In this document: piece by piece, positions 1 through 40,359 of the stretch | How positions within the stretch are numbered: position 1 is the stretch's first letter | How the letters are laid out: each line of letters opens with the position of its first letter | Origin: a virus | DNA: 40,359 bases | Direction: 5' to 3' (one strand) | Virus record (IMG/VR): IMGVR_UViG_3300036851_000374 | Coordinates: 1-40,359 of that record | Program-made: the position numbers and the translations under genes | The notes under the pieces: generated by a model | Database searches by the model: none | The model's input: only the letters and a program-made list of their open reading frames with translations | What the model was told of the DNA's origin: nothing

Positions 1-90
1 AGCCATTGCGCAAAACAGGCATTGCCGCCTGGAGTAAAAGTGTTGGTCCTCGATATCGGTTTAAAGGCCAACTTAATCCAGCATTTATAA
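1..90 (+). CDS. 3' end of an upstream head-tail connector-region gene (partial)
   Basis: An open frame runs from base 1 to a TAA at 88-90 and gives the last 29 residues of a protein whose start lies outside the window. The stop shares its last A with the ATG of the next gene (TAATG), the usual coupling in this module. In lambda/HK97-type genomes the gene before the gp10-like one is usually a head-closure or head-tail joining protein, so that is the likely identity, but the fragment is too short to recognise. Confidence 0.5.
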   Translation, partial: SHCAKQALPPGVKVLVLDIGLKANLIQHL

Positions 91-632
91 TGATCGAGAT
101 CCGCCACAATCTCCCTGAGTTCAAGGCGCAATTGGCCGCATTCGGTCAGGATTTTGAGAAACGCACTGTGCGCGCTGCCGCGAATGCTGCGGCACAAGTA
201 TTCAAGAAACTGGCCGTCTCGAATGTCAGGCAACGCACGAAGGGAACCGGTTTGTTGGCGCGCTCAATGTACGTCAAGCGTTCGCGCCGCGGCTCAACGC
301 GAGGTCAAGAGCATTACATCGTCGGCTTCAGGCAAGGTAAGGCCGCCAGAGCAGTGAAGCGTAAAGGTGGCGCAGTCAATCTCGATGCGTTCTATGGCCG
401 CTTTCTTGAATATGACTGGATTCCCCGCGGGCGAGGCAAAGGCTTCCGTGGCGGAAGACGCTCGCGCGCGCTACAGCGTGAACGTGCTCTCTCCTCTGGT
501 GCACAAAAGATCACGAAATACCGATTTCTCGCGCCAGCCTTCACGCAAGGCAAGGATGCTGCGCTCAAAGCATTCTTCGCAAAGATCGAACAGCGCATCG
601 CCAAAGAAAACGCCAAGCGAAGCATAAGATGA
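90..632 (+). CDS. HK97 gp10-like tail completion protein
   Basis: A 180-residue basic protein resembling the HK97 gp10 family, which acts at the head-tail or tail-completion interface of siphoviruses. It opens with MIEIRHNLPEFKAQL and has an amphipathic helix followed by an Arg/Lys/Gly-rich middle, typical of the family. A TTG at base 6 is in frame, but ATG 90 is preferred because it overlaps the stop of the upstream gene (TAATG). Its own stop overlaps the next start (ATGA at 629). The position directly before the tail terminator supports the assignment. Confidence 0.75.
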   Translation: MIEIRHNLPEFKAQLAAFGQDFEKRTVRAAANAAAQVFKKLAVSNVRQRTKGTGLLARSMYVKRSRRGSTRGQEHYIVGFRQGKAARAVKRKGGAVNLDAFYGRFLEYDWIPRGRGKGFRGGRRSRALQRERALSSGAQKITKYRFLAPAFTQGKDAALKAFFAKIEQRIAKENAKRSIR

Positions 633-997
633 ACGCGGAGACCCAGATTTACGATGCGTTGAGGTTACACGCAGGGATCACTGCGATCGTGGGCACTGGT
701 GCCGCAGCGCGTATTCATCCTGATTTCCTCGCGCAAGAGATCATTCTACCGGCGATTGTCTATCAACGCGCCGGGACCGAATACGTGACGACGATCCACA
801 CGAACGCAGTGCTTGCGGCTCGCGTTGCGCTTGAGGTGTGGTGTCTTCACAAAACGCGCAAGGACGCTGAAACGCTCGCTGATTTGGTAGAGGCTGCAAT
901 CATTTCAACGGAACTACGACCAGTCGGACGCCGCCCGGAGTTCGATCCTGAAACGGAAACTTTCTCCGCCGTAATCGCATTGGAAACTTGGCAATAA
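629..997 (+). CDS. Tail terminator / completion protein (DUF3168 family)
   Basis: A 122-residue protein with the pattern of the DUF3168 / lambda gpU-like tail terminator family: a short N-terminal helix (IYDALRLHAGITAIVG), then 'RIHPDFLAQEIILPAIVYQRAGT' split by strands, a central beta segment, and the end 'FSAVIALETWQ'. Such proteins form a hexameric ring that ends tail-tube polymerisation and docks to the head. It is the last gene before an intrinsic terminator, so the tube gene behind it may be controlled separately. Confidence 0.8.
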   Translation: MNAETQIYDALRLHAGITAIVGTGAAARIHPDFLAQEIILPAIVYQRAGTEYVTTIHTNAVLAARVALEVWCLHKTRKDAETLADLVEAAIISTELRPVGRRPEFDPETETFSAVIALETWQ

Positions 998-1021
998 CAA
1001 TCTGATTTTTGCATCTGCATG

Positions 1022-1049
1022 AAAGCCGCCGAAATGGCGGCTTTTTTTA
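1022..1049 (+). terminator. Rho-independent terminator before the tail tube gene
   Basis: The inverted repeat AAAGCCGCC (1022-1030) / GGCGGCTTT (1036-1044) has a 5-base loop and its 3' arm runs into a T-tract (1042-1048). It lies between the tail terminator gene and the major tail protein. It could lower read-through from the head genes, or protect the 5' end of a processed tail mRNA. Confidence 0.85.
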
Positions 1050-1067
1050 TTTCTAAGGAGCTCTCAC

Positions 1068-1706
1068 ATGGCAATCAACAAATGGAGTGGCGTCGCTGTC
1101 GCAATTCAATCGGCGCTAGCCGCGGCCGACACGATTACAGGCATCACCAAGGCGAATCCCGGCGTCGCCACTGCGACAAGCCATGGTTTTGCCAATGGCG
1201 ACTATGTGAAGCTCACGGTGCAAGGAATGCATCAGCTTGATGGCCGCGTCTTTCGGGTTGCTGGCGTGACGACGAATACGTTCGAGCTTGAAGGTGAAAA
1301 CACCACGAGCTATGACACTTTCGTAAGTGGTACTGCTGAAGCGATCACGTTTGGCACAACGATGTCCACCGCAAGAGGCGTCACCTCATCCGGCGGCGAT
1401 TTCAATTTCATCGACACCTCGACCATTCACGACAATATTCAAAAACAGATCCCAGGCCAAGCGAATGCGCTGTCGTTCACCTTCGAGAATCTGTGGGATC
1501 CGAGCGATGCGGCGCAGACCGCATTAAAGGCGGCTTCTGACGTTCAAGGGGAGCGCGCAATCAGAATCACCTTCGCTACCGGCAACAAGATCGTTTTCAA
1601 CGGATTCGTCGGAGCAACCTTGTCGCCTGGCGGTACCGCGCAAGACGTGGTCACCACTTCAATTGTTATCACGGCCAAGGGTCGATTGACCGTCTATCAA
1701 ACCTAA
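1068..1706 (+). CDS. Major tail tube protein
   Basis: A 212-residue protein placed between the tail terminator and the G/GT chaperone, the canonical slot of the tail tube protein (lambda gpV-like). The sequence is rich in beta strand, Gly and Thr, with an N-terminal segment (GITKANPGVATATSHGFANG) that looks like a small inserted beta domain and a C-terminal strand pair (VVTTSIVITAKGRLTVYQT). A strong Shine-Dalgarno AAGGAG (1055-1060) sits 7 bases before the ATG, as expected for one of the most abundant virion proteins. Confidence 0.8.
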   Translation: MAINKWSGVAVAIQSALAAADTITGITKANPGVATATSHGFANGDYVKLTVQGMHQLDGRVFRVAGVTTNTFELEGENTTSYDTFVSGTAEAITFGTTMSTARGVTSSGGDFNFIDTSTIHDNIQKQIPGQANALSFTFENLWDPSDAAQTALKAASDVQGERAIRITFATGNKIVFNGFVGATLSPGGTAQDVVTTSIVITAKGRLTVYQT

Positions 1707-1711
1707 ACCAT

Positions 1712-2041
1712 ATGGCAATTAAAAAATCACAGATCACCGCACCAACGCTTCCAGAAGAAACTGTGGACGTGCAGGAGCTCGGCGGCGAAATCATCGTGCG
1801 CGGATTATTGCTCAAGGACAAGCTATCGCTTTCTCTCAGGGACGATTATGGCCGCGTGGCGGCAATGCTCGCGGTATGCGTAGTTGATGCAGAACGCCAA
1901 CCAATCTTCACCGAAGAGCAGTGGGAAGCATACGGCGCGCAGCATTTCAGCTCTGCCATGAATCTTTGGGACATCGCGCAGCGCTTGTCAGGTATGAACT
2001 TGGAAGGCGCAAAAAAAAAGTTGACGGCAGTGCCGAGCTGA
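1712..2041 (+). CDS. Tail assembly chaperone, G-like product
   Basis: A 109-residue protein read in the zero frame, the counterpart of lambda gpG. It is followed by an overlapping -1 frame that has no start codon of its own and encodes the T domain. Tail chaperones of this type coat the tape measure and recruit tube subunits. The zero-frame product ends six codons after the slippery site (KKKLTAVPS, stop 2039-2041), so most ribosomes would make this short form. Confidence 0.75.
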   Translation: MAIKKSQITAPTLPEETVDVQELGGEIIVRGLLLKDKLSLSLRDDYGRVAAMLAVCVVDAERQPIFTEEQWEAYGAQHFSSAMNLWDIAQRLSGMNLEGAKKKLTAVPS

Positions 2042-2340
2042 AAATCGCCATGCTGCTCGCCTTGCAGCTTGGACGAACGCTCGAAGAACTCGGCAACAGC
2101 ATGAGCGCGGATGAGTTTGCGCTGTGGGTCGCGCTTTACCAAACCGATCCGTGGGATCAAATGCGCGGTGATCTACGTGCCGCAATCATCGCGGCGACTA
2201 TTGCGAATCACGCTGGCCTTACCCGCAAGCCGGGGATTCCGCCATCAATGCCGTCCGATTTCATGCCGTATCTAAAGCGTGCAAATGATGAATCGGAAGT
2301 GGAAGCTGATCCAGTCGCGTATTTCAAACAGTTCTCATAA
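1712..2340 (+). CDS. Tail assembly chaperone, GT-like -1 frameshift product
   Basis: Slipping back one base at the A-run (2011-2019) joins the G frame to the frame ending at 2340 and gives about 209 residues. The added part contains an ALWVALYQTDPW...RGDLRAAIIAATIAN segment matching the lambda gpT / DUF4035 pattern, whose usual form is a tryptophan-containing helix followed by RGD..AA.IA. No usable start or ribosome binding site precedes the T part, and the tape measure gene follows 6 bases after its stop. Both facts support expression only by frameshifting. Confidence 0.8.
2014..2020 (+). promoter_or_regulatory. Slippery heptamer A AAA AAG for -1 frameshifting
   Basis: In the G frame the codons read GCA AAA AAA AAG, so bases 2014-2020 form the canonical A-AAA-AAG heptamer inside a run of nine A. 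After slippage the next codon is GTT at 2020-2022 and the T frame stays open to 2340. This is the conserved lambda-type G/GT recoding arrangement. Confidence 0.85.
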
Positions 2341-2346
2341 AAACCA

Positions 2347-4485
2347 ATGCCTGACCTTTTCATAGACATACGGGCGCGTTTCGCCCAATTTCAGGATTCG
2401 CTCAACAGAATCGAACGCAATACGGCGACGAGCGTCCAGCGCATGCGCACCTCTTTCGCAGCGCTCGGAAGAGTTATCGGCGCAGTCGGCGTAACTGTCG
2501 GCACAGCAGCCTTTGCCGGTATCGTTAAGCAAAGCATTCAGGCAGCAGCCGCGCTCGATGATCTTTCCGAAATCACCGGCAGCTCAGTCGAAAACTTAAG
2601 CAAGCTCGACCAAGTCGCACGGATTTCCGGCATCGGCATTGAGACCGTCGAACTTGGACTCGTGCGGCTCACCAAGGCGCTCGCTGGCGCTGACGATGAG
2701 AGCAAGGGTGCGGCGAAAGCGCTTGCTGGCATAGGACTATCAGCCGCAGAGTTGCGCACGCTAGACCCGGCGGACGCGCTACAGAAAATCGCCAAGGCGC
2801 TTGCCAGATATGCAGACGATCAAGGCAAGGTGAACTTCGCGCAGCAAGTTTTCAAGAAAGGCGGCGAGCAGCTTTTGCCGCTCTTGAAAGACATGGCGAC
2901 GGTCGGCAATGTACATGCGCGTGTCACTGGCGAACAAGCAGCACAAGCGGAGCAGCTTCAGAAACAAATCGCGCGGCTCAAAGTGGAATTCGGTGGTGCC
3001 GCGCAAGCGATTGCGCTCAATTTCATTGCGCCGTTGACCCGCTTTTTTACGTTATTGTCCGAAGGCATACGCCTGTTTCGCGAATTTCGTCGCGAGGCGG
3101 CCGAGTTAGCAACATTTGATAAATTCGGACTCTTCTTCGAGAAACGCGAAGAACTTCTGAAATTCAGGCAACAACAGCAGGCGCTTGCGCTCACAGAAGG
3201 ACTAGGTGGTGGGCGACTTGACCCGCGAGACCTGGGCCCACCGGCTGCACTTGAAAAGCTACCTTTTGAGGTCGGCGGCGAGGACGCTGCGAATAAAGCG
3301 AAGAAAGCCGCAGACGCAATTAAGTCTTTCGTGGATTCCTTAAAAAAGGAACGCGATACGCTCGGTTTGACAAGCGTTCAACTCAAACTCTATGAAGCCA
3401 GCAAGCTTGGCATAAAGGGTGCGGCACTCGATAACGTGCGAGCTCTGGCGCAAGAGATTGAAGGCTTCAATCAGGAAGCGGAAGCGTTAAAACGCCGCAA
3501 CGCCGAAGCAGATGAAGCGTTCAAGGTTGATGAGGAAGAACTTCAAACGCGGGAAAATACTATCCGCGGTGTTCGCGAGCGGCTTGATCAATACGATACC
3601 GAAACCTCGCTCATTGGCAAATCTAATCAAGCGCGGGAAATCGCCATTGGTTTTCTTGAGCTTGAGCGCTCAGCCGTCGATAAGGATTCTGAAGCCTATA
3701 AAGTTCTCGGCGAGCGAATTGAAAATGTTGCGAAACGGCGCTCGGCGAAGGAATTTGTTGAAGGTACACGGACAGAGGCCGATAAAATCACCGCTCAACT
3801 TCAAGAGGCTCGCAAATTATTTGATGAAGGTTTTTTCGGCAAAGGGGCAGAAGGTTTTGAAAAATTCGCCGCAGTCGAATTCGATTTAGAAGATAAATTA
3901 CGCGCGATCGGCGAAACGGCAAAAGAAGTAAAAGATCCATTCGAGGATTTGAAGCGCTCGATTGAGGGCTTCGGCCGCGATACCTCGAAGGTCTTCGTTG
4001 ATCTTCTCTTCACCGGCAAGGCCAGCTTCCGCGATCTCATTCAAAGCATGATCCGCGAGCTCGCCGAGCTTGCTGTCTACAAAGCGATATTCGAGCCACT
4101 ATTCGCAAGTTTCGGCGGATTCGTCACTAAGGCGATTGTCCCGCACATCGGCGGCATTGTAGGTTTTGACAGTTTGCCGTCAAGGCACGTCAACGCCTTG
4201 GCGTTCGCTCGTGCACCACGTCTGCATTCCGGTTTCTTGCCAAACGAGTTCCCGGCGATTTTGCAGAAGGGTGAGCGTGTTTTCACGAAACGGCAAATGG
4301 AAAACCTGGCGCCAGCCAGCGGCGGCATGGTTGTCAATAATTCGATCACGGTGACGCCAGGAGGCGCCGCAGTTACCAGTTCATCTCAGGGCAACGAAAT
4401 GGCACGCAGTCTGCAAGCCGTGCTCAACGATTGGGCGCAGCGAGAATCGCGCCCTGGCGGCTTTTTCGCCTCGCGCAATACCTGA
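2347..4485 (+). CDS. Tail tape measure protein
   Basis: A 712-residue, largely helical protein following the GT chaperone. A predicted membrane-like helix near residues 34-58 (GRVIGAVGVTVGTAAFAGIV) is followed by a long coiled coil. The C-terminal part (about 545-590, DLLFTGKASFRDLIQSMIRELAELAVYKAIFEPLF) matches the lambda tape-measure C-terminal domain. Using the usual 0.15 nm per residue, the length predicts a tail of roughly 105 nm. The C-terminus ends with a Gly-rich FAS.G segment and a NNSITVTP motif common in these proteins. Confidence 0.88.
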   Translation: MPDLFIDIRARFAQFQDSLNRIERNTATSVQRMRTSFAALGRVIGAVGVTVGTAAFAGIVKQSIQAAAALDDLSEITGSSVENLSKLDQVARISGIGIETVELGLVRLTKALAGADDESKGAAKALAGIGLSAAELRTLDPADALQKIAKALARYADDQGKVNFAQQVFKKGGEQLLPLLKDMATVGNVHARVTGEQAAQAEQLQKQIARLKVEFGGAAQAIALNFIAPLTRFFTLLSEGIRLFREFRREAAELATFDKFGLFFEKREELLKFRQQQQALALTEGLGGGRLDPRDLGPPAALEKLPFEVGGEDAANKAKKAADAIKSFVDSLKKERDTLGLTSVQLKLYEASKLGIKGAALDNVRALAQEIEGFNQEAEALKRRNAEADEAFKVDEEELQTRENTIRGVRERLDQYDTETSLIGKSNQAREIAIGFLELERSAVDKDSEAYKVLGERIENVAKRRSAKEFVEGTRTEADKITAQLQEARKLFDEGFFGKGAEGFEKFAAVEFDLEDKLRAIGETAKEVKDPFEDLKRSIEGFGRDTSKVFVDLLFTGKASFRDLIQSMIRELAELAVYKAIFEPLFASFGGFVTKAIVPHIGGIVGFDSLPSRHVNALAFARAPRLHSGFLPNEFPAILQKGERVFTKRQMENLAPASGGMVVNNSITVTPGGAAVTSSSQGNEMARSLQAVLNDWAQRESRPGGFFASRNT

Positions 4486-4551
4486 CCACTCACCAGCGGA
4501 TTTAAAACGCGCCAGATGCGTTTACATGCATTACATGGGGTTTTCCACTAG
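4486..4551 (+). other. Short non-coding gap with a small hairpin
   Basis: The largest gap inside the tail-tip operon. It holds the inverted repeat AAACGC (4505-4510) / GCGTTT (4518-4523) with a 7-base loop and no T-run, so it is probably not a terminator. It may be an mRNA processing or attenuation site. Confidence 0.35.
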
Positions 4552-4890
4552 ATGGCCGAATTCACTTGGGCGGTAACGAAGGGCACGCAGCTTTCAATGC
4601 AGCCGCGCGTCCTCGAGGCACGCTTCGGCGACGGCTACAGCCAACGCACGGCGGATGGTATCAATACCAATCCGCAGGTCTGGAGCATTGTCATCGATAA
4701 CCGCGAGAAGGCCGAGGGTGACGCCATACAAGCATTTATCGAGGCTCGCGCCGGACATGAATCGTTTGATTGGACGCCGCCAGATAGAGCGATGGCCAAA
4801 TTCATTTGCAAGCAGTGGTCGCGCGCCTATCCGATCATGGAAGAGGTCAGCAGTTTCAATCTCACCTTCGAACAAGTCTTCGAAAGCTGA
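4552..4890 (+). CDS. Minor tail protein M (tail tip)
   Basis: A 112-residue protein of the lambda gpM family (phage minor tail). Typical features are the N-terminal FTWAVTKGTQLSMQPRVLEARFGDGYSQR, with the family's FGDGYSQR motif, a central W...F..ARAGHESFDWTPP loop, and the C-terminal SFNLTFEQVFE strand. gpM is needed at the tail tip while the tape-measure initiator complex is built. The order M, small gene, L, K, I, J supports it. Confidence 0.88.
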   Translation: MAEFTWAVTKGTQLSMQPRVLEARFGDGYSQRTADGINTNPQVWSIVIDNREKAEGDAIQAFIEARAGHESFDWTPPDRAMAKFICKQWSRAYPIMEEVSSFNLTFEQVFES

Positions 4891-4898
4891 GAATAAAT

Positions 4899-5099
4899 AT
4901 GTTGCGTTACCACTACCACTATAAATATCCGTGGTTTGAAGCCATAGCAGCGGAGTTCTGGTGGCGCATTGAGCATCTACCGTTTGGTCATGATGGCCAA
5001 ATATTTGGTCCGCTTACAAGATTGGGTTATCGCCAGCGCAAGGCTTGGGAGCGGCGAGGGTGTGCGCGAAAGACTGTTAATTCCGAATCCAGTTCATGA
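4899..5099 (+). CDS. Small hypothetical protein between M and L
   Basis: A 66-residue aromatic- and basic-rich protein starting MLRYHYHYKYPWFEAIAAEF. ATG 4899 is chosen because upstream in-frame starts lie inside the M gene, and the stop overlaps the L start by ATGA (5096). I do not recognise a family. Its close packing inside the tail-tip operon suggests an accessory assembly or regulatory role. There is no transmembrane helix or obvious metal site. Confidence 0.6.
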   Translation: MLRYHYHYKYPWFEAIAAEFWWRIEHLPFGHDGQIFGPLTRLGYRQRKAWERRGCARKTVNSESSS

Positions 5100-5794
5100 C
5101 CATTTCGCAGGACATTCTCAAGGCCAACGCCGATAAGTTGGTGCAACTATTCGAGCTCGATCTCAATGAAATTGGGGTTGCTCAAGTGTATCGGTTCCAC
5201 GCTGGCGAAAATGAGTTGCTTGAGAACGTCATTTGGCGCGGGTTGACCTATTTGCCTCGGCCGATCGAGGCATCCGGCTTTGAATTTTCCGGCAAAGGGC
5301 AGATTCCGAGACCGACGCTTCTGGTAGCCGATATCGATGGCGCCGTGACCGGCTTGGTGAATTCCTATCAGGATTTGGTTGGCGCCAAGTTCATCCGCCG
5401 ACGGACGCACGTCAAATATCTGGATGCGGCGAATTTCACAGACGGCGCCAACGATACGGCCAATCCGAATGAGCGATATGCCGATGATATTTACTTTGTC
5501 GAGCGCAAGGTTGCGCACAACAAAATCCTAATCGAATTTGAGCTCTCGGCAGCCTTCGATGTGCACGGCGTCAAGCTGCCAAGTCGAAGGATTACCCAAA
5601 TGTGTCCGTGGCTCTATAAGGGGCCCGAATGCGGCTATATTCCAGGGCTGATGTTTACGATAACAGGACAACCGACAAGCGATCCCCTAAAAGATGCTTG
5701 TTCAAAGCATCTTGATAATGGTTGCAGTGTCCGCTTTGGAATTACCAATCCGCTGCCTTTCGGGGGCTTTCCAGGAGTGGGGTTATTTAGATGA
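5096..5794 (+). CDS. Minor tail protein L (iron-sulfur tail-tip protein)
   Basis: A 232-residue protein of the lambda gpL family. The N-terminal domain carries the family's L..LF.LD...G pattern and the segment 'GKGQIPRPTLLVADIDG'. Four C-terminal cysteines, C170, C179, C202 and C210, have almost the spacing of the four cysteines that hold the [4Fe-4S] cluster in lambda gpL, so the cluster is probably kept. gpL joins gpJ in the tail-tip complex. It starts by ATGA overlap with the preceding small gene and ends by ATGA overlap with the next. Confidence 0.88.
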   Translation: MTISQDILKANADKLVQLFELDLNEIGVAQVYRFHAGENELLENVIWRGLTYLPRPIEASGFEFSGKGQIPRPTLLVADIDGAVTGLVNSYQDLVGAKFIRRRTHVKYLDAANFTDGANDTANPNERYADDIYFVERKVAHNKILIEFELSAAFDVHGVKLPSRRITQMCPWLYKGPECGYIPGLMFTITGQPTSDPLKDACSKHLDNGCSVRFGITNPLPFGGFPGVGLFR

Positions 5795-6000
5795 AATCAA
5801 TTCGTTGTTTATTCGGATTTCATGATCACCGACTTGTTGGGGGTGGTACGTTTTGGGGTACATATCAGGTCTCTTCCTGCATAAGATGTGCGCCAGTGGT
5901 ATCTATTAAGTCCATTCCTGCACCGGTTGTTAAGTGCATCATCCGAAAGAATACGGTCATCAATAACAAAGGCCGTGGAATGTGGTGGGCGGTTGAATGA
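5791..6000 (+). CDS. Small cysteine-containing hypothetical protein between L and K
   Basis: A 69-residue protein (MKSIRCLFGFHDHRLVGGG...) with four cysteines, Cys6, Cys30, Cys33 and Cys49, including the Cys-x2-Cys pair CIRC, and the FHDH motif. These could form a small zinc or iron-sulfur knuckle. It overlaps L and K by ATGA on both sides and is therefore translated with them. No family recognised. An accessory role to the Fe-S protein L is possible but is only inference from position and cysteines. Confidence 0.55.
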   Translation: MKSIRCLFGFHDHRLVGGGTFWGTYQVSSCIRCAPVVSIKSIPAPVVKCIIRKNTVINNKGRGMWWAVE

Positions 6001-6683
6001 ACGACACGCACTTGCAGGCGATTCTCGCGCACGCCGCAGAGGTCTCTCCAGCAGAATGTTGCGGGCTGATCGCAAAGGGCGAGTATTACCGCTGTACGAA
6101 CTTGGCCGGCGGCCAAGCGCATTTCGTAATTGGTCCCGAGGAGATTGACCGATTCAACGGCAGCATTGAGGCGGTTGTGCATTCGCATCCCAATGCTTCG
6201 CCCGAGCCAAATATGGGCGATCGAGTTGGCTGCGAGCGATCTGGTTTTCCATGGATTATCGTCTCGACGCCGCTCGGCACTTATCGAGAAATCAAACCGT
6301 GCGGCTATCGCGCGCCGCTCATCGGCCGGGAATTTTTCCACGGCTCGCTTGACTGTTACGGATTGCTCCGCGATATATTTTTCGAAAAATTAGATATCGA
6401 TTTACCTGATTTCTGGCGCGGTGATGAATGGTGGAACCGCGGGGAAAATCTTTTCGTTGATAATTTCGAGAAGGCTGGTTTTTCGCGAGTCAATGACCTT
6501 CAGCCTTTCGATGTGATTCTCATGCAATTGCGGGCACCAGTGCCGAATCATTGCGCGGTATATGAAGGCGATGGATTCATTATCCATCACGTCATGAATC
6601 GACTTTCGACTCGCGACATTCTGGGAGGCTTTTGGCAAAAAGTGAGTAGTAGTTATTATCTCCGCCATGAAAGCCGAATATGA
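5997..6683 (+). CDS. Tail tip assembly protein K (JAMM plus NlpC/P60 domains)
   Basis: A 228-residue lambda gpK-like protein. The N-terminal Mov34/JAMM domain shows Glu20 and the zinc ligands His62, His64 (HSHP) and Asp75; the Ser usually found three before the Asp is Asn72 here. The C-terminal NlpC/P60 domain shows the catalytic Cys120 (LDCYGL) and His185 (NHCAVY), with a further HH at 197-198. Such proteins act in tail-tip maturation and may clip peptidoglycan on entry. ATGA overlaps on both sides. Confidence 0.85.
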   Translation: MNDTHLQAILAHAAEVSPAECCGLIAKGEYYRCTNLAGGQAHFVIGPEEIDRFNGSIEAVVHSHPNASPEPNMGDRVGCERSGFPWIIVSTPLGTYREIKPCGYRAPLIGREFFHGSLDCYGLLRDIFFEKLDIDLPDFWRGDEWWNRGENLFVDNFEKAGFSRVNDLQPFDVILMQLRAPVPNHCAVYEGDGFIIHHVMNRLSTRDILGGFWQKVSSSYYLRHESRI

Positions 6684-7273
6684 CGCAGGTTCATCTGCAC
6701 GGACACTTGGCCGATGAGTTCGGCCATTTTTTTGACCTCGATGTGCATTCGCCAGCGGAAGCCGTGCGTGCTCTGTGTGCGAACTTCCAGGATTTCAGCG
6801 GCTATCTGATTCGGAACAACCTGCCCGGCTATTACGTTCGCGTAAGCGATGGCTATCGCGACGGCCCGCAAATAAGGAATCTCTCCGGCCGCGAGCCGAT
6901 CCATTTTATTCCGGTAGTTGCTGGTGGCGGTGACGGAAAGGGTTTGTTATCCATTGTCGCCGGTGTAGCGCTGATCGCGTTTTCTGGGCCGATAGCTGGC
7001 GCGTTTGGTAGTGCCGGTCTCACGGCAGTAACCGGAGCTAGAGTCGGGGCATTTGGTCTGGCGCTCTCCTTGGGTGGGGTGTCGCAACTTTTATTTAGGC
7101 CACCAAAGCCAGCAAAACCGAATGAGCGTCCCGAGAACAAACCCTCATTCATTTTCGACGGACCCGTCAACACGATTGCCGCCGGTCATCCGGTGCCGGT
7201 CGGCTATGGCGAGCTCATCGTCGGCTCTGCCGTCATCTCTGCCGGCATTATCACTGAGGATATACCGGCGTGA
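6680..7273 (+). CDS. Tail assembly protein I
   Basis: A 197-residue protein of the lambda gpI family. A ubiquitin-like N-terminal domain (residues 1-80, with HGHLADEFGHFFDLDVHSPAEA split by a turn) precedes a hydrophobic Gly/Ala-rich membrane-like stretch (about 88-132). The family ending follows (FDGPVNTIAAGHPVPVGYGELIVGS, about residues 154-180). gpI helps gpJ, gpK and gpL form the tail tip and is not found in the mature virion in lambda. The stop is overlapped by the GTG start of J. Confidence 0.87.
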   Translation: MTQVHLHGHLADEFGHFFDLDVHSPAEAVRALCANFQDFSGYLIRNNLPGYYVRVSDGYRDGPQIRNLSGREPIHFIPVVAGGGDGKGLLSIVAGVALIAFSGPIAGAFGSAGLTAVTGARVGAFGLALSLGGVSQLLFRPPKPAKPNERPENKPSFIFDGPVNTIAAGHPVPVGYGELIVGSAVISAGIITEDIPA

Positions 7274-10200
7274 CGCTGCCGATCATCGGTTACAAGGGCG
7301 GCAAGGGCGGCGGCGGTTCTCAGCGCACGCCAGTCGAAGCGGCCGATACCCTGCGCTCGCGCGCTTCAGCGCGTGTTTTAGATTTGATTGCCGAAGGCGA
7401 AATCGAGGGATTTGTAAACGGATTGCAATCGGTCTATCTGGACGAGACGCCGATTCAGAATGCGAACGGTACATTTAACTTCGATGGCGTCACCGTCTAT
7501 TTCGTCCCAGGGACGCAGGATCAGCAATACATCCCCGGCTTCAGCAATATTGAATCAGAGTTCGCGGTCGCAACTGAAGTCAAAGTAGCTGACCCAGTTG
7601 TGCGGACGATCAACAATCCGAGCGTCAATGCGGTGCGTGTGCGGATTTCCATTCCCGCGCTGTCAAGCCTGAATACAACTACCGGCGATTTAACTGGCAC
7701 TACAGTTCAATTCGCAATCGATGTTCAATCATCCGGTGGTGAATTTCAGGCGGCGCCACTCTCCGCAGGCTGGCTATCGGCGAATCTTTCTGGCGGCATC
7801 GTCAGCATGTCTCAAGCTGGGACCGGGATCGCGGCATCGGTGACGTGGAACAAGCCAAGCGATCAGTATTCGCCATTCGTCCAACCGCCGCGCAGAACGA
7901 TTACTTATGACGTTGAATTCCGCCTGCAGGGCGCTGTTGCGTGGCAGCTCTACAAACGCGAATCAATAACTGATGACGATTTCAGGACGCGCGGCAATCA
8001 GGCTGGCGCATTTGTCGCCGGACCATTTGGTCTACCGGCACCGTCCAATCCTGGCGGTCAAGTCGGCTTTCAGCCTTTTGGCATTCCGCTTTATCAGCAG
8101 AACGCGATTCCCGCGCGGATCTATGAAATCAGCAATCTTGCTTCCGGCAAGTATGAGTTGCGAGTCAGCAAAGTTTCCGGTGATGGCACGCTTTCGATCT
8201 CCAATCCTCGGGTTTATGTGCCAATCAACCATGTGACGATCACCGATAAAGCATCGTCGAAGTATGAGCGCTCCTACTATATTCCGCTCACAGGTTCGGC
8301 GCCATGGAACATCAGGTTGCGCCGAATCACGCCTGATTCGACATCGAGCGCGCTCAATAACAAAACGGTTTTTGAAGCCTACACGGAAATTATCGAGCGC
8401 AAATTGCGCTATCCGAATTCCGCGCTCGTCGGACTCATTGTAGATTCCTCGCACTTCAGTGCGGTCCCGCAGCGTGCGTATCACGTGAAGCTGCTGCGGA
8501 TCCAAGTACCGAGCAATTACGATCCGATACTGCGCACTTATTCTGGAATCTGGGACGGTACTTTTAAAATCGCGTGGTCGAATAATCCGGCATGGTGCTT
8601 TTATGACTTAGCAACGAACACGCGCTATGGCTTGGGCCGTTATCTGGATCCACTGACGATCGATAAGTGGACGCTCTACACAATAGGCAAGTACTGCGAT
8701 GAGCTCGTGCATGACGGATTCGGCGGACTCGAGCCGCGTTTCACCTGCAATATCTATTGGCAGACGCAAGAGGAAGCATTCGATGTGCTCTCAGCAATGG
8801 CGTCGGTCTTCCGTGGCTTGATCTATTGGGCTGAAGGCAAAATTGTTCCGGTGCAAGATGCGCCAGCCAGCGCAGATTTCCAATTTTCCGTAGCCAATGT
8901 CATTGATGGGTTATTCACATATAGCGGCTCATCTCGCAGGGCGAGACATACGGTGGCGCTGGTCTCTTGGAATGATCCTGAGAATTTCTATCGGCAAAAG
9001 GTCGAGTATGTTGAGGATGCCGTAGGCATCGCCCGTTATGGCGTGGTAGAAACGGATGTCGTCTCAGTAGGCTGCACGTCCCGCGGACAGGCGCACCGAA
9101 TTGGCAAGTGGTTGCTTTACTCGGAAATAAATGAATCCGAGGTCGTGACGTTTCGCACCGGTTTGTATGGTGCTGCAGTGCGCCCGGGCAATATTATCCA
9201 GATTAACGATTCGCATCGCGCCGGTTTGCGCTTCTCGGGGCGTGTGGTATCGGCTACTACAAATGCGGTCACGTTAGATGCGCCAGTGACTATCGAGGCG
9301 CTCGCGGGATTGGACTATACGCTCTCCTGCATGATCGCAGTTAGTGAGCAATGGGAATCAGCAGCGGCGAAGGCGATAGGTGATCGCGTTTATTCGCGCG
9401 CGCCGAATCTGCATTTGCATTTTGAGTGCACAATCGCCGGCACGACCGGCACCAATGAGCCGGTATTCAATCGCCAGATTGGCGGCACGACGCAGGATGG
9501 TGATATCACATGGACGACGCGCTCAAATCTGCAAGAGCGCTTTGTTACCAACGATCCTGGCAGTCACACGACGCTCAATGTTGCCGCGCCTTTTACGGTT
9601 GCGCCTGAGCCGCAAACGATTTGGATACTGATCTCCTCTGCGCTTCAGGCGTCGAAATGGCGGGCATTGTCGATTGCCGAAGTCGAACCTCACCTCTATG
9701 AGATCGCCGCAGTCGCGCACAACCCTAATAAATTCGCGGCGATTGAGGAAAATGTTGTGCTCGAAATGCCGAGCACGTCAGTTCTGACTGGTACGCCACT
9801 ACCGCCGAGCGGCCTTGTATTGGACGAATTGCTAATCAACTTCCGTGGGCGACTCACTTCCGTATTGACGATCAAATGGAATGCGGTCGCTGGCGCCAAA
9901 GCCTATGCGATTGAATACCGCAAGGATCAGGGAACATGGATCAAGCTGCCGGATCAACTCCAACCATATGCGGAAGTCGTTGATATCATCCCAGGCGCAT
10001 ATCAAGTGCGTTTGGTTGCGATCAACCAATTAGGCAATCCATCGGCGCCGCTTCTCAAATCGAGATTAGTTCTTGGCAAAGCTAACCCGCCGCAAAATGT
10101 AAGCGGTTTTGCAGTAGCCCGTAGTAGCGGCATTCTGAAATTTTCATGGCAGCACATAGCTGATGCCGATCTCGATTATTACGAGCTGCGCCGCGGCTCG

Positions 10201-11115
10201 ACATGGGAATCCGCGATCCCGCTAGGCGAGACAATCAGCAATCACTTTGATCTCGACACGAATTCCGGCGGCACGTATCTACTCAAGGCCTTTGATACAT
10301 CCGGCAATCAGAGTGCTCTGGCTGCGGTCATCATCGCGCCCAATTACGCCAATGTGAACGTGGTCGTGAATGACGACGACAAAGATGCCGGATGGCCAGG
10401 GACAAAAGTAAATGTAAGCGTTGACGGCGGCAATGCCATTGTGCTTGCTGGCCGCAAGCCTTGGGCTGAATTCACGCAACCGTGGGCGACCTATACAGGT
10501 GATTGGTTCGCGAGTTCCGTCCCATTCACGGATGGTTCGTACACGACCGATGTGCTCGATCTCGGCGACGTATTGAATTCTCGCGTTGAGATCATTCCGA
10601 CGATCGAGCAGCAAGTTCTCGGTGGACGTCCTTGGGCGAGTTATACGGATCCCTGGTTCACTTACACCGAGCCTTGGGCTGGCACGCCAGGAAAGATTTC
10701 CGCAACTTTTGAAATCAGAACCAGCAACGATAACGTCATTTTCACGGCGTGGGCACCGTTCGTCACTGGTTTTTACAGCGCGCGCTATTTGCAAGTGCGC
10801 GCAAATTTGGCGACGCTCGACATCAATTATTTGCCGCGCATGACTTCGCTGCTTATGAAAGTCGATGTGCCTGATCGCGTTTTGCATTTTGAAGATGCGT
10901 CAGTACCATCAAGCGGATTGCATCTGACTTTTACGCCACCATTCGTGAACGTCCAAACTGTGCAGGTAACGATTCAAGGCGGATTAGTTGGCGACGATTA
11001 TCGCGTGACGAATAAAAACAACGATGGCTGCGATGTGCAGGTTTTCAATTCGGCCGGAACTGCCAAGGCCGGTGTTTTGGATGTGGATGCATTCGGCTAT
11101 GGAGAACGGCCTTGA
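7270..11115 (+). CDS. Host specificity protein J (central tail fibre)
   Basis: A 1281-residue lambda gpJ homologue that forms the tail tip and determines receptor binding. GTG start chosen by GTGA overlap with I. The N-terminus (GYKGGKGGGGSQRTPVEAAD, then LRSRASARVLDLIAEGEIEG) is diagnostic. Two fibronectin type III-like domains lie at about 845-930 and 937-1023. After them a Trp-rich motif is present twice (about 1061-1080 and 1118-1138), which may be the receptor-contact part. Nearly all of the central hub (100-840) follows the family pattern. Confidence 0.92.
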   Translation: MTLPIIGYKGGKGGGGSQRTPVEAADTLRSRASARVLDLIAEGEIEGFVNGLQSVYLDETPIQNANGTFNFDGVTVYFVPGTQDQQYIPGFSNIESEFAVATEVKVADPVVRTINNPSVNAVRVRISIPALSSLNTTTGDLTGTTVQFAIDVQSSGGEFQAAPLSAGWLSANLSGGIVSMSQAGTGIAASVTWNKPSDQYSPFVQPPRRTITYDVEFRLQGAVAWQLYKRESITDDDFRTRGNQAGAFVAGPFGLPAPSNPGGQVGFQPFGIPLYQQNAIPARIYEISNLASGKYELRVSKVSGDGTLSISNPRVYVPINHVTITDKASSKYERSYYIPLTGSAPWNIRLRRITPDSTSSALNNKTVFEAYTEIIERKLRYPNSALVGLIVDSSHFSAVPQRAYHVKLLRIQVPSNYDPILRTYSGIWDGTFKIAWSNNPAWCFYDLATNTRYGLGRYLDPLTIDKWTLYTIGKYCDELVHDGFGGLEPRFTCNIYWQTQEEAFDVLSAMASVFRGLIYWAEGKIVPVQDAPASADFQFSVANVIDGLFTYSGSSRRARHTVALVSWNDPENFYRQKVEYVEDAVGIARYGVVETDVVSVGCTSRGQAHRIGKWLLYSEINESEVVTFRTGLYGAAVRPGNIIQINDSHRAGLRFSGRVVSATTNAVTLDAPVTIEALAGLDYTLSCMIAVSEQWESAAAKAIGDRVYSRAPNLHLHFECTIAGTTGTNEPVFNRQIGGTTQDGDITWTTRSNLQERFVTNDPGSHTTLNVAAPFTVAPEPQTIWILISSALQASKWRALSIAEVEPHLYEIAAVAHNPNKFAAIEENVVLEMPSTSVLTGTPLPPSGLVLDELLINFRGRLTSVLTIKWNAVAGAKAYAIEYRKDQGTWIKLPDQLQPYAEVVDIIPGAYQVRLVAINQLGNPSAPLLKSRLVLGKANPPQNVSGFAVARSSGILKFSWQHIADADLDYYELRRGSTWESAIPLGETISNHFDLDTNSGGTYLLKAFDTSGNQSALAAVIIAPNYANVNVVVNDDDKDAGWPGTKVNVSVDGGNAIVLAGRKPWAEFTQPWATYTGDWFASSVPFTDGSYTTDVLDLGDVLNSRVEIIPTIEQQVLGGRPWASYTDPWFTYTEPWAGTPGKISATFEIRTSNDNVIFTAWAPFVTGFYSARYLQVRANLATLDINYLPRMTSLLMKVDVPDRVLHFEDASVPSSGLHLTFTPPFVNVQTVQVTIQGGLVGDDYRVTNKNNDGCDVQVFNSAGTAKAGVLDVDAFGYGERP

Positions 11116-12098
11116 GTCAAGCTTGGACAATTGACGATATCAATCCGGCTGCCGGCGGCAGTTCGCCGGCAACGGATGCACCAAAGATCAAGGAGAGCTT
11201 TGAATCCTTGCGCAGCAATTTCAGCGGGGCCACTGCGCCCACTGATACGGTTGCTCATATGTTTTGGGCGGATACGACCGCCAATCTACAGAAGCAGCGC
11301 AATGCCGCGAATAGCGCTTGGATCACGATAGGTTCCCTACTTGAGCCGAATGCCGGCGTCGGGATGTCGCGCGGCAACGATTCGAAGAACAATGCGACCA
11401 CGCCGAATACGCAATGGGATTTGAATGCCGATGCGATCGTGCTTAAAGATGGAAACAATATGTCGGTCGCCAAAAATCCGGCCGTCATTACGTGCAATAT
11501 TTCTACTGCGGGCCCAGCGGCAAATGGGCGTGATCAATCTGGCGCATTTGTTGCGAACAGCTTCGTTCATTTCTTCTGGATCTGGAACGGGACGACGCTG
11601 GCGAGTCTCGCTTCCGCATCGCTCTCGCCGACTTTACCGACCGGCTACACGCATTCGCTTTATGCTGGAACTGTGCCGCTCGATGGCTCAGGCAATTTGA
11701 GAAAAATGCGGCACAAAGGGCGATTCGCTTTTTATGAGCAGCAGCAAAATATTCTCTCTGGTGGGCCGTCGCAATCAGAAGCGGCAATAAACACCGCGAC
11801 ATTCGTGCCGTCAAATGCGCTTGATGTCATTCTACTAATAGATGCACAAGCAGCGAGCACTGGTACAGGTGCCGCGCAGGCGCTCTACAATATTCGCTTG
11901 ATCACTGGCATTGACTACTTTGCCGGGATACTTCAGTGGCATTCATCTGGAACTGGTGGATTGGCTATAAATCGGCATCAATTAACGATCCCCAATCTAG
12001 CGCAATCCTTCCGTTATATTTGGTCCGGGCTTTTCAGTGCCCAAAATCCAAGTCTGACCGCATACGTCAACGGCTACACGATGCCCAATGGAGGCTAA
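11112..12098 (+). CDS. Tail fibre-like protein downstream of J
   Basis: A 328-residue protein starting with TTG, which overlaps the J stop as TTGA. The N-terminal 85 residues (WTIDDINPAAGGSSPATD..IKESFESLRSNFSG) resemble the small N-terminal modules of phage virion fibres. The remainder is Ser/Thr/Gly/Ala-rich beta sequence without a recognisable enzymatic motif. The position directly after J suggests a side fibre or a tip-attached receptor protein. Confidence 0.65.
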   Translation: MSQAWTIDDINPAAGGSSPATDAPKIKESFESLRSNFSGATAPTDTVAHMFWADTTANLQKQRNAANSAWITIGSLLEPNAGVGMSRGNDSKNNATTPNTQWDLNADAIVLKDGNNMSVAKNPAVITCNISTAGPAANGRDQSGAFVANSFVHFFWIWNGTTLASLASASLSPTLPTGYTHSLYAGTVPLDGSGNLRKMRHKGRFAFYEQQQNILSGGPSQSEAAINTATFVPSNALDVILLIDAQAASTGTGAAQALYNIRLITGIDYFAGILQWHSSGTGGLAINRHQLTIPNLAQSFRYIWSGLFSAQNPSLTAYVNGYTMPNGG

Positions 12099-12422
12099 AT
12101 GAAAAAAGCCTTTTTCGATTCAAGCACGCGGCTCCTTAAAACCTACGGCTACATCGATGCAAACGAGCCAGATGACCTCGTTCTTGAAGTTGACGATTCG
12201 TTCAACGAAACGCCAGGCAGAGTCAAGCTTAACGCAGCGGCTGATGGCGTTGTGCCATACACGCCGCCGCCATTGACCGATGCGCAGAAGGATGCCGAAG
12301 TGCAAGCTCAGTTGGATAGCCAGAAAATGCTCAAGGCAGTCGTGCTCTGGGTGGCGGATCTCCACGATCTCACGCCCGCACAAGCCAGGGCTGCGGTGCT
12401 CGCGAAGTCCAGAAATCTGTAA
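12099..12422 (+). CDS. Fibre-associated small protein
   Basis: A 107-residue protein whose ATG directly follows the stop of the fibre gene. An N-terminal beta half (MKKAFFDSSTRLLKTYGYID...) is joined by a Pro-rich PYTPPPLTD linker to a helical C-terminal half. Similar two-part small proteins follow fibre genes in many phages and act as chaperones or trimerisation helpers. That role is inferred from position; no family is firmly recognised. Confidence 0.55.
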   Translation: MKKAFFDSSTRLLKTYGYIDANEPDDLVLEVDDSFNETPGRVKLNAAADGVVPYTPPPLTDAQKDAEVQAQLDSQKMLKAVVLWVADLHDLTPAQARAAVLAKSRNL

Positions 12423-12441
12423 TTATCTCTAGGAGAGTTTG

Positions 12442-12747
12442 ATGGATGAAAACGGCAATGACAAATTCAGTCGGCGCAAATCGATCGCCACGATTACTGT
12501 TACGTGGATCAGCCTATTAGTGATTGCCGCAGTTGTGATGTTTCCGCCCACTATCACGGCGTTTGCCGCCTATCGGCAGGGCCAAAATATGGCGGTTAAA
12601 CTGGAGCAGGTACACGTCCAGACGAACTCCAATCTCACGGCCCTGAAAGCTGATCTTGAGAGCGCGAATCAACAGATTAAAAGCCTACAGACCTTGGTGG
12701 CAACTATGGTCGAAGAAAGAAAAGCGCTGCAAGAAAAGCCGCGATGA
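12442..12747 (+). CDS. Membrane-anchored coiled-coil protein (possible i-spanin-like)
   Basis: A 101-residue protein: a charged N-terminus, one transmembrane segment (about 14-42, ITVTWISLLVIAAVVMF) and a C-terminal coiled coil (about 45-101). This is the topology of an inner-membrane spanin or other membrane-tethered rod. ATG 12442 is preferred over TTG 12439 because AGGAGAG (12431-12437) is well spaced from it. It overlaps the next gene, also TM plus coiled coil, by ATGA. No lipoprotein partner overlaps it, so the spanin role is uncertain. Confidence 0.55.
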   Translation: MDENGNDKFSRRKSIATITVTWISLLVIAAVVMFPPTITAFAAYRQGQNMAVKLEQVHVQTNSNLTALKADLESANQQIKSLQTLVATMVEERKALQEKPR

Positions 12748-13148
12748 GCGTCGAGCTATTGCTGGCCGTGCTGAGTATATTGATTCCGGCGACTGGAGTC
12801 ATGATCGGCATGCTCTACAAGGGGCTGAAGGAGCAAATCGCCGAAGTGCGTGAAGAAACATCGAAATCTTTGCACAAGATCGAAGCGACAATAAATGAAC
12901 AATCGGCGCATCGCGCGCGCTTGCTCGATCAAATGAATCAGCGAATAGAAGTCCAAGACTCGAAGCGAGAACTTGCGACCGACAAGCTCGGAACCAAAAT
13001 TGAGCAGGTAGGCGTTGATCTAAGCAAAGTCAGTCTGAAGCTGGAGCGGGTTTCGACACAAGTGAATGTTCGGTTATCGAATATCGAGGAGAGATCCAAT
13101 CAGCGACGTCGTACCGACCCTAAAGAGCAGAACGACAACGATGTTTGA
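12744..13148 (+). CDS. Membrane-anchored coiled-coil protein
   Basis: A 134-residue protein with an N-terminal transmembrane helix (about 4-26, LLLAVLSILIPATGVMIGML) and a long heptad-type coiled coil (30-120) ending in a charged tail. The same layout as its upstream neighbour suggests the two act together, perhaps as a hetero-oligomer in the envelope. It may belong to lysis or to tail-tip/membrane functions. Family not recognised. Confidence 0.5.
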   Translation: MSVELLLAVLSILIPATGVMIGMLYKGLKEQIAEVREETSKSLHKIEATINEQSAHRARLLDQMNQRIEVQDSKRELATDKLGTKIEQVGVDLSKVSLKLERVSTQVNVRLSNIEERSNQRRRTDPKEQNDNDV

Positions 13149-13458
13149 ATCACTTGAACTCATCATCAAAATGTTGGTGGTAGTCAATGCTGTCGTGCTG
13201 GCCGCGGTGACCGTATGGCTGATTGTTTACTATCGGCACGATCAACGATTCCGCCATGTTTTGCCCACCGCGGTCTGTTTGTTGATGTTGTGGGGCGGGA
13301 CTACACAAGGTATCTATATCGAAAGAACTGAGCCGCTCAGCTTTCGCATGCTTTATTACGGCGTCGCCTATGTGGTGGGCGACATAGGCATCATCGGCCT
13401 GATCACGTGGCGGTATCGCTCTGACAAAGCCGGTAAATTTCCTCGTCTTCAAAAGTAA
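13141..13458 (+). CDS. Three-helix membrane protein, holin candidate
   Basis: A 105-residue hydrophobic protein with three probable transmembrane helices (about 9-31, 40-58, 70-90) and a basic C-terminus (WRYRSDKAGKFPRLQK), the layout of a class I holin. ATG 13141 overlaps the preceding gene by 8 bases. Another holin candidate lies directly downstream of the endolysin (15858-16124), so this one could be an antiholin or an unrelated membrane protein. Confidence 0.45.
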   Translation: MFESLELIIKMLVVVNAVVLAAVTVWLIVYYRHDQRFRHVLPTAVCLLMLWGGTTQGIYIERTEPLSFRMLYYGVAYVVGDIGIIGLITWRYRSDKAGKFPRLQK

Positions 13459-13507
13459 CTAACTCCTCCCGGTAACTCCGGCTTTGCTCGTCGCGGCAAC
13501 TTTTATG

Positions 13508-13553
13508 GGCTATTAGCCAAACGGCTAAATTTAGCCCAGCGGCTACATTTAGT
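13508..13553 (+). repeat. Cluster of GGCTA half-sites and palindromes
   Basis: Within a 106-base gap, GGCTA occurs at 13508, 13523 and 13541. The first two are parts of palindromes, GGCTATTAGCC (13508-13518) and the perfect 14-base GGCTAAATTTAGCC (13523-13536). The third is followed by CATTTAG, a near copy of AATTTAG. The cluster sits just before the Shine-Dalgarno (GGAGG 13553-13557) of the metallopeptidase-like gene, so an operator or RNA structure is plausible. Confidence 0.5.
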
Positions 13554-13564
13554 GGAGGCCAATC

Positions 13565-13966
13565 ATGGCCGAACTATTCATGATCCTGATGAGCTGGGCT
13601 GCGTCATTGTCCGGTACGCCGATGCCCGCTGCCATGCCGCCGGTTGTGTGGGTCGAGAAGGAATGGCTCTACGAAGTCGTTTGCCAAGGCAAGCCCTGCC
13701 GTGTGATGGGATTGCACCACGATGGCACGGTTTATCTCGACAAGCGGCTGGACCCCGCAAACAAGGTATACCACGCCTCTATCGTCGTTCACGAGTTCGA
13801 CCACTACCTACGCTGGCATACCGGCGCGTTCAAGTCGAGCTATGACGCGTGCAGAGACGTGATCGAAGAGGAGCGCCATGCATTTGGGGTGCAGCAGGGG
13901 TTTCTGACGGCCCACGGTATCTATCAGCCTGTAGGTCTTTCGATGCACTTCTCGGATTGCCGATGA
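13565..13966 (+). CDS. HEXXH metallopeptidase-like protein
   Basis: A 133-residue protein with a hydrophobic, signal-like N-terminus (about 1-27) and the zinc-binding motif HEFDH (76-80) inside VVHEFDHYLRWHTG, followed by an acidic EEERHA segment (about 101-106) that could give the third ligand. Cysteines at 40, 45 and near both ends may form disulfides if exported. It resembles small phage HEXXH proteins of unknown role. It lies in the lysis-side accessory block and could act on envelope proteins. GGAGG gives a good ribosome binding site. Confidence 0.6.
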   Translation: MAELFMILMSWAASLSGTPMPAAMPPVVWVEKEWLYEVVCQGKPCRVMGLHHDGTVYLDKRLDPANKVYHASIVVHEFDHYLRWHTGAFKSSYDACRDVIEEERHAFGVQQGFLTAHGIYQPVGLSMHFSDCR

Positions 13967-14235
13967 GCGTCGGGCAAGATTTTATGGAAAAACTCGAAAA
14001 TCCTCTTGTTTTTCAAAACCCACCGGCGGGCGGGAATTCGCCAACTAGAAGCATCTACCGCTACGCAGGCTCGATCAGCGAGCGATTGAATGCGTGGCTG
14101 GGCGGCAAACCCGGCGAATCCTTATGTGAACGAGCCGCATGCTCCACTAGCTGGCGCGGCCGGTTGTTTTGCCGTGTCGTTGATTCCGTGATTCCGAAAC
14201 ACTGCGAGTCCCGCAGAACTAAACGTGGAGGCTGA
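13963..14235 (+). CDS. Hypothetical protein, 90 residues
   Basis: Starts at ATG 13963 by ATGA overlap with the metallopeptidase-like gene. The protein is basic, with a short N-terminal helix, a Pro/Gly-rich NPPAGGNSPTRS stretch and four cysteines in its second half (CERAACSTSW...CRVVDS...HCES). No family is recognised. The stop shares a base with the next ATG (TGATG at 14233-14237), so it is part of a tightly coupled accessory group. Confidence 0.5.
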   Translation: MSVGQDFMEKLENPLVFQNPPAGGNSPTRSIYRYAGSISERLNAWLGGKPGESLCERAACSTSWRGRLFCRVVDSVIPKHCESRRTKRGG

Positions 14236-14426
14236 TGATGCAGCGCGTGCTCTGTTGGCTTTTTGCCAAAGTCTATCGTCGCTGGTTGTGGAATGAGTTC
14301 TACAACAACTATGACCGCGTGCTCAAGGTACACGGCTGGCGCACAGCGACCGTCGCGAGCGTAGGCAAGTCTGGCAGAGAAGTTCACCGCTACATCATGG
14401 CACCGTGCTTCTGGATATTCCAGTGA
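14235..14426 (+). CDS. Small basic aromatic protein, 63 residues
   Basis: Starts MMQRVLCWLFAKVYRRWLW; either ATG (14235 or 14238) is possible, with GGAG at 14227-14230. An amphipathic, Trp/Tyr-rich N-terminal helix could associate with membrane. No known family. The last codons overlap the GTG of the following broken gene (14423). Confidence 0.5.
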   Translation: MMQRVLCWLFAKVYRRWLWNEFYNNYDRVLKVHGWRTATVASVGKSGREVHRYIMAPCFWIFQ

Positions 14427-14603
14427 CCGACAAACCCCAATGCGGCAACTGCGCGCACTTCAAAGAGCCGAAGAGCCAGAAAAATGCTGGCATTCGGGTT
14501 CCGCCAGTGCGAGATGCAGGAAAAGTATTTGTATCGCCCCGCGCATCTGACGTGCGCTTTTGAGCCGCCGCGATTTTCTCCGAAGGCGTATCTGGAGCTG
14601 TAA
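14423..14603 (+). pseudogene. Small four-cysteine (zinc-binding) protein gene with a frameshift
   Basis: From GTG 14423 the frame reads MTDKPQCGNCAHFKEPKSQK with a CxxC knuckle, then loses sense at the A-run 14480-14484 and stops at about 14562. In the +1 frame from 14484 the sequence continues MLAFGFRQCEMQEKYLYRP..LTC..., supplying the two missing cysteines, and ends at TAA 14601-14603. Together the parts make a typical small phage Cys4 protein of about 60 residues. A one-base indel in the A-run, a sequencing error or +1 recoding would all explain it. Confidence 0.6.
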
Positions 14604-14605
14604 CG

Positions 14606-14791
14606 GTGAGAGTTACTATTCGCGACCCCGCCGGATTTGAACACACCCTGCTTTTCGAGGGTGACGAAGTTTGGGGCGCGGAGAACGTCGCGCATTGGGC
14701 AGAAGCTTCTGAGCGGAATGTCATCACCAATTCGCTGATTAGTGCTCTCAGGTCATCTACTCCGTTGCCTTTTGGCTTTCAACACGCATGA
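14606..14791 (+). CDS. Hypothetical protein, 61 residues
   Basis: GTG start two bases after the stop of the broken Cys4 gene; the stop overlaps the next ATG (ATGA 14788). The product begins with a beta hairpin-like MRVTIRDPAGFEHTLLFEGD, followed by a helical region. No family recognised. It belongs to the coupled group of small genes leading to the endolysin. Confidence 0.5.
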   Translation: MRVTIRDPAGFEHTLLFEGDEVWGAENVAHWAEASERNVITNSLISALRSSTPLPFGFQHA

Positions 14792-14973
14792 GCAAATTGC
14801 GCATCAAATTCCGGTGGACCGGCTACAAAGTCTACGAGCGTGTGTTTGAACATCCTGATGCTTTCGAGGATTGGTTCGAGCCGATGCTGGAAAAGCCGAC
14901 GATAGAGTCGGTTGAGGAAATGTCTCTTTCGGCTGATGGAACTCCGAGATGGGTTGAGAAGGAAATGGTGTGA
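14788..14973 (+). CDS. Hypothetical protein, 61 residues
   Basis: ATG by ATGA overlap upstream; the stop is overlapped by the GTG of the endolysin (GTGA 14970). Acidic C-terminal half (FEDWFEPMLEKPTIESVEEM) after a basic beta-like N-terminus (SKLRIKFRWTGYKVYERVFE). No recognised domain. Translational coupling suggests co-expression with the endolysin. Confidence 0.5.
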   Translation: MSKLRIKFRWTGYKVYERVFEHPDAFEDWFEPMLEKPTIESVEEMSLSADGTPRWVEKEMV

Positions 14974-15497
14974 GCTATCTGTCCGCCTTGGAAATTGTGC
15001 TCGGACATGAAGGCGGCGAATCCGATCATCCGGATGATCGTGGCGGGCACACGAATCAGGGCATTACCCAATCCACCTACAACCGCTGGCGCGATAAACA
15101 CGGCCAAGCGCGGCAGTCAGTTGAGCACATCACGCGCGAAGAACTGGTAGAGATTTACTTCGAGCAATATTGGAAGCCGATTCGCGGCGATGAGTTGCCG
15201 CCCGCAGTCGCAGTGGCGGTATTCGATTGTGCAATCAATTCGGGTATTGGCCGCACCATCACGCTTCTGCAAGCGGCATTACACGTGAAACAGGATGGCA
15301 TTTTCGGGCCGATGACGATGAATGCAGTTTTATCCTCGAAACCGAGGAAATTGCTGTTCGACTTCGGTAATGAGCGCACGCGGTTTCTCTGCAATATTGC
15401 GCAGGCCGACCATACACAAATTGCGTTCATTGAGGGCTGGGTAATGCGCCCGAGGTTTATCGAGCAGAAGGTGCTGCTGAATACTAATTCGGCATGA
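14970..15497 (+). CDS. Endolysin, glycosyl hydrolase family 108 type
   Basis: A 175-residue muramidase-type endolysin that hydrolyses the peptidoglycan glycan backbone at lysis. The N-terminal catalytic part carries the family signature HEGGES (13-18, catalytic Glu14) followed by GGHTNQGIT (25-33). The C-terminal half (about 96-170) fits the peptidoglycan-binding domain usually paired with GH108. There is no signal peptide, so release should need a holin. GTG start chosen by GTGA overlap with the preceding gene. Confidence 0.88.
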   Translation: MSYLSALEIVLGHEGGESDHPDDRGGHTNQGITQSTYNRWRDKHGQARQSVEHITREELVEIYFEQYWKPIRGDELPPAVAVAVFDCAINSGIGRTITLLQAALHVKQDGIFGPMTMNAVLSSKPRKLLFDFGNERTRFLCNIAQADHTQIAFIEGWVMRPRFIEQKVLLNTNSA

Positions 15498-15515
15498 ATT
15501 AGTACGAGATTAGTA

Positions 15516-15619
15516 GGTTGTGGCAAGAAGAGCGCGCCCTCCTGCGTGGTTGGGATTTCCACCCAACGACCTCTGGACCGTGCCAGCGCTCTATTGCTGA
15601 GCTACCCCGCCGCCACAAC
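15516..15619 (-). other. Decayed tRNA-like cloverleaf on the opposite strand
   Basis: An outer perfect 9-base inverted repeat GGTTGTGGC (15516-15524) / GCCACAACC (15611-15619) encloses, on the minus strand, a tRNA-like core at 15610-15543. The core has an acceptor-like GCGGGG / CCACGC with one mismatch, TA at positions 8-9, a D-arm GCTC-AGCAATA-GAGC, an anticodon-like arm CTGG-CACGGT-CCAG whose loop is too short, AGGTC as variable loop, and a T-arm with the loop TGGAAAT. It looks like a degenerate tRNA and is probably not functional as one. It is antisense to the lysis operon. Confidence 0.45.
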
Positions 15620-15646
15620 CGAAGAGATTGTAACACCGCCTCAAAT

Positions 15647-15800
15647 GTTGCGGCTACGCGGACAGTGGCGCGTCAGCATTCTCAAGCTGCTGGTCGTAAA
15701 GCGAGGTATAGGGAAACCGGCCTTAGTCGGTACGCGTGTTTGAGCGTGTCAACCGAACTCGTGAAGAAGGCAGTAGGTGCAATTCCTACCCGCAACTCCA
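15647..15800 (+). ncRNA. Oversized tRNA-like RNA with 7-bp acceptor stem, T-arm and encoded CCA
   Basis: GTTGCGG (15647-15653) pairs perfectly with CCGCAAC (15790-15796), followed by T and CCA (15798-15800). A T-arm GTAGG-TGCAATT-CCTAC (15773-15789) joins directly to the 3' acceptor strand. A D-like arm ACGCG/CGCGT and a CAGC/GCTG arm follow the 5' strand. The interior is about 75 bases longer than a tRNA and holds a further hairpin ACCGGC-CTTA-GTCGGT (15716-15731). No normal anticodon arm can be assigned. Together with the upstream pseudo-tRNA it fills the 360-base gap between endolysin and holin candidate. Confidence 0.5.
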
Positions 15801-15857
15801 GTTTTTGGGTAACACCCGCCCAGCGCGGCTCGCTGGAAATTCCGAAAGGAGAAGTAC

Positions 15858-16124
15858 ATGAAAGTGAGCGGATGGAAAGTATTTACCGCAGGACTGGTTT
15901 CGATCTTGACTGGTGTTGCCGGAATGCTCGGCGTCGTTGACGTGGATTGGGCCGCTTTTGGCGAGTCCATGAACACGGCGGTGGCCGGTGTTATGACATT
16001 CTATGGCGTACTCATGATCGTTCTTCGCAAATTCACCACTACCCCGATTTTTACCCCGCCTGAAGAAGTGGTTGTGGAAAATCCCGGCACGCCAGCCGCA
16101 GTCGTCAAGAAGGCTGGTAAGTGA
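15858..16124 (+). CDS. Holin candidate, two-helix membrane protein
   Basis: An 88-residue protein with two probable transmembrane helices (about 8-28 and 40-57) and a Pro/Val/Glu-rich C-terminal tail ending VKKAGK. Small size, two helices and position just downstream of the endolysin fit a holin that would let the GH108 enzyme reach the wall. AAAGGAG before ATG 15858 is a strong ribosome binding site. A slow-pinhole or other membrane role cannot be excluded. Confidence 0.6.
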   Translation: MKVSGWKVFTAGLVSILTGVAGMLGVVDVDWAAFGESMNTAVAGVMTFYGVLMIVLRKFTTTPIFTPPEEVVVENPGTPAAVVKKAGK

Positions 16125-16315
16125 ACTACATCTGGTGGTCGTTTGAAGACGATGAGCATATACGCGCGATATTAAGGCTGCGCGGCTGGCTTAGGTTGTT
16201 TGTGCTCGGCTACTTTGCCGTTATTGCACTTCTTATCCTCACCGGATGCGTGAAAGTTAACCTGATGGACTCCGCTCCACCGGAGACTGACCTAGTAAAG
16301 GAGAAACCGAAATGA
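16121..16315 (+). CDS. Small membrane lipoprotein-like protein
   Basis: A 64-residue protein, GTG start by GTGA overlap with the holin candidate. A hydrophobic helix (about 25-42, LFVLGYFAVIALLILTGC) ends in a lipobox-like LTGC, followed by a short polar tail. The 23-residue stretch before the helix is longer than in usual lipoproteins. It could be an outer-membrane spanin-type subunit or an inner-membrane protein. It overlaps the next lipoprotein gene by ATGA. Confidence 0.5.
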   Translation: MNYIWWSFEDDEHIRAILRLRGWLRLFVLGYFAVIALLILTGCVKVNLMDSAPPETDLVKEKPK

Positions 16316-16662
16316 GACAACTGCAACAATGGTATGCGGCGCTCCTCTTGAGCGCCTTTTTTTTGGTGCTCGCTGGCTGCGGCACGCAACCGCTCTCGCA
16401 GCAAATCAACACTGGCTATGAGGTCACTGAGCAGTACGTTGATCGCACTGAGCGCCTCTACGACGCCAAGGTCATCACCAAGATAGAAGCACAGGCCAGA
16501 GTCGCGCAGGCCAAACGTGCCAAGGCCGGACTGGATGCGGCGCGCGTCGCCTTAGCGTCGTGTATCGATGAAGTCTGTGCCGATGCGCGATCGAAGTTTC
16601 TCGCGGCGCAAATTCTCATGAATGAACTTGAAATGTTTCTCATCGCGAAGGAGCAGAAATGA
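16312..16662 (+). CDS. Lipoprotein, possible spanin component
   Basis: A 116-residue protein with a classical signal peptide and lipobox (LLLSAFFLVLAGC, Cys at about residue 23), followed by a long helical periplasmic domain and two cysteines in the CIDEVC motif. Downstream of endolysin and holin candidate this is the expected place for a spanin pair. The helical, coiled-coil-like body would suit spanning the periplasm. No exact family recognised. Confidence 0.55.
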   Translation: MRQLQQWYAALLLSAFFLVLAGCGTQPLSQQINTGYEVTEQYVDRTERLYDAKVITKIEAQARVAQAKRAKAGLDAARVALASCIDEVCADARSKFLAAQILMNELEMFLIAKEQK

Positions 16663-16868
16663 CGACGACAGGATACACAGCACTTTTTGATTTCATCAGC
16701 GCGATTACGCTGATCGGCCTTCGCGCCAGCGAAGAGAATCGCGACGTATCGCCTGAAGAATTGAAGCAAGCCTCAGATCGGCTCGGCGACAAAATCGCCG
16801 CCTTGGAAGAGAAACTTCAAGCCGAGCCCGCGATTCAGCCCGAGCCACCGCAAACGCCGCAAGCGTGA
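16659..16868 (+). CDS. Small helical hypothetical protein, 69 residues
   Basis: ATG overlaps the lipoprotein stop (ATGA). A moderately hydrophobic N-terminal helix (YTALFDFISAITLIGLRA) is followed by an acidic coiled-coil segment and a Pro-rich tail (QPEPPQTPQA). It probably works with the two preceding lipoproteins. No family recognised. Confidence 0.5.
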   Translation: MTTTGYTALFDFISAITLIGLRASEENRDVSPEELKQASDRLGDKIAALEEKLQAEPAIQPEPPQTPQA

Positions 16869-16869
16869 C

Positions 16870-17076
16870 ATGTTGACCACAGGAGGAACGCCCGAATATT
16901 TTGCTGGGCATTGTATTCACTGTGGAAATATTCATATAGGCATCTGCCCACGAATCAAAGCGATTCACTATCGCCGCGATGGGAGCGTGGAACGTATTGA
17001 ATACCATGAAGCGCAGGAAGGATGCTTTCAGGAGTCATTGCCGCCGATGACTACTGGCGGCCATCCGCCAATATGA
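16870..17076 (+). CDS. Small zinc-ribbon-like protein, 68 residues
   Basis: ATG one base after the previous stop. The motif HCIHCGNIHIGICPRIKAIHY holds three cysteines and several histidines arranged like a zinc knuckle; the sequence then reads RRDGSVERIEYHE. Phages carry many such small zinc-ribbon proteins of unknown role. The stop overlaps the next ATG (17073). Confidence 0.5.
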   Translation: MLTTGGTPEYFAGHCIHCGNIHIGICPRIKAIHYRRDGSVERIEYHEAQEGCFQESLPPMTTGGHPPI

Positions 17077-17276
17077 GACAGCGAATCACGATCCCACGCG
17101 GGGCGCGCGTGAGCCAGGACTTTTGTTCGTTCCGGTGGCCAGGCCCATACGAAGCAGACACCGAGTTCGAGGCTGAAGTTTACCGCGACTGCGTTCGCTG
17201 CGTGCCTCCAGGCTATGCCCTGCGTGGGTACTCCTTTGATGGCAGTGCTGCGGTTTACATTCACCGATCGACTTAG
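17073..17276 (+). CDS. Hypothetical protein, 67 residues
   Basis: ATG 17073 is chosen over upstream in-frame starts because it overlaps the previous stop as ATGA. The product begins MRQRITIPRGARVSQDF and has a CVRC pair and many aromatic residues. No family recognised. Confidence 0.5.
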   Translation: MRQRITIPRGARVSQDFCSFRWPGPYEADTEFEAEVYRDCVRCVPPGYALRGYSFDGSAAVYIHRST

Positions 17277-17279
17277 AAA

Positions 17280-17378
17280 ATGAAACGCCTCCTCTTTTGG
17301 CTGCTCGCGATTCTCGGGTCAGCCTCGTTCTTTTTGGCGTTCTGGCTGCCGCTTCTTGCGCTGATGAATCCGAGGTGA
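17280..17378 (+). CDS. 32-residue single-helix membrane peptide
   Basis: ATG 17280 to TGA 17376-17378 encodes MKRLLFWLLAILGSASFFLA followed by FWLPLLALMNPR. It has a basic start, then one long hydrophobic helix, with only 3 bases before and 7 bases after to its neighbours. It could be a small membrane peptide of the lysis block or a leader-type peptide. There is no strong ribosome binding site apart from purine-rich GAAAA. Confidence 0.45.
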   Translation: MKRLLFWLLAILGSASFFLAFWLPLLALMNPR

Positions 17379-17385
17379 CGCGGGC

Positions 17386-20241
17386 ATGACGAATCGAACC
17401 GTCACCTTCCCAGAAACCATCGCCAGCAAAATGAATTTGATGGTCTCTGGCGACAAATTGACTGTCAATCCAGGGATATATCGCGAGCAGGTTAATCCCA
17501 AATCAGAAATTGAAATCGTGATGACGGATGGCGCCATGATCAAAGGCTCCAACGTTGTCACTGGCTGGACCACAGAGAGCGGCGGCCGTTTTTCAAAAAG
17601 CCCGTGGACGACCAACAGCCAGCAGGTATTTGTTGACGGCGTTCCGCTAAGACAGATCGGCGGGGTTACGCATAGCAGCTACAGCCATCCTAATTTGCCG
17701 CCAGTGTGGTCATCTTCTGGCGTTACTGGTGTGTGGCCGGGGCGGGTTGCTGGCGACGAGAACAGCATGGCGTTCGGCGATTTTCATTACGACATCGCCG
17801 CGCAAAAGCTGTGGATCAAACCGACTGGCGGCATCGCCGGGAAGACGATCGAGGTTTCCGTGCGAAGTTTCATCATGAATGCCGACAACATTCATGATGT
17901 CATCTGGCGCGGCGGGGAAATTTTGCATTCGAATCAAACTGCGACTGGACAAAGCAGTTCGTTTCGGATCATCGGCGATCGCTGGTTTGTTGATGGGCTA
18001 CGCTCCACCGACATGGATCATGCGTGCTTCGCCCATCGCGGCAATGATTCGGAGATTAGCAATTGTAAATTTTTGTTGGGGGGGTTATTCGGAGCGATAG
18101 GTTCCGGGAGAAACAATTACATTCACCACAATGAATACAGTTTTTGCAACACGCGCGGCTTTAGCGCCGCATGGGGCGCCGGTGGATTCAAGACCATCGG
18201 CGCTTCCCAACTCGATGGTATCTCTGGGATGGTTCGCGGGCGCTTTGAATTCAACGAAGCTTATGAAAATGCAGGTCCAGGATTCTGGTGGGACACGAAT
18301 CAACAAACGGTCTCGCCCGATTTCAACATCATCAAAGGCAACAAATCCGCTTACAACACATTGGATGGGTTCTTCTACGAGATCAGCACTCGAGGGAAAT
18401 TCATCGACAACTATGCTTGGGCCAATGGCTGGCAGGGAATAGATTGTAATGGCCGGGATTGCATCATCGAACATAATTTGGTTGCCTATAACGCTAGGCG
18501 CACGATCCAAATCTCGCTCGATACTCGGCTCACTCCAATAAACAATACTTCGCGCTATAACCTCATCGCTTGGAACAATATCGCCAATCCAGCGGGCAAC
18601 CCGATAGGCGCGCCCGATCATGATTACACGCTCGCGGCATCCACTTATCCGGTAGTAAGCAATTTCAATTTGTGGGTAGAAACCTCGGGCCTGCCGATTT
18701 TGGCCGTGCAGGGAGAAGGCTCGCGTTCAGGCGTTGCCGCTTTCTGTTTGTGGACTGGCAAAGACTGCGGATCGTGGGATGAGGTGCTCGCTATCCCCCC
18801 GTCCATCGCCAACGCGATTGCCGCCAAATCTAGAAATATCGATTGGACTCCGCTTTTCGATCTCGCCAATACCATCAATCCGAGCAATCCGCCAGGCCCA
18901 AGCCAAAGCGCCCCGGCATCACCGCCACTCGCCCCGACCGGACTCATCGCTATCTCGGGCCAGGATGTCACCGTACCGCTCAGTTGGAATGCCTCTGCGG
19001 GTGCGACGAGTTATCGACTCAAACGCGCTTCAACATCTGGTGGCCCATATCCTTTCCAAAAAATAGTTACTACGACAAGCACAACAAGCACCGGTCTGAC
19101 CAATGGAGAGACGTATTTCTATGTCGTCACGGCGATAAATGCCAATGGCGAATCGGCGGATTCCAATGAAGTCTCAGCAACTCCAGCAGCACCACCACCA
19201 CCATCCCCATCGGCGCCGACAGGATTAGAGGCAACGGCGGGCAATGGTGAAGTCAGCCTCGCATGGAATGCTGCGGCGGGGGAGCCCACGAGTTATACCG
19301 TCAAATATGGCACGGCGAATGGCGGCCCCTATCCCAACACGATTCCGGGGATTATCACAACGAGCCGACTAGTCACCGGCCTCGTCAATAATACGCCGCA
19401 TTATTTTGTTGTCAGCGCGAGCAACGCAGGCGGCGAATCACCGAATTCATCGCAAGTGAGCGCGACACCTGTAGCACCCGTAGTCCAGCCGCCAGCCGCG
19501 CCGACTGGGCTCAATATCGAGCCGCACGATCAAGCTCTAAGCGCAACTTGGAATGCGTCGCCGACAGCGCTTTCGTACACGGTGAAATGGGGTACGGCCG
19601 CTGGCGGACCTTATCCCAATTCGCAAAGCGGGATTACTGATACAGTCTTTTTGATCGCGAACTTAAGTAATGGCGTCACTTATCGCGTCGTTGTTTCGGC
19701 ATCCAACGCCGATGGCGAATCAGCGAATTCAAACGAATTTGCGGCAACGCCAGAACCGACTCCACAGGCGCCGCAACCGCCGACCAATCTTTTCGCGATC
19801 GCCGGCGATGGCGAAGTCATTGTTGGTTGGAACGGCGCTGAAGGGGCATTGAGCTATTCGTTAAAATGGGGCACGCAGCAAGGCGGACCCTATCCAGAGG
19901 CCATCAACGATATCACCATCACCGCGCGCACCGTGCAGGGCCTGCAAAACGGAATTCTGCACTTTTTCGTCGTCTCCGCGATCAACGATAATGGCGAGAG
20001 TTTGAATTCCGCCGAAGTATCAGCAACTCCGCAGGCGCCGCCGCCCGAGCCCGAACCTGAAGAAGAAGAACAGGAGGTCATCAAGCTCAAAACCGGGGTG
20101 CAACAGATCATCACCGCGCTCAATGGCTTGGTCAACAGCCGAGCCGCTTGGCGGGAATTGAATGGGCGATTACGTGGGATTTGGAGCGTGCTGAAAGAGC
20201 TGATCAATGCTCGTCAGTTTGCCCATCGTCGGGTTTCGTAA
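17386..20241 (+). CDS. Right-handed beta-helix protein with four FN3 domains
   Basis: A 951-residue protein. Residues about 15-430 show the repeated short-strand pattern of a right-handed parallel beta-helix (pectate-lyase-like), with many Asn/Gly turns such as FEFNEAYENAGPGFWWDTNQ. Four fibronectin III repeats follow (about 511-600, 609-695, 703-788, 794-885), each with a GGPYP motif; then come an acidic EPEPEEEEQE linker and a helical C-terminus. No signal peptide. Likely a polysaccharide-binding or -degrading tailspike or a structural decoration protein, although it lies after the lysis genes. Confidence 0.7.
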   Translation: MTNRTVTFPETIASKMNLMVSGDKLTVNPGIYREQVNPKSEIEIVMTDGAMIKGSNVVTGWTTESGGRFSKSPWTTNSQQVFVDGVPLRQIGGVTHSSYSHPNLPPVWSSSGVTGVWPGRVAGDENSMAFGDFHYDIAAQKLWIKPTGGIAGKTIEVSVRSFIMNADNIHDVIWRGGEILHSNQTATGQSSSFRIIGDRWFVDGLRSTDMDHACFAHRGNDSEISNCKFLLGGLFGAIGSGRNNYIHHNEYSFCNTRGFSAAWGAGGFKTIGASQLDGISGMVRGRFEFNEAYENAGPGFWWDTNQQTVSPDFNIIKGNKSAYNTLDGFFYEISTRGKFIDNYAWANGWQGIDCNGRDCIIEHNLVAYNARRTIQISLDTRLTPINNTSRYNLIAWNNIANPAGNPIGAPDHDYTLAASTYPVVSNFNLWVETSGLPILAVQGEGSRSGVAAFCLWTGKDCGSWDEVLAIPPSIANAIAAKSRNIDWTPLFDLANTINPSNPPGPSQSAPASPPLAPTGLIAISGQDVTVPLSWNASAGATSYRLKRASTSGGPYPFQKIVTTTSTTSTGLTNGETYFYVVTAINANGESADSNEVSATPAAPPPPSPSAPTGLEATAGNGEVSLAWNAAAGEPTSYTVKYGTANGGPYPNTIPGIITTSRLVTGLVNNTPHYFVVSASNAGGESPNSSQVSATPVAPVVQPPAAPTGLNIEPHDQALSATWNASPTALSYTVKWGTAAGGPYPNSQSGITDTVFLIANLSNGVTYRVVVSASNADGESANSNEFAATPEPTPQAPQPPTNLFAIAGDGEVIVGWNGAEGALSYSLKWGTQQGGPYPEAINDITITARTVQGLQNGILHFFVVSAINDNGESLNSAEVSATPQAPPPEPEPEEEEQEVIKLKTGVQQIITALNGLVNSRAAWRELNGRLRGIWSVLKELINARQFAHRRVS

Positions 20242-20422
20242 CGGTCAAAGATTCGATTTCAGTTTCCAGCGGCACATCGCGCCATTCACCCGGCTCATTG
20301 TAGGGCGGCTGCAATGCGTGCCATTGCTGCAATACTTTCTGCCGAGTGGTTAGCAATTCGTTGCCTGGAAAATCATACAAGGTCTCTCGCATGATCCAGC
20401 GGAGTTTGGTAGTTGGCGTCAT
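20204..20422 (-). CDS. Hypothetical protein, last gene of the leftward operon
   Basis: A 72-residue protein (MTPTTKLRWIMRETLYDFPG...) with a W.ALQPPYNEPGEWRDVPLE segment typical of small phage early proteins. It overlaps its upstream neighbour by ATGA. Its 3' end overlaps the convergent beta-helix gene by 38 bases, and no intrinsic terminator is visible between the two operons. Confidence 0.55.
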   Translation of the reverse strand: MTPTTKLRWIMRETLYDFPGNELLTTRQKVLQQWHALQPPYNEPGEWRDVPLETEIESLTVTKPDDGQTDEH

Positions 20423-20763
20423 TTTTCAAGCGCTGCGCGGAGTCGCGCGGCGGCATTGGTCACGGGCTTATAACGCCATGACAGGCGATTCGGCCAATTG
20501 AAAACGCCGACGGTGGCCGCTACGAGCTCAGCGAATGACATGCTCATGGCTTTGCGCTCGTTTTCTCCGCGCAGTTGTTGATTGAATACGGTACGGCCGC
20601 GTCTGATCGCAGCCCATGCGTCATCATCCCCCGGCTCACCCAGATCAATGCGCAACCGACCGCGCTTGTAGATGACGAAGATTCTGCGATCATCGTCGGT
20701 GTAGCCCTCCCATTGCGAAGGCCATGATTTCGAATGGCGCCAGACTTCGGTGACAGTGATCAT
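20419..20763 (-). CDS. Hypothetical protein, 114 residues
   Basis: Begins MITVTEVWRHSKSWPSQWEG, with a beta-rich N-terminal half and a helical C-terminal half ending AAARLRAALEK. ATGA overlaps on both sides. No family recognised; lies at the distal end of the early operon with other small genes. Confidence 0.55.
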   Translation of the reverse strand: MITVTEVWRHSKSWPSQWEGYTDDDRRIFVIYKRGRLRIDLGEPGDDDAWAAIRRGRTVFNQQLRGENERKAMSMSFAELVAATVGVFNWPNRLSWRYKPVTNAAARLRAALEK

Positions 20764-20990
20764 TCGTCTTTCGGAATGCCCTTGTACTTAGTGTCAAACC
20801 CAGCCCTAGCCATGCGCTTAGTTAGGGAATCTTCCGGCCCCTCTACCTCGCACCAGTGGGTTGGCTCGTCATACGGAAGATAATCCCATCCGTACTTCGG
20901 GCAGAACCATACTCTCGCCCAACTTTCACCGAGCCATACTAGGTAATAGTCCTCCTCTTTCGGTTTCTCGCTAATCGGTTTCCAGTTCAT
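20760..20990 (-). CDS. DUF551-like small protein
   Basis: A 76-residue protein starting MNWKPISEKPKEEDYYLVWL, the W.PIS..P.....VLVW pattern of DUF551 proteins common in phage early regions. Start 20990 is fixed by ATGA overlap with the 51-residue membrane gene upstream; a longer in-frame extension would run through that gene. Function of DUF551 unknown. Confidence 0.65.
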   Translation of the reverse strand: MNWKPISEKPKEEDYYLVWLGESWARVWFCPKYGWDYLPYDEPTHWCEVEGPEDSLTKRMARAGFDTKYKGIPKDE

Positions 20991-21142
20991 AGTAGCCGTC
21001 TTATTTCCAATAGAACATCTGGCTTCCACATAATAAGCAATCCTGTAATTAGTCCCATCAGCCAACAGAAGACGCCAAATCTAACCGTATCTGTGACTAA
21101 CCACAGCAGTCCCGATGCGTAATAGTTAGCAATTGTCGTCAT
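20987..21142 (-). CDS. 51-residue membrane protein
   Basis: ATG at 21142, stop at 20987; ATGA overlaps with both neighbours make it convincing despite its size. MTTIANYYASGLLWLVTDTV is followed by one or two hydrophobic helices (about 9-18 and 22-38), then a basic end. Unknown function. Confidence 0.6.
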   Translation of the reverse strand: MTTIANYYASGLLWLVTDTVRFGVFCWLMGLITGLLIMWKPDVLLEIRRLL

Positions 21143-21492
21143 TCCTTCCCCTCCAGCACTCTGCTGATAATGCCTGCGCGTTCCAGATGGTACATTCCTC
21201 GCGTACTTTGTTTCTCGTGATGCTCCTTCTCCGCCACGAGGGCGGCGCGGAGACGTTCCACTTCAACCTGAGCTGTTTGTAGATCGTCTGTGAGCCGTTG
21301 CTTCTCTCTGGCACATTTGAACGCTTCGTTTTGCCATTCTCTGGCGGCGAGTCGCGCTGCGTCTCTTGCTTTGTTGGCGGTTTCCAGCGCCTCGCTGTCG
21401 GCGAGGAGGGCTTGCAGAAGTTCTGTCTCGACCATCCAATTTCCACAATTAGGATCAGACGCTATGGCGTTACGCAACTCAGCGCGGGTCAT
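21139..21492 (-). CDS. Coiled-coil hypothetical protein, 117 residues
   Basis: Begins MTRAELRNAIASDPNCGNWM, then a long Ala/Glu/Lys-rich coiled coil (about 25-95) and HHEKQSTRGMYHLERAG. ATGA overlaps on both sides. A similar layout is seen in many small phage proteins of unknown role. Confidence 0.6.
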   Translation of the reverse strand: MTRAELRNAIASDPNCGNWMVETELLQALLADSEALETANKARDAARLAAREWQNEAFKCAREKQRLTDDLQTAQVEVERLRAALVAEKEHHEKQSTRGMYHLERAGIISRVLEGKE

Positions 21493-21686
21493 TTCCCCTC
21501 CCTCGCCTTATCCACCGCAGCGTCGGCTTGGGCTTTGGTGCATTCGGCCAATTCACTATTTATTGTCAGTTCAAATTCCTTTCCACGCGGACAGAATATT
21601 TCAATTTGAAACAACCTCATCGCAATATAGCGCCAGCGCTCGGCATCTTCTATCAAATGGCCTAACTCTTCCGCGCTCATATTCAT
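21489..21686 (-). CDS. Small protein, paralogue of the next upstream gene
   Basis: A 65-residue protein carrying DAERWRYIAMRLFQ and TKAQADAAVDKAREGK. The neighbouring gene 21689-21904 carries DAERWRWIAPRLAQ and TKAQADAAVDEARTKE, so the two are tandem paralogues. Three close in-frame ATGs exist (21692, 21686, 21680). The middle one is preferred because GGAGG lies about 6 bases before it; the first overlaps the neighbour's stop by ATGA and is also possible. Confidence 0.6.
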   Translation of the reverse strand: MNMSAEELGHLIEDAERWRYIAMRLFQIEIFCPRGKEFELTINSELAECTKAQADAAVDKAREGK

Positions 21687-21688
21687 GT

Positions 21689-21904
21689 TCATCCCTCCTC
21701 CTTGGTGCGAGCCTCATCCACTGCAGCGTCGGCTTGGGCTTTGGTGATTAACGGATTGGCAACAGCGTCGTCCATATAGATATATGGGACGTGGGTATCC
21801 TCATCAAAATCTAAGACAACCTGCGCCAGTCTCGGCGCAATCCAGCGCCAGCGCTCGGCATCGGCTATTACAGCGGCTCTTTCTTCCCATTGGTCAATGC
21901 TCAT
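21689..21904 (-). CDS. Small protein, tandem paralogue
   Basis: A 71-residue protein starting MSIDQWEERAAVIADAERWR. ATG 21904 is chosen by ATGA overlap with the gene upstream. It shares two blocks with its downstream neighbour (DAERWR.IA.RL.Q and TKAQADAAVD.AR), separated by a variable beta-like middle. Function unknown; similar short sequences recur in phage early regions. Confidence 0.6.
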   Translation of the reverse strand: MSIDQWEERAAVIADAERWRWIAPRLAQVVLDFDEDTHVPYIYMDDAVANPLITKAQADAAVDEARTKEEG

Positions 21905-22194
21905 TCTCCCACCTTCATCTCGCGAATTGCTTCGGCGCATTGACTGGCTGTTCCATGTACGCGAACTCCATCAGCTTCTACGCGGACGACGTGCTGATGT
22001 TCAGCGATTTCGTCGCACACCTTCACGCACCTTTCTTTCATCGCGGCCTCGGCCTCGGCGACGGCTTGCCTAAGTTGAGAGCTAGCCCAGATTTCAAACT
22101 GGAGAAAGTGCATACCGAATTCGTCTTTACACAACTTCATCAACTCAGACGGCATTGAACTAAGTTCTAGCAGGCGTTCATCTGTCAGCGGCAT
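21901..22194 (-). CDS. Hypothetical helical protein, 97 residues
   Basis: MPLTDERLLELSSMPSELMK opens the protein; the middle AVAEAEAAMKERCVKVCDEI is helical and carries a Cys-x3-Cys pair, and the end resembles CAEAIREMKV, common in small phage proteins. It overlaps the 51-residue gene upstream by 10 bases and the paralogue downstream by ATGA. Function unknown. Confidence 0.6.
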   Translation of the reverse strand: MPLTDERLLELSSMPSELMKLCKDEFGMHFLQFEIWASSQLRQAVAEAEAAMKERCVKVCDEIAEHQHVVRVEADGVRVHGTASQCAEAIREMKVGE

Positions 22195-22340
22195 CCTTCT
22201 CTCCTTCTTTCGATCTCTAGCGCGTACTTCTGGGCTAATTGTTCTGCTTCATACCCATCGCGCAACGGCTCTATGTATCCGTCATCGTGTAGAGCCTCGT
22301 AGGTTTCATATTCCCTGTTCCAGTAGATGCGAACTACCAT
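22185..22340 (-). CDS. 51-residue hypothetical protein
   Basis: ATG at 22340 with the Shine-Dalgarno AGGAG at 22346-22350. The product begins MVVRIYWNREYETYEALHDD and continues with an acidic/aromatic helix ending RRREGCR. The stop lies 10 bases inside the next gene. Good ribosome binding site and tight packing support it. Confidence 0.6.
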   Translation of the reverse strand: MVVRIYWNREYETYEALHDDGYIEPLRDGYEAEQLAQKYALEIERRREGCR

Positions 22341-22363
22341 TCTTCTCTCCTAAAAAGCCTCCA

Positions 22364-22475
22364 GCTTGGTGCTAGCCCGTCACTATGGGAAGTCAATTTA
22401 TCTGGCTACGCTTTCCGTATCGCTGGGCGGCAAAATTACCCCGTTGACTCGATCTTTCGATCCGCAGCACCAAGC
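22364..22475 (-). ncRNA. Structured RNA element between the J-domain gene and the next small gene
   Basis: On the minus strand GCTTGGTGCT (22475-22466) pairs perfectly with AGCACCAAGC (22373-22364), closing a 112-base domain. Inside are a GATC-GAAA-GATC hairpin with a GNRA loop and an AGTCAA/TTGACT helix enclosing a further TACG/CGTA hairpin. A T5 tract follows at 22356-22352, close to the ribosome binding site of the next gene. It fills one of the very few gaps in the operon. It could be a cis-regulator or a processed small RNA; no known riboswitch class is recognised. Confidence 0.5.
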
Positions 22476-22485
22476 CTTTGGCAAC

Positions 22486-23133
22486 TCATTGCAATTCCGC
22501 GCGCGCCTGTTTGAGCGCGGCATTGAGTTCTGCCATCCTTTCGTCGGAGCCGCCGCGGTCAGGATGGTACTCGCTTGCTCTTTCGCGGTAGATGTTTTTC
22601 ACGGCGTCGAAATCGCGCACATCAGACTTGATGCCCAAAGTAGCGCGCCAATCGCGTGGCGTCTCTGGATTTGGGAGTGCCGTGAATCCGGTAAACGCAC
22701 GGTCGAGAATCTGTGCTCCCCCATGCCGCTCGATTGCGCGCATTGCGTCAAGTGTCGCAGCAACGGCTGCGAGGTTGTCAGCAACGCGCCAGTAAAGATC
22801 AATGGCCATCACCTTCGTCTCGCCTTTGCTTATGGTCCAGTAGACGGCGACACCAGGATCGGCTGGCTCCGGCTGATTTGATCGCGGTAGTCCATCCAAA
22901 CGCAGCGCTAAATTGGTCGAGATCACGCAATCGTCGCGCTCGATTTTCATCATGCGCAACTCCTTTAGGACGCGCTCGGTTGCATCGGCGATAGTCAGAT
23001 CTTTGGTCTGGGACCAACTACCGCCGAGGCTATAATACTGACGTTCCTTTTTGTTGAATCGGCCAGACGTGCGATCAGCCGCCGGCGTGCGCGGCCATCC
23101 TTGCGGCCATTGAAGAGGATGGGCTGTAATCAT
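22486..23133 (-). CDS. J-domain (DnaJ-like) phage protein
   Basis: A 215-residue protein. The N-terminal MITAHPLQWPQGWPRT and RFNKKERQYYSLGGSW blocks are typical of a phage family whose C-terminus is a J domain; here residues about 165-213 contain the HPD motif (SEYHPDRGGSDERMAELN). J proteins recruit and stimulate host DnaK, which several phages use for replication. Start 23133 is fixed by ATGA overlap with the upstream gene. Isolated J domains without the Gly/Phe and zinc regions are normal for this phage family. Confidence 0.75.
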   Translation of the reverse strand: MITAHPLQWPQGWPRTPAADRTSGRFNKKERQYYSLGGSWSQTKDLTIADATERVLKELRMMKIERDDCVISTNLALRLDGLPRSNQPEPADPGVAVYWTISKGETKVMAIDLYWRVADNLAAVAATLDAMRAIERHGGAQILDRAFTGFTALPNPETPRDWRATLGIKSDVRDFDAVKNIYRERASEYHPDRGGSDERMAELNAALKQARAELQ

Positions 23134-23333
23134 TCTTTGCGATCTCCTACTTGGGGATCTAGGCGGTAGCACTCGTAACCAGATATAGCTTCGACTCTCG
23201 CTCCGATACACTTACCGCAAAGAAGTCCACCACCTAGCGCTTTGTTTGGCGGCTTGATTCGTTCCCACAACTCATCAGGCACGATGATGTCCACCTTATA
23301 GGGATAGCCGCATCCTTGGCATTCGCAGCTCAT
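23130..23333 (-). CDS. Small zinc-ribbon protein, 67 residues
   Basis: MSCECQGCGYPYKVDIIVPD gives a first CxCxxC knuckle, and GGGLLCGKCIGARVEAI a second CxxC, so four ligands for one zinc are present. The segment IIVPDELWERIKP is typical of a known phage zinc-ribbon type. It overlaps the J-domain gene by ATGA. The upstream side is the non-coding att region. Confidence 0.65.
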   Translation of the reverse strand: MSCECQGCGYPYKVDIIVPDELWERIKPPNKALGGGLLCGKCIGARVEAISGYECYRLDPQVGDRKE

Positions 23334-23439
23334 TTGCCTAAGCGCCCTTTCGAAACCCGCGCCAATTCTAGCGCCAAAATAGCGTCAGAACTTAGGCGCT
23401 GATACACTACGATCCTGTTTTGGGCGAACTGCGCCCCGG

Positions 23440-23485
23440 CATGGGGTGCAGGTGGTCGCTGGTTCGAATCCAGTCGCCCCGACCA
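23440..23485 (+). other. Presumed attP core: 3' half of tRNA-Pro(GGG)
   Basis: About 46 bases match the 3' part of a tRNA-Pro from the anticodon loop to CCA: loop ATGGGGT (anticodon GGG), stem GCAGG, variable region, T-arm CTGG-TTCGAAT-CCAG, acceptor strand CGCCCCG, then A and CCA (23483-23485). Bases upstream do not form the 5' half of a tRNA, and 27 of the 30 bases after CCA are unrelated. Tyrosine integrases often use such sites, and reconstruct the host tRNA on integration. The flanking gap (23334-23549) holds no convincing gene. Confidence 0.8.
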
Positions 23486-23549
23486 AAAGAAATCAATCAG
23501 TTGTGGCATTGGTGATGACATCTGATTTCTGCTTGCCTAAGCAAAGCGC

Positions 23550-23777
23550 CTAAGCGCTTTCATCCAATCCGAACCCCGTCCGATCCTGTGCGTCAATGAT
23601 ATGAACCTCGCTCGGAGGTCCGTAATTCCACCGCACATTGCTGATAATTTCTTTGCACTCTTGAAGCATCACTTGCACATCTGGGCGATTGAGCGCTAAC
23701 CCAAGCACGTCCTGTAATTTAGGCAAAGTGTTTTCAAGCTTTTGTAGATCATCTTCTGCAATTTGGAATAGTTTCAT
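23550..23777 (-). CDS. Hypothetical protein, 75 residues
   Basis: Starts MKLFQIAEDDLQKLENTLPK at 23777, fixed by ATGA overlap with the upstream gene. Mostly helical, with LGLALNRPDVQVMLQECKEI and a polar C-terminus. A common type of phage early protein without known function. First gene on the integrase side of the att region. Confidence 0.6.
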   Translation of the reverse strand: MKLFQIAEDDLQKLENTLPKLQDVLGLALNRPDVQVMLQECKEIISNVRWNYGPPSEVHIIDAQDRTGFGLDESA

Positions 23778-23962
23778 CTCGTCACCTCGCGCAACCTTCG
23801 TCGGCAAGCCAAACACGTCACTGCTTCTTTCCGATTCGTCCACAATGCCACTTTGAGATTTATGGGGCGCGGTGTCTTGAAACAAAGTGCTGAAACCCCG
23901 CCATTGCGGTTAATCAAAGCGGCCATATGGTATTTTTTGTGATCATGATATGGGTCGCTCAT
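23774..23962 (-). CDS. Small Cys/His protein, 62 residues
   Basis: MSDPYHDHKKYHMAALINRN opens a basic protein with a CLAC knuckle followed by RRRLREV; another Cys at about residue 27 and several histidines may complete a metal site. ATGA overlaps on both sides. Function unknown. Confidence 0.55.
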   Translation of the reverse strand: MSDPYHDHKKYHMAALINRNGGVSALCFKTPRPINLKVALWTNRKEAVTCLACRRRLREVTR

Positions 23963-24165
23963 CCCGGCTCCTCCTGAATAACAATCACGATTCCTCTGAT
24001 GGAATCTGGCTCATGTATGGGTGGCCGACTCCACATCAAGCCGCCAGCGCATTCGTAGTGCAAGGCTTGATATACCGACTTAGGCATTTTGATTTGTGCT
24101 ATCTCGATGTTGTGCTCCTTAAGCATCGCTTGCGCTGTAAGAATCGCGTTCACCATATCGCTCAT
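23959..24165 (-). CDS. Hypothetical protein, 68 residues
   Basis: ATG 24165 is chosen because CGGAGAG lies about 6 bases before it; a longer in-frame extension would overlap the neighbouring gene heavily. The product MSDMVNAILTAQAMLKEHNI continues with a beta-rich end (RGIVIVIQEEPG). The ribosome binding site is one of three copies of a repeated TTGCCGGAACCGGAGAG-type segment in this block. Function unknown. Confidence 0.55.
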   Translation of the reverse strand: MSDMVNAILTAQAMLKEHNIEIAQIKMPKSVYQALHYECAGGLMWSRPPIHEPDSIRGIVIVIQEEPG

Positions 24166-24188
24166 CGTGGTCTCTCCGGTTCCGGCAA

Positions 24189-24443
24189 TTATGTAATAGG
24201 CCAATAATCTAGCCATCGCAGAAACATAGCGCGTTCCTTTTTCTTCTGGCGTGCTACTTCCGCTTTTTCCTTCTCGTTGGAGGAGGAAGTAACTCGGAGT
24301 GCGTAGGCCCGCGCCTCGCGACATTGTTCGGCCCATATCTGCTTATGAATGAATAATTGCCGTTCGTTGCTGCTATCCTCATGAGTCAGGCCAACATGTT
24401 GTAAGGCGTCAATTTCAATTTGACTTAATGCTTCCTCAATCAT
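24189..24443 (-). CDS. Hypothetical helical protein, 84 residues
   Basis: MIEEALSQIEIDALQHVGLT opens a charged helical protein; the C-terminal third is Lys/Glu-rich (NEKEKAEVARQKKKERA). ATG 24443 overlaps the upstream stop (ATGA) and is preceded by a copy of the repeated CCGGAGAG ribosome-binding segment. Function unknown. Confidence 0.55.
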   Translation of the reverse strand: MIEEALSQIEIDALQHVGLTHEDSSNERQLFIHKQIWAEQCREARAYALRVTSSSNEKEKAEVARQKKKERAMFLRWLDYWPIT

Positions 24444-24640
24444 GTTTTCCTCTCCGGCTCCGGCAAGCGCGCATCGCTCAACACTTCCTGGTATTCAATC
24501 CAATGATTCATCGTTGCGCTTAAATGTTTATTAAGCCATGCGACCCAAGCCTTCGCCAATTCTTCGTCAATCCATTCCCCATGCCCTGAAGCGCCTGTGG
24601 ATTTGATAGACCACGCTACGCGCGCGCATTTTTTTCTCAT
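24440..24640 (-). CDS. Small protein whose C-terminus duplicates the integrase C-terminus
   Basis: A 66-residue protein. The body (CARVAWSIKSTGASGHGEWI) looks like a known short phage protein of unknown role. Its last 14 residues, EVLSDARLPEPERK preceded by Gln/Tyr, repeat the end of the adjacent integrase (REVLSDARLPEPERR). The duplicated DNA also carries the ribosome binding site for the following gene. It overlaps the integrase stop by ATGA. Confidence 0.6.
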   Translation of the reverse strand: MRKKCARVAWSIKSTGASGHGEWIDEELAKAWVAWLNKHLSATMNHWIEYQEVLSDARLPEPERKT

Positions 24641-24705
24641 CTTCTCTCCGGTTCTGGCAATCTCGCATCCGATAACACTTCCCGGTACTGATCCAAATAT
24701 CCTTC
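24446..24705 (-). repeat. Direct repeat covering the integrase 3' end and a ribosome-binding segment
   Basis: About 45-base copies lie at roughly 24447-24495 and 24646-24694. Both encode EVLSDARLPEPER and contain the TGCC.GA.CCGGAGAG segment before the next start. A third copy of only the ribosome-binding part is near 24172-24188. The pattern suggests local duplication that created or captured small genes behind int. Confidence 0.65.
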
Positions 24706-25680
24706 GGTCGTCGCCAGATTCTTATGCGCCGCCGCCTTCTTGATTTCCTCCCGGCTGTATCCAAGCCGGTCCATCTGTGCGAGCGAGTACGCCCGAATGT
24801 CGCGCGTGGTCACGCCCTCTGCTCCAGCTTTTGCTCGGGCCCGCTTCCACATCGAATTCAATCCTGACTTCGTGAATGCGGTCCCGCCGGCCGTTTGAAT
24901 GATGAAAGCATTCCCACCGGGGAGCGCCTTCACTCTGGCCAGCGATCGCGCGCGCTCGAGCTCCCGCTGGATCTCCGGCGTGATCAGCACCGAGACGTCG
25001 GCGCCGCTTGAATCTTCGGTCTTGGTCGGCGTGAAGTGAATCCGCCCGTCGCTTATCTGCGACTCGCGCAAGAGTCTGATTTCGGTTGGTCGCTGCCTTG
25101 ACAAATAAGTCAATCGCAGGAAGCACTGCCCGATTGGCGGCAGTGTGTCGTAGAGCGCCCAATAGATTTTTGCAGTGAAACGGCCCTTGCGTTTCTTCGG
25201 CGCCTTGAGCCGGATTTCCGCGCAGGGGTTGACCTTGATCCAATCATTCCGATAGACGATGCACCAGGAAAAGAAGGTGGACAGCCGCGCCTTGTAGCTG
25301 CGCCGCGCGGTGGGAACTTCGGCAAAGTTCGACAGGAAGTCCAGCACATCTTTCGGAGTGACTTCGCCGACGTCAAACTCGATGAAGGATTGCTCGATAA
25401 CCTCGAACATGCGCTCATATTCTTTGCGCACGTCATAGTTTTTGAGTTCGGGGAGCTTCGCCTTGAGAAAAGCAGCGATGCACTTTCCCATGTTGCCGCC
25501 GACTTTGGCATCCTCGCCGAGAAAGGCGGCGAGCGCATCGAGAAGCGCCTGCTCGCCATCCTCGATTTTGGTGAGCGGATTCCACTTCTGCTTCGGGCGC
25601 CCGGTTTTCGGATTGCGCTCGGCGAGGTCTTGGATGTAGTAGTTGCGGTTGTGTGATTGGACAACGCGGGTGATTTTCAT
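24637..25680 (-). CDS. int: Tyrosine-type site-specific integrase
   Basis: A 347-residue phage integrase that would recombine attP with the host tRNA-Pro gene. An N-terminal arm-binding part (QSHNRNYYIQDLAERNPKTG) and a core-binding SAM-like domain (about 60-160) precede the catalytic domain. Active-site residues visible are Arg197 (RQRPTEI), Lys220, Arg296, His319 and the nucleophile Tyr328 (AAHKNLATTEGYL). The usual His of the HxxR box is Arg293 (RDIR), a tolerated but less common variant. The gene points towards the presumed attP about 1.2 kb away, with five small genes between them. Confidence 0.88.
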   Translation of the reverse strand: MKITRVVQSHNRNYYIQDLAERNPKTGRPKQKWNPLTKIEDGEQALLDALAAFLGEDAKVGGNMGKCIAAFLKAKLPELKNYDVRKEYERMFEVIEQSFIEFDVGEVTPKDVLDFLSNFAEVPTARRSYKARLSTFFSWCIVYRNDWIKVNPCAEIRLKAPKKRKGRFTAKIYWALYDTLPPIGQCFLRLTYLSRQRPTEIRLLRESQISDGRIHFTPTKTEDSSGADVSVLITPEIQRELERARSLARVKALPGGNAFIIQTAGGTAFTKSGLNSMWKRARAKAGAEGVTTRDIRAYSLAQMDRLGYSREEIKKAAAHKNLATTEGYLDQYREVLSDARLPEPERR

Positions 25681-25681
25681 C

Positions 25682-25876
25682 TCAAAAGCCTATTCCGTGC
25701 CCGTAGTGATACTTCTTGCACACTCGGCACTTGTACCCACGCATATAACCCCAGCGTGACAATTGTTTCCACGGTCGTCGTGCGGCCGCTTCTGCGGCCT
25801 CCATGGTTTCGTATTGTTGCTTACCGCTGCACTCGCTACGCCGTTTTGGCCTGATCTTCGCGCGCGGTTTGGTCAC
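25682..25876 (-). CDS. Basic CxxC protein upstream of int, 64 residues
   Basis: GTG 25876 is chosen by GTGA overlap with the upstream gene and the GGAGGA motif before it. Highly basic N-terminus (MTKPRAKIRPKRRSECSGKQ) and a C-terminal YKCRVCKKYHYGHG zinc-knuckle. A small DNA- or RNA-binding protein is likely; a role as recombination directionality factor is possible from position but not shown. Confidence 0.55.
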   Translation of the reverse strand: MTKPRAKIRPKRRSECSGKQQYETMEAAEAAARRPWKQLSRWGYMRGYKCRVCKKYHYGHGIGF

Positions 25877-26073
25877 GGCGTCCTCCCCGGCAGCGATCGG
25901 CGTTCTACCCGTTCCCCGCATTTTTTACACCGCGCCCAGCGTTTGCTAGTGACTCGTGTGCCGAATCCGCACTTGTGGCACATCGCGCCGACGTACAGCA
26001 AAGCAACGAGGAAAAACTCGAGCCCGCGCTTAATTGCTAATGGGTGCTCAACTTCAATGCGCCAATTTTTCAC
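25873..26073 (-). CDS. Zinc-ribbon protein with hydrophobic segment, 66 residues
   Basis: GTG start (GTGA overlap with the DUF4224 gene; GGGGAG in front). A hydrophobic stretch (LEFFLVALLYVGAM) is followed by CHKCGFGTRV and CKKCGERVERR, two CxxC pairs that can hold one zinc. Unknown function. Confidence 0.55.
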   Translation of the reverse strand: MKNWRIEVEHPLAIKRGLEFFLVALLYVGAMCHKCGFGTRVTSKRWARCKKCGERVERRSLPGRTP

Positions 26074-26312
26074 GTCGTTCTCCCCGGAACCGGATGCACC
26101 CTCGGACCACTATTGTCCCCCCGGCTTCGGCTCGGCTCAACGGCGCCGGCGCACACCGCCTCATAGTGCGCGCGCTCAAGAATGACGCCGCCTTTCCGCG
26201 AAAGCCGCGCGCGCCAGAAACCGCGGGCGTGAAGTTCCTCGAGTATCTTGTTGGATTGATACCAACCTGTGATCTCGTAGAGCTCATCTTCGTCAAGACG
26301 GATTGATGCCAC
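26070..26312 (-). CDS. DUF4224-family protein
   Basis: An 80-residue protein whose first 55 residues (MASIRLDEDELYEITGWYQS, then LEELHARGFWRARLSRKG) follow the DUF4224 pattern L(T/D)EDEL.EITG...P..Q...L...GF. The family is common next to phage integrases and may play an excisionase-like or regulatory part. The C-terminal 25 residues are basic and probably disordered. GTGA overlap downstream. Confidence 0.7.
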   Translation of the reverse strand: MASIRLDEDELYEITGWYQSNKILEELHARGFWRARLSRKGGVILERAHYEAVCAGAVEPSRSRGDNSGPRVHPVPGRTT

Positions 26313-26315
26313 GGT

Positions 26316-26690
26316 TTACCCCACCCGTTTGAGGTCGTTTTCACCAAAATAGAAAAGGCCCTTGCTTAGCGAGTCATCGGCATCGAACTGAACGGCGAAT
26401 GCAAACCCTTTGCTGCCGCACTCAGCCGCAACAACTGTTCCTATTGCGCCTTGGACAAGAATGCCCTTATATCCAAGCCAACCATATCGTGTCTTTTCAT
26501 TTATCTCTGGGGTTGCTCTAAGCCTTACTCGATCACCTACCTTGAATGGCGCGAATCGCTGTATCAAGAGGTCATAGGAGGCCACCAGTTCAGTGAGGTA
26601 ATAGTCAAACGGTCCGCTGCTGAAAAGACTAAAAGCCTCTTCCATTAGCTTCGTGGCTTTTCTGATGTTCTCGATTTTATTGATACTCAC
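26316..26690 (-). CDS. Hypothetical protein with a beta-barrel (KOW/SH3-like) half
   Basis: A 124-residue protein: a helical N-terminal half (MSINKIENIRKATKLMEEAF) and a C-terminal beta half starting FAPFKVGDRVRLRATPEI, the FKVGDRVRL pattern of SH3/KOW-like barrels, ending with FYFGENDLKRVG. Such domains often bind nucleic acid or proteins. ATGA overlap with the upstream gene. Confidence 0.6.
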   Translation of the reverse strand: MSINKIENIRKATKLMEEAFSLFSSGPFDYYLTELVASYDLLIQRFAPFKVGDRVRLRATPEINEKTRYGWLGYKGILVQGAIGTVVAAECGSKGFAFAVQFDADDSLSKGLFYFGENDLKRVG

Positions 26691-26995
26691 TGGCTCAACT
26701 CCTCCATTCGGCGCTCAAGCTCGGTGACGCGCTTCTCCAGCGGCTCCATCGCATTTACCCGCCGCTCCAGCACATCAACCTTGGCGTGGAGCACGATGAC
26801 GTTGCGGCTCCGGTTATTCCAAGCATCTCGACAGGGGTCTTTACAAAAGCGCTGCCATGATACTTTTCGCTTGTATGGCTCCCCGCACTCATCGCAGATT
26901 GGAGTGTGCTGTGGCTGCTCTACATGCATGCTAGATGGCATTGCGGTTAGTGTTGTCGGCCAGTTCACGCAGCGATAGGTTCTACCACGCGGCAT
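26687..26995 (-). CDS. Zinc-finger/coiled-coil protein, 102 residues
   Basis: Residues about 34-56 (CDECGEPYKRKVSWQRFCKD, then PC) form a Cys4 zinc finger like that of small phage DNA-binding proteins. The C-terminal half is a coiled coil (LERRVNAMEPLEKRVTELER), suggesting dimerisation. Start could be ATG 26995 or ATG 26929. Possibly a transcription factor or DNA-binding accessory protein of the early operon. Confidence 0.6.
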   Translation of the reverse strand: MPRGRTYRCVNWPTTLTAMPSSMHVEQPQHTPICDECGEPYKRKVSWQRFCKDPCRDAWNNRSRNVIVLHAKVDVLERRVNAMEPLEKRVTELERRMEELSQ

Positions 26996-26996
26996 T

Positions 26997-27257
26997 TCAA
27001 TGCTTCCCCTCCCATTTGGTGTGGGCGGCGGTGAGCTTTGCGTGCAGATTTTTTAGGCCGAAATAAATAGCCTCGATCTCCTTGACCGCGATAATCGAAT
27101 CCAGCGCATGGAGTTCAGTCAGCGCGTCCAGCCAACCGAGCATTTGCGTGGCCATCTGATCTGCCATATGCAGTGCATCGTGCTCATCCAATTGATTGAG
27201 CATCTTTGCGTCCGATGCCTTAAGTTGCCCGTTTGGTTGCAGAATGACTTTGCTCAT
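26997..27257 (-). CDS. Hypothetical helical protein, 86 residues
   Basis: MSKVILQPNGQLKASDAKML opens an all-helical protein (ADQMATQMLGWLDALTELHA). ATGA overlap with the 28-residue gene upstream. No recognised family. Confidence 0.6.
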   Translation of the reverse strand: MSKVILQPNGQLKASDAKMLNQLDEHDALHMADQMATQMLGWLDALTELHALDSIIAVKEIEAIYFGLKNLHAKLTAAHTKWEGKH

Positions 27258-27340
27258 GGTGTTCCATCGTCGAGCTTGCGAATGTCATTGGTCCCGAGCA
27301 GGCCCGTCAACTGCTGTATTTTCTGTCCGATGGATTTCAT
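27254..27340 (-). CDS. 28-residue peptide gene
   Basis: ATG 27340 to TGA 27254-27256 encodes MKSIGQKIQQLTGLLGTNDI followed by RKLDDGTP. Both ends overlap neighbouring genes by ATGA, the rule in this operon, which argues that this tiny frame is translated. An amphipathic helix is likely; function unknown. Confidence 0.5.
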   Translation of the reverse strand: MKSIGQKIQQLTGLLGTNDIRKLDDGTP

Positions 27341-27600
27341 AATTCAGCGCCTAATCGCTGATTGCGTTTATCCAACCAAGCTCTCAGTTCGGCGATCATC
27401 CGATCAAAATCGAAGTAGTAGCGCGGCCATCCATCCTGGTGATCGATGTCGAGTTCGAGTTCACTTCCCATATCGGGAAAAATCTTCGCGATATAATTGC
27501 CGCGGTCGCAGTAGTAAGGACGTTGTTCAATCGTGATTTCGCACTCACGCCCGCGTAGGCTCCAATAATCTTGTTTTTCGATGAGTTCAGCGATTGCCAT
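27337..27600 (-). CDS. Hypothetical protein, 87 residues
   Basis: Begins MAIAELIEKQDYWSLRGREC; beta-rich middle (YYCDRGNYIAKIFPDMGSEL) and a helical end (RMIAELRAWLDKRNQRLG). Resembles small phage early proteins of unknown function. ATGA overlap downstream; 31 non-coding bases separate it from the next gene upstream. Confidence 0.6.
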   Translation of the reverse strand: MAIAELIEKQDYWSLRGRECEITIEQRPYYCDRGNYIAKIFPDMGSELELDIDHQDGWPRYYFDFDRMIAELRAWLDKRNQRLGAEL

Positions 27601-27631
27601 GAGCGATCTGTTCAGCGAGGATGATCATTTC

Positions 27632-27841
27632 CTAATCCGGTAACTTCCGCTTCGGCCAGCGCGCCATCGCGAGCGCAATCTGTTCTGCTTCGGCAATTTT
27701 TGTGGGGTTCACTCCAACAATCTTCGCGACATTCACCCATAAATGAACGATCTCTGGGGCGAGCTTGTCTTGCGCCCGAAGCACGAAGATCGGCTCGTCA
27801 TCGCCGGCTTTTTGCAAACAGGTGGAGGTATGTTTATTCAT
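27632..27841 (-). CDS. Hypothetical protein, 69 residues
   Basis: Carries KAGDDEPIFVLRAQDKLAPE, a recurrent motif of small phage proteins encoded near recombination genes, followed by a helical end with WVNVAKIVGVNPTKIAEAEQ. ATGA overlap upstream. Function unknown; the motif family is seen in many beta- and gammaproteobacterial phages. Confidence 0.6.
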   Translation of the reverse strand: MNKHTSTCLQKAGDDEPIFVLRAQDKLAPEIVHLWVNVAKIVGVNPTKIAEAEQIALAMARWPKRKLPD

Positions 27842-28326
27842 GCGTTCTCTCCCGGCGGCGTCACCGAAACCTCAACGTCTTGCTGGATCATGCTGCAGAG
27901 CTTGCCTAGATCGCGTTCGCTCGGATGCGCCTGCACGCGAAATGTCAACTTGACCGTGCCGCCTTCCATCGGCTCAAGTTGGAAGTTGTTGACGCCGCAC
28001 ATGTCGAGCTCGATGTCCTTGCCGGAGACTGGCGTATGCACGCTGACGCTGGCGCCGATGATCTCTGTGGTCCACTTGAGCGGGAGTCCAAGCGCCTTGT
28101 AGCGCAGATTCGGCGCTTCGTGAATTTGATCCACGAGGTCGTTCACGACGGACTCGTCCTTGAAATAGAGCAGGGATTTCAGCGTGGGGTGGAAGAAGGC
28201 GAGACATCCGTTGTCCATGTTCGCTTCGAGTTTCAAGTCTGCCGCGATAACGTGCTCCTCGCCATGGCGCTCCGCGCGCGGATTAACGTCCGCTAGTTTT
28301 ACCTGCTGGCGTTCAAGGCTGAACAT
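27838..28326 (-). CDS. Conserved phage early protein, 162 residues
   Basis: A beta-rich acidic protein (MFSLERQQVKLADVNPRAER...) with alternating strand motifs such as LKWTTEIIGASVSVHTPVSG and a C-terminal VKLTFRVQAHPSERDLGKLC. It is of the kind encoded beside phage annealing/exonuclease genes and could be a DNA-binding accessory, but this is inferred from position. Overlaps the upstream gene by 14 bases. Confidence 0.6.
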   Translation of the reverse strand: MFSLERQQVKLADVNPRAERHGEEHVIAADLKLEANMDNGCLAFFHPTLKSLLYFKDESVVNDLVDQIHEAPNLRYKALGLPLKWTTEIIGASVSVHTPVSGKDIELDMCGVNNFQLEPMEGGTVKLTFRVQAHPSERDLGKLCSMIQQDVEVSVTPPGENA

Positions 28327-28504
28327 TGGCGTCCTCCACTGACACCTCTGCCGTCAACAAATCGACAAGTTCTTGTTGACCCGCAACCTTGCACACGATG
28401 TTCTTCGTCACGTGTTTGATCGCTTGCGCGCGGCTCTGCGCACGCACTAAACGACAAAGAGGCTCGTCTTTGCCGTTGACTACGACGTAAATTCGGTCTT
28501 TCAT
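28313..28504 (-). CDS. Hypothetical protein, 63 residues
   Basis: MKDRIYVVVNGKDEPLCRLV opens a small alpha/beta protein with RAQAIKHVTKNIVCKVAGQQ; the pattern V.VNG...P.RLVRA.S.A.A..HV is common among small phage proteins. Positioned between the annealing-protein candidate and the 162-residue protein. Function unknown. Confidence 0.6.
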   Translation of the reverse strand: MKDRIYVVVNGKDEPLCRLVRAQSRAQAIKHVTKNIVCKVAGQQELVDLLTAEVSVEDANVQP

Positions 28505-28513
28505 GTCTGTCTC

Positions 28514-29530
28514 CTATTTGGTTTCGGTTAATTCGGCGCGGCGGGATTTGTACCGCTCTCTCGCCTGCTTGCGCTCTTCCTCTTTGTCAATCGCATCAAT
28601 GAGCGTGCCATCGGCATCCAGAACATCGATATCCGTCGTCTTGTCGAAGCGGTCAAGCAGCCAAGCGAGCAGGACTTTCGGCGCTTCGTTTTTCTTCGTT
28701 ATATCCGGATCTGGAGTGCTATCCTTCGCCTTGCGCAAGCGTTGCTTGACGGCTTCGGTTTGCGTCGCAGGCTGCTCTGCCGAGCCCTTCGGCGGAAACG
28801 CCTGTTCGACTGTGGTTTCGCCTTCCCTGATCGCGGTCAAGAGCCCGCGCAAAGTGACTAGATGCTCCAGCGTGATGTCCTCGCGCCCAGTCACATTCAG
28901 CGTTTCAAAAATTCGTTCTTCAGAGACGCCAAAACCTTGGAATGCCTTCATTGCATCGGCGCGGCGGTTCTCGAGCGTTTTGAAATCGCCCATCACGGTT
29001 TTGCGCGCCGCGGCGTAGACATCGCTCCAGAATGCCTTGGGAATACCTTTCATGATCGCGTTACGAAGTGCGATCGAGCATGCTGCATTGGCGGTGACAC
29101 CGATCATGTCGGCCTTGTAGCGCCGCCCATGCTTGTCAGTGATTCGGCGCTTGACTTCGTAGCCAATTTTGACGTTCCTTTGCATGTCCCAAAAAATGCC
29201 CTGCGCAGTGACGAATTGCTCGCCTTCGTCGACGGTGCGCGCAGCGGCGTAGCAATTTCCCCAAGCCGACGCCAGCACTTCAGCGAGTCTTGCGCTCGGG
29301 CCTTCGATGACCTTGCCGTCACGTGGCAGCGCGTAGAAGCATTCCTCGGCGATCGTTTCGTTGAGCGAGACCATCGCCAGCGCTTCGTCGCGGAATTGCT
29401 TGATGGACCGCGGATAGCGCTTGGCCGTAGTGACCTGCATATTGATCTCGCTCGCATTCAACTGCGCGAGCGTTGAGGCGTCCATTTCGACGACCGGAAG
29501 GTCGCGTTCAAATGTTTCGGGCTGATTCAT
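28514..29530 (-). CDS. Putative recombination protein (candidate single-strand annealing protein)
   Basis: A 338-residue protein directly behind the YqaJ-type nuclease, sharing an ATGA overlap with it. The central block (EGPSARLAEVLASAWGNCYA at 76-95, then AQGIFWDMQRNVKIGYEVKR and MIGVTANAACSIALRNAIMK) is strongly patterned and seems conserved in phages. It lacks motifs I can assign to RecT, Erf or Rad52 types. The C-terminal third is charged and probably flexible. Exonuclease/annealing pairs normally lie together, so a distant RecT-like or new annealing family is the best inference. Confidence 0.55.
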   Translation of the reverse strand: MNQPETFERDLPVVEMDASTLAQLNASEINMQVTTAKRYPRSIKQFRDEALAMVSLNETIAEECFYALPRDGKVIEGPSARLAEVLASAWGNCYAAARTVDEGEQFVTAQGIFWDMQRNVKIGYEVKRRITDKHGRRYKADMIGVTANAACSIALRNAIMKGIPKAFWSDVYAAARKTVMGDFKTLENRRADAMKAFQGFGVSEERIFETLNVTGREDITLEHLVTLRGLLTAIREGETTVEQAFPPKGSAEQPATQTEAVKQRLRKAKDSTPDPDITKKNEAPKVLLAWLLDRFDKTTDIDVLDADGTLIDAIDKEEERKQARERYKSRRAELTETK

Positions 29531-30408
29531 TCTTTTGGTCCTTTCAATAAAAATGTCCTCACTCCGGGCGAGGTTTTAATGAATTGATCGTAAATTTGCG
29601 GATGCGCTTCTCTGAACGCTAACTTATCAAAGCGATGACTCTCTCGGCATTGCTTCCAAGTCGCTAATGGTTTTCCTTGATAGACAAGCGTATCGGCTTC
29701 GCCCATAAAACGTTTGATGAAGAGCTCTAATTGTTTTTCTTCCATTTCGTGTGTTTTCATCTGGCCGCGTAGCAGTGCGAGATGCAGCGCAGTCATCGCG
29801 ATTTCATACGGTGCCTCGACTTCTATCGCCTTGGAGGTGCGATAACGTAATTGAACATCCTCGAGCGTCACTGGCTCCGGCGGTTCCTGGCGTTTAACGC
29901 GCCCCCAAAATTCGCGCTCGGCTTCGGTGATAAGCTCAATCAGTTCATCGTCGCGTTCTATCCGATAAAGTTTGAAATCGCGGCCGGCGATGAGCACCGG
30001 CACGTAAGCCAAGACAAACCCGGTCACTGCGAACTGATGCTGAATTTGGATGATGTATGGCTGCGGGATTTCGTCGGTATTTTCTTCGCCGAAATCGTGC
30101 GCGGTCGCGCTTGTTTTTGCTTCGACAAGCGCATCACGGGAAATGCCGTCAATCGTTGCCCAGCGCCAGGGGTTTGCCGGATCAATAATCTTCGCCCCGC
30201 GGCGGGTCACTGGCATTCCGGTTTGCTTGGTGAATGCATCTAGCGTCACTGACTCAAGCGCTTTGCCGATTTCCATGGCAAGCGTGGTCGGCTGCTGCGG
30301 CAACTGGCCGAGTTTTTCAAGAAATAACGTTAGAGGTGTTTTCCAAGGCGAAATACCGAGCGCTGCCGGCGCGTCGGATGCCCCCAGTCCCTCTCGACGG
30401 TCAGTCAT
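29527..30408 (-). CDS. YqaJ-like recombination exonuclease
   Basis: A 293-residue PD-(D/E)XK nuclease of the YqaJ/lambda-exonuclease type. The N-terminal GLGASDAPAALGISPWKTPL (7-26) is the family hallmark. Active-site residues Asp87 (TIDG), Glu96 and Lys98 (VEAKT) follow the D-x8-E-x-K spacing. It would resect double-strand ends 5' to 3' and feed the annealing protein. ATGA overlaps join it to both neighbours. The C-terminal helices (about 185-293) are family extension. Confidence 0.82.
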   Translation of the reverse strand: MTDRREGLGASDAPAALGISPWKTPLTLFLEKLGQLPQQPTTLAMEIGKALESVTLDAFTKQTGMPVTRRGAKIIDPANPWRWATIDGISRDALVEAKTSATAHDFGEENTDEIPQPYIIQIQHQFAVTGFVLAYVPVLIAGRDFKLYRIERDDELIELITEAEREFWGRVKRQEPPEPVTLEDVQLRYRTSKAIEVEAPYEIAMTALHLALLRGQMKTHEMEEKQLELFIKRFMGEADTLVYQGKPLATWKQCRESHRFDKLAFREAHPQIYDQFIKTSPGVRTFLLKGPKE

Positions 30409-31298
30409 GAATCAGCCTTCGCGAAAGACGGTTCTGGCGCGACATCAATCCTTTGGTTTGCAAGCCATGAATGGTCGCGCCATACCCGCCACAAATCGCG
30501 CAGCAATCGCTTTTCCATATAGCGCTGGCTGCGCAGATGCGCTTTCTTTTTTGGCCCATCCGCGAGCCGTTCATCTTCAATCAAGCGACGCTGCTTATAG
30601 ACTTCGTAATACGCACCGCGCTGCCGCATCAATGAAGTCCCCACGACAAACATGATCGCGCGGCGCCGCGGATTGAAGCCCATCTTGATCGCTTTATTCG
30701 CTTCAAGGCATCGGCGCTGACGTTCGCCATCAACGAGCCCGAGACCCATTCGCTTCCAGAGTTTCGCGACGCTCGCATAGCCGGATAAATCGCCGGTCTC
30801 GCCGATGATTTGTCCGAAGGTGCAAGCGGAAAGACCTTTCACAGTTTCGACCCAAGCATAAGCGGGCAATTGTTTCGCTTCGCGTTCGAGATCATGTTCG
30901 GCCATCTCGCGATGAGCGGAAATGCGCGCATGCGCATCCAACAATGGCAGCAGATATTTGTAAGCGCGCTCTACCTCCGGCTCGATACTGATCGCAATGA
31001 TTGCCGCCGCTTGGGATAGAGATTTATTTTTGAGCTTCTTTGCGGGAGGCTTACGATAAAGGGCCGCGAGTGATTGAACCTTTTTATAGAGCGCTCGACC
31101 GTTCTCTTTGTCGCCGTCACAGAAGCGCCGACAAATTGCCATCATTTGATTTTGCAGACGCAGTTCTGCGTTCTGAAAATCAAAACGCATGCGGTGATAT
31201 TCGCGGATGGTAGCGATACGGTCGGGCGCTACAGTCTCACCATGGGTAGCAGAGATGCCTAGGTCGCGCCCTTCCGTTTTGCTCGGTTCAAAGTTCAT
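30405..31298 (-). CDS. Transposase_20-domain protein (IS110-type C-terminal domain)
   Basis: A 297-residue protein. Residues about 152-240 (VKGLSACTFGQIIGETGDLS, then AKLWKRMGLG, ERQRR and PRRRAIMFVVGTSLM) follow the C-terminal domain of IS110-family recombinases. The preceding coiled-coil-like region (40-150) is also comparable. The N-terminal RuvC-like DEDD nuclease domain of IS110 enzymes is absent. It is coupled to the YqaJ nuclease by ATGA and lies just downstream of the hairpin array. It could be a domesticated DNA-junction-binding protein or part of an RNA-guided activity; neither is shown. Confidence 0.65.
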   Translation of the reverse strand: MNFEPSKTEGRDLGISATHGETVAPDRIATIREYHRMRFDFQNAELRLQNQMMAICRRFCDGDKENGRALYKKVQSLAALYRKPPAKKLKNKSLSQAAAIIAISIEPEVERAYKYLLPLLDAHARISAHREMAEHDLEREAKQLPAYAWVETVKGLSACTFGQIIGETGDLSGYASVAKLWKRMGLGLVDGERQRRCLEANKAIKMGFNPRRRAIMFVVGTSLMRQRGAYYEVYKQRRLIEDERLADGPKKKAHLRSQRYMEKRLLRDLWRVWRDHSWLANQRIDVAPEPSFAKADS

Positions 31299-31322
31299 TC
31301 ATACCTCATGATGAAAACGGTC

Positions 31323-31777
31323 GGATGCGACACAAGCAACGTGGATAGCACCGGTTTTGTGGTCGCACCCTTCCGAATAAATGCTCATGCGCGCAGATCG
31401 AACCTGGATAACACTCCTCGTTAATGGCACGCACGAGCAAAAAGGAAGTGAATACGCGGCAGCATTTGGGTGCTGGGTTGCAAGATTCACCGTGGCCGCC
31501 GCGCACCATTTGTTTGGGATAGCTCGTGCGGAGCACAGGAGGCTTGGATTCAACATTAGGTTGTTGGCGCGCACGAGCCGGTGAAAAGTTGCCTGCGATG
31601 GCAGGCGGCGGTAGGTTGACACTCGAACTTTGGCCATCGCGGGCGTGAAAAGGGCTCGTGTTGTGCGCAATCATGGCTTGGTAAAGAAACGTCCTTTCTG
31701 GCGCATACACGAGCGAAAAGGATGGTGCGCAGAAAGTCATACTCTGGGTAACATTCGTTGTAGGTTCTGCACACCAT
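31323..31777 (-). ncRNA. Array of seven tandem structured RNA hairpins
   Basis: Reading the minus strand, seven stem-loops follow one another about every 70 bases: 31777-31722 (13 bp), 31714-31654 (8+5 bp), 31640-31595 (8 bp), 31578-31522 (9 bp), 31504-31454 (10 bp), 31438-31383 (12 bp), 31370-31323 (13 bp, one bulge). Stems differ in sequence but keep pairing. Loops of about 20-40 bases share a motif near GTTAYCCAG, usually after a small inner hairpin. All six wobbles are G-U on this strand and would be A-C mismatches on the other. No convincing gene covers the 479-base gap. Confidence 0.75.
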
Positions 31778-32353
31778 TTATAAAATCGCCAGTTCGGCAA
31801 TCTGCTGTTCACTCAATTGATCCCTCACAGGATGATTTCCTTTGAGATGCTTTCGTACTCGATCAATGAATTCGGCGCGTATTTGGTTGCTCTGTGCCAT
31901 TTTTTGATAGAAGGCAAATGCGTCGTCGAGATCCTTTTTATGCGCATCGCCTAATTTGATTTGGCTATCCGGCAACGGGAAGTCATACCAGCGATTGTGC
32001 GCGATGTAGAGCAATCCAGCCTTTGATGGTGGGCCATCTGTCTTCCCTCGATTACTGGCCGCTAAAACGATGCTGCTACGCGTTTCGTGCGCAGCCATGC
32101 GCACAAGATATCTAGCGGCAATTGGGACTAATTCCCAAATGAGCGCTTGAGGTGGAATAGTTATGCAGCAATGTCTGATATCGTCGTGAACCCACTGCAT
32201 GAGCAAGGCGACGGATTTATCCCAATCGCCATCGCATTGCGCGACGGCGCGCTTGGCCATTGCCATGGGCGATTCCGTTTCTGTTTCTATTGCTTCATTA
32301 ACAATCTCACCCGCCAACGCCAAATCATCGATTCGTTCGTTTGCTGTTTTCAT
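31778..32353 (-). CDS. Hypothetical early protein, 191 residues
   Basis: MKTANERIDDLALAGEIVNE opens a largely helical protein with ESPMAMAKRAVAQCDGDWDK and WVHDDIRHCC motifs and a C-terminal AFAFYQKMAQSNQIRAEFID segment. It is the last gene before the RNA array: its TAA (31778-31780) directly abuts the first hairpin. I recall similar phage proteins of unknown role. A functional link to the array is possible only from position. Confidence 0.6.
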   Translation of the reverse strand: MKTANERIDDLALAGEIVNEAIETETESPMAMAKRAVAQCDGDWDKSVALLMQWVHDDIRHCCITIPPQALIWELVPIAARYLVRMAAHETRSSIVLAASNRGKTDGPPSKAGLLYIAHNRWYDFPLPDSQIKLGDAHKKDLDDAFAFYQKMAQSNQIRAEFIDRVRKHLKGNHPVRDQLSEQQIAELAIL

Positions 32354-32363
32354 AACTTTCCTT

Positions 32364-32570
32364 TCATAGAAACGCGAGCGCAGGCATCACACGAAAGAAC
32401 AAAAGAAAGAGAAGCAAGCCGATAATGCCAATCCAGCCGATGAGCCAATCGCCGAGATGGCGCTCTTCTTTCCAAGCGAGTTTGCGAAATCTTTCTGGCT
32501 CACGCCGCGGGAAGGCAAACCACTCTGGGCGAGTTGTCAGCAGGGAATAGCGGCCGATTTCGGGCTTCAT
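32364..32570 (-). CDS. Small C-terminally anchored membrane protein, 68 residues
   Basis: ATG 32570 is chosen by ATGA overlap with the gene upstream. A polar, Arg-rich N-terminal half (MKPEIGRYSLLTTRPEWFAF) precedes one strong transmembrane helix (LIGWIGIIGLLLFLLFFRVM). Unknown function; one of several membrane proteins in the early operon. Confidence 0.6.
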   Translation of the reverse strand: MKPEIGRYSLLTTRPEWFAFPRREPERFRKLAWKEERHLGDWLIGWIGIIGLLLFLLFFRVMPALAFL

Positions 32571-32848
32571 ATTGCCTCTACCTCCCAAGCGAAAGCCTCT
32601 CCAGTGGCGTAGCGACCAAGGCCACAATCAGCCCATATACCGCGTACACGAGACTTGATGATCTTGAGTGCATCTGGAGATTGATTGGTATGCTTGAGCC
32701 ATACGATTTCCCCGGAAACAAGTTCAGCCACTGTAAATTGTGTGTTGTTCCCGTAAACGTTCCGTTTGCCGAAACGTTTGATGTCATTGAGCCGAACCGG
32801 AAAGTTTGGGCCACGCATCAAAGGGGTCGCAGTAAATTCGGGTTTCAT
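32567..32848 (-). CDS. Hypothetical protein, 93 residues
   Basis: Start ATG 32848 overlaps the stop of the lipoprotein gene (ATGA); ATG 32854 is also in frame. The N-terminus MKPEFTATPLMRGPNFPVRL and a beta-rich body (TQFTVAELVSGEIVWLKHTN) ending in AFAWEVEAI. No family recognised. Confidence 0.55.
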   Translation of the reverse strand: MKPEFTATPLMRGPNFPVRLNDIKRFGKRNVYGNNTQFTVAELVSGEIVWLKHTNQSPDALKIIKSRVRGIWADCGLGRYATGEAFAWEVEAI

Positions 32849-33123
32849 GAACATGTCCTTGTCATCGAAGCGCGCTCAATCTGCCGCATGTCGAGCTCGC
32901 GCAGGAGCTCGCGCAGCATTTCGTTTTCTTGATTCGCTTCTTCCAGTGCATTCAAAAGCGTTTCGGCTTCTGCGGCGGTGAAAAAGATTCCGTACTCGGT
33001 GCCTTCCACTCTGGCTTCCATGGCGTCGGCTTTGCAGCCGCCGAGAAAGAGCAGCAGCACGATGAGCAGCGCCGCAGTCGCAGCGATTGCTTTTTCGAGC
33101 CAAGTGTTTTCATGCGGATTCAT
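32845..33123 (-). CDS. Small lipoprotein with coiled coil, 92 residues
   Basis: Starts MNPHENTWLEKAIAATAALL; the hydrophobic segment ends in the lipobox LFLGGC (Cys about residue 30). The mature part holds EYGIFFTAAEAETLLNALEE and a Glu/Leu-rich coiled coil. A lipoprotein in an early leftward operon could alter the host envelope. The start overlaps the upstream gene by 14 bases; an ATG at 33113 would give a non-sensible frame. Confidence 0.55.
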   Translation of the reverse strand: MNPHENTWLEKAIAATAALLIVLLLFLGGCKADAMEARVEGTEYGIFFTAAEAETLLNALEEANQENEMLRELLRELDMRQIERASMTRTCS

Positions 33124-33334
33124 GCAAGCCCTTTGCATCGCACCGACCAATGCACACTTCAAAGCCGCCGCGACCGCGACAGATGTCGCACCGCAGGTTA
33201 TCTTCGGGGTCGAGACAGCAGCACGTGTCCTCGCCGCAATCGTGGCCGCTATAACCTTCGCCGCCGCAGTGATCGCATTCCTCGTAAATTACTGTGCAGC
33301 AGTGGCAGCGCTCGCAGAATTCGTGTTCGTTCAT
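33110..33334 (-). CDS. Cysteine-rich DnaJ-type zinc-finger protein, 74 residues
   Basis: Contains repeated Cys pairs (CERCHCC, CDHCGGEGYSGHDCGEDTC, CDICRGR), including two CxxC(G/R)G.G motifs like DnaJ cysteine-rich domains. It probably binds two zinc ions. A DnaJ-like zinc domain encoded apart from the J-domain gene (22486-23133) in the same operon is notable. ATGA overlap upstream. Confidence 0.65.
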   Translation of the reverse strand: MNEHEFCERCHCCTVIYEECDHCGGEGYSGHDCGEDTCCCLDPEDNLRCDICRGRGGFEVCIGRCDAKGLHESA

Positions 33335-33624
33335 TGCTCTTCCGCCAAGGCGGTTTCCAGAATCTTCATGACGGCGTCGTAGCCGTTGCAGTCGTTTAGA
33401 TTAGTTAATGCATACTCGTATCCAAGTCGTCGAGCCGTCTTGCGTAGCAGGATTTTTTCTGCTTCGCTACCGCCGAATTTATTAAGTGCGCCGACTAGGC
33501 ACCAGCACACAGCGGCTGGACTACTCGAATGGACATCACGGCCCATTGCATCTACCCCGAAATGTACCTGCGTCCACTTACTCCTGTCTTGGAACAGCTC
33601 GTAAACTTGACGGATGGCGCTCAT
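33331..33624 (-). CDS. DUF6197-like protein, 97 residues
   Basis: The layout DRSKWTQVHFGVDAMGRDVH, then AVCWCLVGALNKFGG, then KTARRLGYEYALTNLNDCNG fits the DUF6197 pattern (KW.Q....D..G......A..WC..GAL). Function of the family unknown; frequent in phages and actinobacterial/proteobacterial mobile DNA. ATGA overlap downstream. Confidence 0.6.
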   Translation of the reverse strand: MSAIRQVYELFQDRSKWTQVHFGVDAMGRDVHSSSPAAVCWCLVGALNKFGGSEAEKILLRKTARRLGYEYALTNLNDCNGYDAVMKILETALAEEQ

Positions 33625-33917
33625 TGGGATTCCACTTTCGCGAGAGCGGCGCGGGCTTTATCGAGCGCGAAAACTAATTCGTCACCGTAGTCCTCTCCTG
33701 TTGCCAGCTCTTCTAGCAAGTCTTTCAGCGCCTCATACAACTCCGGCGCGGCGGCGATGAGGCGGGCGTTGGCTTGCGAAGTTTCTCTCCCGTAATAACC
33801 CGTACAAGAAGCAATTATCTTTTGCTGGGCAGCAAGTTCGCCGATACATATTCCGTCTTTTGATGGACCCCATGCATCGCATGTTTCCCATGGACCAGGT
33901 GTAAATTTCGTTTTCAT
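33621..33917 (-). CDS. Conserved small phage protein (FTPGPWE family), 98 residues
   Basis: MKTKFTPGPWETCDAWGPSK and QANARLIAAAPELYEALKDL are the hallmark blocks of a very common phage protein of unknown function. ATG 33917 overlaps the upstream stop (TGATG); a GTG at 33920 is also in frame. The C-terminus is an acidic helix. Confidence 0.7.
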   Translation of the reverse strand: MKTKFTPGPWETCDAWGPSKDGICIGELAAQQKIIASCTGYYGRETSQANARLIAAAPELYEALKDLLEELATGEDYGDELVFALDKARAALAKVESQ

Positions 33918-34075
33918 CACTCCTCCACTTTTTTGAGCAATGCGTGCAGCGCTTTAAGATCAAGCAGCGCATCAGGCGGGACCGGCACACCCGCACGTCG
34001 CAGTTCGCGTTTGATGGCGATTCTTTGCTGCCTCTCGAATCGCCTAATCGTTTGATCAATTGGTTGAGTATTCAT
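33917..34075 (-). CDS. 52-residue helical protein
   Basis: ATG 34075 (ATGA overlap with the gene upstream) to TGA 33917-33919. Product begins MNTQPIDQTIRRFERQQRIA; basic first half, then PPDALLDLKALHALLKKVEE. GGAGG within its last codons serves the next gene. Unknown function. Confidence 0.55.
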   Translation of the reverse strand: MNTQPIDQTIRRFERQQRIAIKRELRRAGVPVPPDALLDLKALHALLKKVEE

Positions 34076-34407
34076 CTTGGCAAGAGGATGTTGGAGCGCT
34101 TCACTTCGTGCAGATGGAACGTGAATTTGTGAACGTTCACGTATTCAGCTAGTGGCGGCAGATGCATCGCCATTTCCTCGATGTCGCCGAGCAAGCGATA
34201 GCGAGCGGTTGCGATTTCATTCCACGTTGGATCACGGTCAGCGCGGCTAATTGAAAGGTGCCAACCATCAGGCTCATTGGCGACAATGATGCGGCAACCA
34301 TTCATCATGAAAGCCTGTGCACCGACTTCAAGCAACATAGGCGGCAGAAGCGCGGCGAGGTCTTTGCGCTCGATGATAGGGACGCTAGTGTTGATACGAT
34401 CACTCAC
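34072..34407 (-). CDS. Hypothetical protein, 111 residues
   Basis: GTG 34407 is fixed by GTGA overlap with the 31-residue membrane peptide gene. MSDRINTSVPIIERKDLAAL is followed by a beta-rich segment (CRIIVANEPDGWHLSISRAD) and a helical stretch; pattern NGCRIIVANEPDGWHLSISR resembles small phage proteins of unknown role. Confidence 0.55.
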   Translation of the reverse strand: MSDRINTSVPIIERKDLAALLPPMLLEVGAQAFMMNGCRIIVANEPDGWHLSISRADRDPTWNEIATARYRLLGDIEEMAMHLPPLAEYVNVHKFTFHLHEVKRSNILLPR

Positions 34408-34499
34408 TGCGCAACTCCCCAAAGTGCGAATGCCACCGGCAGCGCGAAAGTGATTAGGGCCGCGCGCAGGGCGTTGGAATAGGCAGATAGATATTTCAT
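34404..34499 (-). CDS. 31-residue membrane peptide
   Basis: ATG 34499 overlaps the upstream stop (ATGA), and its own stop overlaps the GTG of the next gene (GTGA). The product MKYLSAYSNALRAALITFAL continues PVAFALWGVAQ and is one hydrophobic helix. The double coupling argues it is a real gene. Confidence 0.5.
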   Translation of the reverse strand: MKYLSAYSNALRAALITFALPVAFALWGVAQ

Positions 34500-34663
34500 T
34501 TGTGGCTACTAGCGCGCTCGCTGGCAACGCGCTGCAATTGTTCGGCTAACTTAGCCCTAGCTGCGTCAGGGGTATTCCCCCATCCATAGGTTCCGCAGCC
34601 TTTCATGGTTGCGCGATATAGGTGCCAGCCGAATGGCGTTTTTTTGATGCGCACGTTTTTCAT
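34496..34663 (-). CDS. Small basic protein, 55 residues
   Basis: ATG 34663 preferred (MKNVRIKKTPFGWHLYRATM) with AAGGG upstream; longer in-frame extensions overlap the neighbour. The pattern G.GTYGWG.TP..A..KL is like small phage proteins with a short beta-sheet. ATGA overlap downstream. Confidence 0.55.
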   Translation of the reverse strand: MKNVRIKKTPFGWHLYRATMKGCGTYGWGNTPDAARAKLAEQLQRVASERASSHK

Positions 34664-34665
34664 AA

Positions 34666-35118
34666 TCAGCACCCTTTCAGTAACCGCTGCAACAACTCGC
34701 ACCGCGTCTTGCGATCGTCATAAAGTTTCTCAAGCCTGCCTTCGTAGGTTCCCTCAAACGCGCCGCACTGCAGGTAATATTCCTGCACCTGCTCGAAGAT
34801 GGCGGCAACGCAACGCTCGGCGTGCTTACGCATCAAATCTTCCAGGTCGATGGTGAACGTGGTCATGGCGCCGCCGTAGTGTTGCGTGGCCTGCTTGCGG
34901 TAGCGGGCGAAGAGGGCAGTGAATTCGGGCAGAAAGTCTATGTGGTGATTCCCGCCGTACCACCAATTTGGGGCGACGTTATCAAGCAGATCGTCAACGA
35001 GCTGATCGTGAAGCCGCGATTCGGCCTCGGCGACGGCACGTGTCAGCGGTGGATGCGCGCGTTCGTACTCCTCGGTCGCGCCGACGACCATGGAGTTCTC
35101 GAGATTGTTTTGATTCAT
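34666..35118 (-). CDS. First gene of the leftward operon, 150 residues
   Basis: MNQNNLENSMVVGATEEYER opens an acidic, helical protein with WWYGGNHHIDFLPEFTALFA and a C-terminal basic helix. It lies about 60 bases downstream of the PL-like promoter, the position of lambda N, but it shows no Arg-rich antiterminator N-terminus. Function unknown. Confidence 0.6.
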   Translation of the reverse strand: MNQNNLENSMVVGATEEYERAHPPLTRAVAEAESRLHDQLVDDLLDNVAPNWWYGGNHHIDFLPEFTALFARYRKQATQHYGGAMTTFTIDLEDLMRKHAERCVAAIFEQVQEYYLQCGAFEGTYEGRLEKLYDDRKTRCELLQRLLKGC

Positions 35119-35176
35119 GATTTGTACTTTCGTGCTGTTGGCGATATTCGTCGAATTCTCCCACTGTCACGATGCC

Positions 35177-35205
35177 ATTGTCGCCGTTTCCGGCGATGAT
35201 GTCAA
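35177..35205 (-). promoter_or_regulatory. PL-like early promoter with operators
   Basis: On the minus strand TTGACA (35205-35200), a 17-base spacer and GACAAT (35182-35177) form a good sigma70 promoter facing the leftward operon. The spacer holds the inverted repeat TCGCCGGAAACGGCGA (35196-35181). Directly upstream of the -35 lies TCGCCATAAACGGC (35219-35206), identical to the sequence inside the PR-like promoter. Confidence 0.75.
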
Positions 35206-35219
35206 GCCGTTTATGGCGA
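35181..35219. promoter_or_regulatory. Repressor operators at the leftward promoter
   Basis: Two copies of a CGCC-N(4-5)-CGGC type site: 35181-35196 (perfect 6-base arms) and 35206-35219 (identical to 37010-37023). Repressor bound here would block RNA polymerase at the early promoter. Confidence 0.65.
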
Positions 35220-35248
35220 GGTTAGGACAAATTTTTTTCAGGTAAGCC

Positions 35249-35461
35249 TTAAAAGCCGCGTTTTTTAATTGGTTTGACCTCGATGTACCTCAGCGCTAAT
35301 TCCAGGTGCCCAGGCAAACTATACCGTCCGCCCTCCCACGCTTGATAAGTGCGCAGATTCACGCGCAAACGCTCGGCCATCTCTGACTGCGATAGCTTGA
35401 GCGCCGCGCGGCGGGATTTGAGTTCAGCGGCGGTCAAGGCGGCCACCTCGCAGTACGTCAC
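35249..35461 (-). CDS. XRE-type helix-turn-helix regulator, 70 residues
   Basis: GTG 35461 is fixed by GTGA overlap with the upstream gene; earlier in-frame starts only add an unlike, Arg-rich stretch. Residues 10-50 (TAAELKSRRAALKLSQSEMA, then ERLRVNLRTYQAWEGG) form an HTH_3 domain. It lies between the two early promoters, so it may be a second lysogeny regulator or a Cro-like partner acting on the shared operators. Confidence 0.7.
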   Translation of the reverse strand: MTYCEVAALTAAELKSRRAALKLSQSEMAERLRVNLRTYQAWEGGRYSLPGHLELALRYIEVKPIKKRGF

Positions 35462-35667
35462 TTTTTGACGATAATACCGCCTCCTACTCGGTCGCTCAGG
35501 TGATGCCCCTCTGGGCATCTCTCGAAAGCCTCGATGGCTTCTTTTTTGTCGGAGAACTCTCCGACCAAGGTGTTGCGACCTTCCACGCACTCTGGGGCGT
35601 AGAACTTGGCTACGTCGGGGTCCAACCCGACACGCCACAATGCATAACGTTTCGCTGATTCATTCAT
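35458..35667 (-). CDS. Hypothetical immunity-region protein, 69 residues
   Basis: ATG 35667 follows GAAAGGAAACTGAA. MNESAKRYALWRVGLDPDVA and KEAIEAFERCPEGHHLSDRV suggest a small alpha/beta fold. It is co-transcribed with the HTH gene downstream. A 20-base inverted repeat lies 38 bases upstream. Function unknown. Confidence 0.55.
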   Translation of the reverse strand: MNESAKRYALWRVGLDPDVAKFYAPECVEGRNTLVGEFSDKKEAIEAFERCPEGHHLSDRVGGGIIVKK

Positions 35668-35704
35668 TTCAGTTTCCTTTCGTTGTGGTGTGGTTCCAGC
35701 TTGG

Positions 35705-35724
35705 GCAGCCGTTTCAACGGCTGC
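35705..35724. repeat. 20-base inverted repeat upstream of the small immunity genes
   Basis: GCAGCCGTTTCAACGGCTGC has 9-base perfect arms around TC. It shares GCCGTTT with the operators at PL and PR, so it might be a further regulator site, or a leader hairpin in the mRNA for 35458-35667. Confidence 0.5.
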
Positions 35725-35879
35725 GCTGGCCGTGTCCAATTGCATGCCGGATTTTCTTAACTTACGGATGACTTGCCGGCGCGCGGCTGGTGTAACGTGA
35801 TTCGCGTATCATGAGGCTATGAACTCAACCACAACCACATTCCTAAACGAGAAACAAAGATTAATAATTTACTTGTTTA

Positions 35880-35903
35880 CTCTCGCCAGAAAAGATATGT
35901 CAA
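35880..35903 (-). promoter_or_regulatory. Possible promoter for the small immunity genes
   Basis: TTGACA is present on the minus strand at 35903-35898, with an AT-rich -10-like region about 17-18 bases on (GTAAAC/TAAACA). The gap 35668-35925 otherwise holds no convincing gene. The -35 is good and the -10 poor. Confidence 0.35.
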
Positions 35904-35925
35904 GGATTACTTTTTGCTGCAAGAG

Positions 35926-36324
35926 CTAGTTTTGAATGGCGACAACCTTGCCGCCTTGGGTGTAGACGAAATTGTACTGATCGACGTGATAGCCTGGATA
36001 ACGGTAAACCCATTGCTTGCTGGAGCCGTAGCCGGTAAGGGTTTGGTTGATGCGATCGGGGGCGCCCCACGAACAGCGCAGCGCGAGCTCGCTCATGCCG
36101 ACGTACACCTTGCGCTGACTGATCATCGACCAATCATAGCCATTTATCGCGCCGCGGCGCACGAGTTCGTCGCCGATTTGCCCCTTGGTTTGTTCGCTCA
36201 TCCCGCTGTATTCAAAGCCGAGTTCATTGCAAAGCTTCTCATTGCTCGTGGTAGCAATTTGCTCTATGGTGAGAGTGGCGCAGCCAGTTAGGAACAGGGC
36301 AAAGCCTATATTTGCAGTTTTCAT
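35926..36324 (-). CDS. Lipoprotein with BamE/SmpA-like domain in the immunity region
   Basis: A 132-residue protein with a signal peptide and lipobox (GFALFLTGC, Cys about residue 15). The mature part (about 60-130) has the G.P.R......G...W.Y......Y.F...GKV pattern of small BamE-like lipoproteins. Genes of this kind in a lysogeny module are often expressed from the prophage and can exclude superinfecting phages or change the envelope. That role is inference from position. Confidence 0.65.
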   Translation of the reverse strand: MKTANIGFALFLTGCATLTIEQIATTSNEKLCNELGFEYSGMSEQTKGQIGDELVRRGAINGYDWSMISQRKVYVGMSELALRCSWGAPDRINQTLTGYGSSKQWVYRYPGYHVDQYNFVYTQGGKVVAIQN

Positions 36325-36359
36325 ATGAAACGCACACTACTCGCCATTTATGGCAAAAG

Positions 36360-36611
36360 TCAAGTTTGATGAGTCAAAACCCGGCGCCAGAGCGCCAAGG
36401 TCAATGCTCCTGTATGGCCCGACGCGAAAGCCGGATTTTCGATAGCCAAACCAGTCGCAAAATATTTCACATTACGCCGACGATAAAAGACCACCGTCGC
36501 CATTCCCATGACATCTTTGCGGTTGTGTGGTTGGCAGAGCAAATCAATAAACTTTTGTGTTTCCTGATCGGTGAGTTCGCCTATTAGATGGAATGGCGGT
36601 TTAGCTGCCAC
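36360..36611 (-). CDS. Hypothetical protein downstream of the repressor, 83 residues
   Basis: GTG 36611 with AGGAAGGGG in front; overlaps the repressor gene by 11 bases. MAAKPPFHLIGELTDQETQK is followed by VVFYRRRNVKYFATGLAIEN, a beta-rich half. It is probably co-transcribed with the repressor. Longer in-frame extensions lie in the repressor gene and are Arg-rich nonsense. Confidence 0.55.
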   Translation of the reverse strand: MAAKPPFHLIGELTDQETQKFIDLLCQPHNRKDVMGMATVVFYRRRNVKYFATGLAIENPAFASGHTGALTLALWRRVLTHQT

Positions 36612-36912
36612 GTTTCCCCTTCCTCTTTGAGGATCCGATATTCGGGATAAAAGCCATCGCGTTAAAGGCGGCACGTGCCTGCTCATAGGCCATGAGCGCT
36701 TCGTCGGTCTTACCCATTGACGGGTGAATAAGCTGCCACGGCTGCAAATCGAACACCTTGGCGATCGCGGCCAAGGTATCAAGCGTGACCGCCGCTTCCG
36801 CTCGCAAGATGCGGCCAATTGTTCCAGATCCCATTTCGGTCTTCTTGGCGAGCGTCGGCTGGCTATTAAATTCTGATCCGTTCATCAAATTCTTGACGTG
36901 CATAGCCAGCAC
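36601..36912 (-). CDS. Repressor (CI-like helix-turn-helix protein)
   Basis: From GTG 36912 (preceded by AAAGGAA) the 103-residue product has an HTH domain (about 18-60: SQPTLAKKTEMGSGTIGRIL, then LDTLAAIAKVFDLQPWQLIH) like phage repressors without a peptidase domain. An in-frame ATG at 37053 would give 150 residues, but it would place the PR-like promoter and operator inside the gene and put its start 2 bases from the divergent Cro-like start; I think this less likely. Probable ligand: the TCGCCATAAACGGC operators. Confidence 0.7.
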   Translation of the reverse strand: MLAMHVKNLMNGSEFNSQPTLAKKTEMGSGTIGRILRAEAAVTLDTLAAIAKVFDLQPWQLIHPSMGKTDEALMAYEQARAAFNAMAFIPNIGSSKRKGKRGS

Positions 36913-36969
36913 GTCTCGTTCCTTTGCTCGTGGCACTGCCCGTCTCGTAGACTTTTTTCCCACGAAATC

Positions 36970-36981
36970 AACATATATGTT
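36970..36981. promoter_or_regulatory. Perfect 12-base palindrome in the repressor promoter region
   Basis: AACATATATGTT lies about 60 bases upstream of the preferred repressor start. It is AT-rich and could be the -10 of the repressor promoter, an operator, or both. Confidence 0.5.
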
Positions 36982-37000
36982 CTGCTTGGCCAAAGGCGGC

Positions 37001-37047
37001 TTGACAGGCTCGCCATAAACGGCCAGACTGCGCACAACTAAGGTTGT
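37001..37047 (+). promoter_or_regulatory. PR-like promoter with repressor operator
   Basis: TTGACA (37001-37006), a 17-base spacer and CAGACT (37024-37029, weak -10) face the Cro-like gene. The spacer contains TCGCCATAAACGGC (37010-37023), identical to a PL-region site. A second inverted repeat ACAAC-TAAG-GTTGT (37034-37047) covers the likely start of transcription. Confidence 0.6.
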
Positions 37048-37055
37048 ATCCATTT

Positions 37056-37253
37056 ATGGATTTCCCTGTGAATCTTCACGAGTACGTGCTTGGAAAGCTA
37101 GAGGCTGCCAAGGGCGAATGGCGCACGGTGGCAGAAAGAACCGGCGTTCCCTATGACACGATTTATAAGATCGCGTCTCAGACGACTGAGAATCCTGGCA
37201 TCAAGCATATTCAAGCGCTTGCAGATTATTTTCTTGAGCGCGAGGCGGCATAG
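37056..37253 (+). CDS. Cro-like helix-turn-helix regulator
   Basis: A 65-residue protein starting MDFPVNLHEYVLGKLEAAKG; the HTH (WRTVAERTGVPYDTIYKIAS) is followed by IKHIQALADYFLEREAA. It is divergent from the repressor and first behind the PR-like promoter, the Cro position. ATG 37056 lies within the inverted repeat ATCCAT-TT-ATGGAT. TTG 37044 is in frame but has no better ribosome binding site. Confidence 0.72.
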   Translation: MDFPVNLHEYVLGKLEAAKGEWRTVAERTGVPYDTIYKIASQTTENPGIKHIQALADYFLEREAA

Positions 37254-37355
37254 AAAACCGCGCAATGAACGCAATACATCGCATGCATATGGCATTTACG
37301 GTATCCGACACGAATTCCCTCATGGTACGACCATAACCGGTGATTCGGGAACCAA

Positions 37356-37381
37356 GCAAGCACCAAGCTTGCACGCTTTTT
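37356..37381 (+). terminator. Terminator between the Cro-like and CII-like genes
   Basis: GCAAGC (37356-37361) and GCTTGC (37367-37372) form a 6-bp stem with loop ACCAA, followed 4 bases later by T5. It occupies the place of lambda tR1, so rightward transcription may need antitermination. The rest of the gap 37254-37419 shows nothing else. Confidence 0.65.
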
Positions 37382-37419
37382 AAGCAGCAAGGTGCCCAAA
37401 TTGTGAGCAGTTGGTGAAT

Positions 37420-37770
37420 ATGCCAAGTGAATTGGGATCGTTGCTTCAACGCCAGATCGGAATTGTCGGTCATCAAGCGATTGCTGATGCGCTCGGCAAG
37501 GATCGGTCCACCGTTACAAAAATGATATCCGGTGATATCCCATTCCGTCTCAACAATCCTGAGTGCATCGAGACATTTCTTCGTGCGTTGGGGTTGACCG
37601 TGGTCGTGAATGAGCCGGATGGATACCGAAGAATCAGTGAGCGTAAATATCAAGCGCTTATTACGTTCGCCGATGAGGGCATGCAAGGTCTTTTGAAATC
37701 TGAACGTCCATCGGAAGCAACGTTGCGCGAGGACACAATATCGGATGAGAGTTTGAAGGTGGTGAAGTGA
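37420..37770 (+). CDS. CII-like transcriptional activator
   Basis: A 116-residue protein (ATG 37420; GTG 37411 also possible). Residues 4-45 (LGSLLQRQIGIVGHQAIADA, then LGKDRSTVTKMISGD) follow the lambda CII family HTH. A polar C-terminal tail may control stability. In lambda-like phages CII activates the repressor-establishment and integrase promoters. Placement behind a tR1-like terminator fits. Confidence 0.7.
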   Translation: MPSELGSLLQRQIGIVGHQAIADALGKDRSTVTKMISGDIPFRLNNPECIETFLRALGLTVVVNEPDGYRRISERKYQALITFADEGMQGLLKSERPSEATLREDTISDESLKVVK

Positions 37771-37856
37771 AGACGGACAGAATTATAGCGATTACGTGCA
37801 CGACAAGAACTATCCGTGCCGAACACACAATTCTGCCGAAACAATCAGAAAAATCC

Positions 37857-37932
37857 AGCGGGGTGGCGCAGTGGTCAGCGCGCACGGCTCATAACCGTGA
37901 GGTCGCAAGTTCAAATCTTGCCCCCGCAACCA
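37857..37932 (+). tRNA. tRNA-Met (CAU) with initiator-like acceptor
   Basis: A complete 76-base tRNA with encoded CCA (37930-37932). Arms: acceptor 37857-37863 / 37922-37928; D-stem GCGC/GCGC; anticodon arm CACGG-CTCATAA-CCGTG; T-arm GCAAG-TTCAAAT-CTTGC. Pair 1-72 is A-A, unpaired as in initiator tRNAs (C-A in E. coli), and the 3' end CCCCGCAACCA equals that of E. coli tRNA-fMet. Of the three initiator G-C pairs in the anticodon stem, two (30-40 and 31-39) are present; the third is C29-G41. An initiator-like phage tRNA is therefore likely. Confidence 0.9.
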
Positions 37933-37940
37933 AGCGCGAC

Positions 37941-37999
37941 TTGGCGCGTGTCTCGCCAAGGCACGGTGGGCTGGTGGCCTCCCCCGGCAACGCCAGCCC
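37941..37999 (+). other. Two stem-loops downstream of the tRNA
   Basis: TTGGCG (37941-37946) / CGCCAA (37954-37959), and GGGCTGG (37968-37974) / CCAGCCC (37993-37999). No T-run follows, so they may be processing or stabilising structures for the tRNA precursor and not terminators. Confidence 0.5.
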
Positions 38000-38030
38000 A
38001 AGCGTGCTTATCTCAAAAAAGGAGTTTCCC

Positions 38031-38228
38031 ATGCATACCCCCTACACCGGACCCGGACGTCGGATCGGCGAAGAACGTTGGCGTGCGGCTTTCAAAGCAG
38101 TCGCTGAACGCCGCAAGCAGCAACGTAAGGAAGAGCTGGAGCACCAGATTTCCGTTCTCGGGCCGTTTTTGTGGGGCTTTATCGGCGGCGCGATTACGGT
38201 CGGCCTGGCCTATGCGTTAGCGTTCTAG
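38031..38228 (+). CDS. Small protein with C-terminal membrane helix, 65 residues
   Basis: ATG 38031 behind AAGGAG (38019-38024). A basic N-terminal half (GEERWRAAFKAVAERRKQQR) precedes a hydrophobic helix (FLWGFIGGAITVGLAYALAF). A longer in-frame reading would run backwards through the tRNA and is rejected. Unknown function. Confidence 0.6.
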   Translation: MHTPYTGPGRRIGEERWRAAFKAVAERRKQQRKEELEHQISVLGPFLWGFIGGAITVGLAYALAF

Positions 38229-38265
38229 CCGACAAACTTTAGCTCAAGCGCGGAGGAGACCGACA

Positions 38266-38538
38266 TTGAGCGCAACTGTAATTTATCTCAAGCAGAAAGT
38301 ACCGGATTCTGCGCGAATCCCTAACAGGATCGCAGAAGAACCGCGCTGGCAGGCCGCGTCCAGTCTGCCTATCGTATCCATCACTAACGTCTCCTCCTTG
38401 CCGCGTGCTCTTCCGCCACACCGGAACCACGCGGATTTTTTTGAGGGACCGGGAATCGCCTTTGCCGTAGCAAGCGCTGCTTGGATCAGCGCGTGCTTTT
38501 ATCTCGCAGTGTGGGTGTGGATTGTGACGGGGCGATGA
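38266..38538 (+). CDS. Membrane-anchored hypothetical protein, 90 residues
   Basis: TTG start 8 bases after GGAGGAG (38251-38257). Polar N-terminal two thirds, then one transmembrane helix (IAFAVASAAWISACFYLAVW). Its stop overlaps the methyltransferase start (ATGA 38535). Function unknown. Confidence 0.5.
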   Translation: MSATVIYLKQKVPDSARIPNRIAEEPRWQAASSLPIVSITNVSSLPRALPPHRNHADFFEGPGIAFAVASAAWISACFYLAVWVWIVTGR

Positions 38539-39419
38539 ACGACGTAATTCCTACGAGTGGGCACGCAGTAGCTCGGTTTGATCCGAAGCTCGCCGCTATG
38601 GCAGACGCTAAAGCTGATGCCATTATCGACTATGCCAAGCAAATAAAAGATTGGCCGCTTCTTGAACGTGCAGTCGATGAAAAGATCGAGCAACAAAGAG
38701 AATTCGTGGGATGGTGGGATGGTGCTATTACCCCAAATCGCACCCGCAAATCTGTTGTGGCGGAACGGCCACAACTAAATTGCGATAGAGCCGAAGAGCT
38801 TACCGGAATAACAAAAGAACAAGTCAGCAAGTGGCGCCGGTGGCTGAAACGAGAGACGGAATACCGCGCCGCTATTTACGGCGCAGCCTACAAAAAGGCG
38901 ATCGCGCAGGATCAGAACTACCGTGCCGAAGGCACCGGACAAAATGAATGGTACACACCAGTCAAATATATCGAAGCGGCGCGCGCTGTCATGGGCTCGA
39001 TAGATCTAGATCCAGCAAGTTGCGACGAGGCGCAAGCAATCGTCGATGCCACGGCATTCTTCAATAAAGAGACCGACGGACTTACCCGCGAGTGGCACGG
39101 TAATGTTTGGATTAACCCGCCATTCAGTCGGGATCTTATCGCTTTATTCACCAATAAATTGATTGCGGAATTTTCTGCCGGACGAGTTTCGCAGGCAATT
39201 CTACTCACACACAACAATACCGATACGGAATGGTTTCACACGCTCGCTTACATTTCGGCTGCCATTTGTTTCACTCGTGGCCGCGTACCTTTCTTCCGCG
39301 GTGATTGGGTAGCGGCACCGCCTAATGGACAGGCATTTTTTTATCTTGGCGATAATCGTGAAGAGTTTATTGGCGTCTTCTCAGCGTTAGGTCTCGTTAT
39401 GGTGCCGCGTGTTGCATAA
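38535..39419 (+). CDS. dam: Phage DNA N6-adenine methyltransferase (Dam family)
   Basis: A 294-residue protein. The C-terminal half (about 140-290) matches the phage Dam family: EWYTPVKYIEAARAVMGSID, LDPASC, WHGNVWINPPFS with the catalytic NPPF motif (about 200-203), and FFYLGDN near the end. It would methylate adenines in phage DNA, giving protection from restriction or affecting replication. The N-terminal 130 residues contain a helix-turn-helix-like LTGITKEQVSKWRRWLK segment, perhaps for targeting. ATG 38535 by ATGA overlap. Confidence 0.82.
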   Translation: MNDVIPTSGHAVARFDPKLAAMADAKADAIIDYAKQIKDWPLLERAVDEKIEQQREFVGWWDGAITPNRTRKSVVAERPQLNCDRAEELTGITKEQVSKWRRWLKRETEYRAAIYGAAYKKAIAQDQNYRAEGTGQNEWYTPVKYIEAARAVMGSIDLDPASCDEAQAIVDATAFFNKETDGLTREWHGNVWINPPFSRDLIALFTNKLIAEFSAGRVSQAILLTHNNTDTEWFHTLAYISAAICFTRGRVPFFRGDWVAAPPNGQAFFYLGDNREEFIGVFSALGLVMVPRVA

Positions 39420-39933
39420 CCCAGGTCGCTTCGCATCATGGCCACCGGCGGGCTATGACGGACATTTCGATTGGGATTTTCTGAAGCCGGCCTTTAACGG
39501 CACGAAGATCATGCCTATGGATTTTGATGGGGTAGTCGAGCGCTATGGACACGTCTTGATCTTCGAAACAAAGAACGAAGGTAAAGAAATCGATCCAGGA
39601 CAAAGGATCACGCTAACCGATCAATGGAAAAAGGGCGCGACGATTTTTGTTGTGAGCGGAAAAACACCAGAGAAGATTACTGGCATCGCGCAGTATTGGG
39701 AAAAAAAATATCAACAGGGAGTAAGTGTCGGTGATCTTCCACTAAAAGAATGTGAATCTAACGACGTCGTTTATTTCACGCGTCGTTGGTTTTGCAAAGC
39801 GTCCGGGCTTTCTATACCCACGCGAGAGCAATGGGACGCAGAGATTAAAGCAGATGCCTTGCCACCTGATCTAGCTGCGTGGGTAGCGGATTATGAAAAA
39901 GTGGAAGCGAAATATTGGGGTAAAAAATCATGA
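39409..39933 (+). CDS. Putative PD-(D/E)XK nuclease-like protein, 174 residues
   Basis: GTG start overlapping the methyltransferase by 11 bases. The block MPMDFDGVVERYGHVLIFET followed by KNEGKEI shows Asp38/Asp40, then Glu53-x-Lys55, the D...ExK pattern of restriction-like nucleases. Further strands (ATIFVVSGKTPEKITGIAQY) fit an alpha/beta core. Adjacent to the methyltransferase it could form a restriction-like pair or a Holliday-junction/anti-host nuclease. The assignment is by motif only. Confidence 0.5.
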   Translation: MLHNPGRFASWPPAGYDGHFDWDFLKPAFNGTKIMPMDFDGVVERYGHVLIFETKNEGKEIDPGQRITLTDQWKKGATIFVVSGKTPEKITGIAQYWEKKYQQGVSVGDLPLKECESNDVVYFTRRWFCKASGLSIPTREQWDAEIKADALPPDLAAWVADYEKVEAKYWGKKS

Positions 39934-40154
39934 AAAAAGACTTGAGCAACGGAAATTGGCGCTGTCCTGAAACGGAAACCGCGCCAGCAGCCGAGAAAAA
40001 GGAACGGGTAATAGGTCCGCTGACGATGGCTTTTTGCGGCGACGGCGACTTGTCGAAGTTTGAAATTGACCCAGAGAAGCTTGTCTTCTGGATGCACCCG
40101 GACCCAGCCGCCTATCTTGAGAAAATACTCAATAAAAAAAGTGACGAAGGCTAA
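39930..40154 (+). CDS. Hypothetical protein, 74 residues
   Basis: ATGA overlap with the nuclease-like gene. MKKDLSNGNWRCPETETAPA is followed by an acidic half (FEIDPEKLVFWMHPDPAAYL) ending in a Lys-rich helix. No recognised family. Last gene before the long hairpin. Confidence 0.55.
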   Translation: MKKDLSNGNWRCPETETAPAAEKKERVIGPLTMAFCGDGDLSKFEIDPEKLVFWMHPDPAAYLEKILNKKSDEG

Positions 40155-40170
40155 GCAACCCATCTCCCGC

Positions 40171-40227
40171 TTGCGCGCAGCGCTCATCATGGTGCAAGCC
40201 TTCGGCACCATGGGCGCGCTCGCGCAA
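40171..40227 (+). other. Long GC-rich hairpin before the last gene
   Basis: TTGCGCG (40171-40177) pairs with CGCGCAA (40221-40227), AGCGC with GCGCT after a bulged C, and CATGGTGC (40188-40195) with GCACCATG (40205-40212). About 20 pairs stack with a 9-base loop. No T-run follows. It could be a transcription or packaging-related element. Confidence 0.6.
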
Positions 40228-40249
40228 AACGGATGAAGCGGGGAGGGGT

Positions 40250-40359
40250 GTGAGTCAAGAGCGCGCTCTTGTCCTGACCGTTAAAGACGCATCTGACGCG
40301 CCATCGGCGTACGACATTTACGATGCGCATCCTGAATGCGGAACTCAGCAAACAGTCTA
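40250..40359 (+). CDS. Partial gene at the right end
   Basis: GTG 40250 with a strong GGGGAGGGG in front opens a frame (VSQERALVLTVKDASDAPSA...) that runs off the window. In lambda-like maps the next genes here would start the terminase/head module, so a small terminase subunit or late regulator is possible; the 36 residues are not diagnostic. The first codons contain the perfect palindrome CAAGAGCGCGCTCTTG (40256-40271). Confidence 0.5.
   Translation, partial: MSQERALVLTVKDASDAPSAYDIYDAHPECGTQQTV

Follow-up and report, generated by a model that had tools for sequence, protein, structure and literature searches.

The TIGR-Tas family was first described in 2025 by Faure et al. (PMC12045711), whose main text presents arrays in which box C (CCA) and box D (UG) accompany two spacers of ~9 nt, each pairing with a different strand of the DNA, as well as stem-loop TasA arrays, in which the two spacers measure 8 to 12 nt and palindromic stems replace the edge repeats. 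That text leaves open the targets, the role of the nuclease-free TasA, and the way in which arrays gain guides. These questions can be approached through about 50 homologous, non-redundant loci, for some of which the alphaproteobacterial host has been sequenced. The window analyzed here, positions 1 to 40,359 of IMG/VR record IMGVR_UViG_3300036851_000374, is a 40-kb linear virus contig, and we conclude with high confidence that this phage carries a TIGR-TasA system of the stem-loop type, with a split guide RNA array.

Like the TIGR-TasA of a Peromyscus gut contig (PMC12045711), the locus combines a solo Nop-domain protein with hairpins that each hold two short spacers framed by box C/D, palindromic stems of variable sequence, and linkers between units. 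Judged by its sequence, the window appears to be a member of this known type, matching it feature by feature. It departs from the Peromyscus system, as the main text of PMC12045711 presents it, in that two units sit within coding sequence, that of tasA, the array is preceded by a conserved but unrelated partner gene, and most units have spacers of exactly 9 nt. With TIGR-TasR and TasH (PDB 9mty and 21kl), the window TasA shares the Nop fold (Z of 16 to 18) and the box C/D dual-spacer logic, but it has no RuvC or HNH domain and no 36-nt dual repeats, and stems take the place of the short edge repeats. IS110/IS621 bridge-RNA recombinases have a related RNA-binding domain (Z of about 14) and RNA helices that frame split guides; unlike them, the window has no DEDD domain, no transposon, and arrays of many guides rather than a single two-loop bridge RNA. 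The archaeal and eukaryotic box C/D snoRNP (Nop5) shares the domain superfamily (Z of about 8 to 9) and the box C/D architecture, whereas the window TasA lacks the fibrillarin-recruiting domain and its targets are presumed to be DNA, not RNA. The guide RNA of TnpB and IscB, the omega RNA, overlaps the coding sequence of its effector, with one guide at one gene end. A guide overlaps the effector gene here as well, but whole arrays lie at the start of the ORF or run through it.

Organization of the tas locus

In order of transcription, the minus strand carries a 191-aa ORF (32353-31778), a stretch of 479 nt (31299-31777) that begins directly after the stop codon of that ORF, a 297-aa ORF (31298-30405), an exonuclease gene, and a 338-aa ORF. 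The features of the locus, all on the minus strand, are as follows.

31778-32353, minus strand: conserved partner gene, 191 aa, recognized by its linkage to tas loci; stop codon directly adjoins unit H1
31722-31777, minus strand: tigRNA unit H1, spacers TACAACGAA / GAGTATGAC; divergent boxes ACC/TT, assigned by hand, the least certain of the units; stem MFE -19.5, z of -4.5
31654-31714, minus strand: tigRNA unit H2, spacers GAAAGGACG / AGCCATGAT; parsed by hand, loop without TG start
31591-31644, minus strand: tigRNA unit H3, spacers AAGTTCGAG / ACCGCCGCC; strict template match
31522-31579, minus strand: tigRNA unit H4, spacers ACAACCTAA / AGCCTCCTG; parsed by hand
31455-31507, minus strand: tigRNA unit H5, spacers CGGTGAATC / GCACCCAAA; template match with a spacer A of 10 nt
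31382-31439, minus strand: tigRNA unit H6, spacers TTAACGAGG / GGTTCGATC; template match, spacer A 11 nt in the scan and 9 nt in the hand parse
31323-31370, minus strand: tigRNA unit H7, spacers CAAAACCGG / CGTTGCTTG; strict template match
30405-31298, minus strand: tasA, a solo Nop-domain Tas protein of 297 aa without nuclease domain, identified by profile, AF2 model, and fold
31224-31271, minus strand: tigRNA unit H8 in tasA codons 10 to 25, spacers AGGCATCTC / TGGTGAGAC; strict template match, weak fold (z of -1.0)
30429-30488, minus strand: tigRNA unit H9 in tasA codons 271 to 290, spacers TTCATGGCT / AAGGATTGA; strict template match, fold z of -4.1
29527-30408, minus strand: YqaJ/RecE-like exonuclease, outside the system; start overlaps the tasA stop by 4 nt

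The window thus holds nine units, H1 to H7 on the 5' side of tasA and H8 and H9 within its ORF, built on the plan 5' arm, CCA, 9 nt, TG..CCA (9 to 11 nt), 9 nt, TG, 3' arm, with two 9-nt spacers per unit, each between a box C and a box D. The upstream units are 48 to 61 nt long and spaced 7 to 15 nt apart, H7 ending 24 nt before the tasA start codon. Hairpin units make up 81% of the stretch from 31299 to 31777, which has an MFE of -171.9 kcal/mol versus -141.0 +/- 6.9 in shuffles (z = -4.5). A strict unit template applied to both strands of the 40 kb gave 6 matches, all on the minus strand at the tas locus, compared with 0 to 2 in shuffled copies; H9, with a 14-bp arm, had the top score in the 40 kb, and H1, H2, H4, H5, and H6 deviate slightly from the template in box, loop, or spacer length. 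The stem-loop array that a preliminary description had noticed before the ORF is therefore real and comprises seven units, but the two inside the ORF (31224-31271 and 30429-30488) had been overlooked. Neither CRISPR-like near-identical direct repeats, beyond two-copy matches at chance level, nor a 36-nt period of alternating edge and loop repeats was found in the window. The phage also has a tRNA-Met (CAT) gene at 37857-37932 on the plus strand, the sole match in an Rfam scan.

A nuclease-free Tas protein

The 297-aa protein is a nuclease-free TasA whose nearest relatives by sequence profile and fold are TIGR-TasR and TasH, with IS110 second. Against PDB sequences, a profile built from 40 homologues matched TasR (9mty) at 1.2e-31 and TasH (21kl) at 1.7e-13. 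An AF2 model of the protein (pLDDT 87, pTM 0.82) returned 9mty first in Foldseek (E of 4e-6), and its structural Z was 17.6 for TasR (189 residues), 16.6 for TasH, 14.3 for ISCro4, 14.0 for IS621, and about 8 to 9 for Nop5. A coiled coil and an RNA-binding domain are its only content; the lack of a nuclease domain, including the N-terminal DEDD RuvC-like domain, had been read correctly at the outset and agrees with both Pfam and the AF2 model. The Transposase_20 domain assigned to the protein at that stage survives in part: the Pfam match is sub-threshold (E = 0.12, 13.2 bits with a cut-off of 21.3), but the RNA-binding (Nop) portion is borne out by profile and fold.

The tree places 18 IS110 proteins in one group (100/99) and three Tas proteins with dual-repeat arrays in a group of their own (100/98), while 42 stem-loop-type proteins, the window protein among them, lie across a 90/91 branch from both. 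A search of plasmids found no tas homologue.

Guide units across the family

To place the window in its family, strict units were counted within -2.2 to +1.5 kb of tas at 49 non-redundant loci drawn from viral and genome collections. These loci hold 195 strict units, versus 0.67 in dinucleotide shuffles; as further controls, the opposite strand yielded 4 and the far flanks 3. Twelve phage records that are complete or nearly so show the units concentrated at tas, with a few at other positions. The early suggestions that hairpins and protein belong together, and that a single RNA-binding protein related to IS110 is served by many small RNAs, were right. The check proposed alongside them, whether homologues always have similar hairpins, gave strict units family-wide but not at every locus: eleven loci without a dual-repeat array have zero strict units, and three (L006, L066, and L071) carry 36-nt dual-repeat TIGR-type arrays instead of stem-loops. 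Among the eleven, two are truncated by their contigs and L035 has units under a clade-adapted template; in the remainder the box sequences may differ, or the array may have been lost. In the marine clade, the first base of box C covaries with the second base of box D, with nothing imposed on either, and the two form Watson-Crick pairs in 39 of 47 cases at the edge and 42 of 47 in the loop, most others being T.G.

One of the dual-repeat arrays, at L006:5489-5810 in Microcystis phage Mvi-JY20, has the 36-nt form ATGCGAGCC-N9-ACGAAACCC-N9 and lies downstream of a tas homologue annotated "hypothetical protein."

Guide units in coding sequence

Guide units in coding sequence, absent from the main text of PMC12045711, are found both in the window and beyond it. 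The tasA ATG at 31298 has an AGG-type ribosome site before it, and no other start occurs in frame until codon 37, within the first conserved helix, which argues that H8 truly lies in the gene. Both H8 and H9 fall largely in low-confidence tails of the AF2 model, H8 in the N-terminal one. Strict units also occur within tas at L013, L022, L047, L052, L054, and L070, and in several rhizobial phages they straddle the stop codon region.

In 13 of 33 loci, reading in the tas frame meets no stop between partner and tas, versus 0.96 expected from shuffles; the two alternative frames of this DNA, which cover the biases of hairpin-rich sequence that the shuffle leaves unmodelled, are open in 2 and 1 loci. 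All 13 open loci have an in-frame start codon within about 13 nt of the partner stop, and 9 of the open regions hold 3 to 7 strict units (L012, L020, L022, L024, L054, L055, L060, L063, and L001). The simplest reading of this openness is that the array would be translated as an N-terminal extension of TasA in such loci. With three stops in the tas frame of its own partner-to-tas region, the window falls outside this class.

A conserved partner gene

The 191-aa gene that precedes the array (31778-32353) is the conserved neighbor of tas, and it is absent from the main text of PMC12045711. A homologue, always on the tas strand, is present at 38 of the 49 non-redundant tas loci (36 upstream, 2 downstream), in a family gathered iteratively from a small set (E < 1e-4) whose edge is soft. 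Mutual identity within the family is about 20%; according to the main text of their report, Faure et al. grouped neighbor genes at 50% identity (PMC12045711) and for that reason would probably not have seen it. When IMG/VR was searched in reverse, starting from the partner, 7 of 7 loci had an adjacent tas (3 of the contigs were already known and 4 were new), and across 397 Hyphomicrobiales genomes the sole strong partner match lay at a tas locus, with one weak match (3.6e-4) elsewhere. The partner was not detected in the clade around L003, L048, L052, L059, and L076, the last analyzed over 3.8 kb only. It has no family match in Pfam, PHROG, or NCBIfam, and a fold search gave only weak, common helical matches. 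Any activity added to that of TasA would be sought first in this protein, and its linkage makes it testable as a co-factor or maturation factor.

At L003:4169-5029, where no partner was detected, the array lies inside the ORF directly upstream of tas, and the section of that ORF before the array resembles the partner N terminus by eye.

Spacer turnover in a fixed scaffold

In related phages both spacers turn over while stems and loops persist, a pattern absent from the main text of PMC12045711. In twelve orthologous unit pairs from related rhizobial phages, most of them from the two phage pairs L011/L061 and L065/L070, the two spacers are 31% and 23% identical (about 27%), which is the level of chance, compared with 80% for the loops and 70 to 79% for arms plus flanks in the same pairs. 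The stems change with compensation, as from TTGCCTGCTG..CGGCGGGCAA to TTGCCTGCCG..CGGCAGGCAA. Across 200 spacer pairs, no single spacer recurs. Modular exchange is seen in the marine group, where intact units turn up again at positions that vary from phage to phage. Diversification of the DGR type was rejected, as 15 phage records lack a reverse transcriptase.

Target searches

The published 8-nt 3' overhang gave us the target order, spacer A followed by the reverse complement of B; we also ran the opposite order, which gave nothing notable in the self-target search. When 118 spacer pairs from 15 phages were compared with their own records, no target had 0 or 1 mismatch and 2 had two mismatches, versus 2.8 for shuffled pairs. 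Between phages there was 1 one-mismatch match, where 2.3 were expected. The comparison of guide sequences with host genomes that the preliminary description had recommended did not bear fruit: over the phage, its 14 relatives, and parts of two host genomes, Shinella and Rhizobium, there was no excess of targets over shuffled spacer pairs. No target was found in 400 kb of the Shinella host. In 397 kb of the Rhizobium host there was one 1-mismatch match, a weak lead for which about 0.01 was expected for that search alone. This match, at L191:5303-5322 (G003:C4:165303-165322), is between a prophage guide unit (L010:4537) and the chromosome of its own host, and in our reading of the ORF the matched gene looks like a FliI-like flagellar ATPase.

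Exact targets of four spacer pairs in IMG/VR numbered 0, 1, 2, and 9. The nine belong to the H9 target and lie in start-codon contexts of mostly unrelated genes, a number close to the AAGGA-N8-ATGAA background if the collection is assumed to be some 45 Gb.

Proposed mechanism and alternative readings

By analogy with published TasA and TasR work, from which we infer RNA maturation, the TasA dimer, DNA guiding by pairing of the spacers with two strands, and DNA bending, all nine hairpin guide units would sit on one minus-strand transcript that spans the partner gene and tasA, and cuts in the linkers would presumably release each unit as one stem-loop tigRNA. A TasA homodimer would then grip two box C/D pairs, one at the stem base and one in the loop, and present the two 9-nt spacers. 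If TasA behaves as TasR does, spacers A and B would each pair with a different strand across some 18 to 20 bp of DNA, and the target would need no adjacent motif. Because TasA has no nuclease, the outcome at the target would probably be a programmable block or a DNA bend, with the upstream partner protein possibly acting as a co-factor. TasA is unable to cut, and in our searches it spares the genome that encodes it; its likeliest role is therefore to block competing elements or host genes. Units inside the tasA message also mean that cutting them out would cut the message itself, and we hypothesize that tigRNA maturation exerts negative feedback in this way.

The same locus had been read as a domesticated IS110 remnant that lost its DEDD domain, kept bridge-RNA-like hairpins, and relies on the adjacent YqaJ nuclease for cleavage. 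IS110 is indeed the second-best fold (Z of 14), 15 of 40 family members match Transposase_20 weakly, and the YqaJ gene overlaps the tasA stop. Yet TasR and TasH are closer by both profile and fold, the protein groups with Tas and apart from the 18 IS110 proteins, and the loops, rather than being of the bridge-RNA type, carry split 9-nt spacers in box C/D frames as arrayed dual-spacer hairpins. Nor does the nuclease behave as a partner, as no YqaJ gene lies near tas in 14 other records, the only one of these to have such a gene carrying it about 114 kb away. We consider an IS110 origin of this kind very improbable. Slightly less credible still are ordinary regulatory structures of a phage operon, such as terminators, attenuators, or protein-binding repeats, which the intergenic site and strong stems would suit. 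The stems have no poly-T after them, the fixed 9+9-nt spacers come with box C/D, and units occur almost only at tas; moreover, orthologous units have random spacers but preserved stems and loops, the opposite of what a regulatory loop would show.

A TIGR-TasA whose main role is regulation at the start of genes, with a ribosome-binding site plus ATG as its target, is a variant that we think improbable, if less so than either of these. Three of the nine window guides (H2, H8, and H9) specify a Shine-Dalgarno plus ATG layout, as do 7 of 200 targets family-wide, versus 3.1 +/- 1.5 for shuffled spacer pairs. This pattern was noticed post hoc, however; outside the window it amounts to 4 of 191, with no excess, and the exact IMG/VR matches of H9 are at background.

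Beyond the assignment to TIGR-TasA, we give a wider proposal slightly less than an even chance: a dedicated partner, the array, and TasA would form a three-part module in which the array is dual-coding in many phages, either read in frame as the TasA N terminus or lodged in the ends of its gene, maturation consumes the message of the effector, and guides diversify by two-spacer replacement within a fixed hairpin scaffold, an unrecognized form of adaptation without a nearby reverse transcriptase or Cas1. Replacement of spacers would be expected to leave just such phage pairs, alike in scaffold and different in spacers, and the presence of guide arrays in coding sequence predicts self-limiting expression.

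At a finer scale, the arrays of L040 and of L034/L043 hold the spacer pairs aggatctga/atgcgcgat and aggatcaaa/atgcgctac, which are identical except for the final bases of each spacer and are perhaps variants of one guide.

What the first reader, a model, noticed from the sequence alone, without database searches (positions are those of the whole stretch)
31323..31777. Array of seven covarying RNA hairpins in a phage early operon
Seven stem-loops of 46-61 bases repeat about every 70 bases on the minus strand. Stem sequences differ, yet pairing of 8-13 bp is kept. Six G-U pairs occur on the leftward RNA, and all would be A-C mismatches on the other strand, which shows selection on the transcript and its direction. 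Loops share a GTTAYCCAG-like motif and often an inner hairpin (for example AGAAA-GGACG-TTTCT and CAACA-ACCTAA-TGTTG). I recognise no described RNA family. Possible roles: sponge or decoy for a protein, guide-type RNAs, anti-defence RNA, or recombination substrates.
Basis: seen in the sequence. Interest (0 to 1): 0.92.

Follow-up and report, generated by a model that had tools for sequence, protein, structure and literature searches.

The report
Phage guide-RNA hairpin array with TasA
The hairpin row is the guide-RNA store of a recently described RNA-guided DNA-binding system (TIGR-TasA) carried by a phage; here some guides are written inside the protein-coding genes, a second conserved gene travels with it, and in related cultured phages the guide letters change while everything around them stays fixed.

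Summary
In detail: seven stem-loops at 31323-31777, minus strand (fold z -4.5; plus strand -1.6). They are a stem-loop TIGR array. Each unit reads stem-CCA-9 nt-TG-loop-CCA-9 nt-TG-stem, the box C / spacer A / box D / box C / spacer B / box D layout of Faure et al. 2025 (PMC12045711). The next gene (30405-31298) is the effector, TasA: its family profile matches only TasR (1.7e-29) and TasH (1.5e-13) in the PDB, and its predicted fold ranks TasR, TasH, then IS110 recombinases. Two further units (31218-31277, 30429-30488) lie inside tasA, so there are nine. About 38 related loci carry tasA, nearly all with same-strand arrays. New relative to that paper's main text: (1) a conserved partner gene beside tasA in 31 of 38 loci (here 31778-32353), no known family or fold; (2) units often written in frame inside tasA or the partner gene; (3) cultured Mycobacterium phages with 94-99% identical TasA keep the stems but differ at 61-69% of spacer bases in the two units measured. 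Most likely mechanism: processed hairpins load a nuclease-free TasA dimer that binds an 18-bp DNA site. Target searches gave no usable hit; the biological role remains inferred.

The parts
31722..31777 (-). tigRNA unit 1: stem 12 bp, spacer A TACAACGAA, spacer B GAGTATGAC (first box C reads ACC, last box D reads TT: degenerate)
31655..31713 (-). tigRNA unit 2: spacer A GAAAGGACG, spacer B AGCCATGAT
31591..31644 (-). tigRNA unit 3: spacer A AAGTTCGAG, spacer B ACCGCCGCC
31522..31578 (-). tigRNA unit 4: spacer A ACAACCTAA, spacer B AGCCTCCTG
31449..31509 (-). tigRNA unit 5: spacer A CGGTGAATC, spacer B GCACCCAAA
31383..31438 (-). tigRNA unit 6: spacer A TTAACGAGG (or 11 nt, TTAACGAGGAG), spacer B GGTTCGATC
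31323..31370 (-). tigRNA unit 7: spacer A CAAAACCGG, spacer B CGTTGCTTG
30429..30488 (-). tigRNA unit 9, inside the 3' end of tasA; its 5' arm covers the codons of the conserved terminal Trp-Arg; spacer A TTCATGGCT, spacer B AAGGATTGA; a unit at this place is seen in 18 of 36 loci
30405..31298 (-). tasA, 297 aa, solo Nop-domain Tas protein (no HNH or RuvC domain)
   Evidence: (9mty TasR, 21kl TasH)
31778..32353 (-). conserved partner gene, 191 aa, all-helical, no Pfam, PHROG, PDB or BFVD match; homologues beside tasA in 31 of 38 loci
29527..30408 (-). YqaJ/RecE-like exonuclease; its start overlaps the end of tasA by 4 nt

Best explanation
This is a stem-loop TIGR-TasA system. One leftward transcript (partner gene, array, tasA, exonuclease) probably carries nine hairpin guides. 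Each hairpin is probably released as a single unit and bound by a TasA dimer through its two box C/D pairs. Spacers A and B (9 nt each) then pair with opposite strands of an 18-bp DNA site, 5'-A-rc(B)-3'. TasA has no nuclease domain, so it most likely binds, bends and blocks DNA of other mobile elements or of the host rather than cutting it. Shown here: protein family, unit anatomy, covariation, strand, partner gene, and spacer hypervariability in relatives. Inferred from the 2025 study: processing, RNP assembly and two-strand targeting. Inferred only: the biological role.
For: TasA profile matches only 9mty TasR (1.7e-29) and 21kl TasH (1.5e-13) among PDB sequences; its AlphaFold model (pLDDT 86.5) has TasR, TasH, then ISCro4/IS621 as best folds. 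Unit grammar with two 9-nt spacers in the window and in nearly all relatives, on the tasA strand. Box-first pairing test 57/114 against 3/100. No terminator-like site between array and tasA on the minus strand. Nine Fromanvirus mycobacteriophages, TasA 94-99% identical: stems differ 0-4%, spacers 61-69%, in the two units measured. A duplicated 3-unit block in L017 keeps its frame (12 of 106 bases differ) while spacers differ at 41 of 54. The mechanism and the stem-loop array class are described in PMC12045711.
Against: No transcript or RNP data for this phage. No self-target and no exact 18-bp target in the phage collection for window units 1-3 or twelve mycobacteriophage spacer pairs (no positive control was run for these short queries). 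Viral-contig hits to units 2 and 9 are no better than a re-paired control. Some boxes in units 1, 2, 5 and 6 are degenerate. In the cited study TasR gave no protection against conjugation or phage infection.
Confidence: 0.86

Rival explanations
1. TasA guides a nuclease in trans: the neighbouring PD-(D/E)XK exonuclease (YqaJ here) is brought to the guided site, so the pair works as a split RNA-guided nuclease or recombination starter.
For: tasA and the exonuclease overlap by 4 nt here and also in unrelated mycobacteriophages with a Cas4-type exonuclease; a Cas4-domain exonuclease lies just downstream in L007 and a YqaJ homologue upstream in L017.
Against: Most relatives have other genes next to tasA (baseplate hub, portal, terminase, SbcD, Sak4); exonucleases are common in phage early regions anyway.
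Confidence: 0.15
2. The hairpins guide TasA to RNA, in the manner of box C/D snoRNPs, to block or mark host or phage transcripts.
For: Nop-domain protein and box C/D-like hairpin anatomy; unit 2 and unit 9 spacer pairs resemble a ribosome-binding site plus ATG.
Against: TasR did not cut RNA in the published assays; no fibrillarin or L7Ae gene was noticed; the RBS+ATG resemblance is not enriched over re-paired spacers (p 0.14-0.35).
Confidence: 0.08
3. DNA-level hairpins acting as recombination or replication sites, with the protein a degenerate IS110-type transposase.
For: IS110-like C-terminal domain and a recombination-gene neighbourhood.
Against: No DEDD or RuvC catalytic domain; in relatives spacers are hypervariable while stems are fixed, opposite to a conserved site; closer to TasR/TasH than to IS110 in profile and fold.
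Confidence: 0.03
4. Sponge or decoy RNAs for a host protein.
For: Tandem hairpins with a shared loop motif.
Against: Precise 9-nt variable segments between fixed boxes, and a stable association with a Nop protein across about 38 loci.
Confidence: 0.02

Closest known systems
Stem-loop TIGR arrays with TasA (Faure et al. 2025, PMC12045711; Peromyscus gut contig with 13 stem-loops)
   Different: Found here in a phage with a conserved upstream partner gene, units overlapping the tasA coding sequence, and a tasA-exonuclease overlap; none of these appears in the paper's main text as far as read (its supplement was not readable here).
Dual-repeat TIGR-Tas (TasR, TasH, FpTasA)
   Same: Nop domain, 9-nt paired spacers, CCA and UG boxes.
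   Different: No constant edge or loop repeats: each stem sequence is private to its unit.
IS110-family recombinases with bridge RNA (IS621, ISCro4)
   Same: C-terminal domain fold and split guides in hairpin loops.
   Different: No DEDD catalytic domain; many single hairpins instead of one two-loop RNA.
TasA-TasParB operons (same paper)
   Same: A second protein beside TasA.
   Different: The partner here has no ParB match (Pfam) and accompanies stem-loop, not dual-repeat, arrays.
Archaeal and eukaryotic box C/D snoRNPs
   Same: Nop-type protein and box C/D logic.
   Different: No L7Ae or fibrillarin gene seen; boxes are CCA/TG; DNA rather than RNA is the expected target.

Membership tests
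Stem-loop TIGR-TasA system | Tas protein with a Nop domain related to TasR/TasH | tested here: met
   Profile hits only TasR 1.7e-29 and TasH 1.5e-13; fold search
Stem-loop TIGR-TasA system | TasA type: no HNH or RuvC domain | tested here: met
   297 aa, nearly all-helical model, no nuclease family
Stem-loop TIGR-TasA system | Tandem hairpins with variable palindromic stems adjacent to tas | tested here: met
[quoted passage not shown]
   All spacers 9 nt by the preferred parse; CCA at 15 of 18 and TG at 14 of 18 box places over nine units
Stem-loop TIGR-TasA system | Array transcribed and processed into unit RNAs bound by TasA | not testable with these tools
   Needs RNA sequencing
Stem-loop TIGR-TasA system | Tandem-spacer DNA targeting of both strands | tested here: inconclusive
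   No target above control
Dual-repeat TIGR array | Two alternating constant 8-12 nt repeats | tested here: not met
   Only one short two-copy repeat in the region
IS110 transposon | DEDD/RuvC transposase domain | tested here: not met
CRISPR array | Identical repeats with spacers | tested here: not met
Known Rfam RNA family | Match above gathering score | tested here: not met
   Only a tRNA in the window

The most novel reading that the evidence does not exclude
A two-protein RNA-guided phage system in which guide units are dual-coded inside the reading frames of the effector and of a conserved partner protein, and in which spacer pairs are replaced quickly on a fixed hairpin frame by a dedicated process, possibly involving the partner.
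Probability: 0.3. Interest if true: 0.92.

Novelty: new variant of a known kind. Interest (0 to 1): 0.72.

Why it matters
The role, natural targets and spacer origin of TIGR systems are stated as open in the founding paper. This case places stem-loop TIGR-TasA in a broad set of phages, adds a second conserved gene, shows that guides are often written inside coding sequence, and finds the same array type in easily grown laboratory phages (Mycobacterium smegmatis and Gordonia phages) whose spacers differ strongly between near-identical genes. That makes spacer turnover and target choice directly testable in ordinary laboratory strains.

Tried and rejected
Rfam scan: only a tRNA. DNA similarity of the array in the phage collection: none. 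Self-targeting in the window: best matches no better than re-paired spacers. Gene-start targeting: units 2 and 9 look like RBS+ATG, but over 125 units this is not enriched against re-pairing (p 0.14-0.35), and a re-paired control pattern gave more hits (59) than the real ones (33 and 9), so the nine gap-free hits to unit 9 are best read as composition. Exact-target BLAST for window units 1-3 and twelve mycobacteriophage spacer pairs: none, sensitivity unproven. Fold search for the partner protein: nothing. Paenibacillus and other hits (L029-L098) were set aside as probable IS110 transposases because they match only the Transposase_20-like part; not analysed further. Profile search for the partner in viral contigs failed for lack of a conserved stretch.

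Full report
Observation. The seven hairpins are present at 31323-31777 on the minus strand. The minus-strand RNA folds far better than shuffles (z -4.46) and the plus strand does not (z -1.57). Arms pair within units and much less between units (84.7% against 52%).

Anatomy. Each unit reads stem - box C (CCA) - 9 nt - box D (TG) - 4-6 nt loop - box C - 9 nt - box D - stem. Unit 7 is the cleanest: GGGTGCGA CCA CAAAACCGG TG CTAT CCA CGTTGCTTG TG TCGCATCC. Random Markov sequence of the window's length gave 2 hits in 25 trials, against 6 strict units here.

The protein. The next gene (297 aa, no Pfam match above cut-off) matches the PDB entry 9mty at 2.6e-9. 9MTY is TIGR-TasR (PMC12045711). A profile of 25 relatives matches only TasR (1.7e-29) and TasH (1.5e-13). 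The AlphaFold model (pLDDT 86.5) has TasR, TasH and IS110-family recombinases as best fold matches. There is no nuclease domain, so it is TasA. [quoted passage not shown]

Relatives. TasA relatives came from viral contigs, Rhodoplanes elegans, an Acetobacteraceae MAG and cultured phages. Nearly all carry units of the same grammar on the tasA strand; L006, L015, L023, L215 and the fragment L224/L225 gave none, L025 one doubtful. In a box-first test, which does not use stems for selection, 57 of 114 candidates near tasA have a paired flank against 3 of 100 controls.

Partner gene. The gene just upstream (31778-32353, 191 aa) belongs to a family seen beside tasA in 23 of 25 loci of the first set (most of these were used to build the profiles) and in 8 of 13 loci fetched after the profiles had been made (in L215 it is downstream). 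No hit appeared in 103 unrelated viral loci (848 kb). The family falls into two clades whose link is weak (hhalign E 6e-4, probability 29%). It has no Pfam, PHROG, PDB or viral fold match; its own model is of moderate quality (pLDDT 78.5, pTM 0.44). The paper's main text mentions only ParB-like partners of dual-repeat systems.

Guides inside genes. In L004, L017, L024 and L028 several units lie inside the partner's reading frame; in L003, L018, L028 and others inside the 5' part of the tasA frame; in L022 in a C-terminal extension. Over 13 such stretches the gene's frame has 0 stops, the other two frames 12 and 48 (partly by construction, since open frames defined the genes). In 18 of 36 loci, the window among them, a unit begins at or next to the codons of the terminal Trp-Arg region of TasA, so protein codons serve as a hairpin arm. 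In the window the seven-unit stretch also has one stop-free frame (31306-31812), weakly unusual (P 0.043).

Spacer turnover. Mycobacterium phage Francis47, Mycobacterium phage Rich and Gordonia phage Morrissey carry TasA-like genes with the same array type (box D reads CG). Across nine Fromanvirus phages with 94-99% identical TasA, stems of units 1 and 4 differ by 0-4% and their spacers by 61-69% among distinct versions; other units vary less evenly, and some phages share spacers. In L017 a duplicated three-unit block keeps its frame (12 of 106 bases differ) but not its spacers (41 of 54), and Morrissey repeats two stems with new spacers. This is what guides under rapid change would look like.

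Mechanism. From the published work, a TasA dimer should bind each unit and pair spacers A and B with opposite strands; the published 8-nt 3' overhangs fix the target as 5'-A-rc(B)-3' (my derivation). With no nuclease, binding and blocking is the simplest outcome. A nuclease in trans is a rival: tasA overlaps a PD-(D/E)XK exonuclease gene by 4 nt here and in several Fromanvirus phages, and a Cas4-domain exonuclease follows in L007, but most relatives lack such a neighbour within reach.

Targets. None found. An apparent hit pattern for unit 9 (9 exact gap-free matches, mostly at gene starts) lost its meaning against a re-paired control. This part is open.

Verdict. An established kind of system, with anatomy not reported in the paper's main text. 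The identity is secure; the role is inferred.

Noticed in passing
L227 (Mycobacterium phage Francis47) 2040-2353 and L229-L236: Cultured M. smegmatis phages carry a five-hairpin array of the same type before a gene annotated as transposase or hypothetical; stems fixed, spacers hypervariable between phages with near-identical TasA.
   Followed up: yes
L228 (Gordonia phage Morrissey) 1957-2314 and 3060-3181: Array units on both sides of the TasA-like gene 42; two 12-14 bp stems recur with different spacers.
   Followed up: partly
L017 2945-3144 and 3636-3835: Duplicated three-unit sub-array with the frame kept and all six spacers changed.
   Followed up: yes
L026 and L027 (Rhodoplanes elegans scaffold0074): Two apparently identical copies of the tasA locus about 63 kb apart on one scaffold.
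   Followed up: no
L003 3139-3606, between units: Short mini-hairpins (for example GCCGGC-GGCAA-GCCGGC) separate the guide hairpins in this phage; not seen in the window.
   Followed up: no
window 31383-31438: Unit 6 spacer B, GGTTCGATC, resembles a tRNA T-arm; it could point to a tRNA gene, but no target was found.
   Followed up: partly
window 37857-37929 (+): A tRNA gene, the only Rfam match in the window.
   Followed up: no
L215 2521-3955: tasA with the partner gene downstream and no detectable array.
   Followed up: no
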